Below are positions 1 through 64,000 of a stretch of DNA of 64,000 nucleotides, piece after piece. Below the pieces are notes generated by a model. That model saw only the letters and a program-made list of their open reading frames with translations. It was not told the DNA's origin and did not search any database. Positions within the stretch are counted from its first letter, which is position 1; every line of letters begins with the position of its first letter. Origin of the DNA: Escallonia rubra (Eukaryota > Streptophyta > Magnoliopsida > Escalloniales > Escalloniaceae); the NCBI GenBank assembly GCA_033065855.1, contig JAVXUO010001343.1, positions 1 to 64,000 on the forward strand, written 5' to 3'. Position numbers and translations under genes: made by a program.

Positions 1-216
1 CTGGCAGAACAACAAACGGTAGCACAAGGCAAACAAATTCCACAACAAGCATTGCAGCAAGTGCCTCAGCAGCTGGGGCAGCAATCACAAATGTATCGAG
101 GTGCGCAAATGGGACCACCACAGGTCTATCAATTTCCACATCAACAGATGCAGTACATGCCATATCAGCAGCCCATGCCTCAGCAGGGGCAACAAGGTTC
201 TTTGCCGCTCTTTTAG
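1..216 (+). CDS. Glutamine-rich C-terminal coding fragment (partial, possibly broken)
   Basis: The window opens inside a reading frame (frame 1) rich in Gln, Pro and Met, with segments such as QMQYMPYQQPMPQQGQQ. A TAG at 214-216 ends it. Reading on in the same frame gives more of the same composition (HTQGQQFLYQQEQKAGG) up to a TGA at 289-291, so the TAG may replace a CAG codon and the stretch may be a decayed copy. The composition recalls the Q-rich region next to the WW domain of plant DEAD-box RNA helicases of the RH40 type. That is a recollection of sequence style, not a domain match, since no helicase motif is in view. The 5' part lies outside the window. It could equally be any Q-rich nuclear protein. 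Confidence 0.35.
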   Translation: MAEQQTVAQGKQIPQQALQQVPQQLGQQSQMYRGAQMGPPQVYQFPHQQMQYMPYQQPMPQQGQQGSLPLF

Positions 217-466
217 CATACGCAGGGGCAACAGTTCTTGTATCAGCAAGAGCAAAAAGCTGGAGGCGTTGTCACGGTGCTTCGCTGGTGACCCGTGCCA
301 CCAGATTATGTGCGCATGACTCTGTGTGAATGGGTTTTGCGCATGACTGTGTATGCCTTTATGTGTGTAGTGTGTGTATGTGCACTTTGTGATTAGGGAA
401 GATGCTGGGGGGTGCATGATTAGAGGGGAGGGGGGCACCACCGTGTGTGGTTGGATATGTGTTTCA

Positions 467-487
467 GTGTGTGTGTGTGTGTGTGTG
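467..487. repeat. (GT)n microsatellite
   Basis: About ten uninterrupted GT dinucleotides followed by CAG. Confidence 0.9.
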
Positions 488-1107
488 CAGAAGAGAGAGT
501 GGCGAGAACAATCATATTTTCCCTCCAAATGCTTTCTTTTTGTTGGTTACCGAAAATGCCCCTCATGGGCGACGGCCATCCACAACTTTTGTAACGGAAA
601 ATCGATTTTGGGTCCAATTGGATCGAAAATGCAAAGTTGGGGTGTTAGTTGTTGAAATTAAAACCTTAGGGTCCTTTGTGAGATTCGGGTGTAAACCTCA
701 GGGGGTTTAGTGTAATTCACCCTAAATACAGCTACTGGCTAAGGGTTTTATGAAGGTTTCAGTATAAAATAGCAAGAGTCATTGCATGTCATTTTGCTTG
801 AACTTCAAGAGTGTAATTAGTAACATGCTAAAGGGTTACTTTGCTAACCCAGACGGATATTGAACTAGATCATCGTGGGATAACTTACTTTTTCTGGAAA
901 AAAGGAACAATGTTTGGGCCAAAACAAGGGAAGACTTTATATGCGTGCTCATGAAATTGATACGGCAGTTTCCACATTACCTAATTGCTCTGTTAGGGAG
1001 AGGCATTACATAATACCATACATAGGGAGAGGCTTGTTGTACGTTAATCAAAGAACAAACTTCGGCTTTGATTGCTATCCGGATTGTAGGAATCTTCTTT
1101 TAACCCC

Positions 1108-1229
1108 GTCTTTCAACGACAATTCTTAACAATATTTTTTTAGCGTCACTAAATAAAAGCCACTAGAAACATTAAGCGACTATCAATTGTCATTACATAG
1201 GGGGTAAGAGAAAGATTTCTTCGACCCGG
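1108..1229. repeat. Dispersed repeat, copy 1 (partner at 25047-25171)
   Basis: The block shares long near-identical runs with 25047-25171, including CTAAATAAAAGCCACTA and the motif of AAGCGA followed by TCAATTGTC / TTATTTGTC. The AGCGAC-type motifs are typical of CACTA subterminal regions. No terminal repeat is visible at this copy. Confidence 0.6.
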
Positions 1230-1686
1230 GTAAGAGTCAAAAAAAAAATTCAAATCAAAATTTAGGACCTGTTTGACAGGGCTTTTTTTTCCCAGTTTTG
1301 GAAACTGGAAAAACTAAACGCGTTTGGTAACCAGTTTTCGTTTTTTCTTTTCAGTTTTAAAAATCAGTTTTTAAACCAAGACTGTTTTTGAAAACTCCAA
1401 AAATGAGTTTTGGTTTTCAGTTTTTTTTTTTTAGACCACCACCACCACCGAGTGGCCGGCAGTGGCTGGCACCGGTAGTGGTCACTGGCAGTCGCCGGCG
1501 GTGGCTGGCACAGGCAATGGTCGCCGGCAGACTACAGAACTAGTCGAGGCTAGATTGTAGGTCCTATGTGCTGCATGAAGTTGCTTTCTAGAAGATGTAC
1601 TCTTGTTTAGGAAAAACTCATCTACAAGTAAATAGATAACACCTCTGATTTACAAAAGCACGTAATAGAAGCAATACTCGTGTGCA

Positions 1687-2328
1687 GGTCATATTCTCAT
1701 CTGCCATTTGAACACCATGAAGAATAAAAAAAGTTACGAGTTAATTGAGGCTCCACGAGCCCCTCTCGGAAGGTGTTTATGGAAATTCGAGGAAAAACTT
1801 TGCTGCTACTGCCATGGATTTCCAGATGAATATCCAGCTTGGTATCTAAATACAAATGACAAAAAGGATTTGAAATGGGAGTTTGATGGCTCTGCAAAGT
1901 TTGAAACATTGACGGAAGATATCAGCGCAAAGCTAAGTGCACAGAGGGGTATAAGGACGATGAAAGAGAGCCAACTTGTTCGATTCAGGATAATTGGATA
2001 CATTCCCGAGTCGGAAACCTTGTTTCTATACATCCCAGATTCGCTATATTCGTATCAATTATCGAAGAAGAGGTTAGAGTTTGTGGGAGGCACTACACGG
2101 AGCTGGAAATATCACTCACCAAGTTGCGTTTTTCCATTGGTGCATAGCTTTGCTCCAATGCAAACTTGGACGATCGCAGAACAGAAAGATGGAAACAATG
2201 ATGCCATGGGTGATTTCACGGAAGTGAATACATTGTATGAGACTTCAGGAAAAAGTCTCGTAGGAAAACGCGAGATGGCGCCAGATAAAGAGTTGCTCCT
2301 AGTTCCCGTAGTTGGAAACAATATATAG
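1687..2328 (+). CDS. F-box-type protein, C-terminal exon (FBA-like region), partial
   Basis: An open frame of about 200 codons ends at TAG 2326-2328. A good splice acceptor (TGTGCAG) sits just before 1687 and the frame is open from there, so this is better read as a last exon than as a gene starting at the ATG at 1717. The product contains LVRFRIIGYIPESETLFLYI, then a YSYQLSKKRLEFVG segment and CVFPLVHSFAP. This pattern matches the F-box-associated half of plant F-box proteins, where a hydrophobic strand, a 'bill of goods' strand and a Y.L..K..E.V strand follow each other. Such proteins are substrate receptors of SCF ubiquitin ligases. No F-box domain is visible in the upstream 1.4 kb, so the 5' exons are lost, distant or displaced by the transposon scraps there. 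It may be a pseudogene. Confidence 0.5.
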   Translation, partial: GHILICHLNTMKNKKSYELIEAPRAPLGRCLWKFEEKLCCYCHGFPDEYPAWYLNTNDKKDLKWEFDGSAKFETLTEDISAKLSAQRGIRTMKESQLVRFRIIGYIPESETLFLYIPDSLYSYQLSKKRLEFVGGTTRSWKYHSPSCVFPLVHSFAPMQTWTIAEQKDGNNDAMGDFTEVNTLYETSGKSLVGKREMAPDKELLLVPVVGNNI

Positions 2329-3151
2329 TGTGATTGATATTCCCTTTTTGTGCTAATAAGAATAGATTTTTCTTATGATTTCTTTTGAAAGACAAGCTGA
2401 TACGGCACCCAGCCATGGACTCTGGATGTTCCAATAATTTCAATTTCTCTTTTTACATGTTTCCATCCCACGTAAAGTCACATCTTGTGCGGTTTTGATT
2501 CAAAGCAAGGGAAGTATTAAAGGGACAATTCGATTCGGAAAGAAAACATTGGCCAGAAAAGCTTTGCTCCGGTCCGCCTTTTCTCGGGGACAAACAAACA
2601 TAGTTACACTTCTATGAGAATAGATTTTGCTTAGCTAAGTTCATTTGCTTGACTTGATATATATCCAGAAATTATTCTATTCATAACAAAGGGGTACACA
2701 AAACTTCTAGTTAAAACTTGTACTATCTGTTTTTCTTAGGATATTTGTTTTGACAATTCGGGAGCAAGTCTTTGAAAACCGACAGTCACCTCTATCGCCA
2801 AAAGGTTTTCCTGATGGTCAGATGGGGATAAAGTTCCTTTGTAGAGTTACTGGCTTTATGATTAGCGATTGAACTTGGCAAAAAGTTAACTGAGCCATTC
2901 AAGTGGTACTTCCAACACTAAAAGATGAAGCTGAAGCAGAAAAGCAAGCCAAACAAGAGCTAGCATGGGCATGGTCATCATCACAAGCAAACGATAAATC
3001 CATGACTAAGTGGAAATTAGAATCATATTAAAAAGAAGTGCTGATAATTAACTAACTCCTCAAACAACAAAGGCTCTCACATCTACTTAAAAACCTAATA
3101 GAAGCAAGTAGAACATGATTAATTAGGGGGATTAGAAAACTAAAGCATCAA
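2329..3151. other. Intergenic spacer between F-box fragment and SCL32
   Basis: AT-rich spacer without a recognisable gene or repeat. The part nearest 3151 is expected to hold the 3' UTR of the minus-strand GRAS gene. Confidence 0.5.
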
Positions 3152-4471
3152 TTAAGTAGGTACCCAAGCAGTTGCAAAAACCACATTGTGTCCTTTCCAA
3201 GTAAGCACAAGATCCTCTTCTTCCCTCTTCAATCCCCACCCAGCTGCATGTTCATCAAGCATGCTCTTAACCTCAGTAACCGCATCTTCCCCAAACGAAA
3301 TCCCTCTGAAGTTCGCGTTCCTCATCCGTTGTACCCACCGGCTCTTTGGCTCGAGCCTCTCCACTCTGTGAACACCTTCATGTGCTATCACATTCTCAAT
3401 CTTCCAGCAAATATCCGCTTCGTACCACTGCCTCTGCTTGCTCCCCCGCGGTAAAAATGTATCCACCGTGTCATAAGGTATCCATAGAAAATTGAAGGCT
3501 GACCTTAATCTACACACCAAATTGTTTGATGTAAAATCAGCATCTTCATCTACTAGCACAACAATAGAAGGGTCCAAACTCCGCAGCGCTTTCAGAAACA
3601 TCGTTCGAGGAGACGATGTTGACACAACGGGTAGGGTTTCCTCCGGTATGTAATGAAGCATCATGTGACAGTTTATCACCAAAGCCTCCCCATGTCTAAC
3701 CTTAACTTGTTCTATTAGCGCGGCAAAGCCATCGGAAGAACTCGAAGGAATCACTCTAAATTCCATCATCACGTTCCGCGACCTGGCAAAGTTAACCAAC
3801 TTTAGACCTAATTCCTCGTACGAAAGCTCGAGCATGGGAGGCACATCCTCCGTGGCACCGGCCACGGTGAGCTTGACTAGCGGGGGGCCCTCGACGCGGC
3901 TAGCTATGGCATCAATTAGAGTAGGGATTTGCATGCAATGTGTTAGGCTTAAATCGACTATGTGAACGATAGAAGAACCTTCAACGGCTTCCAGTATCGC
4001 GGCGTTGGCCGCGGTGAAGCCGAAACGGTGCCACGGGGTTAGGTCAACGAAGCTGGTGAGGTCGATGATGGAGAACTTGTGCGTGTGTATGGAGAGCGCC
4101 ATGTTTGCGCTGGCGTTCGCCATGGCCGCGGTGAGCATCTTGCAGGTGCCGCTTTTCGCGGCGCGTGCGATGAGCGCTCGGAGGAAGCCGCAGGTGAGGC
4201 GCTGGTTCGAGTCGCCGTCGGACGGCGCGATGTTGTTGAGGACCCAAAGGATCTGTTGCGCCAGCGTCGCGTCGTTGCTTTCGATGGCGTTGGCGCAGTG
4301 GACTAGCAGCTGTTCCATGCAGTTCACGTCGCCGAAGCTCCCCAGGGATTTCGATGTAGGGAAGCCCGGCCACGGACGGGTACGGTGGATTTGGCTTTTG
4401 TTTATCGCGAAGCTCGCGAATGGAGTGATTTGGTGCAAGGAAGGCGGTGGCGTCTCGGTGAATTGCATCAT
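3152..4471 (-). CDS. SCL32: GRAS family transcriptional regulator, scarecrow-like 32 type
   Basis: Intronless frame of 439 residues, matching the usual single-exon form and length of SCL32. GRAS domain parts are visible in order: the first leucine-rich region from about residue 52 (MEQLLVHCANAIESNDATL, ILWVLNNIAPSDGDS); the VHIID motif as VHIVD at 169-173 followed by LSLTHCMQIPTLIDA; the second leucine-rich region at about 214-240; a PFYRE-like region at about 265-345; and a C-terminal SAW region ending WGLKREEEDLVLTWKGHNVV. The N-terminus MMQFTETPPP and the FGDVNCMEQLL block are characteristic of SCL32 orthologues as I recall them. GRAS proteins act in the nucleus as transcriptional co-regulators. 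The start is the first of two adjacent ATG codons, as in the family. A GTAAGT-like donor on the minus strand near 4570 hints at a 5' UTR intron, but I see no clear acceptor before the ATG. Confidence 0.95.
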   Translation of the reverse strand: MMQFTETPPPSLHQITPFASFAINKSQIHRTRPWPGFPTSKSLGSFGDVNCMEQLLVHCANAIESNDATLAQQILWVLNNIAPSDGDSNQRLTCGFLRALIARAAKSGTCKMLTAAMANASANMALSIHTHKFSIIDLTSFVDLTPWHRFGFTAANAAILEAVEGSSIVHIVDLSLTHCMQIPTLIDAIASRVEGPPLVKLTVAGATEDVPPMLELSYEELGLKLVNFARSRNVMMEFRVIPSSSSDGFAALIEQVKVRHGEALVINCHMMLHYIPEETLPVVSTSSPRTMFLKALRSLDPSIVVLVDEDADFTSNNLVCRLRSAFNFLWIPYDTVDTFLPRGSKQRQWYEADICWKIENVIAHEGVHRVERLEPKSRWVQRMRNANFRGISFGEDAVTEVKSMLDEHAAGWGLKREEEDLVLTWKGHNVVFATAWVPT

Positions 4472-7400
4472 GAAAGATTCAGTCAGAAAAAATCTTGTGG
4501 AATTCGAAAGTTTCAGAAGCTCAAAGAGAAGATTGGAGACATTAGAAAGGAGGAAAGTGACCAGACTTACCTAGTAGGGGTACCTGGCCATTGGGATACG
4601 GCATAATGCGTGTAAAACTGTTTGGGGGATTCAGAAAAGGGATCGAGGGAAAATAGACTGCTCAGCTTTTGGGTGGGAAGAAAAGGGACTGGTGAGGAAA
4701 TTCTCTCATCCCAAAAACAGGAAAAGGAAGCAAATCCTCGTTTGCAGACAGGGTTAAAAGTCAAATTGGGCAAAAGAGACTGTTCAGCTTTTTTCCAGTT
4801 GATAAGTAGGTGGTGCAAATGGGGCTGCAGAAGCAGCAGCAGCAGAAGAGACTTTTCATGGCTACAAAAGGGTCTGATTTCTTTTAATAGAGATATGCAT
4901 ATGAGGGAGGGTGGGCTAGTGTTGGATTTTGGTGGTATGTGAAATGGCCGGCCTGGAAATTGTCTGAATGTGGGAGTTGGGAATTTGGCATGTAATGCAG
5001 TAAGAGATTGGAGGCAGTTAGTTTTGGCTCACTCACTCACGGGCCATCATACTCATTATAAATTTGTACAATATATACTTTGTATATCATGTCCTAATCA
5101 TTTTCTGATGTTTATTCGACGTATTATTGAGGATTCGTAGTAGGTGATTCCATTTCCACACATGTATAAGTGGGGTCTAGCTCTGGATATAATCACAACT
5201 GTGGTGATTGGCATTCTTGAGTAGCGCGTATGTGTGTGGGAGAGCTAGAAAGGCTGGGGTGTTGCATGTGTGTGTCTCGATTAGGGTCCCTCAAGTGACT
5301 CACGGCAGTCAAAACCTTTGCCTGCATCGATATGCCAAATGAAGGGTCCTTGTCGAAGCCAATGAGGATTTAGGAAAAAGCCTCCGGTCTCTCATGCATT
5401 TCCCAATCGAAGATGGCAAGAATAGTTATCACTTTTGTGGCAAGGATAGTTTTATTAGCAGTCTCTCTGTCTCAGAATGATGACCAACGTACAGTCAGTT
5501 TATTCACATGGTGTATAATCTTGCCAAACACTTTCGAGAGTGGAGCTATATTCCTAACAATGGAACCCAAGGGATTGCATGGTGATCAAAGAGCTTACTC
5601 CCTTCTTTGACTTTCTGTGTTCAAACTTTGGAGCTAACATTGGGAAGAAAAATACTCATCTAAATGAATCAGGTCGATGTTGGGGGAGGGTGCGCCAATT
5701 TAGCTTCGATTTGCGCTAAAGCTGATTCAAAATTATTTCTTACCATCTATCTAGAAAAATATATCCGTAACAATGGTATGGACTGTGGACTGTAGGAAAA
5801 GGTTCACAATCAGGCAATGAGATCAAATGTGGGTAATATTACTGCGTACGTAAACTCTTTAACATTGCTGTAGAATTACACCGAGATGCATGCAGTATTA
5901 CTTTATATGTTAATGCAAGTTTTCTTGTATTTTCATTCAAATTTTGAATTTATGAAATGTAAACCAGAAAAAGATAGCCAAAATTCCAAGAGGCTGGATT
6001 TGTTTTTCAAATGGGCACAACTTAAAATCCCTTTTTTTTTTTTTTTGAATAAAGATGGTTCATCAGTCATCAACCATCTCTTGTTGCCAGGGTGCCCCAG
6101 CTCGTCTGTGGCTCTCATTTTCCAACGAAGAGCACGAGGCTTCTGGGCACATTATCCTTGTATTTTTGTGCTTGTCTACTTCTAATAACCCTTCTTTCTC
6201 CCATCGTCGCTTCTAATTATCTACATCTAGCCCTTCTTTTTAAGCTGTTATTACTTTCTACCTAACACACACTGCTCTCTAGGTAATATATGCACAATGT
6301 TCTCCATGCTAAAAACATTCACACTCCCCATTATCTTTAGATTATATGTGCAAGATGTTAACAATACGACAAACTTTTAGGGCCGAATTTCAAAGAAAAT
6401 AATGAATATAAGGTAACACTTCAATCATACGAGGCATTCTTAACATTATCTGATCTTTCACTTTTGATCTTAAAATTTGCATAGATCACAACGGAACTTT
6501 AACAAAAGACCGCTACAATCTGCTCTACTTTGACAACCTTCAAGTATGTAGGCATCTTATCCAGGACCAAATCTGTTCATATCCACTAGAAATTGAATCA
6601 GCTGGCATGCAAGCGATGGAAGAAGTTCGTAACTGGGGCAAATATCACGTGAACATCACAATGTTTGGGAAAGTGTCCACATAATCCCTATATATCTCTT
6701 TTGGACCTTCCTGCACCCTAACACGTGATACACTCTCTTCTGTTCCCCCTCCCTTTACTATAGAACTGCTCTGCTCCTCCCAATTCAAATGAACCCCACC
6801 TTAAATAGACTACTCGACTATACCACCGCAGAGAGAAAAAAAAAGTAAAAATAAAAGGACACCACCATCTTTTTTTCCCATTCTAAATGCAGTAAATAGA
6901 ATTTCTTTCTCACTTTGTATCATCACTCTCATTCTCCTCATTGGATTCAGAGTCTTGTGCACCGCGCTGGTCTTTTTATCTCGCCATTCATGCACGAATC
7001 TAGAAGTGAACCACTCGTACGTTTGACATTTTTATAAGTTTGTGTGTAGTACCTAGTGGGCTCTATATTTCATGTTTGGCATGGGAATATTCTACCCAAA
7101 TTTGGAAGGAAAAATGGAGAATGTTAAGGATAATTGAGCATGAACTCAGCGTGCACCTCTTCTTCCAAGTTCCAAGTATAATAATATGCTCTTAATTGGT
7201 GCAGATAGAGCCCATGCCAATCCTCCCTCTAGATAGAGCCCATGCCAATCCTCCCTCTACGTATGCAACGCGAGTGCACAAACGTGTTTGTGTGAATCAT
7301 ATTTTTTTTATTGCACACAATAATATCTTCAGGACAAAAAAACCTACACACCATAACCCTTATGACTCTGATATCATATAATGAAGAAAGAAGTCCGCAA

Positions 7401-9124
7401 GTTTTATGTACTGAACTATTGCTTAAGATTATTACAATATGTGGGTTCTATATCTCTAACACGCTCCTTCAATTCTCTTGTAATTGGACTTCTTTTAAGT
7501 GGACTTAAAATGTGGATGAATTAAACTGGGTGAAGGTTAATTCAATTCTGAACTGTTTGTTGGGCGTGTATCGACGCGCTTTAATACTATGTAAAAAACA
7601 TCCAACTGACCACCAAGTGACTATGAGATGAGATGTCCACAAGGCCTATTTATGAAAGTGTTAATTATTTCTCTCTCGATGCTAGATTTTTACCTCAACA
7701 GTACGTTAGTTATTCCCTTGACGACCAAGCATCACTTTTAGCGACTAATTTAACTTTATGCAATGAATTGTAGACGTGCACTACTCCTGAGGATCCTCAT
7801 CCTTCTTTGATTTGGTAGCTCACGAAGCTATATTGAAAATGGGATCACATGGGCATTCTAGCTGATCCTTTCTACGTGTTAGTAGAAAGGATGAACACTG
7901 CGGTGTTGATGATCTTGGGATGAGTGATGCGCCTTCTTAAACGGTGTGCTCATGTTTGGGGTATGCACTTCCCGATTGTTTTGCGCTTTGTAGTTTATAG
8001 TTTGTTCTTATTTCTGTTTCTGTTTTTTAAGAGTCATAAACATGTAAACTTTGCATGTTACTTTAAGTTGAGTTAAAGTGTAAAATATGTTCTGTTCTAG
8101 TCCAATTATAATGGGTATAAGTGTATTAAGTTTTTTGTTACTATCGACATTTCTGGTCATGTATACTGAATCACAAGAATATCGTGACCTATAATATCTG
8201 TAAGCTATATAACAGAACGACTGTGTAACTTTAAAATTATCAATGCAATTCTTGAATTTATCGGGAAAAAAAAAGTTCAAGAAAAGATCAATTCAGTAAA
8301 GGCAATGCACTTTTCCTCCCTCATCTGGTCCTTCACTCCTGTCAACAGATCGATAAGGTATGTGTACTCCAATTACTGTTACCGGATTTTAAAAACAAGC
8401 ATGCAACTTAGGAAGAGCATGAGAAGAATAGTAGGGAAAGCATATAAGGAGGATCAAGTAAGTTAAAAGTGGTGGAATTTGATACTAAACGTGTGGGAAT
8501 TCTCAGGAGGATTCCTGAACTCTAGGTACAAAGGACTAAAGGACATACGACAGAGTGTAAAGTGAAGAGTATTCTTGGAGTTTTTCGAAATGGAATTATA
8601 TGGCTTCCATGGTCTTTGGTTTTGCTTCATTAAGAACAGCACGTAAAACAAGGGCCTAACCATGAAGGTAATGAATGTAACCATGTGCTTATGATAAGTA
8701 CATTTTTTACTATTCCATACAAATCTTCACCTACTATATATGTCCTAACGAGCAGCAGCCTCTATCGTGGCATTACGTTGGATTGAGGTACCCAAAACAT
8801 GTGGAAGCCAAAGGTATAGAGACACGCTTAATCTCGAATTCCGAGCAATCACAAAGGATATAAAAGAAATAACTCTATGTAACTTTGACCCAGTTGTGTA
8901 CGTGATGATTTTGTGATACTCTTTCAACAATTCACAGTTATTCTATATGATTCTTTTCGTCTCAAAAAATTTGTTTTTTAGAAAACCTAAACTATATAGC
9001 TAATACGACTAACACAAGCGAATGACAGACAAACTAGGGGACTCTTTCACACTGCTAATATGCTAATAGCTAGCGTATGACCGAAATGAATTCCTGATTC
9101 TATAAGGGCTAGCTTCGATCAGCG
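4472..9124. other. Long intergenic region
   Basis: No gene recognised. The first few hundred bases should contain the promoter and 5' UTR of SCL32 on the minus strand. The rest is AT-rich spacer with homopolymer runs and only short incidental open frames. Confidence 0.5.
7203..7258. repeat. Perfect 28-bp tandem duplication
   Basis: The 28-bp unit beginning AGATAGAGCCCATGCCAATC occurs twice head to tail (7203-7230 and 7231-7258) without a mismatch, so the duplication is recent. Confidence 0.9.
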
Positions 9125-9196
9125 CTTGACTAATATCACATGGGGACTTGAAAACGTAATTAGCTGATACTCTAAACTCCTTTGATATTAGTCAAG
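9125..9196. repeat. Inverted repeat, 14-bp perfect arms with 44-nt loop
   Basis: CTTGACTAATATCA at 9125-9138 is the exact reverse complement of 9183-9196. Weaker pairing continues outwards. It could be a small foldback element or a short transcribed hairpin; nothing else supports a gene. Confidence 0.6.
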
Positions 9197-10019
9197 AGCC
9201 AGCTCCCCCATAGAGTCAAGATGTACTGCTATCAATGGAATCAAAAGACAAAAAGACTAGTGTGTCTTGTATAGATCGACACTTATAGCTTGACTCTTCC
9301 TTTGTCTGAGGTGAATTATACAAACGTCAAAGATGAACTAACCGTTCTATGCCTAGCATACAATAGGGAGTTGATAATAATTTAAGTTCTATCAAGTTGC
9401 ATATGGGTACATCTATCAGCGTCAAATTAGGACTAATGGCATTAGTCTAATATAATGTTGCGGGTAGCATGTACCATCCAGTTTGGCCTTGCGACAATTT
9501 TAATTCGTCCATTTTGTCAGCTCACTTCTTGCAGGTGTGGAAAATATGTTACTTTAAGTCGGGACCATTGAACTCTTGGAATGATATTAGAAGGGAACGT
9601 TGTCCAACGGAACGACTAACAAAGCAATAAGCGAAATAAAAATTGCAACTGATTAGAGTCCATGAGGTGGGAACTTGGAGTTTAGCTGCTAAAACAGTTG
9701 TCTTCTTCATGCCACGCAACATGATATTAATTAAGACAACCGTTTAAAACACTTCTTCTTTGTCACAGTTGCTGATTTTTTATCCTCTAAAGTTATTAGA
9801 CTATATATCCTTCCTCATCTTATCAAAATTCTTAACCGAAGGGATCGAAAGAGCATAAAAAATAAGTGACTGCATAAACCTTTATATCGTCTGGTAATGT
9901 AGCTTTTTTCTTGTCTAAGCAAGAAAAAACGAGCACATTTCTTTATTATGCAGATTCACGATTTTTCTAGTGTTTGGGTGATGAGGTTTCACATTTTTCG
10001 ATGACATGAAATTGTCTAG

Positions 10020-10107
10020 CAAGCCCCAGCTGTGCGATTTCCCATCTGAGTAGCTAAACATTGACGCACGTGTAAACGAGTTGCTCTACCAACTGAGCTA
10101 TAGTCTG
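10020..10107 (-). pseudogene. Plastid-like trnV-UAC 5' exon with start of its group II intron (nuclear plastid insertion)
   Basis: On the minus strand 10107-10070 reads CAGACTATAGCTCAG then TTGGTAGAGCA and CTCGTTTACAC: the acceptor-stem strand, the D-arm and the anticodon arm with a TAC anticodon. The next bases are GTGCG (10069-10065), the conserved 5' end of a group II intron. A tRNA interrupted just after the anticodon by a group II intron fits chloroplast trnV-UAC. No 3' exon follows, so this is a fragment and not a working tRNA. It differs from the plastid gene as I remember it at several D-loop and stem positions, suggesting an old transfer. Confidence 0.55.
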
Positions 10108-10805
10108 CTGCTGAAACACGAAGATAAGCCGCTCGCTTTCCTTGTATTTAAGTATCTAACTCATAAGAGAGCATTCTTCATTTGGATCATAATTTAATCA
10201 AAATTTCTCGAGTCATGAATTCTATGAGATTTTTATGACCTCATTAGTTAATAAGCCTTGCACTTCTGACAGCACACTTTGATTTTCATGCTCTTTCAAT
10301 CTGCACGATTAAAAATTTTGAAACCAGATCTCAGACAGAAAAATAGACAAACCACACCAATGGACCGGAGTCAGCTTGCTAACTCTAGAGAATGTAACTC
10401 CCACACTACCGCCTACTTTGTTGCTGGTTGAACGTATTTAGACTAGTTTCATAAAGGAGAAAAAGTTAATGAATCAATTCTGATTTTCCTCTAGCTATCA
10501 GCAAATCAATTTCTAGTCTATAGAAAAATAAGATTTATGCAAACATATTGTTTAACAGGGTCCGCCGGTATGTGATCCTGTTACTTCTGTTAGCTCCACA
10601 TCCAGCTTTTGATTGTCGCGAACTGTGAGCTTTAACTCTTCCTCGTATGGCTTCCTCCTTGAGTCAAATTGGTCGATCATGAGCCCTTTTGATGCATGAA
10701 AACAGTTATATTTAATCATCCACGACAACCAAATGTCAAAAAAGACCGGCTTTGCCCACTATTAGAAACGGTGAATTGATCGACACTTACCTTTGGGTAG
10801 TACTG

Positions 10806-10999
10806 TAACAATATTGTACAACAACGTATGGTTGTACTCTAGCATTAATATATCGTCTAAGAAGTGTGGTTAACTAAAAAACCTCCACTATCCTGAGCAA
10901 ATAGTCCGCTTATTAACTCAGAACGTTGCTCGGGTGGTTCAAGTTAACCAGACGATATATTAATGCTAGAGTACAACACGTTGTTGATATTGGCCTTAT
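10806..10999. repeat. Long foldback (28-bp perfect core arms plus extended pairing)
   Basis: 10831-10858 and 10950-10977 are perfect reverse complements over 28 bp. Inward, GGTTAACT (10868-10875) pairs with AGTTAACC (10942-10949) next to the core. Outward, AATATTGTACAACAACG pairs with imperfect sequence near 10978-10995. The whole could fold into one imperfect stem of about 60 pairs. Either a foldback transposon relic or a young inverted duplication. Confidence 0.7.
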
Positions 11000-11138
11000 T
11001 ATAAGCGTGGGCGCTCACACCAAATACGGGAAGATAATGCGGAGTCACATATCCCCGAAAAAGTCTTCGTGCACCGGATCAGACCCCAAGTACGCAGTTC
11101 ACACTTAGAGATGTCCTTCTGTCCGATCATTTATATTA

Positions 11139-11660
11139 TTATATGGCCGTAAATGAAGAGAGTTGTTTATGAACTGCTCGTGATTCGTTAACCAAAGAAC
11201 TCGTTCGTGTTCGTTTATATAATATACGAACCGAACATGAATAAAACATTAGAGTTCGTTTATTAAACGAGCCGTGCATGAACATTTTAAAGTGTTCACG
11301 AATGTATTCATGAACAGCTCGTCTGAATAATAACTTTATTATAATATGTTCCAAACCCAAAAGTCATAAAACTTAATTATAGTATAAATTAGTTTAAACT
11401 TGGAAGCCCTAAAATCCGTTAGACAATTGGATCAAGTAAGGTGTAGTTCTGGTTTGAAAATAAGTGTTCTGAACGAGAACACAAGTTTTCAAGTTCGAGT
11501 TCGATTCATATAAATAAACAAACGAACTCGAGCCGAACACGAGTTTTGTGAAACGAACAACGAACGAGTTCAAACAAAATTTTGAAAATTAAATGAACGC
11601 GAAGAAGGCCTGAAACTAAACAAACGAGTTTGAACATGCGTCTATTCGGCTCGAACTCGA
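11139..11660. repeat. GTTCG/CGAAC-rich repeat region, probable DNA-transposon relic
   Basis: Many direct and inverted copies of GTTCG, CTCGTTC, AACGAG and GAACTCG are scattered through AT-rich DNA, as in plant hAT-type miniature elements of the 'GAGCTCGAAC' style. I could not pair convincing terminal repeats or a target duplication. Confidence 0.35.
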
Positions 11661-11680
11661 CTCGTATACAGTCATATGTA

Positions 11681-12848
11681 CAGGGACGGACCTACGTGGT
11701 GACATGGGGGTTGAAGCACCCCCTTGACTTTTGGGAATTTTTTTTTCCTGGAATCGCATCACGACCCCGTTCCCGAGACGTCGTTCCCCGATACCCCGTT
11801 TCCTGAGACACACACACACACACACTCTCTTACCGTGACCGATTGACCGTGAATGACTGACCGCCGGTGACTGAGCTCAGGCAAGCCGTGACGACTGACG
11901 AGGCTACTCTGAGTCTCCGACCAGATCAGGATCTGCCGGCGACGCACCAGATCAGGCAACGCACTGACGCTCCGATGCACCAGATCAGGCGACGCACCGA
12001 CGCCGCGACGGCGACAACGAGAACTGGCCCCTCCGCTCTTCAACTGCTACAAACTGATGACTCACGAGTCACGACTGACGAGGATGCTGTTGCTGTGGCC
12101 TATGGGTCTTAAATGTTCAGTTCAAACAAGAGGTGGGTCTTTAGACTTTAATGTGTGATGTGTCATGTATGGGCGTATGTGTCATGTGAATTCTATGTGC
12201 AAAGAGATATACCACTAGGTAAAAAGAAAAATGAACCGCTAATTGTTATCTGTAAGAGTTCATCTGATATGGTAAAGAAGATAATCGGATTATCAATCAT
12301 TTAATGCGTAACACAATGCTCCAAGAATAGAAAAGTGTAAAGAGCATATTCAAACAGTTTTCACTGGACTGGACACACTACCCCCCAATTTACCTTCCCT
12401 TAATTGCATTGTAAAGGCATATACAAATGTCACCCCTTATCAGCCCTTTTGAAACTGCGAATGCATGACTAGGATATGCAGAACGATTAACTTCAAAATT
12501 GGGCGCCTATGTGCTTCGACCTGTGCTATTGATTAATCCGGCTAGCAATAAATTTATCCTCAGACAAGAAAATGATTATGGCCCTTAGTCAATTAACAAA
12601 TTCCGAGATAGGCAGAACCACGATTATGCAGTTGCGCTTGCGTACTTCTGGCCAACACGATATGACAGTAAATACTTCCAACCACCTACATGCTCAAAAT
12701 GGATTATTTACCAAACAGTTCATAGAAATTAATTAGTTAACAAAACAGATATATTGCGCTTTGTTTTTTATATTATTTTAATAAAAAATTTTGGTAAATT
12801 CGATATAATTTTTGCACCCCCTGAAAAAAATTCATGGTTCCGCCCCTG
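11681..12848. mobile_element. Non-autonomous hAT element (CAGGGGCGGA family)
   Basis: The ends are CAGGGACGGACC and, at the right, the reverse complement of CAGGGGCGGAACC. They are flanked by an 8-bp direct duplication with one mismatch (CATATGTA at 11673-11680, CCTATGTA at 12849-12856). Eight-bp duplications and this terminus define the hAT superfamily. The left third is GC-rich and contains a (CA)n run and repeated ACCAGATCAGG motifs; the right part is AT-rich. There is no transposase frame. Closely related elements lie at 58212-59049 and, as the outer element, at 19067-24099. Confidence 0.85.
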
Positions 12849-12856
12849 CCTATGTA

Positions 12857-13549
12857 TATACATGCATATCGTTTTTCTTGCTTATCCAATGTGATACTAA
12901 CACAACTGTCAAGTTAGACTTATTAAGGATTAATACCATTTAGCTCTAAGACTTGAACCCTATAAAGTTCGATATTATCTGATTCACTTAAGTTTGAACT
13001 CAAGCATCTATTATAGAGGAGGATTGATTATTAGAAAATGTACAGGCTTCAAGTGGGTCTGTCAGTCGGGCTAGACCAAAATGTAGCCCAAAGTGAGTTT
13101 CCTTTTTCAGATCCAAATCTTCTTTTCTTTTTCTTTTAAACTGGACTGAGCAGGGATCAAAAGCCCAAATACATTCCACCCTAATCAAACCTTTACCCAA
13201 GCTGTAAACCTGGCCCATACTGCGGAATGTTTTTCAGTGAGAGTATTTTGAAATATTAGAAATTAGTATGCAATTTCAATTTCTCTCATTTTGAAGAATT
13301 TTGTTTTTTTTTTTTTGGTTTTCGTTTACAATGGAAAGAACGACAAAAGAGTTAAGGACGGTAGTACACCACCCCAGCTACATCCGCTAGAAGCAGCGGT
13401 TCTAGTTCTTCAGGGGGTTGATTGAGGAATAAAAGCCTCGTTTCTAACTCTTTTGTGTCACCCGGTCTTTTCTCCGTGTCCAATGTCAAAAATGTATGAA
13501 AGACAACAAGTTTTTCAATACTAGTTCTTGTCGTCCTCTTGTTCCATAT
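12857..13549. other. Spacer without recognised gene
   Basis: AT-rich DNA with T-runs; only short incidental open frames. Confidence 0.4.
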
Positions 13550-14600
13550 TTGCAATTTTTTTTTTTGTTCACAATGATGAAATCCTCTTTTCTCTTATCT
13601 TACTTGCTATGCAAATCAAACTTGTGACCTACACAAAAAAAGAGACATCACAACTAAACTCTCACATTGATCTCAAAGTCGTCTTGTTATTTATAACTTG
13701 ATGATGCTTGTTTCTTTGCTTTGGTGTTAACTATTTTCCAAAAAAAAAAAAGATAGAAATTGATATTTGAACTCCGTTGATCTGCCTCTTGTTATTTATA
13801 CCCTAATTATGCTCGTTTCCTATTTTTGTATTAACTAGTTTTAAAAAGGAAAATCAACCTTTGAGCTCCACTTTCAATCACTTAAACTCTACTTCGCTAT
13901 TAAAAAATTGTCAATATTTTGACGATACTTATAAGACTCAAATATCAAATAAAAATAAAAACAAGACACGTGCTGTGTAGTTTAATTCTAGTGGCTAGGC
14001 CTGTTTGACTCGAAAGGTAGGCAGGTCTTCCTTTTTTGCAATTTTTTTTTTTTTTTTGGTCCACAATGATAAAACTCTCATTTCTCTCAAATATCTGATC
14101 TTACACGTAGAAAAGAGGGACATCACCAATAAACTTTCGCATTGATCTCAAAGCCCTCTTGTTACTTATAAGCTATAACCTGATTATGCTCATTTCTTGC
14201 TTTCGTGTTAGCTATTTTGAAAAAATATAAAAATCCGCTTTCACGTTAGCTATTTCGAAAGAAATTAGTATTTGATCTCCATTGATCTCGCGAGCTCTTG
14301 TTATTTATAACCTGATTATGCTCGTTTTTTTTTTTTTCTTTCGTGTGTTAACTATTTTCAAAAAGGAGAAATGATCTTTCAACTCCATTTTAGCCGCTTA
14401 AATTTCACTTTTTATTATTAAAGAACTGTCAATACTCTGACGCTATATTATTGTATCACTATTATTATTATTTAGTAATTAGTAATAGCGATAAAACTCA
14501 GGTATCCGTTACAAAAAAGAAAAATGTAACAAGACACATGCTGTGTAGTGTAATTCTAGTAGCAAGGCCTGTTTGACTCGAGAGGTAGGCGGGTCTGGTC
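13550..14600. repeat. Diverged tandem duplication, unit about 487 bp
   Basis: TGCAATTTTT followed by a CACAATGAT block at 13550 recurs at 14037. The two copies share in the same order: GAGGGACATCAC-like text, CATTGATCTCAAAG, CTTGTTATTTATAAC, TGATTATGCTCGTTT, AAAGAACTGTCAATA, ACAAGACAC.TGCTGTGTAGT and GGCCTGTTTGACTCG. At the end of copy 2 a further 34-bp unit (TGTTTGACTCGAGAGGTAGG plus GCGGGT) is itself doubled. The copies differ by many substitutions and poly-T changes, so the duplication is not recent. Confidence 0.8.
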
Positions 14601-15229
14601 TGTTTGACTCGAGAGGTAGGCGGGTGTGGTCTGTTTGGGCCGCTGCTGCCCATTCCACAGGCACCCCATCATTGTAATTGTTATCTCACCGGCTCAGGTC
14701 AACGATCTCGGCCCATATTAATCTGAGATGCTCATGAATTTGTCGTCACAAGGCCATGTCACGTGAAACCCTCGTGCCCCACACATTTGTATGTCGGCAT
14801 TTCCTCTACTCAGGGAGTAGGACCCCCTAACCAAATTGTAAACCAGAAAAGGAAGAACTTCTCCCACCAAATTAGTGCAAGTAATAATAGGGAACTTTTG
14901 TGGAATCTAGGCTATTTTCTTTTTAAATCTTTAGTACATTAAGAGTTGATTCATGTCGACATTACAAAATTGAGAGTGTTAACTAGAATTCGATGTTTAC
15001 TTCCACCGGATGAACTACGTTATTAGTCAAGAGTTATCTTGAATTTTAAGTTGAGACTGCTATTAGTACACATGATACGATTGTAATTGATGATAAGGGT
15101 GTTATTTGAATTGTCTTGTGAAATTATTTTATATTCATGAGAAGAGGTTTACGGCTTCAAAATATGGAACAAATATATGTCTTGCAAAAAACGAATTGCC
15201 CAAAACTATCATACTTTCGATCAAGATCT

Positions 15230-15348
15230 CCTGTTGTAACCATGAGTTGGTTACAACAGGGATGATGTCCCATTGTTGTGAGAGAGGGAAGAGAGAGAGT
15301 AACCATTCTCTCTCTTCCCTCTCTCACAAGCAGGGGATCCTGATCCCC
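15230..15348. repeat. Three consecutive perfect hairpins
   Basis: Hairpin 1: CCTGTTGTAACC (15230-15241) pairs with 15249-15260 around a 7-nt loop. Hairpin 2: a 23-bp arm (15276-15298, TTGTGAGAGAGGGAAGAGAG then AGA) pairs perfectly with 15307-15329 around an 8-nt loop. Hairpin 3: GGGGATC (15333-15339) pairs with 15342-15348. The run of perfect stems is unlikely by chance. Confidence 0.8.
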
Positions 15349-15612
15349 GTACTCCTAAATTAAATTTAAAACACACCCAACATTCCGAATCTCAAAGGCC
15401 AAACATGGACTGCAAATTATACGGAGAATAACGTCTTCATACGAAATCCACATTAATCAGTTGAATTCCTCGTGTCAACTTGCATGGCAACTTGCAATAG
15501 CCAGCTGTATTAAATCCAATTAATAGAAGCTTCGGCCCCACCTTCTTTTGCTGTCCACTTGCACTCCATTTCGGAGAGTGTTACAAGGATGGTTGAAGAT
15601 AACAACCACGCA

Positions 15613-17150
15613 TTGGGATCGGCATTTAAATCGTCTAAATCAGTTTAATTGATCAAATTGGTCGATCACAAGTAGACCTGGCAAACGGATCGACCCGCGC
15701 GAGTACGGGTAATACCCGGTCGGATCCGGATAAAAATGGGTCGGATAATTTATACTCGAGTTTTTTCGGGTACGATTATCTGGGATCCGTACCCTACCCT
15801 GGCGGGTAGGGTATTACCCGCGGGTCTTGGCCTTTATTTTTTTATTTATTCAAAACAGATTTTAACACTTTCAAAACTCAGTTCCGTGGCATACGGCGTG
15901 AACAGCAGCGGTGGACTGACGGAGGCTGACGGCGGTGGTCGATGGCGTGCTGCTACGGCTTGAACAGCGGCTGTCGACGCTGCTACGGCAGTGGATCGGA
16001 TCTACCGCCATGGTGTCGCGCCGTCTTGGCGAGTTCACGATCTGTCGCCGGCAGATCTGAGAGGAGCGATGAGCCGATGACGGAGGGCTCTGTCGCCGGA
16101 GGGCTCCGTCGCCGGCGTGCTGCTACGGCTTGAACATCGGCCGTCGACGCTGCTACGGAGGGCTCTGTCGCCGGAGGGCTCTGTCGCCGGCGTGCTGCTA
16201 CGGCTTGAACAGCGGCTGTCGACGCTGCTACGGCAGTGGATCGGATGTCGCGACGTCTCGACGAGTTCACGGTCGCCGACAGATCTGAGATGAGCGATGA
16301 GCCGATGACGGAGGGCTCTGTCGCCGGAGGGCTCCGTCGCCGGCAGATGGATTCTTGCAGTGTTGGCTTGCGACGGCTGCGAGAGTGAGAGAAGTGAGAA
16401 GTGAGAGTCGACGGCTGCGAGAGTGAGAGAAGTGAGAAGTGAGAGTCAGTGAGTGAGACTCTCTGTGAGAGTGAGAAACTAATTTAGGGCATGAATAAAT
16501 TTTCCATTATATACTTCAAAAACGGGTATTCTCGGGTTACCCGAAATCCGACCCGTAATTACCCGAATTTTTCGGGTCGTTTCGGGTTCGGGTACAATTT
16601 TAGCGGGTAGGGAAAATGGCTACCCGTACCTGGAATTTTGGACCGGGTAACGGGTCCGGGCAACATTTTGCCAGGTCTAATCACAAGGCACGAGAAACTC
16701 ATCGGGTTTGATTTTTTTTTCCAAACTAAATTTTGATTCAATTTGATTTTTTTTAACCGTTCTAAACCAAAGCGAACCGAACCTACACATATCCAATTAA
16801 AATATATATAAATTTTAATGTAGTCCTAATTATTATTTAACTTTTAACATACTTTGGATTTAATCACAATAGATAGAAGTAAACTCTATCTTAATTTCAA
16901 TAAGATAGGCACCAAAATACTTGTGGTTATGTATATTACAAACGTCAAATAGTCAATTGATAGGCTCAAAAAAATTCAAAAATTACTACAAGTCCAATCT
17001 GGTCAATGCATCCAGACCAATCTGTTTGATCCATTGACACGGCTAAGATCGAATCGTTCAATTACGGTTTTTTTTTTCCAGACCAATGGTGGTCGATTTC
17101 GTTTGGTATCCAAGATCCAACCCGAACCAACCAACCCTTACTCACCCCTA
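15613..17150. mobile_element. Degenerate hAT element (TAGGGGTGAG family) interrupted by another hAT
   Basis: The right end is the reverse complement of TAGGGGTGAGTAAGGG (ends 17150). The left end TTGGGATCGGC is degenerate. Flanks ACCACGCA (15605-15612) and ACCACGAG (17151-17158) agree at six of eight positions. Interior text such as AAACCAAAGCGAACCGAACC and the AAATCGxxTAAATCAGTTTAATTGATCAAA series matches the other family members at 33444, 50653 and 54757. The element at 15673-16679 is inserted into it. Confidence 0.5.
15673..16679. mobile_element. Non-autonomous hAT element (TAGACCTGGCAAA family)
   Basis: Terminal inverted repeats TAGACCTGGCAAA (perfect 13 bp) lie between a perfect 8-bp duplication ATCACAAG (15665-15672 and 16680-16687). 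The subterminal zones are full of CGGGTA/TACCCG motifs (GGGTAATACCCG on the left, GGTTACCCG on the right). The GC-rich middle contains direct repeats: CGTGCTGCTACGGCTTGAAC occurs three times, GACGGAGGGCTCTGTCGCCG recurs, and a 38-bp GAGAGTGAGAGAAGTGAGAA-type unit is doubled near 16370-16446. There is no transposase frame. A perfect target duplication implies a fairly recent insertion. Confidence 0.93.
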
Positions 17151-17158
17151 ACCACGAG

Positions 17159-18444
17159 CAAAGAGCTTAGTTAAAAATGAAATTAAAAACATTTGGCAAT
17201 CTAATTCGATTTCAGAGTCTATTTGATTATGGGATGGTCAAGTCTAATTCACTAGATTCTATTAGTTCATAAAATTGATTAAATCAACTTTCAAAAGCTG
17301 AAAAACTTATTAAATCATAATTCAAGAAAATGAGAATTATGAATTAATTATTTTTTCATAATCAGGTTTGACCAAGTAAAGTACCAAAATATATATATAT
17401 TCCTATAAATTACAATGAGCTTTAGTATCTTTTATTAAATACTAAACTTTTTTTGGACATTTTGTCACATTGAAACTGAATTAAGTACACTTTATCCAAA
17501 TACCGGCTTAGAGCTAATTTTAAAAATTGAATATGATTTAATTTAAAATTTGATTTTGGGAAATCAATATCAAACATGCTCTAGTCCAAGTGCTTTAAAG
17601 CAGTATGCTATCCACGGTCAAGTTATAAGTTGTTGATTAACGAACAAAGAAGTGCAAATAATTGAATTACTTGTCCGTAAATCTCAACAATAGCACTCAT
17701 TTGTTTCTTTCTACGTTGTTAGGGAAGATTTGGCGGCAACATGGTTTGATGTCGTTGCACTAGTTGCCACTAATAACACATACTTGCAATTAAAGGCTTT
17801 TGTGACCATAATTGCCTGATGCTAGTAACAATGACGGCAACTGCATGATATACTCTGTTTGCAAGTACATCTTTTATTGTTAGTGAAACTAGCAATTGTA
17901 TGTAAAGCATGGTGAATAACATACGGAAAGCATTTATTTTAACGCCGTATATGTTATTTCATACTCTTTTTTTGTCGCTAAAAGTACAATAATAATAATG
18001 AATACATTTTTTAACGGCGAACAAACGTTTAAAAAGCGTAACATTATTTTAAAATAGACATTCTTTAACGTCTGCTCCTTAGTCCTTACCATTTACTGCC
18101 AAAGTTAAATATGTTCTCAGCATTGTGTATAAATGCAAGCATATCCATTATGTAAAGATATGCTGCCAACTCCTAGTATATTGCAATTTATAAGAGAGGC
18201 CTGCATCCGCACCAAGAAGCTTGGGAACGTTGGTGAAATCCGCGTCACACTTTCGCTTTTGTCGAGGATTAAAGCATATAAACTAAGCTCCAGTATCCAA
18301 TTTCGTGTGCAGTGCTTGGTCCTACAGGCATGTACTCCCCACTCCACACCCATGGCTCACTGTTTTTGACCAACATCTTTGTGTAACCGGTAAGATTCTC
18401 TCTAATTCTTATTTAAGCTCCACAATAATGTGGATATCGTACGC
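17159..18444. other. AT-rich spacer, possible CACTA-like relic
   Basis: No gene recognised. The part around 17760-18110 contains motifs like ATAATAATAATG, AACGGCGAACAAACG and AAAAAGCGTAAC that recall CACTA subterminal arrays, but no CACTA terminus is present. Confidence 0.3.
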
Positions 18445-19010
18445 GAGAGACATCACATGGGAAGCACCTACTAGATAAAAGGGTTTAACACTACATGCAA
18501 ATCTCGTTTGTAACTGGAATGATGTTAGGTTAGGTTAGGTAAAAAGGTCGAGGCCGCTAATTCAGTCTTCCCTCGGTTCTAATCGAGGTAGTTTATCCTT
18601 ACCCTCGTACTACAATTTGGTCCTTTCATAATTTAGGACATCATTCGTTATTTGAGAGACATCACACGGGAAGCACCTACAAGATATAAAGTTCTAGAAT
18701 AGAAGCTTTAACACAACATGCAAATCCCGTATTTAACTGGAACGATGTTAGGTTAGGTGAAAGGGTCAAGCCCGCCGGTTGCTGTATTTTGTAAGTGAGA
18801 GACTTCGCATGGGAAGCACCTATGACATAAAAAGGTTCTAGAATATAAGCTCAAACGATACATGCACATCCCGCATGTAACTATGTTAGATTAGGTAAAA
18901 ATGTCGAACCCGTCAGATGCTGTATATTGGTCTTCCCGTAATTCTAATCGAGGTATTCTAATATTTTATCCTTACCTTCGTATCATAATTTGGTCCTTTC
19001 ATAATTCGTC
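18445..19010. repeat. Three-copy diverged tandem repeat, unit up to 209 bp
   Basis: Each copy begins with a GAGAGACATCACATGGGAAG-type block (18445, 18654, 18797). It continues with a TAGAA.A..AGCTTTAACACxACATGC block, CCCGTATxTAACTGGAACG and ATGTTAGGTTAGG. Copies 1 and 3 also carry TTCTAATCGAGGTA and a CAATTTGGTCCTTTCATAAT tail; copy 2 lacks it, which explains the 209-bp and 143-bp spacings. Confidence 0.8.
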
Positions 19011-19170
19011 GAGATTTTCAATGTTCTCGATTATCATCTAATTTCATATTACACGTGAGGTGGAGTCAGTGGCGGAACCAGGAATTTGCTCCAGGGGGTG
19101 CTACAAATAAAACACTGCAATAACTAAATTTTGAAGTTCAAACAATATGACTTTTTCGATTGCGCTTCAG

Positions 19171-19300
19171 TGCTGCTATGAACTCGGAAACACGTGGGGA
19201 AGTTGCCATCAAGAAGATTGGTAATGCTTTTGACAACATAATAGATGCCAAAAGGACATTACGTGAAATTAAGCTTCTTCGCCACATGGATCATGAAAAT
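19171..19300 (+). pseudogene. Captured MAP-kinase exon 2 (MPK fragment)
   Basis: Reading from 19172 gives [20 protein letters not shown], then [20 protein letters not shown], then HEN, open throughout. This is the N-lobe of a plant MAP kinase, including the ATP-binding lysine in VAIKK and the start of helix C. It is bounded by a good acceptor (TTCAG before 19171) and donor (GTAAG from 19301), giving 130 bp, the size I recall for exon 2 of plant MPK genes such as MPK4. No other MPK exon is nearby and the piece lies 104 bp inside the hAT left end, so it is a captured fragment and not a gene. The open frame suggests a young capture or low decay. Confidence 0.9.
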
Positions 19301-20372
19301 GTAAGTTCGTGACATTTTTACGTCTGTATAATACTTCTGCACAGGGAACCCCATTTTGTGAAGAGGCTGCTTCACATTTTTATCCTGTGACATCTAGGTT
19401 AGTGTGGAGCTACCTTAGACAATCTACATGGATTTTTTTTTTTGCTTCCTGTAACTAATTAGGGGTTCCATTCATCTCTAAAGCACTCAAGGCTGTTGGC
19501 GGTGAGAAATTAATTAAAAGCTACCAGGATAGTTATGCAGGAGGATTAATCACAAATTTTCTTCAGCATTTGAGTTTATTAAGTTTTCATTCCAGTTGCC
19601 CCAAAAATTTTGAACAATGAAAACATGCTGAGAAAACTTCTATGGGATGGCTCTGATACGCGAATACACTAACTCGTAGCATATGTATCATGTGTACGAA
19701 AAATTAACACCCTCTTTAATTAATATGCAAGCTCTTCAGACGGTTCCCTGTGCAGATGATCATCCCATCAAGTCTGAGGACCCCTTTTAAAGCATGATAT
19801 GCCCATTCTAAGTGTTAATCAAATTACTACCACACCATCACCATGGACATTATTGCGACAACAATTGGAATTTAGGAAAGCAACAAAGACTAATCAAAGA
19901 ATTGACGGAATCCCAATCAACAATCTGAAAAGTTCACACTACAAGAAAAACAACTTTTAGCGACGGATTGAAATCCGTCGCTAAAAGTCACTTTTACCGA
20001 CGGATTTCTCCGTAGGTAAAAGTCCGTCGGTAAAAGTCACTTTTAGCGACGGACTTTTACCTACGGGTTATTACCGACAGAACAATCCGTCGCTAAATAT
20101 ATTTTTTCGTATTTTCTCATTTTCTTTTGAATTTTATTTTAAAAATAATTTTTATATTTTACTATAAATGAAGCAAACCCTAATTTGCTCTCATTTCATT
20201 CCCCGCCGCTCTTCTCTCTCTTTCCTCCCGACCGTATGCCCCCTCAATCTCCCTCTCCCTCACTCACACAGCCGGTCCGCCACACCACCCGACCGTTGGC
20301 CGCCATCCGCTCCGCCACACCACCCACCGCCACTGGTACTCCTCCATCGTCCGGTCAGTGTCATCACACCCG

Positions 20373-20470
20373 TCGAAGATCCTCTACGCCTACCACCGCG
20401 CCGTCACAGGCTTCTCCGCCCGCCTGACCGCCGATCTCCGCCGCCTTTCCTATTCCCTGGCCGCCTCTCC
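20373..20470 (+). pseudogene. Captured subtilase propeptide fragment
   Basis: From 20373 the frame reads SKILYAYHRAVTGFSARLTA and then DLRRLSYSLAASPG. This matches the inhibitor I9 propeptide of plant subtilisin-like proteases, where the typical form is an ILY.Y..A..GFSARLT..EA.L...PGV pattern. Only this piece of the propeptide is present; there is no catalytic domain. It sits directly before the cyanase fragment and within the CACTA element, so it is a captured or chimeric exon. Confidence 0.7.
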
Positions 20471-20524
20471 TGGTACCCACCCCCGCTACTGCTGCCGCCT
20501 ATGTGATTTCGAAGAACGGTGAGT

Positions 20525-20760
20525 GCAATACAGGCAGTGAAGCGTAAGTCGGCCAAGACCTACGCCGAGCTTGCTCAAGAGACTGGCCTCCCAAACATGT
20601 ACGTGGCCCAAATCTTGAAATGCCAGGCCCTGCTCAGCCCTGAGGCCGCCTGTATGCTGCGAGCACTGCCCGGGTTGCCCGAGGACCTGGTCCTTGAGAT
20701 GATGGAGCCACCTAGGAGGTCGTATGACCCCCTTTTGATCCAAGATCCTGCCATTTACAG
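20525..20760 (+). pseudogene. Captured cyanate hydratase (cyanase) exon fragment
   Basis: The frame gives AVKRKSAKTYAELAQETGLP, NMYVAQILKCQALLSPEA and a final block with LPEDLVLEMMEPPRRSYDPL then IQDPAIYR. This is the N-terminal helix-turn-helix-like domain of plant cyanase followed by the conserved SYDP..IQDP.VYR segment. The similarity ends exactly at a splice donor (AG then GTAACC from 20761), where the plant cyanase exon also appears to end, so genomic DNA with its intron border was taken up. The catalytic C-terminal domain (Arg, Glu, Ser of cyanase) is absent. The stretch 20973-21051 after an acceptor-like GCAG may be further captured exon DNA that I could not place. Confidence 0.88.
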
Positions 20761-21689
20761 GTAACCCAATGAAATGGAATAAGAGTTGTACCCGTCTAGT
20801 TTGTACCCATCTAGTTTGTACCCTCATCAATCCCCATTATTTTTATCTTGCCATTTATCTTGCCCCGTAGTTCTTGTAAGTTCAATGGGATATTCCGTCT
20901 AGTTTGTACCCGTCTCATTCTTTTTTCTTCCCTGAGCGTTGCTGAGTAGTTTTTTTGTTCCTCTAATGCAGATGGCGCTCGACTACATTGGGTAACGTGG
21001 AGCTACTATTGGTGTCACTAAGGAGAAGAGGATCAAGTACGTGAAGCTATAAGAGTTGAGTGTATCTTGGGAGATTGATATCTATTTTTGGTTTTAATAA
21101 AATATGTAATTTTGTTTTGAAATTTGTATGATGTGATTTATTTTGTTCGGTGAATATTTAATTTTTGTAGTTGAGTATATATATTTTTTTGGTGCAACAA
21201 TTTGTTCGGAGAATATTTAATTTTTGTAGTTGAGTATTGGATATTAGATGTTGGTGTATAACTTAGATTTTGTTTGTATTGCTTGAAATTTAAAGAAGAG
21301 TGCTATATTGGTGATTAGGATTAATTGTCAATGAAAATAGGCTTGAATTTTAAAAACTAATAACAATTTAAAAAAATAGTTTTTTTATTGACATTTAGCG
21401 ATGGAATTTCGTCGCTAAAAGTCTGATTCAAGTGTAATTGGATGGACTTTAGCGACGGAAGTTGTGTCACTAAAAGACTTAGATTAACGACGGACTTTTG
21501 GCAACGGAATATCCGTCGCTAAAAGTATTTTAAAATTGTTCACAACCTATTCTGGACCGCACCCCGGGGCCCGCTAAGAGATCCTAATGGCGCGACATGT
21601 CACCCATTTGGCGGTCAACATCGCTCAACAAGATTGCTCGGTCAAAGTACTCCGCGCCACAAACCACCGGACGGCGATCGAAAGTGTGC

Positions 21690-21770
21690 TCCACCCCAAG
21701 AGGGTCGGCCACCCCAAGGGGGTCGGCCACCCAAGGGGGGCGGCCACCCCAAGGGGGTCGGCCTCCATTG
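21690..21770. repeat. 18-bp minisatellite (about four copies)
   Basis: Units of the form GGTCGGCCACCCCAAGGG are repeated head to tail with small changes, inside the solo LTR. Confidence 0.8.
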
Positions 21771-21867
21771 CCCTGCGAAGGGGGGAACTTACCGAGTGGC
21801 ACTGACTTCTCGCTCCAAACAACACTCACCCGCTATCTTCAGTAGCGCGACGCTCTGTCGCCGACTC

Positions 21868-22411
21868 AATCAAAGTGACGGGGCTCCGGCCCTCACGGCG
21901 GGACGGGCGCGCAACCCTAATGCCCTCGCCGGCTCAATCAAAGTGACGGGGCTCCGGCCCTCACGGCGGGACGGGCGCGCAACCCTAATGCCCTCGCCGG
22001 CTCAATCAAAGTGACAAGGCTCCGGCCCTCACGGCGGGACGGGCTCGCAACCATGAAGCCCTCTCCGGCTCAATCAAACTGGCAGGGCTCCGGCCCTCGC
22101 GGCGGGACGGGCTCGCAACCATGAAGCCCTCGCCGGCTCAATCAAACTGGCAGGGCTCCGGCCCTCGCGGCGGGACGGGCTCGCAACCATGAAGCCCTCG
22201 CCGGCTCAATCAAACTGGCAGGGCTCCGGCCCTCGCGGCGGGACGGGCTCGCAACCATGAAGCCCTCGACGACTCAATCAAACTGACAGGGCTCCGACCC
22301 TCGCGGCGGGACGGGCTCGCAACCATGAAGCCCTCGCCGGCTCAATCAAACCGACGGGCTCCGGCCCTCGCAGGCATATCATTCTGGGGCTCCGGTCCTC
22401 GCCAGCACAAT
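21868..22411. repeat. 68-bp tandem array, about eight units, inside the solo LTR
   Basis: The motif AATCAAA recurs at 21868, 21936, 22004, 22072, 22140, 22208, 22276 and 22344, exactly 68 bp apart, followed by a degenerate unit. Each unit carries GGGCTCCGGCCCTC, GGCGGGACGGGC, CGCAACC and GCCCTCGCCGGCTC. Two subtypes exist: the first three units read GCGCGCAACCCTAATG, the later ones CTCGCAACCATGAAG. Confidence 0.95.
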
Positions 22412-24107
22412 CACCCGACGGACTCACGAGGGGCTCCGCTCGTAGTGCTCCGGCACGAGGACCCCTCGCCACGGACTCTAAGCATTGGGCTGTGAGCATG
22501 GCCGCTTATGTTACCATTGATCATCGACACCGCCAGGGCAATGACCTCCGGGTCACTCCGGGACGGGAGCAGGTCCTCGGAGGGCATCGCGCCTAGTCCG
22601 CCTGGCAGTTGGCTGCAGGGGCAACCCTCACCGCTGCCAGGATCTCGGCACGTCTCATGACGCATCTCGTGGGATTCAGTAAGGGCTTGGACTGGAGGCT
22701 GGGGCAACGGGCTACTCTAACCATGCTACCGCGGTGTGGTCAGTCTCCTCAGACAGGCAGAGGGACGCTGCAAGGGCAGGACGACACGAACTCGGGGACC
22801 GACAATTCGACGGACAATCAATACTGCGGGACCCTCTACGGCGACGTGTCGCTCCCGGAGGACGACACGTGTCGGCTGATGACACGTGCGCATTTGTGCC
22901 TATATATAGTGGATTTTAAAGCTTATTCAAGGACTTCTCTCTCATTTTCAACATTTCACTCTCTCTCTCTAAAAGCTCATTCTCTCTGGATTTCTAATGA
23001 GAGAAACACATTTGGACTCCTGTCATCAGACCCCTTGACACTGCACCCTTGACACGGACTGTCAACCGCTGGCCCTGTTCGTCGTCACCCTGCCTGCGCG
23101 GTGCTGCCAGCCCTCGCGATATGTCTGGGGAGCCTTGCTCTCAGCCCTTACGCCATCCTTGCTGTCTCCCACTTTGCCTACTCAGAAGCCAACTCAGACT
23201 GCATCCTTTGTGGCACCTCACGTGGCACGCGAACCATCTTTCCTCGGCAACAAAAATTGAATTTCGAGAAAATAACGAAAAATAGGAAACTATGAAAATT
23301 ACTTTTAGCGACGGAATATTCCGTTGCTGAAATATTTAATCCGTCGCTAATTTGACAAAAAATAAATAAATTAAAATTCTAAAAATATAATTAATGAGGG
23401 AATATCCGTCGCTAATTAAAAATAAATCCGTCGGTAAAAATGACATATTTAGCGACGGATTTAAAAATTCCGTCGCTAAACTATTAGTGACGGGCTTTTA
23501 TACGAGGGATTTTTAGCGACGGTTAATCCGTCGCTAATTCTTTTAGCGACGGATTTTGGGCTTTTAGCGACGGATTTCCCCGTCGCTAAAAGCCTGTTTT
23601 CTTGTAGTGTCAATTAACGATTTGAAATGCTCAATCAACGATCTATATGCTCAATTAGCATCAATTAAGAATCTGAAAATGCGTACCTAAATCGCCGGTC
23701 GCCGGTCATTCGTTGTCGCCTGCAGTGGATTCTTTGCCGGTGGAGTCCTCACCTCACCATCGCCACTTGCCCGTCACTGATCCTTCCGAATCTGAACAGA
23801 AGATGAATTCCTCGCCCTCGCCGGTCCACCTGTTTTCCCTTTCGAAGGCTCCACTTCGACCACTCGTTCCAGATCTGAACTCCTCAACAGAGGGAGTCGA
23901 CTGAAGGAGGTGGTGTCTGCCGTCGGGGGTGGTGTCTGTCGTCGGCCGTCTGCGGTTTGGGAGTGGGTGAGAGAATATGAGGGACAAGTTGCAGAGAGAG
24001 CAAGAGTCGCAGAACCAGATCTGGATGAAATGCAAAAAAAAATTCCAGAAATTGAGGGGGTACATTAGCCCCCCTCGTACGAGCGTAGCTCCGCCACTAG
24101 GTGGAGT

Positions 24108-25044
24108 ATAAAAAAATAACCGATATCGAATAAGGCAAATGATCAATTTGCTACTTATATTCGGCAGACTTTTAACGGTGAAGATGGCACCCAGCAACAA
24201 GTGGGGTGAGAATATGAGGTCGATAGTGGAGCGGAGCCAAAGATTCCGAACGAAGGCTCCCTCTTGGCCAGTGCAAATGCGGCGAGACGCAGCACCCAAT
24301 TCACGAAACTCTTTGTTTATGTTGCATGAGGGGTGGCTACGATTTACAAATGGTGCAACTTGTGTTATTGAATGAGGGGTGACATAAGATGCGGAACCCA
24401 CCCTCACCCCTCAATGATAAGATCCGTAGAACAAGTGAAGAACCCCCCCTCCCCAAAGTGGAGGAAGAGAGAGAGAACCAAAATATATTGTAGAAAAATC
24501 GAAGACAACGAAAACCGACGCAGACCTGAGACGAAGCGTACCCTACGAGACCATTGGCTGAAATGGACGGAGAAGCTGCATACTTTGTTTATATATTGCT
24601 GCCCCCACACCCACCAATATACCAGCCCCATGTACAAGAAAGGCAAAAAATTAAAGACTAGTTTTGGTATGATTCTTTTTTCATGTCCAGACGCCTCTTT
24701 CTACCCTCCAAAAGCCGCCTCCTTTTCTTCCTCTTTATCTCAAAACAAGCTGGTTTTTCTCCGCCGAAAGGTCCCCAAACAATAGGAAGACACAGCTGTG
24801 TTATTCTGTCTGTTTTGGGGTTTGGATAACTATGGGAGATGCAAGTGAAGCGGAAACCCTACCTTGCATGTTTTCTCATGTTGTGAGCCTGAGAAATCAC
24901 ATGGCCTGTTATTCGCGTGCATATCAGGCTATGATCTCGATGTGATTAATTATGAACAAACTTTGGCCGCTTTTTCGGGTTATATGAATCTTCTTTCAAT
25001 TCCGTATATAGTGAATAGTCCCTAAATGCTTCTAGTGGCTTTTC
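24108..25044. other. Spacer without recognised gene
   Basis: Short open frames only; none resembles a known family. Confidence 0.4.
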
Positions 25045-25809
25045 TACCGACACTTTCAACGATAATTCTTAACAGCATTTTTTTAACGACACTAAATAAA
25101 AGCCACTAAAAACATAAAGCGATCATTATTTGTCGCTATATAAGGAGTAGGAGGAAGATTCCTTCAACCCGAATAGCAGCCAAATTTTTTTCATTAATTA
25201 ATAGATAATGATCGCATAAATCCTACTCTATATATCTTTTTTTGGTTGGACAGTAAAACGTATCATCGGATCAGTTTTAGCGTCAACCGATGTTAAGCCT
25301 CATTTCTTTTCGATCTTAAGGACTCACCGTCTATATCAGCATTAAACCTAAGAATTTCAGAAAGGGAGCAAATCTCCTTACTACCAGCGAACCCTTTGGG
25401 ATTTACTCCATACTATTCTCCGTTCACAATGAAAAAAAATCAACCTCCTCACTGGGATAAAGATGATGCTTGATATCCTAGGATATTCAAATGATTAATG
25501 CCTCAGATATGTGTTTTTGTGGTCTCAGTTCTGATTTGCTATTCCCCATAGGCCATAGATGAAGTCCAAAGCTGCTGGAAGCCCTAACACCTTACTGCAA
25601 GATCATCTATGAATATTGTCCATTCTATCTGACCACCAGAGAATGTAAACCGCAATGTTCAAATATATAAATATATCTGCCTTTTTTTCTTTTAAGGTTA
25701 CAATGAATATACCCTTTTTCTCCTGTAAAGGAAAACTAGTTGTAAATTAAAAGGGTATATTCTACAATCCAGCAAATGTGAGGTTTCTTCTCTAAAAATT
25801 CTTGTAGTG
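25045..25809. mobile_element. Probable CACTA right-end fragment
   Basis: The segment ends TTCTTGTAGTG (reverse complement CACTACAAGAA, ending 25809), the same terminus as the CACTA element at 19937-23609. The left part (25047-25171) is the second copy of the repeat at 1108-1229 and carries AGCGAC-like motifs. No matching left terminus is visible, so this is either truncated or has a left end I cannot see. Confidence 0.45.
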
Positions 25810-27345
25810 TCGAATTCTATGGCCGAAACATCTCAACCAAAATTGGGGTAGGGTAAATATATGTAACAAGAGGATGAAACAACAGAGGTCCTTTATTTTG
25901 ATTATAAGACAAGGAGGATTGTTGATTTATCCATCTTCATTTAATACTGTTAGAAAATTTTTAAAAAGTCAATTAATTATAAGAACGCTTCCAAAGAAAG
26001 TGAATACATCTAGTTGTCTACTGCAGTAAAATTGCGGATAAATATTTGGCACTAGCTAGTAGTTGACTGATTTCACAATAATTTGTGGTGACAAATTATT
26101 TTGTGTGCTGGTTTTGTCCCTTGGGATTGCCACTGTATGGTCATCCCGATGAGTTACCCAAAACGCGAAACAACTAAAGCGACCCTTGATTATATAACAT
26201 ATCGGTAGCAAATTTTCTTTGCAAAGAATATTCAAGTAGTCAAATTCAGAATGATTGACCCCACTGGTTATACTAATCCATAAAGCTTGTCCCGGTTTAA
26301 ACTCCAATAGCCCAAAGTTTGTGCAATGTGTCGCTTGTAAGGTTTGAAAGAACAAAAGCCAATCCACTGGGGAAACATGAGAATGACATGGAGTGTAGCT
26401 TTCATACACCATTCAACGTCATAGAGTCCAAATATATTATCCAATCTAAGACCAGGTAAATGTTATGACGACACCACGACGATGCATATATGTGTACTTA
26501 AATTTCGTCTGGATGAGTTACTTGTGGATCGGTACCGAGAGAAACGCTCCAATCACGTCGATTCCTAGTTGGCTTTTGTTGGGAAGTTTGTAATCATATG
26601 TTATGAGCTCAAGATTTAGGACATTTAACTGTGAAGCTGATTAATAGAAATTTCAATAGTCTGCAGTCAATGTCAATACTGGCCAATATATAAGATGAGA
26701 GTCTATTATATAAGGTCAGAGTCAAGAGACTCGATGACATCTGAAACACCAAGCAATTATGTAGAGTTCAAACTCAAAAGATTCAATGACATATGAAACG
26801 AGAGTCAATTATGTAGAGTTCAGATTTAGGTTGGAAGGATCCCTGCCTTGGCAGCGATGACCACCCTTACGCGGGAAGAGCCGTGTTTGCTTTGTGGGTT
26901 TCGTGTGTTGCATACATCTTGAGATGATAACTGCTCGGACGGTCTTGCCCTTTCTCATCCGTCGCTCATGCGGTGCCGGATCAAGATTTTGTTGACCTGA
27001 AGCAGCTAATTCCCTGTTTGTTAACCACAAAAGGACGCTGTTTTTCATTACAGATTCATCATACATTGGCAGCCAAAAGCTCCAATCAAGTACACGGAAA
27101 ACATTGTTGAAAGAGAGAAATAGCTGCTTTATTCAATTCCAACAGATATTCTTCATTAAGGAAAAAAAAAAAAGAGAAGAATCACCCGCAAACTTTCATT
27201 TTCCCCTCCCCCAGTACATACAGAGGGAAATCCGGTGCCGGTGACATACAAAAACTCGCCGGAATCTAATCCCGGGAAAACCCATTCCCCAACAAAAAGA
27301 TTCAAGTTAATTAAAAATGAAAATTTACGACACCAAAGTAATCCA
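25810..27345. other. Spacer downstream of the LBD gene
   Basis: No gene recognised. A 118-codon open frame on the minus strand (26056-26412) has no family resemblance. The part near 27345 should contain the LBD 3' UTR. The text AAACTCAAAAGATTCAATGACA-like at 26700-26815 repeats imperfectly two to three times. Confidence 0.4.
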
Positions 27346-28337
27346 TCAAAAGAAGTTTAAGAGTTTTGGCTCCCCTCCTCGTTGTGCATGCACTTTAATC
27401 CCACTTTCCAAACACGAAGTCGTGCCGGATTCCTCCGAGTTCAGCGACGGAGTAACCGACCGCCGCTTCTCCGGCGACTTTTTGGCCGGGAAAGCGGCCG
27501 TCAAACTGAGATCGAGATCGGCCGTCGGCAGTGCCTTAGATTGCTCCGGCTCGTAAATACGCCTACGCTTCTGCACCTTCGACTTCGAGAATTTGCACGG
27601 ATCTTGAAGCTTTAACATGCCGGTGCACGTCACTTCCGCTTCCGATGACTCGTCGAGTTCCCGCAAACTCGGATTCTCGCCGAGGAACTCGGGAATGGAG
27701 CGCAACGCGCCGCCGCGTAGGACGGTCTCCACCGCCGCCTGGCACACGTGCCAGTTCCCGGTCCACAGTAGTCCCACCGCTCCGTTCACCGGATTCACCG
27801 TGCGTCCAGCCGCTTCAAACAACAGAGACTGGAACAGCGCTGTCAAAAGATTACCCAATCGAACATTTTCATCAGAACAAATAAAAAACTAAGAATTTTT
27901 CTTCCGAATTTTTTTTTTTAATTTTACACTATATTTTCACTACTCGAATTTCGTTGCTATAAGTATCCCTAAGATTAACCTTAAAAAGAAAAAAGTTTGC
28001 TCCAACCCATAAAAGCAAAAAAATAACCTTAAAATTAAGATACTTGGTTAATTTCACGCCAAACTTTTCACACCAATAGAATTAATCGCACTTTTGAGTG
28101 AATTTAGCAATACATATTTTAGGGATAACTTAAAGATAAAGACAAGCACATACAGGGTCGTTGGCATTCAGGGACGGCGGAAATGAAAGACATGAGACCG
28201 GCGCGGCCGAAGAACTTGGCCACGAAAACGGTGGCGTGGCCTTGAGATTCGGGGCTCTCAATCCACTGCAAGCACGGCCGAAGGATGCACGTCTCGCTGC
28301 ACCCCTTCCGAAGGACTCGGCACCCATTGCAACTCAT
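27346..28337 (-). CDS. LBD37/38/39-like: Class II LOB-domain (LBD) transcription factor, LBD37/38/39 type
   Basis: Two exons on the minus strand: 28337-28154 (61 codons plus 1 base) and 27839-27346, joined across a 314-bp GT-AG intron; the model gives 225 residues. The LOB domain starts MSCNGCRVLRKGCSETCILR, with the CX2CX6CX3C zinc-binding cysteines at residues 3, 6, 13 and 17. It continues into the GAS block HATVFVAKFFGRAGLMSFIS and, after the splice, LFQSLLFEAAGRTVNPVNGA with LLWTGNWHVCQAAVETVLRG. There is no class I leucine zipper. The C-terminus keeps RRSVTPSLNSEESGTTS and ends KLLNFF, as in LBD37/38/39. In Arabidopsis these are nuclear repressors of anthocyanin synthesis and nitrate-responsive genes. 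The splice makes residue 62 a Ser where Ala is usual. A purine-rich 5' leader with a 17-G run (28504-28520) lies upstream. Confidence 0.96.
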
Positions 28338-28937
28338 GGCTTCAAAAAACTAACTTGATCGCGACGATACACTTTACCGATCACGGCCTCACCGTCACAG
28401 AGTCACAGCAGGATCAGATTTGAGGCGGAGAAATGAAAGCGCAGAGACGACTTTGGCCCCAAGAAAACAGGAGAGAGAGATGAGAGACAGAGAGAGAGAA
28501 AGTGGGGGGGGGGGGGGGGGTGAGAAAGGAGAGAAATTAGGCTTTGGAATAAAGCAACGAGGGCTGTAGATATAAAGGGGGGAGGTGAAGAGTAGAGTTA
28601 ACTAGGGTTAAGTTTGGGTGGGTGGATATTGTGGGTGTTGGGGTTGGGTTAGATTCCAAAGTATTGGGCGTGAGCGGCTCCGTGTTTCCGCGACTGGCTG
28701 TCCCTCAACCGTTGGATTCTTGCCCTTTTTTGGGTTTCCGGATATTGATGACTTGCCTCTCAGCTTTCGTTTTGCTTTGTTTTATGCCCTGCATCCCTCA
28801 ATTTTGTGCTTATTGTACATGGCCACAAAGTGTAGATCACCTTAAATAGATAATACAACAAATACTACGTGCTCAAACTGATTCTGCAAAGAATATATTT
28901 GACCTTTTATTCTTAATTTTTTTCGGTAGATAGTAGA
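28338..28937. promoter_or_regulatory. LBD upstream region with GA-rich leader and poly-G run
   Basis: The stretch 28470-28540 is rich in GAGAGA and contains 17 consecutive G (28504-28520). On the minus (coding) strand this is a CT-rich leader with a C-run, typical of plant 5' UTRs and core promoters. No specific site can be assigned. Confidence 0.4.
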
Positions 28938-28946
28938 AATATTATA

Positions 28947-30025
28947 GGGTTAATTACACATATATCCCTGAGGTTTGGGGGTAATTACACGCGAGGACAC
29001 AAAGTTTCAACATCTAACATACGTGACCAATTACGTTAAGCAAAGTATTACTTTTATCCAACTGTCCGTATTCCGTCCAAAATGTGTAATTTTCCTCATT
29101 ACGTATTTTGAAAATGGCAATACTATCCCTGTTGATATCCTAATTTTCTCTCTCACAATTTAAACCCTAAATCTGAAGTCACCGTCGGCAACCCCCCTCC
29201 GCCGCCCCACGCCGCCAGCAGCCCCCTTCACCCCCCCACCCTGCCGAACCACCCCACCACGCCGGCAAGCCCCTTGGCAAACCCAAGCTGCCGAGACGCC
29301 TCCGGCAAGCGCCTTGGCAAACCCACGCCGCCGGCAGTCCCCCTCGCCCCACCATCCGACAAACTTGCCCCACCACGCCGTCAAGCCCTTGGCGAGGGAG
29401 GGGGGAAGACTGGATGGGAAGGAGACAGATCTGGCCATTGCAAGCCCATCGTGGTGGTGATGGCGCTGCCTTGCTGGTGGTCACAGTGGCGCGCATCTCG
29501 AATGAGGAGGCCGGTGTCACGACGTAGCTCGGTGGGGATGCTTGCGATCTCGGACGGCGCGGGGTACGGAGGTAGGTCGCGGCGGGGAGGGTGGCGACGC
29601 GTATGGCGGCAGGCAGATCGGGAGTGGGACCGCAATCTTGCGGCGTCGGTGCCTCGCCGGAGGGCCTGCTACTACGGCCTGCTACTGCGCTGATCGGGGG
29701 TTGTGGGCATGACGGGGTGGGTGGGTGACGGGGAAGGGGGAGGCAGACGGCGTGGGGGCGAGGGGGGTCTGGGGAGAGAAGAGGCAGACGGCGTTGGGGG
29801 GGTGGGGGCGCGGGGCGCGGGGGTGCTGGGTGTGGGGAGAGGAAGAATAAACAGTAAATTAATTGGATAATTTATGTTAAAGTCAGGGGCAATCAAGTCT
29901 TTTCGTCAAAACCGTTTAGTATCTTGGTATACCGTTTGTCAATGGACATAAGTGTTACATTTTGAAACTTTGTGTCCTCGGGTGTAATTACCCCCAAACC
30001 TCAGGGATATAGGTGTAATTAGCCC
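28947..30025. mobile_element. Mutator-like element (MULE) with long terminal inverted repeats and GC-rich interior
   Basis: Terminal inverted repeats of about 65 bp start GGGTTAATTACAC / GGGCTAATTACACC and continue TATCCCTGAGGTTTGGGGGT, then AATTACACxCGAGGACACAA. A perfect 9-bp target duplication AATATTATA lies at 28938-28946 and 30026-30034. Long inverted repeats plus a 9-bp duplication define Mutator-like elements. The interior (about 29170-29850) is very GC-rich and unlike its AT-rich surroundings, the Pack-MULE style. It is open in several frames, but the translations are low-complexity and I cannot name a donor gene. Confidence 0.93.
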
Positions 30026-30034
30026 AATATTATA

Positions 30035-33000
30035 ACACTAATCAGAGAAAACCAGTTGCAAGAACAGAAAAATATTTTTGACAGAACGCACGAAAGAGTT
30101 TAGACTCCATTGTAGAATCCCCTTGAAAAACTGACTAGAAATGTTAAAGTAGTCCCGGCTATTTGATCTAATATATGTATATATATGACGAGAAAATAAT
30201 ATTAGGTTATCACACAGTATGATAGATCTAAAGTATTAAAATTCACAGTGACAACACATCTACATAAATACCTACATATGTACCGTAGAAACCTTTCACT
30301 AACAAGGAAATTAAATATAGATTATAAATGTTGTTACATCTATACAAGGGGAGAAATTAAAGACTAAAAAATTTAACACCCACTTTATTTTCGGATTAAT
30401 CTAGAGATAGGATAAAAGAGGGTGCAAACTTCTTCTTGTTTTTAAGCAATAAAGGGTGTACATATTTGACGTTTCTTGACCAACAAGAGTGGAAGTCTTT
30501 GAGTTAAGAGATAAGATAGGAGAGAATATATGGTAGATTTGAGGGGGCCGGCTGCATATTAGCTGTTTATGGATGAGGATAATAAGTATTGCGGTGTAAT
30601 AGGTCTGATTTTGTTCCTAGTTTCTCCCTCCAAACATATGCAAAAGGGAACCTTGTGATAAGGAAACAAGATAAAGTTAAACCAAAAGCTACGTATTAGC
30701 CTGTGAAAACAACATTTGGACTATAGCATGTAGTGTTCTAATATTTTATAGCTCTCCTGAGTCATTTGAACTTTCTACGCCGTTTCGTGTAAGATAGTCT
30801 TTTCACATCTATATAAAAGTTTCATTGTACTCGATTTTTAATAACAGCTTTCTAATATAATTATATTTGCCTTCACATTTTCTATCACAAAAGATAAAAT
30901 TGGTCGACAAATGCAATCATATTCCAAAGCGAAAATGAAAAGATCGAAAAGCTATCCAAATTACAAAGCCTTTCGGGGTTCAGTGTGACTATCCCCACCT
31001 GCATCTTGCAAGCAACATGTTATTGGACTCTCACCACCTCGTATAAACGAGAGCATTTATCGAGTTAATGCGATCTTTTTTCTCATAAGAAGTCAGGGTT
31101 TTACCTAGACTTCAGTCCCCTAACCCCAACCACAAAAACGAAAAACAGATTTAAAGCCCCAAACCTGCCTCGACAAATGTAAGAAGGCTGATGTGTCACG
31201 TAGGACTCAATATGGGAGATGAATGTTTGGCAACGTGATTAGTGACTTTTCTTATGGAGGGCTGGCTGATGCCACAGATTAGCGCTTGGTCCAGCTAACT
31301 TACATTAATGAAGCTGTATTAATGCTCATGATGACCAGGTCCTACAAATGTACGTACGACTAGGCCACTACCAGACCCATGGCTTGCGTGGGTTGCTTGC
31401 ACAAGTTGGGACAGATAGACTTATTGATGCATTGTCAAAGATTTTACCATTTCCAAACCAAAATTTCTAGACGAGGAGTTTCTAGGAAACTTGCATTCGT
31501 GGGAGAAGTAACCCTGAATATCCAAACTAGCTAGGCACTTCATTGGTAATTCAATCGCTAGAATTATTCGGTTAAGTTTATTGCAATCTCTTGGTATGTG
31601 CAAACAAGGTGTGTCCTTCGACAGTTTCTCTGGCCGATTTTGATGCTCTGGTTTGAACAGCGAGTAACATCCCAAGGCAGGAGGGCGAGTATGAAGGCCG
31701 ACAACGTCACTATATGTATAGGCATGGGATGCACCCTTTGTTTGAAGTACTCATTTGACTACTTTGATTTTGAGAGGATATTGTTTTGCTACTATCAATG
31801 TCTTCCTTATTAAACAACTTGTTCTAGGAAGAGTCGCGGGGTTGGTTCTCAGCACTAGCATTTTCTTTGCATGCTTGCTATGTCAATTGCACATGTGCCC
31901 AATCTATTAATTGGTCAATCGTTTAGCTTTCATCTGGGTTACAAGAGTTTCATCCAATTGGGAGCGATTGACAAAATCGGACTATAAAAAACACCGTTTC
32001 ACCATAGAACCAGTCTGACGAGCTGCTCCAACCTGGCTATGATACGTATGCCACCAAGTCTTTAATTCTCTCGCCGCTTGAGGAAGAAGGTTCAAAATTA
32101 GTTTCCTCGAAATAAAATATTTGCTACATCAGAATTGATCAAACAAATTGAAAAAGGTATAATCTATGGTTGGGAGCCCCATTGGGCCATGAGAATAAGC
32201 TTTTTGCATCCTTACATAATAATTTCTCAATTTACCTTCGTTGGTTAGGATAAAAACCAATACAACAACAAGCGAGATCACGGTTAAAGAGTTTACTCAT
32301 ATAAAGGAAACACAAAATATTTTTGCTCATAATATATTTTGCCTCTACACTATTGTTTTTGCATATTACTTCACAATGTCCCCAAAAAGATAAAACAAAT
32401 TACTAAAACGATGCAGATTTTTATCTTCACAGTACGGTAAAAGGAAAACGAACATCTCCAAATACCATCAGACTCACAAGAATGAGAGGGGGGGGGTTGT
32501 TTTGCCTGTGAAAGAACAAATATGGGAGCTGGAAGAAGGCGACGAATGGGAAGGTCGCTGTCCGCCTTACGCCTCAGCCGAACGTGGCGTTCTTATCCTC
32601 CTGCCGAAGGCCTTCCCACGCGCACGCTGCATGTTCCTCCTCTAACCTTGCAACTTGCAAATTTGGTCTTTTGGGACTGCATTTTGCATATGCATGCCGA
32701 CAACTTGCACTCCTCACCCACCCACGCACCCACAAGTCACAACCAAGCAAAACTCTCGCTTACTTGGGTATTTATGCATGCTTTCTATATGTTTGGCTCG
32801 GACTGTGTTTCGGTTCTTGGTGGGCACCGCCGTACTATCCTTGTACTGTGAGAAATTTGACTGCCTTGTCGCCTTAATGCTAAGAAAAAAGCTGGCATAT
32901 TGAGAGTTGAAGTGAGAGAGTGTTACATTGATTTAAGAGTTCGTCGCCTAAATAAAAGATGATGTCGTCGTATATAGCGTAATATAGACTCTTCACCTAA

Positions 33001-33443
33001 AACCATGCTATGTTTTTTTTTTTTTTCTCTTTTTGTTTTTTATCCTGTTGAAAGCACCCTTGACCTGTTGCAGAAAGCTCCACATTCCACAAACTGCACT
33101 TTTTTTTTTGTTACAGCACATTTTTTATCTGAATTCCACATCAAATCCTCTATTCATCAGAGTCCAAAGTTCACCCAAAAACATGGAGGGATACACCCAT
33201 GACAACGAAGTCATCGCGTCACAATCCCTGTTAATGCATTTCAAGCCAAGTAAATAGCTGAGGCGGGGGGACCAAACCGCCCCTTGGCAGAGCAAGTTGA
33301 GCAGCAATCTTTCCGTCTAATACCAACAAAACAGGAAAATCATCATCAAATCTAGCCAAAATCCGGAGATTCCGATTTCTGGGGTCCTCTCAAAAGCCAA
33401 CTGGTACTGCATTCAATTATAGATTCCAACCCCAACCCACCAC
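30035..33443. other. Long spacer without recognised gene
   Basis: Mostly AT-rich. Short open frames at 31421-31675 and 32522-32900 resemble no family. Short homopolymer runs are the only other structure seen. Confidence 0.45.
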
Positions 33444-34347
33444 GAATGGTGAGCACGATTCGGTTCGGTTTGGGGGTTAAACCGTAAATCGAACTAATGA
33501 ATCTCGATTCACAAATTTTTAAACCAAATCGAACCAAGACACCTGAATTTGAACGGTTCAAATTGAATGGTTCAGATCGGTTTAAGCGTAGTTTAAACAT
33601 AATTATGTTTTTAAGAAAAAAAACAATAACCAATAACAACTTTTTTTAAGATTAATTTATAACTTTTTTCGGCTACCGTATTTTTTGGGTGCTCATGGTT
33701 TATGGGAATATTTGCTCTATTTCCTACATTATTTGGGCTTTCAACATGATTACTACTGGAATAACATAACACCAATTTCAGAACTTACTTCTTAACAGTT
33801 GAGCATGAAACTAGACCAAAAGGGTGTGCATCACAATGGTAGTAAAAAAATACAGATAATTTCCTAAGTCTTAATATCTAACAAATCTGCATTTCTCTAA
33901 AGTTTTTATTAGTTGATTTTCTTTTAAGTAGGCATGGCTCGTATTTTATCATTCTTGACTCTACTGTAATAATGGATATAACTAGCCTATTGGTTCCATG
34001 TTTACAATACATGAGCCGTAGTGTAAATGATGCAGTATATGGTGAGTAATGGCTTTGAAAGGGTAGAATTAGAAGAGAATGATAATTTAGGGTGAACATG
34101 TTTTATTCTATCTTGGTTATTAGCTAATAAGGGTAAGGTATATATATATTTTTTATAATGTAAACCTCGGTTCGGTTCTGTTTAGTGCCGGTTTGGAAAT
34201 CCTAAACCGTGAACCGAACCAAACCGGCCTCGGTTTGAAAATCTCAAACCAAACCATTCAAGATCATCAACGGTTCGGGTTCAATCGGTTCGGTTCCAAC
34301 GGTTTGAACGGTTCGGATCGATTTTATCGGTTTGTTACTCACACCTA
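33444..34347. mobile_element. Degenerate hAT element (TAGGGGTGAG family)
   Basis: The left end GAATGGTGAGCACGATTCGG and the right end (reverse complement TAGGTGTGAGTAACAAACCG) are a diverged pair. Both subterminal zones are full of GGTTCGGTT/AACCGAACC. The target duplication is poor (CCCACCAC against TCCATGAC, five of eight). Family members also lie at 15613, 50653 and 54757. Confidence 0.65.
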
Positions 34348-34355
34348 TCCATGAC

Positions 34356-35507
34356 CAGTGTTATGAAAAGTGCGCCTAGGCGCAAGGCGCATAAAGGCTC
34401 ACACAACACGCCTCGCCTAGGCTAGGCTCAGCGCGTTCAAGAAGGCGCGCGCCTCTTGCGCCTAGGCGCCCAGGCGCGCCTAGTGAAGCGGCGGTGGAGG
34501 CGCAAGGCTGGGCGCTTCTTGACTGTTGCCGTTCGATTTTCTTCACATGGGGATGGGCTGTTGATTTTCCTTTTCCTTTGTCTTTACCAAGTCAAAACCC
34601 CCAAATCAGTTCCTGATTCACGAGTCACGACCCAAGACGGCAAGACCCAAGCTCTCAATCTCTCACAGTCACCTCGCGAATCCCGACCTTCCATCGCCGT
34701 CGCATCTCCTATCTCCGCTCGCCGTCGCATCTCCCATCTTCTCCGATGCCGCAGGCGATGAAGCTTACCCTGGCGGCCGATCTCCTCGGCGACGGAATAG
34801 TACTTGTCGGTGCCGAGATCCTCGACATCGATGTGGAAGGAGCGGAGGTGGGCGACGGCGGCGTCCTTGACGGACGTGCCGAAGTTGTCTGCTCCGGCTA
34901 TGTCGTTTTGTAGTCCCTTTTTTTTTATCTTCCTTCATTCTTTTTGTGTACTTGTAAAGAATGTATACATATTTTGTATTACAATAGACATACCACATTG
35001 CCTCTTTTAGTGACAAAAAGATGTGGGCTTAGCAAAAAAAAAATTTTTGACTTAGTTTCACCATTGTTTTTTCTTTTTTTTTTTTTTTGTAACAAATATT
35101 GGCAAATCCATAGGTGTCCTATAGTCACTTAGCCTCGAAGTATTGGTTATAACATAACATATTTTCTAAACAAAAGCCCTACTCAAAAAGATGTAAATAA
35201 AAGGGGAATTGATATTTGAATTTCTCTTTTATCGCTAAAAATCATAAAAATCACATGTATAACTTTTAGAGACAAAAAAGAGCATAAATATTATCATCTT
35301 CCCCTTTCTAAATAAGTACTCCACTTCCCAAATATCAACAATTATGATCCATCATGATTTATTTTACTTAATTTTATTGTTTTAATGCACTATTATTTAT
35401 TTATTTTAATATTGCGCCTTGCTTCGAAAAGGCGCGCGCCTGCACCTTGCGCCTAGGCTTCAGAAACTTTTTGCGCCTTAGGTGCGCCTGCGCCTTTAAT
35501 AACACTG
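34356..35507. mobile_element. hAT-type element with CAGTGTTAT termini and GGCGC-rich subterminal repeats
   Basis: The left end CAGTGTTATGAAAAGTGCGC and right end (reverse complement CAGTGTTATTAAAGGCGC) pair well. The flanks TCCATGAC (34348-34355) and CCGATGAC (35508-35515) match at six of eight positions. Both ends carry clusters of TGCGCCTAGGCGC and GGCGCGCGCC that can form hairpins. The GC-rich interior (34600-34910) has no recognisable product; the right half is AT-rich. Confidence 0.8.
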
Positions 35508-35515
35508 CCGATGAC

Positions 35516-36026
35516 CATGCGGTCCATGCTACTCGAAGCCGTTTGTTCTGTTCCTCTGTGGATTCACATGTAATTGCTTTTGAAAAGACACAAATGAACT
35601 TGAATAAGAAAGCATACCCCAAATGTCATATCAGGTCACCACTATTAGTCATTACACCACAATTTTGAGGTTCATCACACAATTGACTTATCTTTAACGT
35701 AGCAACAGATGTTTTTTCTACTGTATGTCCAAATTATCCGGACAACCGCATCTATACTCTAGGAAAATCTTTACTTTCCAACGCGTATGGCTAACGTTAG
35801 CCGTAATGTATTAGAAGTATGACTAATCATATATGTTGACAGTACAGTACAATCACATCAGCTGTGGGTGGTCCATCCACTTAGCAAAGTTGGTGCCAAT
35901 CAGGTTCATGGCTGTCAAACAATTCCCATCACCTAGCAATCGTAAGGACAATCTTCTCGCCAATAAGTTATCCTTTTGGTGGGTTTCTGGCTAGATTTTT
36001 CTAAGGTTTTTACAGAAAGGTCAAGC
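35516..36026. promoter_or_regulatory. Region upstream of the orphan formamidase first exon
   Basis: Unique-looking DNA without a transposon signature. If the exon at 36027 is used, its promoter should be here. No core element is clear enough to name. Confidence 0.3.
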
Positions 36027-36248
36027 ATGGCAGCTCTGCGTGGTCCGAGATTGGTCGTGCCCATAGATGTGAAGAAGAAGCCGCGGGAACAGAAGCTTCC
36101 TCTGCACAACCGGTGGCACCCAGGGATACCACCGGTTGCGGAGGTTAGAGTTGGGGAGGTTTTCAGGGTTGAGATGGTGGATTTTAGCGGAGGCGGCATA
36201 ACACAGGACTACACTGCTGAGGACGCAAAACACGCTGATCTCTCTATT
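36027..36248 (+). CDS. Orphan first exon of an acetamidase/formamidase gene (possible alternative first exon)
   Basis: ATG to a GTGAGT donor gives 74 codons beginning MAALRGPRLVVPIDVKKKPR, then EQKLPLHNRWHPGIPPVAEV and RVGEVFRVEMVDFSGGG. It aligns along its full length with exon 1 of the intact gene at 37640 (LVVPID.KKKP.EQKLPLHN shared). Differences are mostly conservative, at about 70% identity. No stop or frame change is present and the donor is in the same phase (0), so it could be spliced to the exon at 38097. The other six exons of a second gene copy are missing from the 1.4 kb between the two first exons. It is therefore either an alternative first exon with its own promoter or the remains of a tandem copy. 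Arabidopsis has two complete tandem genes of this family. Confidence 0.8.
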
Positions 36249-37639
36249 GTGAGTTCTCTCACTTGTTCGCTTAACTCTACGTGATTTTGGTTTTTATGGT
36301 TCTAAACTTAGGCAGCAACTCTAGACCTAAGCTCCAGCTTAACTAGAATGCTTAGTTTTTATCGGTTCCTGGGGGTCTTATTGGTATATTTTTTTTTTTT
36401 TTTGTGAATAGTAAAAACATCAAGTGTAACAATCAAAAAGAATTAATTATAAGAGTAGGGGATCTTTAAGGCAGAACATATCTGGCACCCCGAGAGTTAT
36501 GCCACTTGCTGATTGTTGGACATTCAAAATAATACTGGCTGGGTTATGTTTAACATTTTTGTTTTGTATTTTCATTTTCATGATTTTCGTGTTCATTTAG
36601 AAAATACGCTCCTATAGTTTTATTATTTTCACCAAAATATTTTATCTACTTTTTTTACATTGGGTTAAGTTTGGGTATAAAAGCTGAAAACACATCTGAA
36701 ATATTTTCAGTTTTTGTCACTATTTGAGTAATTTTATTAAAAACAAAAACAGAAAATGATAAAAGTACACAGAAAAAGAATCTTTTTTATCATCATTGCA
36801 AAAACAAAAGACAGGAAATGAAAATGATAGAAGTACGGGTCCCATATACTACTTATTTTCTCGTTCGCATTAAACAAATAGAGTAACACCTAAAGCGAGT
36901 ATCTATTGGCATTATTTATAAATTAAATTGCATCAATTGCGACATGAGCTACATCACTAGTTCATAAAGCACAAAGTCAATTAAAAGCTAAAGCAAAAAA
37001 CAAAATAAAAATGAGAGCTTTTAAATAGAACCCGCATTTAGTTATAAGAGTAAAATTGATGATTGAGAGCGCAAGCGCTGGCCTTAGGACATGAGTGTAC
37101 ATGCCACATTATAAACTTCCCAGCGTGCATGAGAGAGTAACCCATAAAAATTATAAGTTCCTACCGGTGCCTTTACTTAGTTCCACGACATGACTGTTGG
37201 GCTTTGCATCTTCCCGCATCTCCCTGGCCCTTGTGTTTCATTACATCTTTTTAGCCTACAAGAGATTTGGTTATAAAAAGGTAGGCCCAAGAGTTTTGTG
37301 GTGCGGAAGTGCCGTGGCAATAGATTCAAGAAGAAGCCCAGCCCACAAGGCCCACAGATAATAAGCTTTCTTTTAATATAAAAAAACAAACTGGGGTTGA
37401 ACTATGTCAGGCCTAGCGGCATTTAGGAAACACAAATGTAGTCATTGCATATAGTTTTGTCCTTTAGCCGAAGTTATTCGTTGGTGATTGGTACCACTTG
37501 AATTGCTATTCCCAATTTGTCATCTACCAATATCCTGCAAGTCAACCTTCAGATTCCTCCCCTAGCTTTTGGGTCATCCTAAACAGGTTTTCTGTACACT
37601 GGCCTCTCTCCACTCTCCAGCCCCTCTACCAGCATATTC
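36249..37639. other. Spacer between the two formamidase first exons
   Basis: Contains the dispersed repeat 36556-36841 and otherwise AT-rich DNA. No formamidase exon 2-7 sequence is present. The last 150 bp before 37640 are pyrimidine-rich (CTCTCTCCACTCTCCAG), a plausible 5' leader for the intact gene. Confidence 0.5.
36556..36841. repeat. Dispersed repeat, copy A (partner 52474-52762)
   Basis: About 280 bp shared with 52474-52762 in the same order: TTTTCATTTTCATGATTTTC, TTGGGTTAAGTTT, AAAGCTGAAAACAC, TTTTTGTCACT, AAAATGxTAAAAGTACA, AATCTTTTTTATCATC and GTACGGG. Probably a miniature element; the boundaries are approximate. Confidence 0.75.
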
Positions 37640-40600
37640 ATGGCTCCTCCAACTTCGAAGCTAGTAGTGCCCATAGACCTGAAGAAGAAGCCATGGGAGC
37701 AAAAGCTTCCTCTTCACAACCGGTGGCACCCAGATATACCACCCATTGCCGAGGTTAAGACCGGTGAGGTATTCAAGGTAGAGATGGTAGACTGGACGGG
37801 AGGCGCTATAAAAGATGACAACTCGGCAAGTGATGTAAAACACGTAGACCTCTCTACTGTAAGTCTAAAACTTCAACCTTTCTCTTATCCTCAAGAAGCA
37901 TCTCAAAGTACATACAGATCATAAACCCCCAACACTACTACGTATGTAGACACCCAGATGAGAAAACCTGTCATCAATAGTAATGAAGGACTTGCAAATA
38001 GACTTCGGTCAACTCAGATTTCTTGAGTCGCTTAACAGACCTGACTACAGTTTCAAGTACAAAGATCGTATGATTATAGCAATTGAAATGCCGCAGGTCC
38101 ATTATCTCAGCGGTCCAATCAGAGTTGTAGATATAGATGGGACTCCGGCCAAGCCAGGTGATCTTCTGGCAGTTGAAATATGCAACTTGGGTCCTCTCCC
38201 AGGAGATGAGTGGGGATTCACAGCAATATTTGACAGGGAAAACGGCGGAGGCTTTTTAACTGACCATTTTCCTTGCGCAACCAAAGCCATTTGGTACTTT
38301 GAAGGAATATATGCATACTCTCCTCACATACCAGGTATGATAACTCCACTTATCTAAATACAAGTGAAAGTACTGCCTCATATTCAAGAACTGTTTTACG
38401 CATGAAAGGTGTAAGATTTCCGGGTCTAACTCACCCTGGAATAGTCGGAACTGCACCATCAATGGAACTCCTTAATATATGGAATGAAAGGGAACGAAAT
38501 CTTGAAGAAAATGGTCATCAATCTCTGAAACTATGTGAGGTTTTGCATACACGACCACTAGCAAACCTACCATCAACCAAGGGATGCCTGCTTGGGAAGG
38601 TAAATCTCTTTCACGCAACTCACTAGTAAGAGTGTCCAAAAACCATTATTAAAATGCTCGGTTCTCACATGACTGGTTTTCCTCTACCAGCTCTATTCTT
38701 GCAAGGAACTTGATACCGCAAATCCAACTGCTAAATTATATCCAAGAACTTTGCAGTCATTTGAATAAACATAATTCGTTAGAATAACAAACACCGCTGC
38801 AAGGCTTGCGACTTGACTTTCATTCTTATAGCTCGGTACAAGCCATTATTAAGACTTGTCATTTTTGCGTAGATTGAAGAAGGAACTACTGACTGGGAAA
38901 AGATGGCAAGGGAGGCTGCTAGGACAATCCCAGGAAGAGAAAATGGAGGAAATTGTGACATCAAAAATCTCAGTAGAGGTTCAAAAATATACCTGCCCGT
39001 ATTTGTTGAAGGAGCAAATCTTAGTACAGGGGACATGCACTTTTCCCAAGGGGATGGAGAAGTATCTTTCTGTGGGGCAATCGAGATGAGTGGATTTCTA
39101 GAGCTCAAGTAATATTCCATATATCATAAGCATCTTGCATTTGTTTTGAATTTTTTCTCGTACAGACAATATTATAGTTCAACTTCAAGGTAGTCTTCTT
39201 GATCTCATACACAATGTTAGGGTCTACATAGTGGCTTTTCTTCTAAATGTTGCATATGTAAATGTTGCACTTCATATCATGTACACTCGCTTTTATGGCA
39301 TTAAAGATGTCATCTAAACTTTAGTAGATGAAGTTGAGTTCCAAAATATAACTGCGCTAGGAAATACTAAGCATATAATGGTATGTAATTCGTATATCCC
39401 TACAGGTAAACGTCTAAGCTGATTGGTTTGGTCAAGACCATTCAGTAACAAAATTAACAATGCAACCACAGCAAACAGGCCTTGGCAGCATGAATGCAAT
39501 GATGTACTTTTAGTTTTTAGCTCTAAATTTCAGGAAAAGAGAACGGATGAGTGTGTTCCAATGATCAATTTCTCTTATATTATCCCAAGACAAAATGAAG
39601 CTTGTAGATCATATGAAGAGAAGAGTCGGTGTCCAACTAAATGTATTCCATAAAAACATTGGCAGAATACTGATTAGAGCTAATCTATGTTATAGAGTAG
39701 CCAACATAATTGCTACTTCACATTTTAAGACATCATTTTCAGCTAAAAGTAGACATCCTTTCACCTCAATGATATACTTTTTAAGTACCAAGACGAGAAT
39801 ATAGAAGTGTTTCTTTCTAGTTTTTACATGTCAAATACAGACGAATCCCCCTTCATATGCATTACCCAGGCCACTTGCATAATTTTACATATTGATTGCG
39901 GTCATTTATGGTGTTCCAATATTCTCTCAGAACTTAGCCAAAGATACCTTTACTTTTCATCAGGTGTGAAATCATAAGAGGTGGAATGAAAGAATATCTT
40001 ACTCCAATGGGGCCCACTCCACTTCATGTCAACCCGATATTCGAGATAGGTCCTGTCGAGCCAAGATTCTCAGAATGGTTGGTATTCGAGGGCATCAGCG
40101 TCGATGAGAGTGGGAGACAGCATTACCTCGATGCTAGTGTTGCCTACAAACGTGCAGTGCTCAATGCAGTTGATTATCTATCGAAGTTTGGGTACACTAA
40201 GGAACAGGTCTGAGTTTCCCAGAATTACTTTTATAGTACATCCTAGGACTCACAAAAACACAACTAGACGGTATACTAGTATAACAAACTTGGTTTGCTG
40301 ACTTGGAGAATATCTTGTGGCAATTAGATCTATCTTTTATTGTCATGCTGCCCATGTGAAGGAAGGATTTCCGGAATAGTTGACGCCCCCAATGCGGTTG
40401 CAACCCTTGCGATCCCTACAGCTATTTTTGACCAGGTAACCATTTCTGCTATTTCTCACCAAAACTCAAACGTTAGATATAACGAAGACCCCTACTTCGT
40501 CAGAAATCTCCTTAAAAAAACTGCTATTAATCCTCCCCCAGCTCCAAAACCTTAAGACATATTGTGACCTCTAGTTTTTAAGCAATTTATAACACGTCCC

Positions 40601-41020
40601 CCAGTTACCTCACAAATGCCGATCTCATCAAGTGCATTAGTAAAAACATATGTAGTAGTCATCAAAAGCTAATTCATGACCATAGTCAGGTGGAATCATA
40701 TTACTGAATATTGATTATCTGGTAACTGAAATACAACTTATATGCTCAAGGCCTGTGACAAATACAACCACACTGAGCATCTACGAAAAGCCTGCCCTAA
40801 ACGACTCATTTGTCAAAGCTCATATGTCAAGCCGAGGTGATGATATGCTGACTGTGCATCATTTGTATTGCTTTAAAGTGATTACGTGTGACTGCAGGAT
40901 ATTCGCCCGAAAGCCAACAAGGTGCCAGTTGGGCCCCAGCTTGTGAGGAATCCTAATATCCCGAAGTGCACTTATGATGGAAACTTGCCAACGACAAAAA
41001 ATCCTTGTGCTACAGAGTAA
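37640..41020 (+). CDS. Acetamidase/formamidase family protein
   Basis: Seven exons read from the sequence: 37640-37858, 38097-38334, 38409-38599, 38873-39108, 39964-40207, 40328-40435 and 40898-41020. They have GT-AG borders and join in frame to 452 residues. The product starts MAPPTSKLVVPIDLKKKPWE and carries the hallmarks of the FmdA/AmdA family: GEVFKVEMVDWTGGAIKDDN, GPIRVVDIDGTPAKPGDLL, GPLPGDEWGFT, NGGGFLTDHFP, GDMHFSQGDGEVSFCGAIEM and SCCPCEGRISGIVDAPNAVA. Bacterial members are metal-dependent hydrolases that split formamide or short amides to ammonia and the acid. The plant enzymes are presumed similar, so the substrate here is inference. No signal peptide is evident, so probably cytosolic. 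It ends PTTKNPCATE. Exon 6 starts with Ile where Val is usual. A second, upstream first exon lies at 36027. Confidence 0.95.
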
Positions 41021-41643
41021 TTATATATTACCACCAAGGAGATACTCCAGTACCAACTGATACATTGAGCATCTTCTTACGCCTTGTCTAAGCATGTATA
41101 TGTTCATAAATTATTTTTAGGCGGTACTATGTGTTGCCAAAGAGCCTATATTTCCGGGTGGCATAGAGGAAGATTGTCATAGTATTCCCAATGTACTCTG
41201 CATGTTCTAACTGCCACTCAATACAAGTGACCCCTTGCATGGAAGAGCTTGCCAAGTAGTTATGCCTCAGATATACATGAACTATTTGATGGATCTTTGA
41301 ACTTTCTAGTACACTCGAATGGAACATTTTAATTTAATTATCACAGCTGAGATTAAGTGGTTTAAAAGGTACACCTAATAAAGGACTTAACTCTTTACTG
41401 GTTGCCTGTTCAACAGGTAGACCTGCAATAGACACCTAACTTTTGCCATTGTCTGGGCTGCAACTGATAATACAATAGCAGCGCCCATTCCAACAAACAA
41501 TGGCTCCATTGATAACCCTGAATATTAGGAACAGAAATAACCCGTTTCTTAAGCAGGATGGCGAGCCAACCCTCGAATTTGAATGACATCTAGATAAAAT
41601 GTCCCCAATTCACCAAACAACTACTTATGACTTATATATATAT

Positions 41644-41842
41644 GGGGGCTGATCCAATGCTAGCGCTAGCAACTTAACCCAAGTTGCTAGCGCGATCTGG
41701 CCGTCCACGGGCGAGAATGGACAGCCAGATCGCGCGCCACAACTGCCATTTTTTTCACGGTCCGCAACACGTCCGCAACATAATGTAGCGGACGGCCAAA
41801 TCGCGCTAGCAATTTGCTAGCGCTAGCATTGGATCAACCCCC
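41644..41842. mobile_element. 199-bp MITE with TIRs containing GCTAGCGCTAGC
   Basis: Left end GGGGGCTGATCCAATGCTAG, right end reverse complement GGGGGTTGATCCAATGCTAG; the inverted repeats run about 60 bp with small gaps (through TTGCTAGCGCGATCTGGCCG / TTGCTAGCGCGATTTGGCCG). The flanks TATATATAT and TATATACAC could be a 9-bp duplication (seven of nine), which would make it a Mutator-type MITE, but the flanks are simple sequence. Each repeat holds the palindrome GCTAGCGCTAGC. Confidence 0.9.
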
Positions 41843-41846
41843 TATA

Positions 41847-41871
41847 TACACACACACACACACACACACAC
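41847..41871. repeat. (CA)n microsatellite
   Basis: About twelve CA units directly after the MITE. Confidence 0.9.
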
Positions 41872-42196
41872 GACAAGTCAAGGAAAAAAGGTTTCCAAAA
41901 GTGGATGCCCAATCAACTATCAGGAAGCACTTAAAACAAGATGAAAAGGTAAGTCGACTACTGCAACCATGTTAGAGCAGCAGATTCTATAAGTTACGAA
42001 CTACCTTAAAGTCAGGAAATCTAAAACCATAAAGTTGAAACTTCCACATTTTCAATATAACATGACTATCTGGAACTTTATACCCCTTTTCATTCTAGCA
42101 AAATTACCTCGAAACTTCGAATAAAAGTTTCTCTCTCTCCCTAGACCATCGTGTTTGACGGGAGCAAAAGAAGCCTTCTGTAGCATATAATTCAAC

Positions 42197-45100
42197 TCAA
42201 TAATATATGGAGAGAGTACGATGGTGGTGAAGAGATGGGCACTGAACGCCCAGTGACCATAACCAGAGATCCAACTCCACACTCAACACCTGGAAAAAAA
42301 AAAGTTATTATAAACGGTGTAGCAGTGGTGTCTTCTGTGGAAAAAAAAAGGTAAAATTGAGAAAAACCTAAGAGTGCTTACTCACAAAAATAAAAAGAGC
42401 ATAAAAGAAATGGACAATAGGCCAAGATCGTTGCTAGAACAATGAAAAAAGAAGGGACATGATTCAAGAATTTATTCTACCTTTGGCAATAACTCATTTG
42501 CATTGCAATTTTAGTCTCATCACACTGGAACTGTTAAAAGATTACTTGTACAGACAAGTGCACAACAATGGTGGAGGATTACTCATGAGAAAAATGAAAA
42601 GGCTAGACAGAATAGCAAAATCTGAACGTAGTCAGACTAATAATATATCACGGCACATGCATAGTGATCAGTAAATGCTTAGAGCATTTGTTCTTGAATT
42701 TACTTTTATCCTCCTTCATGGAGAGAGTCTGTTTCCGTGATTGGAAACCGTTTCACCAAGGCTCACCCTCTTTAAGAAGAATAGGGAAAAAAAAGGTGCT
42801 GACCTATATTGAGTTTTGGGAATCAGACTGCCAAAGATAGCCTAACAATGATGACCGGCAATAGAAGTTTCAAAACATAGTATATGGAAAGATGCTTATA
42901 AAAGTAACTCCTGTGTCGAGCATCATACACAAAGATTATGAAATGCTCGCATCAGTGTTGCAACTCTCTTTATTTCAGATGGTTGACATATATGCTTTTG
43001 GTTTTTGGATTTTTTTTCTTTTGGCACTGGTCACAAGAAACTGGTAGCATTATGAACAAAGTAAATGTGATCATATTTCGAAAAGAAACACTAATTATGG
43101 AGGGCATATAGTTAGAAGGGATGTGTGGGAAGCAAATTCAGTCCATGTCAAAAGAATCAAATGTAAGTACATAACATAACCAGCTACTGCAAGAAGAAGT
43201 GCTCAAAACAGAAGAAACATATTTCCTAAGCATCTGTATCCAAAAATAAAGTGGACAACTGGAAAACAAAGATTAATACTACATCTTACAAAGAATGGCA
43301 TCAATTAGATTAGTTCGGATATGCCATGCATTCCACTTAGGACTCTATCCCTCAGTTCCTATATACATTAAGATGCTAACTATGTTAGGCGTAAAGCACC
43401 GCATAACTTAAAAGTTATGTGGAATAAACAGTTCAAAGACAGGCGGTATTACCATAGTGCCAATTTGTAATGCCTTGTAATTCGTGCTCAACATATGCCG
43501 TTAGGGTGCATGCTAGCAAAACAAGGTACTCTGTGCGTGTGTTTCTGTGAGTGAGAATATATTCAAACGGCAAATATACCCATACACTCATGTTCTTAAA
43601 AGAATTGTTCTTCAAGTTAACAAGAACACAAATTCAACAAAGAAGTACTTGCAATGTAGGTGAAAATGAAGGTGACCTTGACAAAATAAAGTAACCGTAC
43701 ATAATGGACCACAAAGACAGACCTGCTTTCCAGATTTTTTACGGATTAAGTCCCTCATTTTCTCCACAGCATATATTGAACAAGCTCGCAATTCGACTTC
43801 CTCCTCGCTGCCTGAGCCAAGTTCACAGTTACTCTCAATACTGCTGGCAAGGGCTGAACTATATCTCAGCACTCCAAGCTGCTGAAGAACAGCAGGAACA
43901 ATATAATCCGCAAATATAGTAACGGAACCAATGTCATCGAACTCTCCATAATTTTGACCCTTAAATGCACCCCACAAATCAGCAGCAAATATCTGGGCTC
44001 TTTTATACAAGAAAACCTGGTGACCTTTGTAAACTGTGTGATCTCGGAAGCCTACAGCATTAAAGCAAGTTAGACTTCCTGTGAACTATCCTCCCTCGTG
44101 GTTGGTGACTAACTATACAACCATCTGGATAATTTTCCATATGAATAGCAAGTTGTGTAGCGGATTATATAAAAGAGGAGATACCAGGAAAGTGACGTGC
44201 AATAAGAGCTACAAGCTTTGCAGCTGATTTTCCACAAGACTCGACCATATTGGATGCCTTCCCCTCAAAGCTTCTCTCAAGCTCAAGTCCAATCTAAGCC
44301 AAGATATACAATTTATCAATTTGGTTGATAATAAGATGCTATATTCAAAATTCAAACTTCTATAACAGTACCTCGTGCATTAAGCGGACTCGTTCATCCT
44401 CCAAAGGAAGTGGCTTTGGCCATTTCAACAATTCACGTAATTCACGACCTGACAACAAATACCATTAAAAGTATTCTAAGCTATACACAATCCACAAGCA
44501 ACTTTATGAAGCGGGTAATATTTAGATGGTCATGATCGACCCAGTTTAGATCATCTGGAAACAATTTGACCATGTAAAACATTGTCACCGCATGGATAGC
44601 AAAACCAATGGACATTGGAATCCTAAAGTATATATACATACATTTGTCTGTTGCATTAGCTTCTGAGTCCAGATAGAAATTTTCAATTAAAACAGCTCAA
44701 ATGGCAAGCAGCTCCAACCTAAAAAAGTTCTTGTCGATTTCCTTTTCTTTTTTTGTTTTGTTTTGTGGCTACTGAAAAGTAAATATACTGATCGAGCAAA
44801 AAGGCGCCATTAAGGGGGCAGAGTTATACAAGACAAACTCCTCCAGAAAAGCCAAAACAATTTGACCATGTAAAACATTGTCACCGCATGGATAGCAAAA
44901 CCAATGGACATTGGAATCCTAAAGTATATATACATACATTTGTCTGTTGCATTAGCTTCTGAGTCCAGATAGAAATTTTCAATTAAAACAGCTCAAATGG
45001 CACAGCAGCTCCAACCTAAAAAAGTTCTTGTCGATTTCCTTTTCTTTTTTTTTTTTTGTTTTGTGGCTACTGAAAAGTAAATATACTGATCGAGCAAAAA

Positions 45101-46133
45101 GGAGCCATTAAGGGGGCAGAGTTATACAAGACAAACTCCTCCAGAAAAGCCAAAAATTAATCAAGAGAACCTTTAAACTCGTGTTCAGTCGATAAAAGAA
45201 AATCGTTCAGAACCAAGGGCATGAACCTAAGCTAAAGGAAGCTCGACTGCCTCAAAGCCCTATTGTTCCGTTCCTTCCACAATGACCAAACGATACTCAA
45301 AGGGGTCGCACCCGAAAGCTGCCACTTCTTCAATTTACTCTTATAGAGCAACCCACTTTGCAGCAGCTTCACCGCAGATTTAGGCATAACCCAAGAAACT
45401 CCAAACAGCGGCAAAACAAAGTGCAGATTGTCCTAGCAAACAAGCAATATAACAGCATGGTGACCCAAACTTTCTCCGTCTGATTTACACAAAAAGCACC
45501 AATTACATACAATCTGTACGTTTCCACAAATTATCCCCTGTTAACGCCGCATTTAAAGCTGCACCTGCTTTCTTGTCAATTTTTCACTTAATTTTCATAA
45601 CTAAAAGTACATTAGGAAAAAAAAATGCTAGAGAAGGTGAAACCATGTACCCAAGGAGTATACAAACCAAGCCCAAAAAGCCACCAAACCCAAAAGTTAT
45701 ATCGGGTCATCATATACTCTATCAATGTATCTAAAGACACCAACCAGGAACTAGACATCCAAGAACATAAGCATTTCAAAATAACTGTTCCACAGCTCGG
45801 ATAGAACTTGACAACCCTTTTAAATGACACATAAACCTCAGCAATGTGCACCATAAAAGAAACTGCTGTCCAACTCTTGAGAGAAATTTGCGAACACACC
45901 ATGAGACCAGCTGTCAGATATTTTTCCCTTATGGGTTCATGAATTCCACGAAGAGCGAATTTACATGGGTTGAAGGTCTTCCCCGTAATGCACTAGGCTC
46001 AAGAGCTGTTAAAAAAACAGTACTTGTCCTAAAGAAATCCGATCACCAAATCTCGAAGCCAGATTTCCATTTAGGTAAATAGTATTGGTGACAATATATG
46101 CATACGGACATCTATACATATATGTATATATAT

Positions 46134-46185
<52 letters not shown>

Positions 46186-49100
46186 AGGGAGGGAGGGGGG
46201 AGCCCATCCCCACCCAACGCTGGGAAAGGCTCCCCCATCTCATCCCATCTGCAACCGTCCACTCCTGTCACGTGGAGGGCCGGAGATGGCTTCTTTTTTA
46301 AAAGCTAAAAACAGTGCGCCAGACTATCATGGCGCACTCTTCACATTGCAAAATACCCTTTTTTCCAAATCTGAATATTTTTATGTGCTATTTCTAAGCA
46401 TTCCCTAATCCGCCACATAGTGTGGCGGCGGGCCGGTGGCGCACTACACAAGGTGTTTTTTTCGCTGATTTCTCTCTCTCTCCACACTTCGCCTCTCACT
46501 TCCATTCTCTCCTCTCTCCTCTCTCCTCTCTCCTCTCTCCTCTCTTTAGCTGCCCAAGGTCGACAGCCAGCATCAGACCAATCCGTCGCCACCACTATAT
46601 CAGTGGCGCAACCATCAATCCCGCCCCCACTACCCACAACCGTAGCTGCCGCCACAGGCAGATCCACCACCACTTGAATTGTCATCGCCCACCACCACCC
46701 ACCGTGCAACCACCTACCAGCACCGCAACCCACTTTACTTCACCACCACCAAATCCTTACCCACCACCAATGTGACCCACCTCACTTCACCACCATTGAA
46801 CGACCCACCACCACCGGGACCCATCTCACTGTATTACATCCGGCCAAGCCCATCACTAATCTCCCTGTCAACACCCTCCACAATCTATCCCCCACCTCTG
46901 CACCAAGACCCCACCCCTCAACTGTCGCCGCCATGTATACACTGCTACCAGAGTGTAGAATGGGTACACAGCAGAGTTTCGTTGTGATTTGGATTATTGA
47001 TAAGAAGTTTCATATCTCATTGTAAATTTATATCACAGATGACCTGGTTGAATGGTTGGAGTTAACCACCTTAGATTCTGGCCAAAAAAATCAAGGCTAA
47101 AGGTGGAAATCTAGGGAATGTTCTTATTCAATGGGTCTGTTGAATGATGTTCGGAATAGGTTTGGCCATCAATTCGTGACGTTAAAGCAGCAGTGGTGGT
47201 TAGTTGCCCCAAAAATTGACAGGCGATGTGTAGCGGGGGTGAGGTGGTAATGGCGGCTAATAGAGTGGTGAGCCGGCTGATGAAGATTCATGGTGCTCGT
47301 GGGTGGGTGTGGAGAGATGGTTGGTTTGTTGGTGATCGCAGTAGTGGTTGCCATGGAAGAGAGAGAGAGAGACCAGTGCAGTGCGTCACATTATGTGGCT
47401 CATTTATTTTTGGTCATCAAAAGGTCTTGCACTATTAACTTGAAGAAAGAAAAAAGTGAAGGGGGATATTTCAGTAAAAGCGAAAAGTGCGCCAGATAGT
47501 TACTGCGGCTCCCGTAAGAGTGTAAGTGTGTGCATGTGTGCACAGAGAGAGAGAGAGATGTAGGTACCAGTATACTTCTGTAGACGATCAACATCAAACA
47601 CAGATTTGTCATTCTGAAGAGCCGCCTTTAACCCCGAAGCTAAATGATCATAGCTTAAATCCTTGTCTATCAATGCACAAAAGAGAATGAAACATATCAG
47701 TTAAAGCTGCAGACGGGATCAACTCAAGCATGAACCAGAAAACGATGGACTGGCTTTTTATTGCAGCTAATCACATTTAAAAGCAGAGACATGCAAGTGA
47801 AATGAGCAAGATGCAATGGCTAGGAAGAAGGGGTTGACCTTTTCAGCAAGTATGAGCATTCCCTATTCCACATGTATCATCAATTCATAAACTTTCATAA
47901 TACATCACCCAGCCAATAACAATGACAAAAGGCACTCACACAAGCGGGTTACAAATCATTGACTCCAAGAGAAGACAATCAGATAGCGTTTCTTGTACTC
48001 TCACACAAGCCAGCAACGTCACAATGTCAATAATCAGGTATGGCCACCACGTTAGGGGCATTTTACTTTGTCTTTATAAGTCAACTTAAAAATGGTGCCA
48101 AAGCGGGAAAGAAACCCTTCAACACTTGTAACAAACATAACAGAAACTTATGTATCAACGAACAGTGAGTTTCCTTGATAAAGCTTCGTAAGAATCAAGA
48201 GATACCAAGCAATCCCCCATGAGGCGGGGATATTTGAGCTTGAAGATGGATTGCTCATCCCGTTCAGAATCTCTGGCTACACTAACTTAAGCATCTTCTG
48301 CTAGAAGGAGCCAACATGACAACTAGTCGTTAAAAGAGGTAGGCATTATTCAACAAGTCTAACCAAACACGCATGTCCATTATAGAAGATAACCCACACT
48401 CCATTTTAATTGCTGGGGAACCCTAGTAATCCAAGCCTCCAAATGAACATGCGATCAGAAAAGGTCATAACATCTAGGAGATGATAACCACTTTTAAATC
48501 TGAAAAGCTCTTGGGTAAAGGGACAGAAACTCGTTATGATCAGCCCTCCCATACTTGCTACAAAGCAACCCCTTTCACCGTGCAACCTAACATCAGCCAT
48601 TCCATATTTGCTAGTGATTACGCCACTCCTAAAAAGAGTCTTCCTCTCTCCAGCAGACCTCCAGAGCGCACAACCAAGTGACTAAAGCTAAAGTGCCTGC
48701 CTTTGCACTCCTCCTTTTCACCACCCAAGCTGGGATGGTGATGGAATTAAATATTCCTAGGCAGACAAGAGAATGTGTTCTCGTGGAAGTCAAGCACTGC
48801 TAGTACAAATCCTCCCGATCTCCTTTTAAGTTTAACAATGAAATGTAGTAGGCGGAGCACGTGCATGTTTACGAATGAAAATTAAAATTATCCTACAATT
48901 TGTTGACATCTTCTGAAGTTCTTTTACGAGGCTCTCCCCAATGAAGAGAAGGCAATTGCATCATGACTAATGAGGTTCCCTAATCAAAATCCCGAAGGAC
49001 TACTTTGCACAAGTGTCCCTTATGTTTCACCCTTCTTATAGATAGGCATATTCCACCTAAGTATGTAGTGCCTGAGTATCATCCTCTTACCTAGGTTTCT

Positions 49101-49893
49101 AGGCCGATTCGCACTTTGCAAACCGTTTAGTGTGGGGTAACATTTCAAGCCTACATATGTACTAACCCTTGAACTAGCACAGGCACCGTCATAAATCCGA
49201 GTAGAATGATATGAAATAAAACCTAACATGAATATTCTCTGATAGAAAATTCCTCCTCTGTCCAACAAAATTTGTAGCAAAGGTTTGAGAACACCAAATG
49301 TGGAGATAATTCCAGAAACCACATAAATTAAGATTACAGCAATAACAAAACCATGATTGTAACATAATCAATAATGTGGTATATATAATTGAAGCCATTC
49401 AAGTCATAATTGTGCAAGAGGTGTGCACCAATATTAAACTTCCTGAATTACCTGGCCAGAAACAGAAATTCAAAGCATCCAGGACAAACAAATACTGAAC
49501 GGTGAGCGGCCCGTTGTCGAAATAGTGAATCCCTTCGTAATCCCATTCCACTTTCGGAATCGAGTCCTTGATACTCTCCGCCACTTTCTCAATGCCTGCA
49601 TACACAACCGTTTTACTTTCAAAATTCCCTTTATAAGATCCTCCAAGAATATTCTACATTTTTCCCTTGCAAATTCCTAGGTACAAATCAAAAGGACGTC
49701 GTTTAAAAGTGGGAAAACCAACGAGCAAAGACAATGTTTACGCGTTCGCATATAAAGGTATAAAATATAATGAGTCTAAGAGAGTATAAAAGTGCGCGAC
49801 TTCAATGTTATGAGTGGGAGGACCTGAGGAGTCGACGGTGACGTGAGAGGAGTGACCGGCGACCCACGCGGAGCTAGCCCTGACCTCTTCCAT
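42197..49893 (-). CDS. Queuosine 5'-phosphate N-glycosylase/hydrolase family protein (DUF2419, QNG1-type)
   Basis: Seven minus-strand exons: 49893-49824, 49595-49452, 47666-47568, 44448-44372, 44293-44185, 44051-43723 and 42289-42197. They join in frame to 306 residues. The protein starts MEEVRASSAWVAGHSSHVTV and contains IKDSIPKVEWDYEGIHYFDN, LTVQYLFVLDALNFCFWP, GRELRELLKWPKPLPLEDER, KRAQIFAADLWGAFKGQNYG, FDDIGSVTIFADYIVPAVLQ and a C-terminus HHHRTLSIYY. These are the conserved blocks of the Q-salvage family (human C9orf64/QNG1). The enzyme frees queuine from queuosine 5'-phosphate so that tRNA-guanine transglycosylase can reuse it. Plants cannot make queuine and depend on salvage. Introns 2 (1785 bp) and 3 (3.1 kb) are swollen; intron 3 contains transposon sequence. 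The exon 1 donor GTCCTC is weak but keeps the frame. Confidence 0.95.
44557..45156. repeat. Recent 296-bp tandem duplication inside QNG1 intron 3
   Basis: The block starting ACAATTTGACCATGTAAAAC at 44561 recurs at 44857 and runs to about 45156. The two copies differ only by a base or two and by the length of a T-run, so the duplication is recent. Each unit consists of unique intron DNA followed by the tail of a LINE (GTGGCTACTGAAAAGTAAAT onwards). Confidence 0.93.
45040..45540 (-). mobile_element. 5'-truncated L1-type LINE remnant (zf-RVT end of ORF2 plus 3' tail)
   Basis: On the minus strand, 45540-45420 reads NWCFLCKSDGESLGHHAV, the zinc-binding zf-RVT motif found downstream of plant LINE reverse transcriptases. 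Position 45414 onwards reads LFGVSWVMPKSAVKLLQSGL and ATPLSIVWSLWKERNNRAL, the tryptophan-rich block that follows it. A 3' UTR and an A-rich tail end near 45040. A stop interrupts the zf-RVT part, and the upstream polymerase is missing. The tail is also present in the left copy of the 296-bp duplication. Confidence 0.8.
46135..46195. repeat. Compound microsatellite (GT)n-(GA)n-(GGGA)n
   Basis: About ten GT, then about thirteen GA, then four GGGA units in direct succession, inside QNG1 intron 3. Confidence 0.9.
46316..47508. mobile_element. Probable Mutator-like element in QNG1 intron 3
   Basis: The left end contains ACTATCATGGCGCACTCTTC and the right end, reversed, AACTATCTGGCGCACTTTTC, each followed by an AAATA.CCC block. 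This is a diverged terminal inverted repeat of about 50 bp. The left terminus is itself a hairpin (AGTGCGCCA/TGGCGCACT). The interior has a (TCTCC)n run and a CCACC-rich stretch unlike the surrounding intron. I could not find a clean target duplication, so family and borders are tentative. Confidence 0.45.
47667..49451 (-). other. QNG1 intron 2 (1785 bp)
   Basis: No transposon signature, repeat or open frame of note was seen inside this intron. Confidence 0.6.
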
Positions 49894-50652
49894 GGCCGGT
49901 ATTCAGCAACCACCACTAACGTCGCCTTGTTTGTAGTTTTCAGGGCGGCGCCGCCGTAATGCGAACTCGTGGACAGCGAATAATCACGAATGAACCCTAA
50001 GTGGATGAGTCGAATATAAAGATGTCGGTGAATGCGGACCACTGTTTTTTCTTCATTCGAAGTTTCCCGCTTTTGTTCGGCTGTCACCCACGGGGCCCAT
50101 TCATTCCCTTCCAATTTGTTGTTTTTTTTTCCTTTTTTGTTTTTCTTGGGTCAGACGCCCCATCCCACCTTTCTCTCCGTTTAGGTACATTGATTGATTT
50201 GACCAGTCACGCAGCCCACGTGTGAACTCGAGTGAGTGGATCCCGTGCTCGAAAGACCTTTGACCTAGTGGGAGTGGATAACCTTCGTAAAGTGGGGGCC
50301 TTTCCGCCTGCTCCCTTTGCAAAAACTCTTTCTCCCAGAGTGAGGAGAAAATTGCGATTCCTCTCTCTCTCTCTCCCTCCCTCCCCCTCCTACCTACTCC
50401 CGTTTCCGTCACGTCACCACAGCAAGATTTTCTGCCACGTGGTGATGTGATAATTTTTAGTTTGATGTCTAAATAGGGTTGTTAGGAATCTTGGCGGTTT
50501 TGGCGAGCTGAACGGTCATCAGCGCTGTGACGGTCACAATTGGTCGGATTGCAAATTCATGATTTTCCGACGTTGGAGTTCAATTTGAGGTTGTTAGTAA
50601 GGGTAAGTTGTTGGATCCTTGTGCTCTGCGATTAGTTTGTGGTGGGTTTGAA
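49894..50652. promoter_or_regulatory. QNG1 upstream region
   Basis: Unique-looking DNA upstream of the minus-strand QNG1 start, with T-rich and GAGAGA-rich patches (50360-50390). No specific site can be named. Confidence 0.35.
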
Positions 50653-51267
50653 TAAGTGTGAGCACAAAACCGTTTTAATTTATCTGAACCGCTTAAATCG
50701 ATCAAATCGAATCAATCCAATTCTAATCATCTAAATAATTAATGGTTCGGTCTCACATTTTTCAAACCAACCTTCGTTTGGTTCACGGTTCACATTTTTT
50801 AAACTGATTCCAAACTGAATCGAACCGACCTATGATATGTTAATCTATTTTTAATAACATTCATTAATAATTTCACATATATATAGCCCTAAGAAAATCC
50901 AAATAAACAAATCTTAAAAATTAAAAGAAAAAAAATATAATTAGAACACTTATATCATGACCAAAATCTATCGTAACTTACTCATTATTTTGCATACATC
51001 AATGAGCACTTATATATCAATTGTAACAATATTATATGTAATTTAGAAAAATATTTTTTTTATTTTTAATTATTATTATATTCAATAGTAGTGTGTAAAG
51101 GAACAACGTCTTTAAGTAAGCGCAAATTGTTTAAATCGATCAAACCAAACCGTCCAAACGGATGGTGCTTGGTTTGGTTCGTTTTGGCTCAAAAAATTTC
51201 AAATCAAGGGGTAACGATTCGATTTGCGGTTTGACCCTCGACCCAAACTGAATCATGCTCACCCTTA
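50653..51267. mobile_element. Degenerate hAT element (TAAGGGTGAGCA form of the TAGGGGTGAG family)
   Basis: Left end TAAGTGTGAGCA, right end reversed TAAGGGTGAGCA. Subterminal AACCG/CGGTT motifs, with AAATCGATCAAATCGAA on the left and AAATCGATCAAACCAAACCG on the right. The target duplication is weak (GGTTTGAA against GTTTTGGG, five of eight), consistent with age. Confidence 0.65.
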
Positions 51268-52473
51268 GTTTTGGGTGTAGTCTAATTTTGCCATCGGTTT
51301 TGTGTTAGTCGCGATCCCGCGGGTTGGAGTTAGGATGGTGAGTGTAGGGTTATGTTCAATTCTTCTAAGGTTTTGATTCCCCCTCCAGTTCATTCCCCAT
51401 TCCCTATAAAAGGTTTACGGGTTGCTGTTAGGTTCAAGTTTGTGGGTCGTTGTTGGGTCCAGTTGGTGATTTTGAAGGCTTTGGTTGCCGATACTTATTG
51501 AAGATTATGAGGGGCCTCGATTTGCTGATGGTGAGGGACCGGTGATTCCAGTAGTTTTCGACCAATGCTTCTGTATGTGGACAGTCGGTGGTTGTGCGGA
51601 GCTTTTGAAGGTAAAAAGCTTGATGATTTAGTTGGTTTTTGCTCCGGTATTCTCCTTGGATCGGCAGCAGTATGATGGCGAGATAAGGTGGTGTTTTCCG
51701 GCGCCAGCCTGAATGCATGGGAATCGAAGCCACATTGCAGTGAAGGGGCACGTGTCTGGATTTAGCTTGTGGTGGACTTTTTGCTTGTATTTTTTGATTG
51801 GTTGTTGATGATTTAGTCTTTATATGTTTTTAGTTCATAGTTATCTTGTTTTAATTAGGTTTTCTTGATTTAGTCTTTATCTGTTTGTATGTAGTTAGTT
51901 CTTCCCGGGGGTGGGGGAGGGGGACGGGACGAGGCAAAAAAAGTTTTTTTTTTTTTATCTTGTTTTATTTTGGTTGCTCACTTAGATAGGGATGTCATCA
52001 ATTTATTTGTCTTTTACCTTTTGGCTACTCCATGTATATTCGATCTCAAAATATCCTGGTATATATTCTTGACTTCTCTAAAAAAAAAAATGTTGCTACA
52101 TTTGCTACATAGGATGATGTGTTTTCAACTAATGATAACTTTGAATTGCTAAACTTATTAAAAAATACTCCGGGGTATTTTAGAATCATCGTGGGATGAA
52201 TTTTCAAATTAGACAACATGCATTTATAAAGTAATCCATATCATTTTACTTCGGGAACAACTAGGAAAAAAAAAATTTGGTATTAATACTTTGTCGCATC
52301 TCTGTGTTTTGAAATTTTAAAATTAGACGAACTTAACGCTTGAACACGTATCTGACATGAACATTCGCGCGCGAGTCCACATAACACAGGTGAAGACATA
52401 GTTGTAAATATATTATTTGGCAGCAATAGGGTTTTTTCGGAACAAAAGTGCACAAACTCGTACATTTACCATT
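51268..52473. other. Spacer without recognised gene
   Basis: G/T-rich stretch 51280-51960 followed by AT-rich DNA. Open frames here are short and unlike known families. A poly-T run lies near 51945. Confidence 0.4.
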
Positions 52474-52762
52474 TTTTTTGTTTGTTTTTATTTTGTATTT
52501 TTATTTTCATGATTTTCGTATTTAGTTCGAAAATAAGCTCTTGTACTTTTATCATCTTTACCACAAAAAAAAAATTAGTTACTTTTTCTTAAATTGGGTT
52601 AAGTTTTGGCGAGAAAAGCTGAAAACACCTCAGAGGTTTTTTGTCACTGTTTAAGTAACTTTACCCAAAACGAAAACAGAAAATGGTAAAAGTACATAAA
52701 ATTAAGAATCTTTTTTATCATCGTTGCAAAAAACAAAAAACGAATATGATAAACGTACGGGC
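52474..52762. repeat. Dispersed repeat, copy B (partner 36556-36841)
   Basis: Same block order as copy A, same orientation; ends at GTACGGGCCCGTTTG. Confidence 0.75.
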
Positions 52763-53678
52763 CCGTTTGAAGAACAAAACTACCCACACTTCAAGATGAC
52801 CCATGCACAATTTTTGGCTCATAAGAAGAATGTAGAGTCCAACCGCCAAAATGAGACTTCTAGATTGAGAAATGACAATGATGTAATGAACATGGAAGCA
52901 ACAATTCTTGTTGCCGACTAACGGATCGCCATTCTCTTCTTAGTCAGAAAAATTCAAATCCCGTCATCATAAATTTTAATAAGGTCGCATCATAGCCGGC
53001 AAAGGAGGATAAAAGTTAGTTATAAGGTTCGTTCTCGGCGTACGCATGTAATTTTAGTTGCAAATGTGCTAAATACACACAAACAACCCTAACAAGCACA
53101 ACATGCCAAAAAGAAAACAACCATATAAAGGGCAACAATAGAAACCATATGCTAACTATATATATGCTCAGAAGCAGCCTTAACTCAACCAAACACACGA
53201 CCGTAATGCCAACACTTTCCAAAGTGAAGGCATCAACGTGCACAGTTTGAACTTTTCTCTTGTCTGCTTCTCGAGTCAAAAAATGTTTATGATTTGGTTG
53301 AGCCTAAGACCAGAATAATCGAATAGACTACTCTATAAGCTCGACCGGGACTCCTAAATATTGAGATAGTATGGTGAAATTTTCGAATATGTACTCCCCG
53401 AACTCAAGTGCACTACCACACATAAATGTCTACAGTTTAAGCCAATTGAACAAATTCCTACTCCTTTAATTTGGAAGCACACTAGCCCCAATACGATGAA
53501 GAACAAAATATTTGTATGTTTTTTACATTGCTCAAGGCCTCACGGTCACCTCCCTACTTCAACATATTCGTGGGCACATCTAGCTTCTCCATACCCTAAA
53601 CATGTCTCAGCCTATTTTATTTATTTATTTATTCCACATTTCCTAACAAATAGCGCAGCAGCAGCAAACCCTCATTTA

Positions 53679-54418
53679 TGTTGGAGTAGAGTGCAGAATG
53701 GAAAAAGAAAAAATAAAATTCTATGACTTGAGGCGCGTCTAAAGACACTGTCTTTAAGGCGATATTTGCCCCCACTCGTTCCGAGTTTGCTACCGGATTA
53801 ATGCAAATCACCTCCAGGATTACTCAAACCAACAATCTGCAGGTAGCAATTCTGAAAATTCGTTTCAGAATTGCTCTTCGAATTTGTGTACGTAACTGAG
53901 AAAGAGAGACGAGATTCTGAAATTTTGGAATGCAAAGAATTAATTAATTCTGAATTTTCAAAATCTTATATATGGACTAACAGTCACCCTCTCATGAAGG
54001 GACACAACCATTAAAGGCACTACTTCATAAATAATTGTTATTTCTGGTACCTTTCTAGAATTATTTCAAAGTCACAAAAGTGTCACTAAAAATAAATGGC
54101 TGAAAGAAATAATTCCAAAAATTAGTTAAAATATGGGCCGTTAGATCATATATAAATCAACGAGCCATATGCACTCGCGACAAGCGTGCAAAGTGCGCAC
54201 ACAATGCGCCACATGCGCGTGTGGTGCACCGCACAATAGCATTTCCAATCTTCCCTCTAAAACATCTCAAAAACAATTCAAATGTATGTACCATGTGCTT
54301 GCTCATAAGAAGAGAGAAAGTTTTTTTTTCTCTCAAATTTGGAACAAAGAACAAGACCTTGTGGGTCTTGAACTTCACTTACAATACAAACACATGACGT
54401 AACAATTTAACACCAACA
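53679..54418 (-). mobile_element. Solo LTR, Copia-like, minus orientation (LTR retrotransposon fossil)
   Basis: Terminal TGTTGG/CCAACA bounds a 740-bp segment flanked by ATTTA (53674-53678) and ATTTC (54419-54423), four of five matching. On the minus strand it starts TGTTGGTGTTAAATTGTTAC. It has a TATATAAG-type box two thirds along and a late GCCTTAAAGACAGTGTC block, the layout of a Copia LTR. No internal region adjoins it, so it is a solo LTR. It contains a 13-bp perfect hairpin (AGCAATTCTGAAA, 53846-53876). Confidence 0.75.
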
Positions 54419-56881
54419 ATTTCCTTTACTCACTTTGTTACACTTCACTAGTTCCATACAATGTATGCTTAAATTGATGTCATGATACCGTCACATGCCG
54501 TCCATCACCTCTCATATGTTAACAAGCTTTTACATAAGTACTTAAAACTCTGGATTACCAACTAGCAAACCTTCTAACTTTTCCTTTTCATTTCCTATCT
54601 GTTTTATCCTCTCTCTTTTTTTCCAAACCCTAGCCAACATTTACGTTTCTCATTTCAATTCCACGCCATAGTCCATACATGCATGGTCAGTTTATAGAAC
54701 TCTAGCACACCGCTGACTCCCTAAAAAATGTTTTCAAACATTACTTGAAGAGTCGTTAGGGGTGAGCACGGTTCGGTTGGTTTGGTTTGGAGGCTGAACA
54801 CCAAACCAAACTGACAGACCTCTGTTTGGGAAAGAAAGAAAAAAAACCAAATCGTGGTTGAACGGTTCGGTTTTTGCTGGTTGAACGGATCAGTTTGAAC
54901 TATTTAATCGGTTTGAGCCAAACTCATTTTTGGGCAAGTTTAAGCTAAAAAAATTAATAACTTACACATGCTAATAAGCTCTAAAAAAACTGATTTTTTT
55001 ATCATAATTAATAACACTTAGTGAGGTGCAGGCAGTGAGTGAAAAATATATGTTACGTCAAGGGATTTAGGATTTATCACATTTTATATGAGTGGTTAGA
55101 TAATGTAACGCCTCGAAAAATCCGAAAGTCCATTGCTCCGGACCCCCGAGGCGTTAACCTATAACATCACACAGATCAGAGCACCTGTCATAATTTCATT
55201 TTCTTAAACAACATCACGCTATGTTCTTCCAGCAACATAAGGTTCCACAAAATGAATTCCAGGCTTAAGATATTACAAACTGGCACATAAGTTCTAAACA
55301 AGCACACCAACTATACAGGCCCACGCAGGAGTCCTATTTACACGGACTAAGGTAGCTGCCCTAAAGGTCTTACCCGATGCTGGCTCCCATCACACAAGCT
55401 ACCGCTGAGGACTACCTGTAGAACAGAACAATTGAGTGTGAGCTTTTAAGAGCTCAGTAAGGTCGCTCAAAGTAATCTCAGAAGGAGTTACAACAATTCA
55501 AAGACAAATAGTTCAGGGATTTCAAACAATTGTTCTCATACATTTTTTAACAATAAATTCAGATATAATGCACATACATTCAGAAGATACTGATCATGGG
55601 TAGTAGCAATGTCATACAAGCAAGGCTCAGAAAATGTACACATGCATGATGTACTAGAATACTAGTCCATTTATGTACTAGCCTACGTTCCACGCAGGAT
55701 TCAGACCAGCCTTATAACGCCCGTCTCAGAACAGAACATAACAAATTCCCATGTCAGTATACAGAAGACATATATCACATAATCAATACACATATCAATG
55801 CTCAATATGCAATAAAAGGTGAGCATCGACAAGAGTTCAATAATTGAATCAGGCTCAACATCAGGGCTTACTTGGCAAGAACATATCGAAATCAATGCAG
55901 ACTTAGAGTTCAACAACGGCCATAAAGTAACAAAAAAATAATTTCGGAAGCAAACTGATGGCTTGAGATTCAGACAAAAACCCTTACATGGTTCGCAGCT
56001 ATAATAACCTACCAGAAACAATTCTTGCTTTAACCTAAACGGAACAATTCAAAGATTAGAATGTAGCTTACAATATTATATTATAACTCACTATTAACTC
56101 ACACACAGTCCCATAATGACCGCCTCACTGGATGCGTAAAATTACCAAAATGCCCCTGAGGGTTTTCGGCACCAGAAAAATCCCAAAAAATATCTTAAAA
56201 TACTATTTGAAGTATCCTAGGACAGAGCGCTTAAAAGCCGGTTCGACTATAAATACCTATTGGCCTCGGAATGGTACGAAAATTTTAGATACTGAATCAT
56301 ATCAATAAATTAAAGTTCTCTGAAAATTTTCATATTAAAATAACTTAATTTACTATGCCAAATAAATCGATAATTTTAATTAACGGATACCCTAATTTAA
56401 CGCCCTTCGGGAACACCAAAAATTCCAAAGCGTACGTCTCGTAAAGATATTGTGGGTTATAGTTTTGCACTTTGTCCAATTTTAATCCTAGATAATTATA
56501 AAAATTGGATTAAAAACTATCTAACTAGTTCTTACCTTTAGTGACGATTACAATCACTATTCACAGATTAGCGCACACACTAAAACACCTTAAAAGCACA
56601 CATTCTCTTCTTCCTCTTCATTGCCGAGATACCCATCACACACACACACTCACACACTTCACAAACACACACACTACTTCACTTTCAATACACCCAAATC
56701 CCTAGGAAATCCACTACACTAACTTAAACTCATTCACTTACACACAATTATATGCAAATCACCCGCACACTAATTCACTGAACCTCATACACCCATTTTC
56801 CTTCACCCGGCCGAATCCATTAACCCACAATTCTCTCACACACACTGCTATGGATTTAGGCACCCATTAAACACCTTATAC

Positions 56882-57789
56882 TAGAGGTGGCAAAATAGGT
56901 GGGTGGGTTGGGTTTGGGTGTGAATTAAATGGGTTGGGTATAAATGGGTGACTCACCCATTTAGACCCATTTAATTGTGGATTAATTGGGTCATGTATTA
57001 AATGGGTTGGTTTCACCCATTAATAAAAAAATGACCCATTAAAGTCAAGCTAATGTGTTTGACCCTCTCCTCATCTTCATCGACCACCACCGGAGACCAG
57101 CAATCGTCGCTGCACCGCCCCCACGCCATTTCCAGACCGACAACTAAACCATCTAACCGTAACCACAACCAAAACAGCAACGCCGCACTGCTACCAATCG
57201 ATCTCAACACCATCGGAGATCATCATTTTCCTCAAAACCCAGATCGACAGTAGATCTGAGCCTAGGTGGCTCTAGATCGAGAATCTCGCTCAAGGTTCTT
57301 GCCAAATTTTATTACAAATAACATGTTTGAAGCTTCTGGGGTGATGACGATGCTTGGTTGTGGGTGGTCATAACTGAATCAGCTATCACCGTCGCTCGGG
57401 CTTAGGGATGGCGACGACGTTCAGTCATTGCCGCACCGTCGCTCGACCTTAGGGAATGTTGGGGGTGCTTGGTCGTGGGTTTGGTTAGTGGCGACGGTGA
57501 TGAAAGGCTGGTGACGGCGACAACGACGATGGCAAGTGGTGGTGGAGGTGATGGCGGCGGCGACACCAATGGTAGGTGGTCGTGAGTCATCAGTTGCATG
57601 CCATTTTAGGAAATTGACTGAGGTTAGGTTACTAATGGGTTAGATGGGCACCCATTTAAACCCGTGAATAATTGGGTTTTGTAGGTATTGACCCATTTAG
57701 ACCCAATTATTTAATGGGTGGGTTTGGGTGACTTTTAAGTGGGCGGATTTGGGTGGGCAAATGGATTTGGGTCATGATTGACACCCTTA
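56882..57789. mobile_element. Non-autonomous hAT element (TAGAGGTGGCAAA type) with GGGTGGGT subterminal repeats
   Basis: Left end TAGAGGTGGCAAA, right end reversed TAAGGGTGTCAAT. Perfect 8-bp duplication CCTTATAC (56874-56881 and 57790-57797). Both flanks are dense in ACCCATTTAGACCC / AATGGGTTGGGT motifs. The GC-rich interior (57060-57600) with GGTGGTGGCGACGG-like text codes for nothing I recognise. Related by termini to the element at 15673. Confidence 0.93.
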
Positions 57790-58211
57790 CCTTATACCAC
57801 CAAAACCCACCTATTAATACAGCACTATACCCATTGCATCCATATATTCACCCAAACACACCCATTACATACTTTGCCACACACCCGGCCCACCCACTGC
57901 ACAATCACACGCACACACACTATTACACACTGAGCCCATTCTCTACCCTCACATAACTTAAAACACACACATATACATGCACATAATACACCTACATAGA
58001 TCACTCTCACCATTTCACACAACTAATAACCATATACACCCACAATTACATAAACTGCCCAGCCATGAACACACATACAAGAACACACTCTGAAACACCT
58101 CATTTCACATACCGCCCCACACACTAACACATGAAACTCTCAGCTTTATACAAACCATGAAAACAGTTATATATATATGCTCAAATCCGTTGTAATTCCC
58201 TTACCCACAGC

Positions 58212-59049
58212 CATAGGCGGACCTACATGGTGACACCCCCCCGACTTTTGAAGAAAAAAAAAATTGTTTTCGGGAATCGCACCGAGGCCCACACTCGCAG
58301 TCACCTCTCTCTCTTACCCTGACCCTGACTCCGTGAGTGACACCGGTGGACTGAGCTCAATCCATGACGAGGCTACTCCGACCAGATCTGACCCCTGTCG
58401 GCGACCGCGAGTCCGTGACTGATGCCGCTTAGGCGACGCGCTCTGCTCTTTGAATGCTACTCCGAAGTCCGACCAGATCTGGCCCCTCACAACTGCCAAC
58501 GACCGCGACTGAAGCCGCTCAGGCGACGCCGCGACGACGCCAACGAGGCTCCTTGCTGCCTGCTTGACCTGCTGCTGCTTCGACTTCTTGTGGAGTTGTG
58601 GTCTGTCTCAGTGTCTTGATAGACAGTGTGCCTTGTGATTTGTGAACGTGAGTGTATGTTATTAGTGATAACATATTGAATTGCGCAATGCATGTGATAT
58701 ATTGTGCCTTGTAAATTGTAATTTATCATTCAATCGGATATATTATGCAATGCATGTGATATATTGAATTGTTTCACAAAAATATAAATGGATAACTGGA
58801 TAAGGGTCTGCACGGTTTTAATTAACTTTGAATAATTAAGATTGAAGAAAAAATTATCGAAGTATCTTACTATAAATCGTTATTATAGACATCCTATTAA
58901 TCATACATTATTTGAACAATTTGTCATACTAGTCCTTTGAAAAAATTATCGAAGTGCAATTTGTTTTTTAAATTTTTTTTAAATTTGTTTTTTAGTGAAT
59001 TCAATATAATTTTTGTACCCCCTGAAAAAAATTCCTGGTTCCGCCCCTA
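58212..59049. mobile_element. Non-autonomous hAT element (CAGGGGCGGA family)
   Basis: Left end CATAGGCGGACCTACATGGT, right end reversed TAGGGGCGGAACCAGG. Perfect 8-bp duplication CCCACAGC (58204-58211 and 59050-59057). Interior closely follows the element at 11681: GGTGACA then CCCCC, GACTTTTG, GGAATCGCA, ACCAGATCTG motifs, and a shared right end GTACCCCCTGAAAAAAATTC. Confidence 0.95.
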
Positions 59050-59903
59050 CCCACAGCCCCCTCACACCCAAACACATGAACTCCACCATTTACGCACCCA
59101 CGGTTTTACACGTACACACACTGAACATGCTAAACACACACACACTAATACGGAAGTCATATATTAAACTTTGAAATATAATTAAAACAAATAAATGAGG
59201 GGTTTGCCCTGAAAATCCTTCCTCCTTGATCTTCGTTTTTTTCTTTTCCCACTCCACGGTGCCTGTTCTTTCCTTCTCTGTTTCTTCTTCTTCTCCATTT
59301 CTTGTTTCTTGGTCTGCTTTTCTCCTTTTTTTTTCTTTTCCTGTTTCCATCCGAGAGTCATTATCCCAACCATTATAAAATTATATAATTAGCTTAGTCA
59401 TCTAAGCTAGTAGGAGGTGTCAACCTAAAAACAAAGCCTTTAAAGTATATTTCATAAAATTGCACAATTGACTCCCAACTTTACATATTTACAAAAAAAA
59501 CCCCAAACTTTTTAAAATAAATTATCTCCTTCTCTATATTTTTTTTAACATGCTCAAAAGATTCGCGCTAGGAAAAATGCAGGTATTACATATAACTAGA
59601 GTTAGTAAATAATAATTAGGATTTGATAAAAACATAGATATGTTATATTATATATGGTTTGTTCGATTTATGCGATTTCAAAAAAATTCAAACCGAACCG
59701 ATCAAACGAATATACAGTTTGGGGGGAAAATAGATTGATTTTTAGACCGATTTGGATACAGACGGATTGGTTGTTTCAGTTTTCACGGTTGAAATAGTTG
59801 AAATACTCACCCCTAACAGTCGTAATTAAAAGTCACAAATAATATCACTTACAAATAATCGATACTCATAGCCAGAAAAACCATCACAAAAGCTCAGTCC
59901 TTT

Positions 59904-60614
59904 TTTATTTTTTTGGTACAAAGGAAAGGTAAAACAGATTACTTGGAGGGCCTCACGAATGCCACTCCAGACAAGTCAGCCAAAATTAGGCTGTTCAGAT
60001 CTCTAGGAATTTCTGTGATGCAAACATATTGTTCATTTTGTTTGGTTCCTAAGTTCGCTAGAATATCGGCACATTGGTTGGCTTCTCGCATAGTATGGGT
60101 AATGGCACTTCCCATCAGTCTGATGATGTTCCTGCAGTCTTCCACCAAAGCTCTGAGAGGGTGATTCTGAATCTCTTGTTCCATGATAAGCTGTAGTGCA
60201 GAAGTGGAGTCAGTCTCAATTGTTGCTTGCTGCCAGTTTCTCTCACGGATGGTGATGAGCCCTCTGTGGATACCCCAAACTTCAGCATTTAGGCTAGTGT
60301 TGTGTCCAATGTTTCCAATGAAGCCTTCTAACCATCTGCCTTGGTCATCTCTAATTATCCCTCCATAACCACTTTGGCCCGGGTTTCCTTTGGATGCTCC
60401 ATCCGTATTGATTTTGATGAATCCTTCATCTGGGAATTTCCATGTAATCAGTTTAGTTGTGAGCATAACATGGTTACTAGATGTTAAATGAAAAGCTTCG
60501 GAAACTTCCCTTGCGAACTTCCTGCTGTGGTATAGAGCTTCCATGGTGCTTGTACTATGATTATCAAAGACTTTTTTGTTCCTGCATTTCCAATTAGTCC
60601 ACATAGTAGAGATG
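59904..60614 (-). mobile_element. Young 5'-truncated LINE with poly(A) tail and 16-bp target duplication
   Basis: The segment is flanked by the perfect 16-bp direct repeat AAAAGCTCAGTCCTTT (59888-59903 and 60615-60630). On the minus strand it ends in an A-rich tail (ACCAAAAAAATAAAAAA). These are the hallmarks of target-primed reverse transcription. Only the 3' 0.7 kb of the LINE was inserted, containing the RNase H end of ORF2. Perfect target repeats and an intact frame mean recent insertion. Confidence 0.95.
59939..60604 (-). CDS. LINE-encoded RNase H domain (RVT_3 type), 5'-truncated ORF2
   Basis: Open frame of 221 codons to the stop at 59939. Residues 2-15 (WTNWKCRNKKVFDN) are the tryptophan-rich link that follows the LINE zinc motif. 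The RNase H fold runs from about residue 62 to 190: INTDGASKGNPGQSGYGGII with D68, SLNAEVWGIHRG with E108, ETDSTSALQL with D132 and TMREANQCADILANLG with D180. The four acidic catalytic positions (D, E, D, D) are all present. It would degrade RNA in RNA-DNA hybrids during element copying. The ATG is just the first methionine inside the truncated frame, 10 bp inside the element's 5' border, so expression would depend on a chance promoter. Confidence 0.9.
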   Translation of the reverse strand: MWTNWKCRNKKVFDNHSTSTMEALYHSRKFAREVSEAFHLTSSNHVMLTTKLITWKFPDEGFIKINTDGASKGNPGQSGYGGIIRDDQGRWLEGFIGNIGHNTSLNAEVWGIHRGLITIRERNWQQATIETDSTSALQLIMEQEIQNHPLRALVEDCRNIIRLMGSAITHTMREANQCADILANLGTKQNEQYVCITEIPRDLNSLILADLSGVAFVRPSK

Positions 60615-60681
60615 AAAAGCTCAGTCCTTTGCTATTAGCAAATGATGTCGAGGTGTCCAACGCCGGCATCTGATTTGCTAT

Positions 60682-60683
<2 letters not shown>

Positions 60684-60750
<67 letters not shown>
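60684..60750. repeat. Compound (TC)n-(AT)n microsatellite
   Basis: About sixteen TC units pass directly into about eighteen AT units. Confidence 0.95.
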
Positions 60751-60753
<3 letters not shown>

Positions 60754-63700
60754 AACCAAGAGATATTAAGATTATCTTTGGTGTCACCATAAAATAGTTA
60801 ATTCTTGATGCTAATCCGTACCAACTAGCATCGATTAAGCTTTGATGAATAGTTATTTATTGCGCCTTGATTTTTGTTTCTTCACCCATATTCAATCTGA
60901 AGAGAACACGTCAAAAAATATGACGTTTTGAAATTTTGTTAATGCATCATGCCAAGATTATCCTTTTGAATAGTAAATTAATAAAAAACATATAGTGATA
61001 TTTAAAAATCACTGCTGGATTAACAAAAAGAAAAGAAAGAATATGAAACACCTTTGTGACCGTCTTGATTTGTGTTAGCGTAGCCATATTTTTTATTCAA
61101 GTACATTTTGTGGGTTTGTAATCCATATTATTGGGTTAAGGTTTTAAGGATGTTTCGTTCCAAACTTCTAATAGTGTTTTTTTCCCATTAAGCTTATGAT
61201 TTATAAAAATAGAGTTTTGTGTCTGTTGAACATCACTCCATGTTTTAAATGACACCATTTCAAGTTTCTTTTGGCGAGGAACAAATATTGAGGAACTTTT
61301 TAATAACAAGTACGAGGGTAGATATTATTAGTAATGCCAAGAAAGTGGATTTGTGATAGACGTAGAGGTGCGAGGAGGAATGTGATTAGAATAAAATGCC
61401 AAGTATGATAATGTGGGACATAGCAGCGATAAAATTAAGCAGAGCTCGAGATAACCAAGACATGGCCAATAGACTGGTAGCGTTGTAGGAGCATAAACTC
61501 ATAGTGAGTGCTGGAGCAATAGTCACGAGCCCACATCGAGGTCCAGTGGTTTTATCTACGGGATTTTCTAGCTCTAGAATTTTAGACTATAAAAGTGAAA
61601 ATGCAGAGTGAGCCGAATTTCCTTTGAAAATGAGTTCTTCAGTCATTCGTTTATACGCAGCTAAAAATGATGCTCCAGCCACCTCTTCGCAGGCAAGCAA
61701 CAGTACTAATGTTGCGCTATACCATTAGATTGATGTGCTCATTTGGCTTGTCTTGCACAGTTCTGCTCTATTCTTTTACGAAGATTCCGATGCAAATGGA
61801 GATTGACCTCATTTAGCCACTTGTCCAACACCCTGGTTAAGTTCCAGAAAGGCGTTAAGATACGCATAGAACCTCCAATGCCTGACTACCACATGATTTG
61901 GTCTCGATGCCTCTGAAGACTTGATCTCGTCTTAGAGTGACATGGTGGTCATGATCCCTGATGTGTCAATGAAAAGCCCTGGCGCTAGAGTATGTAAACT
62001 AATCACGTAGTCACCTCAACAAATACAGTGTCTTGGAGGAGTCGCAATGTCCCATTGTGGATCTTTGTTCTAGTATATATAACGAAGTAGAGCACTTAGA
62101 GGTATTACCTTAGAGGAATCGTTCATCTAATAGGCTACTTAGAGCTCTCTGATAGAGATAATGTCTTAAATGAGTCGCTCATCCTGTGTTATGTCTTCGT
62201 GCCATAGCACTGAGCCTATGTCGAGACAGAGCCACATAATATTCACACACTTGTCAAGCTAAGATAGTATCCCAAAAGATTCGTCCACCTTACAAAGGAA
62301 GAGTACCTGTGCAGGAGTACTTGGAACTTGGAACTTGGAACTTACTGAGGCAATGCCACAGAGGAGTTGCTGATCAAAATTGACATTGCACATTCTAGAG
62401 AGCCTGGGAAACATGTTCTGCAATCAAGGGCAAGAATACCATGGTGTAATGAAGACATGGACCAATGCTGAGGGAGTGGTAATAAGATACGGTGCCAAAG
62501 GCACATTGCATGTACACGAATCAAGGTCGCAACAAAAGTGTCTTGTGTTAGGGGCACACAACACATGCATAGTGTAGAAGCGCGACAAACATGTGTTATC
62601 TTAGAGGCACTTAATGGTGAGGCAATGCATGTGCGTGGTCAATGAATGCAATGACGAGGGCTCGTAGCAGAAAATGACGCTCGGTCTGGTCGGGAATCGC
62701 AGTGCGGGGACACAATAATATATGTCACAGGATATGCAGCCCCACAAGCCGAGAATTATCTAACTACGGAGGTATTTAATGGGTGATAACAAATCGTCCA
62801 GATGAAATTAGTAAAGTGTCTGAGTGTTATGGGGTACTTAAGGTAGCTTTTGGTGTAAGGCATAAAAAATGCGTAGGTGTTGCCAAAGCAGGTCAAGGTC
62901 AGGAGATAACCTCATTTGGCATGCACACCCCCCCCCCCCAAAAGGAAAAGGCTAAGGTTGACTCCCAACAAATGAAGGCATGAAGTGACCCCCAAGGACG
63001 GAGGCAAAAGGTGAGCCCAGAGGGGTAAAAGCACAGGGTCGACTCGATTGGGGGTACGTTTTTGGCTGATCTCCAAGGGAAAGGCCCACGGTTGACCCTT
63101 TAAAGGAGAATGCATGGTCAACCCATTAAAGGAGAAAGCGCTCTCACCTACTGTCTTAGGTTATTTTTATACAATTGATAGAATGTTACATAAATGGTGA
63201 GCTCCAATTTGACCGAGTTACCATCATTGAAGTTTGATTTTTTAATGGTTGTTGATTTATCCCAAAAAAATGAATCCCAAATATAGTTTATTGGGCCAAA
63301 TCCTAACAAAAATAAAAAGAAGACACAATAAAATCCACAATTAACATTCATATTTTATTTAAAATCTTTGAATCAGTGTCTTATGGCACAAGAACACATA
63401 TTCAGAAAAAACATACTTGAAATTGAGTTGATTAATTGTAACTTAGCAACGACAAGTGCCTTAAAAACTCTTTAGCATGACTCATTAGGGGATGACAATT
63501 CGATCTGCACCCGACAGATACCCAACACGCTCATATCATAAATGGAGCGGGTTCTTCTAGCTAATCGGGTTATGGGGTGGGTATGATAATTAACTTTTAA
63601 ATGTGCAGTAGGTGCATGTCGATTTTGGTATTTAGTTTAACTTGCTCGGTGTCCGACTTGTCCTGTTCACCCATACCTACCCCGTATATATGATATATTT

Positions 63701-64000
63701 GGTTTTATCCACCACTTGAATATGATCCTACTGTGCAATCTTAACCGTCCATCTTGGTAATATACGTAGTGGACAAAAACCCAACCCAAAATTTTCCCTC
63801 TTCTTTTCTCATATTTTTCTGGCGCACTCAGCCATGCACCTCATTTTCTATACACTGCACAACCACCACCTCTGCGAACCAACTTATCACTTCCAACCGT
63901 CCACCATATACTAGCCACAACATCAATCCTCTCTCCTCACTGCATCTCTCTGGATCGCCCTCCCTTACCTCTTACCAACTATCGCCCCATACCCAAGCCC
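60751..64000. other. Right-hand spacer without recognised gene
   Basis: No gene is recognisable. The stretch 62900-63160 contains short repeated phrases (AAAGGAGAA, GGTTGACCC, AAGGGAAAGG). A possible hAT terminus TAGGGGATGACAATTCG lies at 63487, without a convincing partner. Open frames are short and resemble nothing known. Confidence 0.45.

Follow-up and report, generated by a model that had tools for sequence, protein, structure and literature searches.

How do pieces of unrelated host genes come to lie side by side, all in one orientation, inside a single DNA transposon? The question is raised by the window, a stretch of 64,000 nucleotides of Escallonia rubra contig JAVXUO010001343.1, in which an initial annotation made from the sequence alone had read a subtilase fragment and a cyanase exon within a non-autonomous CACTA element. 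We consider it very probable that the element is a Pack-CACTA that acquired host-gene fragments on separate occasions and was afterwards multiplied.

The CACTA element and its ends

Positions 19937–23609 of the window are a non-autonomous CACTA (En/Spm) DNA transposon of the Pack-CACTA type. Apart from the captured pieces, its features are the following.

19937–23609, no strand: the Pack-CACTA element from TIR to TIR, with CACTACAAGAAAA at 19937, TTTTCTTGTAGTG at 23609 and the TSD TCA/TCA
19953–20066, no strand: left subterminal repeats of the TTTTAGCGACGGA type, from repeat matches inside the element
20166–20316, plus strand: family-wide leader with an ATG at 20236, from the alignment of sister copies
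21096–21101, plus strand: AATAAA, a putative poly(A) signal 3′ of the RPB2 exon, as read from the sequence
21537–23252, no strand: nested TG...CA insertion, probably a solo LTR, outside the capture, between AAAAT duplications at 21532–21536 and 23253–23257
23258–23609, no strand: right subterminal repeats and TIR, from repeat and TIR matches

The TIRs, the TSD and the subterminal repeats bear out the placing of the host pieces inside a non-autonomous CACTA; AGCGACGGA motifs are repeated close to both element ends, as is characteristic of CACTA elements. Across the 566-Mb genome, the TIR plus subterminal-repeat pattern has 133 + 169 exact matches and its reversed control has 0 + 0. Matching 3-bp TSDs were found within a single locus at 13 of the 19 loci examined (the window locus counted in), and in a further locus, which is divided between L022 and L023, TTC is one of the TSD candidates at each end. 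Two findings mark the element as a Pack-CACTA: it is non-autonomous and carries host coding DNA whose likely donors were found in the same genome (subtilase, cyanase and RPB2), and it multiplied by transposition after capture, with 20 filled copies among 40 scored loci and various TSDs where these were read.

The leader has no clear donor (query L025:4330–4535; 40 scored of 92 candidate loci), and in the window copy a private 17-bp duplication near 20277 shifts its frame. The 1.7-kb nested insertion is absent from all 15 other loci with matches reaching both sides of its site, and contains, at 21858–22371, 7.6 tandem copies of a 68-bp unit. Elsewhere in the genome, another CACTA is nested in the RPB2-bearing relative L045 (C287:160400–163600). 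Its 3′ end, the part of the interrupting element covered here, is 96.2% identical to that of L019 and is preceded by the end of a DUF4216 protein (E 1.3e-10), DUF4216 being a domain that occurs in CACTA transposon genes; this element is a possible candidate for the autonomous partner.

Just outside the window copy, at 19170–19305, there is a piece of a MAP-kinase exon (best structures: mitogen-activated protein kinase 4, E 3.6e-18, and kinase 6, E 7e-17). The stretch 19100–19320 occurs in 11 places at 93–100% (the window counted in) and in four more at 75–87%, and its presence in so many places is suggestive of a further mobile element that took up a MAPK exon.

Host-gene pieces and their donors

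The captured pieces of the window copy and the sequences joining them are as follows.

20317–20435, plus strand: captured subtilase I9-propeptide piece, 97.5% identical over 120 bp to its donor from C1178:37529 onward
20436–20445, plus strand: CTCCGCCGCC, 9/10 identical to the donor's CTCCGTCGCC in the alignment, marking homeology at the subtilase insert's 3′ junction
20512–20760, plus strand: captured cyanase exon 1 minus its first few codons, 88% identical to C1358
20761–20772, plus strand: the 12 bp that open cyanase intron 1, GT donor included, from sequence comparison with C1358 and sister copies
20773–20912, plus strand: short stretch that replaces most of the long intron, from the block map; L020 and L025 have about 1.5 kb more
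20913–21042, plus strand: captured RPB2 piece, with intron end, AG acceptor at 20970–20971 and exon ALDYIG-stop-RGATIGVTKEKRIKYV; donor gene on C3174 (L044)

Searches of the same genome, which the initial annotation had proposed, located likely donors for both of the genes it named as well as multiple sister copies of the element, with and without the pieces. The reading of a subtilase I9-propeptide fragment was confirmed by the close match to C1178 and by Pfam Inhibitor_I9, which scores above its cut-off in the window copy (E 3.7e-4), in the C1178 protein and in the 93-aa ORF of a sister copy; with the subtilase piece alone as query, no solved structure was matched. The C1178 donor is an open 787-aa frame that reads as a plant subtilase, and the piece falls inside that frame. 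Outside the 20 filled copies and C1178, the sole other match to the piece is at C2288:232604 (81%). The window copy is without 12 bp of the piece, which begins at 20317 and not at 20373 as first placed, and the gap between subtilase and cyanase measures about 76 bp instead of the 55 bp given earlier.

The cyanase N-terminal identity likewise stands, since the piece (20512–20772) matches the cyanase gene on C1358 over 264 columns and matches cyanate hydratase structures at E 8e-5. The gene on C1358 is the single cyanase gene found in the genome (PF02560 led to two exons on one contig). Pfam CYNS_N falls below its cut-off for the piece (17.2 vs 27.1 bits), as it does for the parent exon, and a CYNS_N profile search of the genome gave 0 matches, a result made uninformative by the 0 matches in the control genomes. 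Neither the subtilase nor the cyanase match is due to chance. In the window copy the cyanase frame is open, with 0 internal stops, and has no in-frame ATG ahead of the piece; it is stop-free in 13 of the 16 readable copies, the window among them, with stops in L015, L027 and L030. Between the donor and the element majority there are 14 synonymous and nine non-synonymous single-change codons and one multi-change codon, a 3-bp gap leaving two codons uncounted.

The cyanase similarity had been said to end exactly at the GT donor (20761), but it continues into intron 1 for 12 bp here and for 371 bp in five sister copies (L020, L025, L026, L028 and L030). As intron DNA came along with the exon, the earlier view that genomic DNA was captured holds. 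A 15-bp tandem repeat lies within the 20773–20912 stretch of the window type.

The donors are indeed unrelated genes, as had been proposed, but their number was put at two, and the window copy holds three, RPB2 having been missed. The peptide encoded at about 20913–21042 matches structures of the RNA polymerase II subunit RPB2 (E 2.2e-5), and the open frames of the C3174 locus read as successive RPB2 exons, making it the likely donor. In L020, L025 and L028 the capture takes in part of one exon, the intron after it and the following exon; the exon of the window copy has an in-frame stop at 20993–20995. The 3′ part of the RPB2 piece also occurs in 14 more distant places (79–85%); in one of these, L046 (C2584), different sequence lies ahead of the RPB2 part.

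A fourth piece, 1.1 kb long, is found in the sister copies L019, L021 and L024, and is 98% identical to a single place on C1314. It has the appearance of two exons with an intron, is taken here to be from a gene, and matched no Pfam family. All four pieces are in sense with the leader.

Order and manner of capture

The sister copies form a series. L049 combines the left end and leader with part of the family's right side and lacks all four pieces (2.2 kb compared, plus strand). L050 shows the leader together with RPB2 but none of the other pieces (2.5 kb compared, plus strand). L046 has RPB2 and no other piece, in 2.2 kb (plus strand) that stops short of the leader. In L048 the left end and leader are followed by 320 bp of other sequence and then by the segment found in L028 after the cyanase intron, with neither cyanase nor RPB2 in the 2.2 kb compared (plus strand). 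RPB2 and cyanase (exon 1 and 371 bp of intron) are present without subtilase in L025, L028 and L030; L020 has RPB2, cyanase and subtilase and retains the long intron; the window type combines subtilase with a short intron; and L019, L021 and L024 have subtilase and the fourth piece. Of the cyanase-bearing copies placed in the tree, L047 is the most distant; it carries 76 bp from the start of cyanase and is without subtilase.

Divergence between donor and element drops in step with this series, from about 0.12–0.15 to 0.04 and 0.01. The mean JC distances, taken from copies with >90% of the block, are 0.130 for RPB2 (n = 4), 0.149 for the cyanase intron (n = 5), 0.123 for the cyanase exon (n = 13), 0.041 for subtilase (n = 10; 3–7 differences in 120–141 bp) and 0.012 for the fourth piece (n = 3), and as donor genes are constrained these distances serve as ranks, not dates. 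Mean distances between elements are 0.015–0.046. Of 92 candidate loci, 40 were scored at the subtilase site, half of them filled (20) and half empty (20), and the empty loci include all 13 of the scored relatives at 77–84% identity, so that empty is likelier to be the older state. The tree suggests the same order, albeit weakly: the filled copies are grouped with a support of 48, the nodes below have 32–52, and the outgroup L047 is empty. Given this weak support, the polarity is drawn from the distant empty relatives and the divergence. The nesting of cyanase, then subtilase, then the fourth piece is thus shown. That RPB2 preceded cyanase is less firmly shown, with one full comparison (L050), overlapping RPB2 and cyanase divergences, and an L048 without RPB2 in its 2.2 kb. 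The copy in the window is damaged and belongs to the late members of this Pack-CACTA lineage.

The junctions bear on how the pieces came in. The subtilase step was a clean insertion: the empty-site sequence persists on both sides of the insert, with a net gain of 138 bp. At its 3′ junction, the 9/10 agreement between donor and element was reached by 40 of 200,000 random junction pairs, and at its 5′ junction the alignment revealed no evident homology between the two. The fourth piece stands in place of 24 bp of cyanase sequence and has 1 bp in common with the element at each junction. The cyanase capture is flanked on both sides by the 11-bp word TGATTTCGAAG, which is exact in L025, L028 and L030 and has one mismatch on one side in L020; L048 holds one copy. 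An 11-bp match arose in 9 of 1500 random placements, among which the real pair itself may be counted. Marks of this sort are expected where breaks are repaired with template switching. Capture would have taken place during the repair of a break or gap within the element, when the polymerase would switch briefly to an unlinked gene and then return, homology playing little or no part.

For Pack-CACTA the proposed model, which has been applied to other Pack-TYPE elements as well, is tandem insertion, in which host DNA is trapped between adjacent insertions and the two neighbouring elements are mobilised with the intervening DNA as a unit, so that host DNA becomes internal (as outlined in PMC8903248 and PMC13317346). 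It is a published route and not a defining property of the type, and it could still account for RPB2 and cyanase, the oldest captures, for which the empty sites are defined only roughly. The subtilase and fourth-piece steps, however, are both internal insertions: the subtilase site is intact in 20 other loci, no element ends adjoin the inserted piece, and the donors are on other contigs, with no TIR-like sequence in the four donor stretches compared (3.5–9.5 kb), where one subterminal-repeat match was found, in the cyanase stretch. We therefore regard tandem insertion as an improbable explanation of the record, and template-switch repair would fit the subtilase and fourth-piece steps better. 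The series might also be read in reverse, the copies without subtilase having lost it through deletion between flanking CTCCGCC repeats. CTCCGCC does stand on both sides in the filled copies, where such a deletion would recreate the empty sequence, and the tree gives the capture order weak support; yet the 13 distant relatives are all empty, and a piece as old as the split from L047 (branch 0.099) should have diverged from its donor by more than the 0.04 seen, which leaves reversal with hardly any probability. For the manner of capture, then, we incline to the view that a single genome preserves a near-complete record from RPB2 through cyanase and subtilase to the fourth piece, together with empty-site relatives and a likely donor for each of the four, in which a Pack-CACTA gains genes by template-switch gap repair from unlinked loci and not by tandem insertion alone, building sense units with a hybrid intron (cyanase donor, RPB2 acceptor).

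Transcript potential and relation to known elements

The pieces would make up one sense transcription unit, with an intron that has the cyanase donor site and the RPB2 acceptor site, and chimeric RNA may come from this unit. The GT of the cyanase donor site is kept in 16 of 16 readable copies (of 19 rows; L023, L029 and L047 have no readable site), and the AG on the RPB2 side in 14 of 14. The potential chimeric transcript put forward in the initial annotation is thus compatible with the layout, its pieces being in sense and its splice sites kept, but a subtilase–cyanase fusion protein is not. The window copy has its ATG at 20236, its subtilase piece and its cyanase piece in three different frames, and the ORF from the ATG is 63 aa long; this copy most likely makes no useful protein. 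In 11 of the 13 subtilase-bearing copies read, the ORF from the leader ATG continues across the subtilase piece, in the frame of its donor, and is 89–95 aa long, the exceptions being the frameshifted window copy and L017, which has a stop (L026, without subtilase, is outside this count). In sister copies this ORF stops at a TGA at the cyanase or fourth-piece junction, and therefore no subtilase–cyanase fusion is encoded.

Would the plant use the leader–subtilase ORF of 93 aa, or a spliced cyanase–RPB2 RNA, as a functional chimeric gene? The intact ORF of those 11 copies, the entry of the subtilase piece in its donor's frame and the kept splice sites would agree with such a role, although in copies this young open frames and kept splice sites are expected anyway. 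The 5′ ORF has no significant constraint, with 35 non-synonymous or stop changes vs 38.3 expected (P 0.21), in a substitution test that left out L047 and has little power in young copies; the shifted-frame controls gave 43 vs 38.8 and 39 vs 40.1 expected. With the window copy frameshifted and L017 carrying a stop as well, a functional chimeric gene seems very unlikely. The related proposal, that a mobile copy could yield small RNA interfering with cyanase, was weakened by the comparison of 21-mers. With up to two mismatches allowed, 175 of the 241 21-mers of the window's cyanase piece match the parent region, and this would be the basis for any trans-acting regulation of the parent gene; none of the 241 is shared exactly, however, and the cyanase capture is old, and we would give such regulation very little credence. 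Exact 21-mers common to window piece and parent number 0 for RPB2 and 55 of 100 for subtilase, which makes any small-RNA effect likelier on the subtilase gene.

Pack-CACTA elements are already known as a kind, and what is valuable here is the preserved series with its intermediates and junctions. Pack-CACTA and other Pack-TYPE elements are described as non-autonomous carriers of coding DNA, often from more than one source locus, as in maize Pack-CACTA (PMC8903248), and the present element resembles them in being non-autonomous with coding DNA of several loci. It differs from the model of tandem insertion and re-mobilisation outlined there in that at least the subtilase and fourth-piece steps resemble internal template-switch insertions. 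The soybean CACTA Tgm-Express1 contains five fragments of host genes (Zabala and Vodkin 2007, PMC1947982). Like it, the Escallonia element is a CACTA with several unrelated host pieces comprising exons and introns, for which chimeric spliced transcripts are possible; unlike Tgm-Express1, presented in that account as one insertion in one gene with transcripts shown, it is a multi-copy series with intermediates and donors, read here at the DNA level. Capture by gap filling, or FoSTeST, is described for animal Pack-TIRs, in an account that calls its applicability to plant Pack-MULEs worth exploring (PMC8277862). The features in common with those cases are filler DNA in a TIR transposon, microhomology at breakpoints and multiplication by transposition afterwards, whereas the present element is from a plant. 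In the open-access literature searched, mostly at title level, no earlier report of serial CACTA capture with intermediates was found.

Gene capture by transposons is usually inferred from end products. Where copies from before and after several captures are preserved alongside the donors, the junctions, order and relative age of the captures can be read directly, and the choice between tandem insertion and gap repair becomes testable for plant CACTA elements. The Escallonia lineage also provides an example of unrelated exons strung into a single splice-ready unit.
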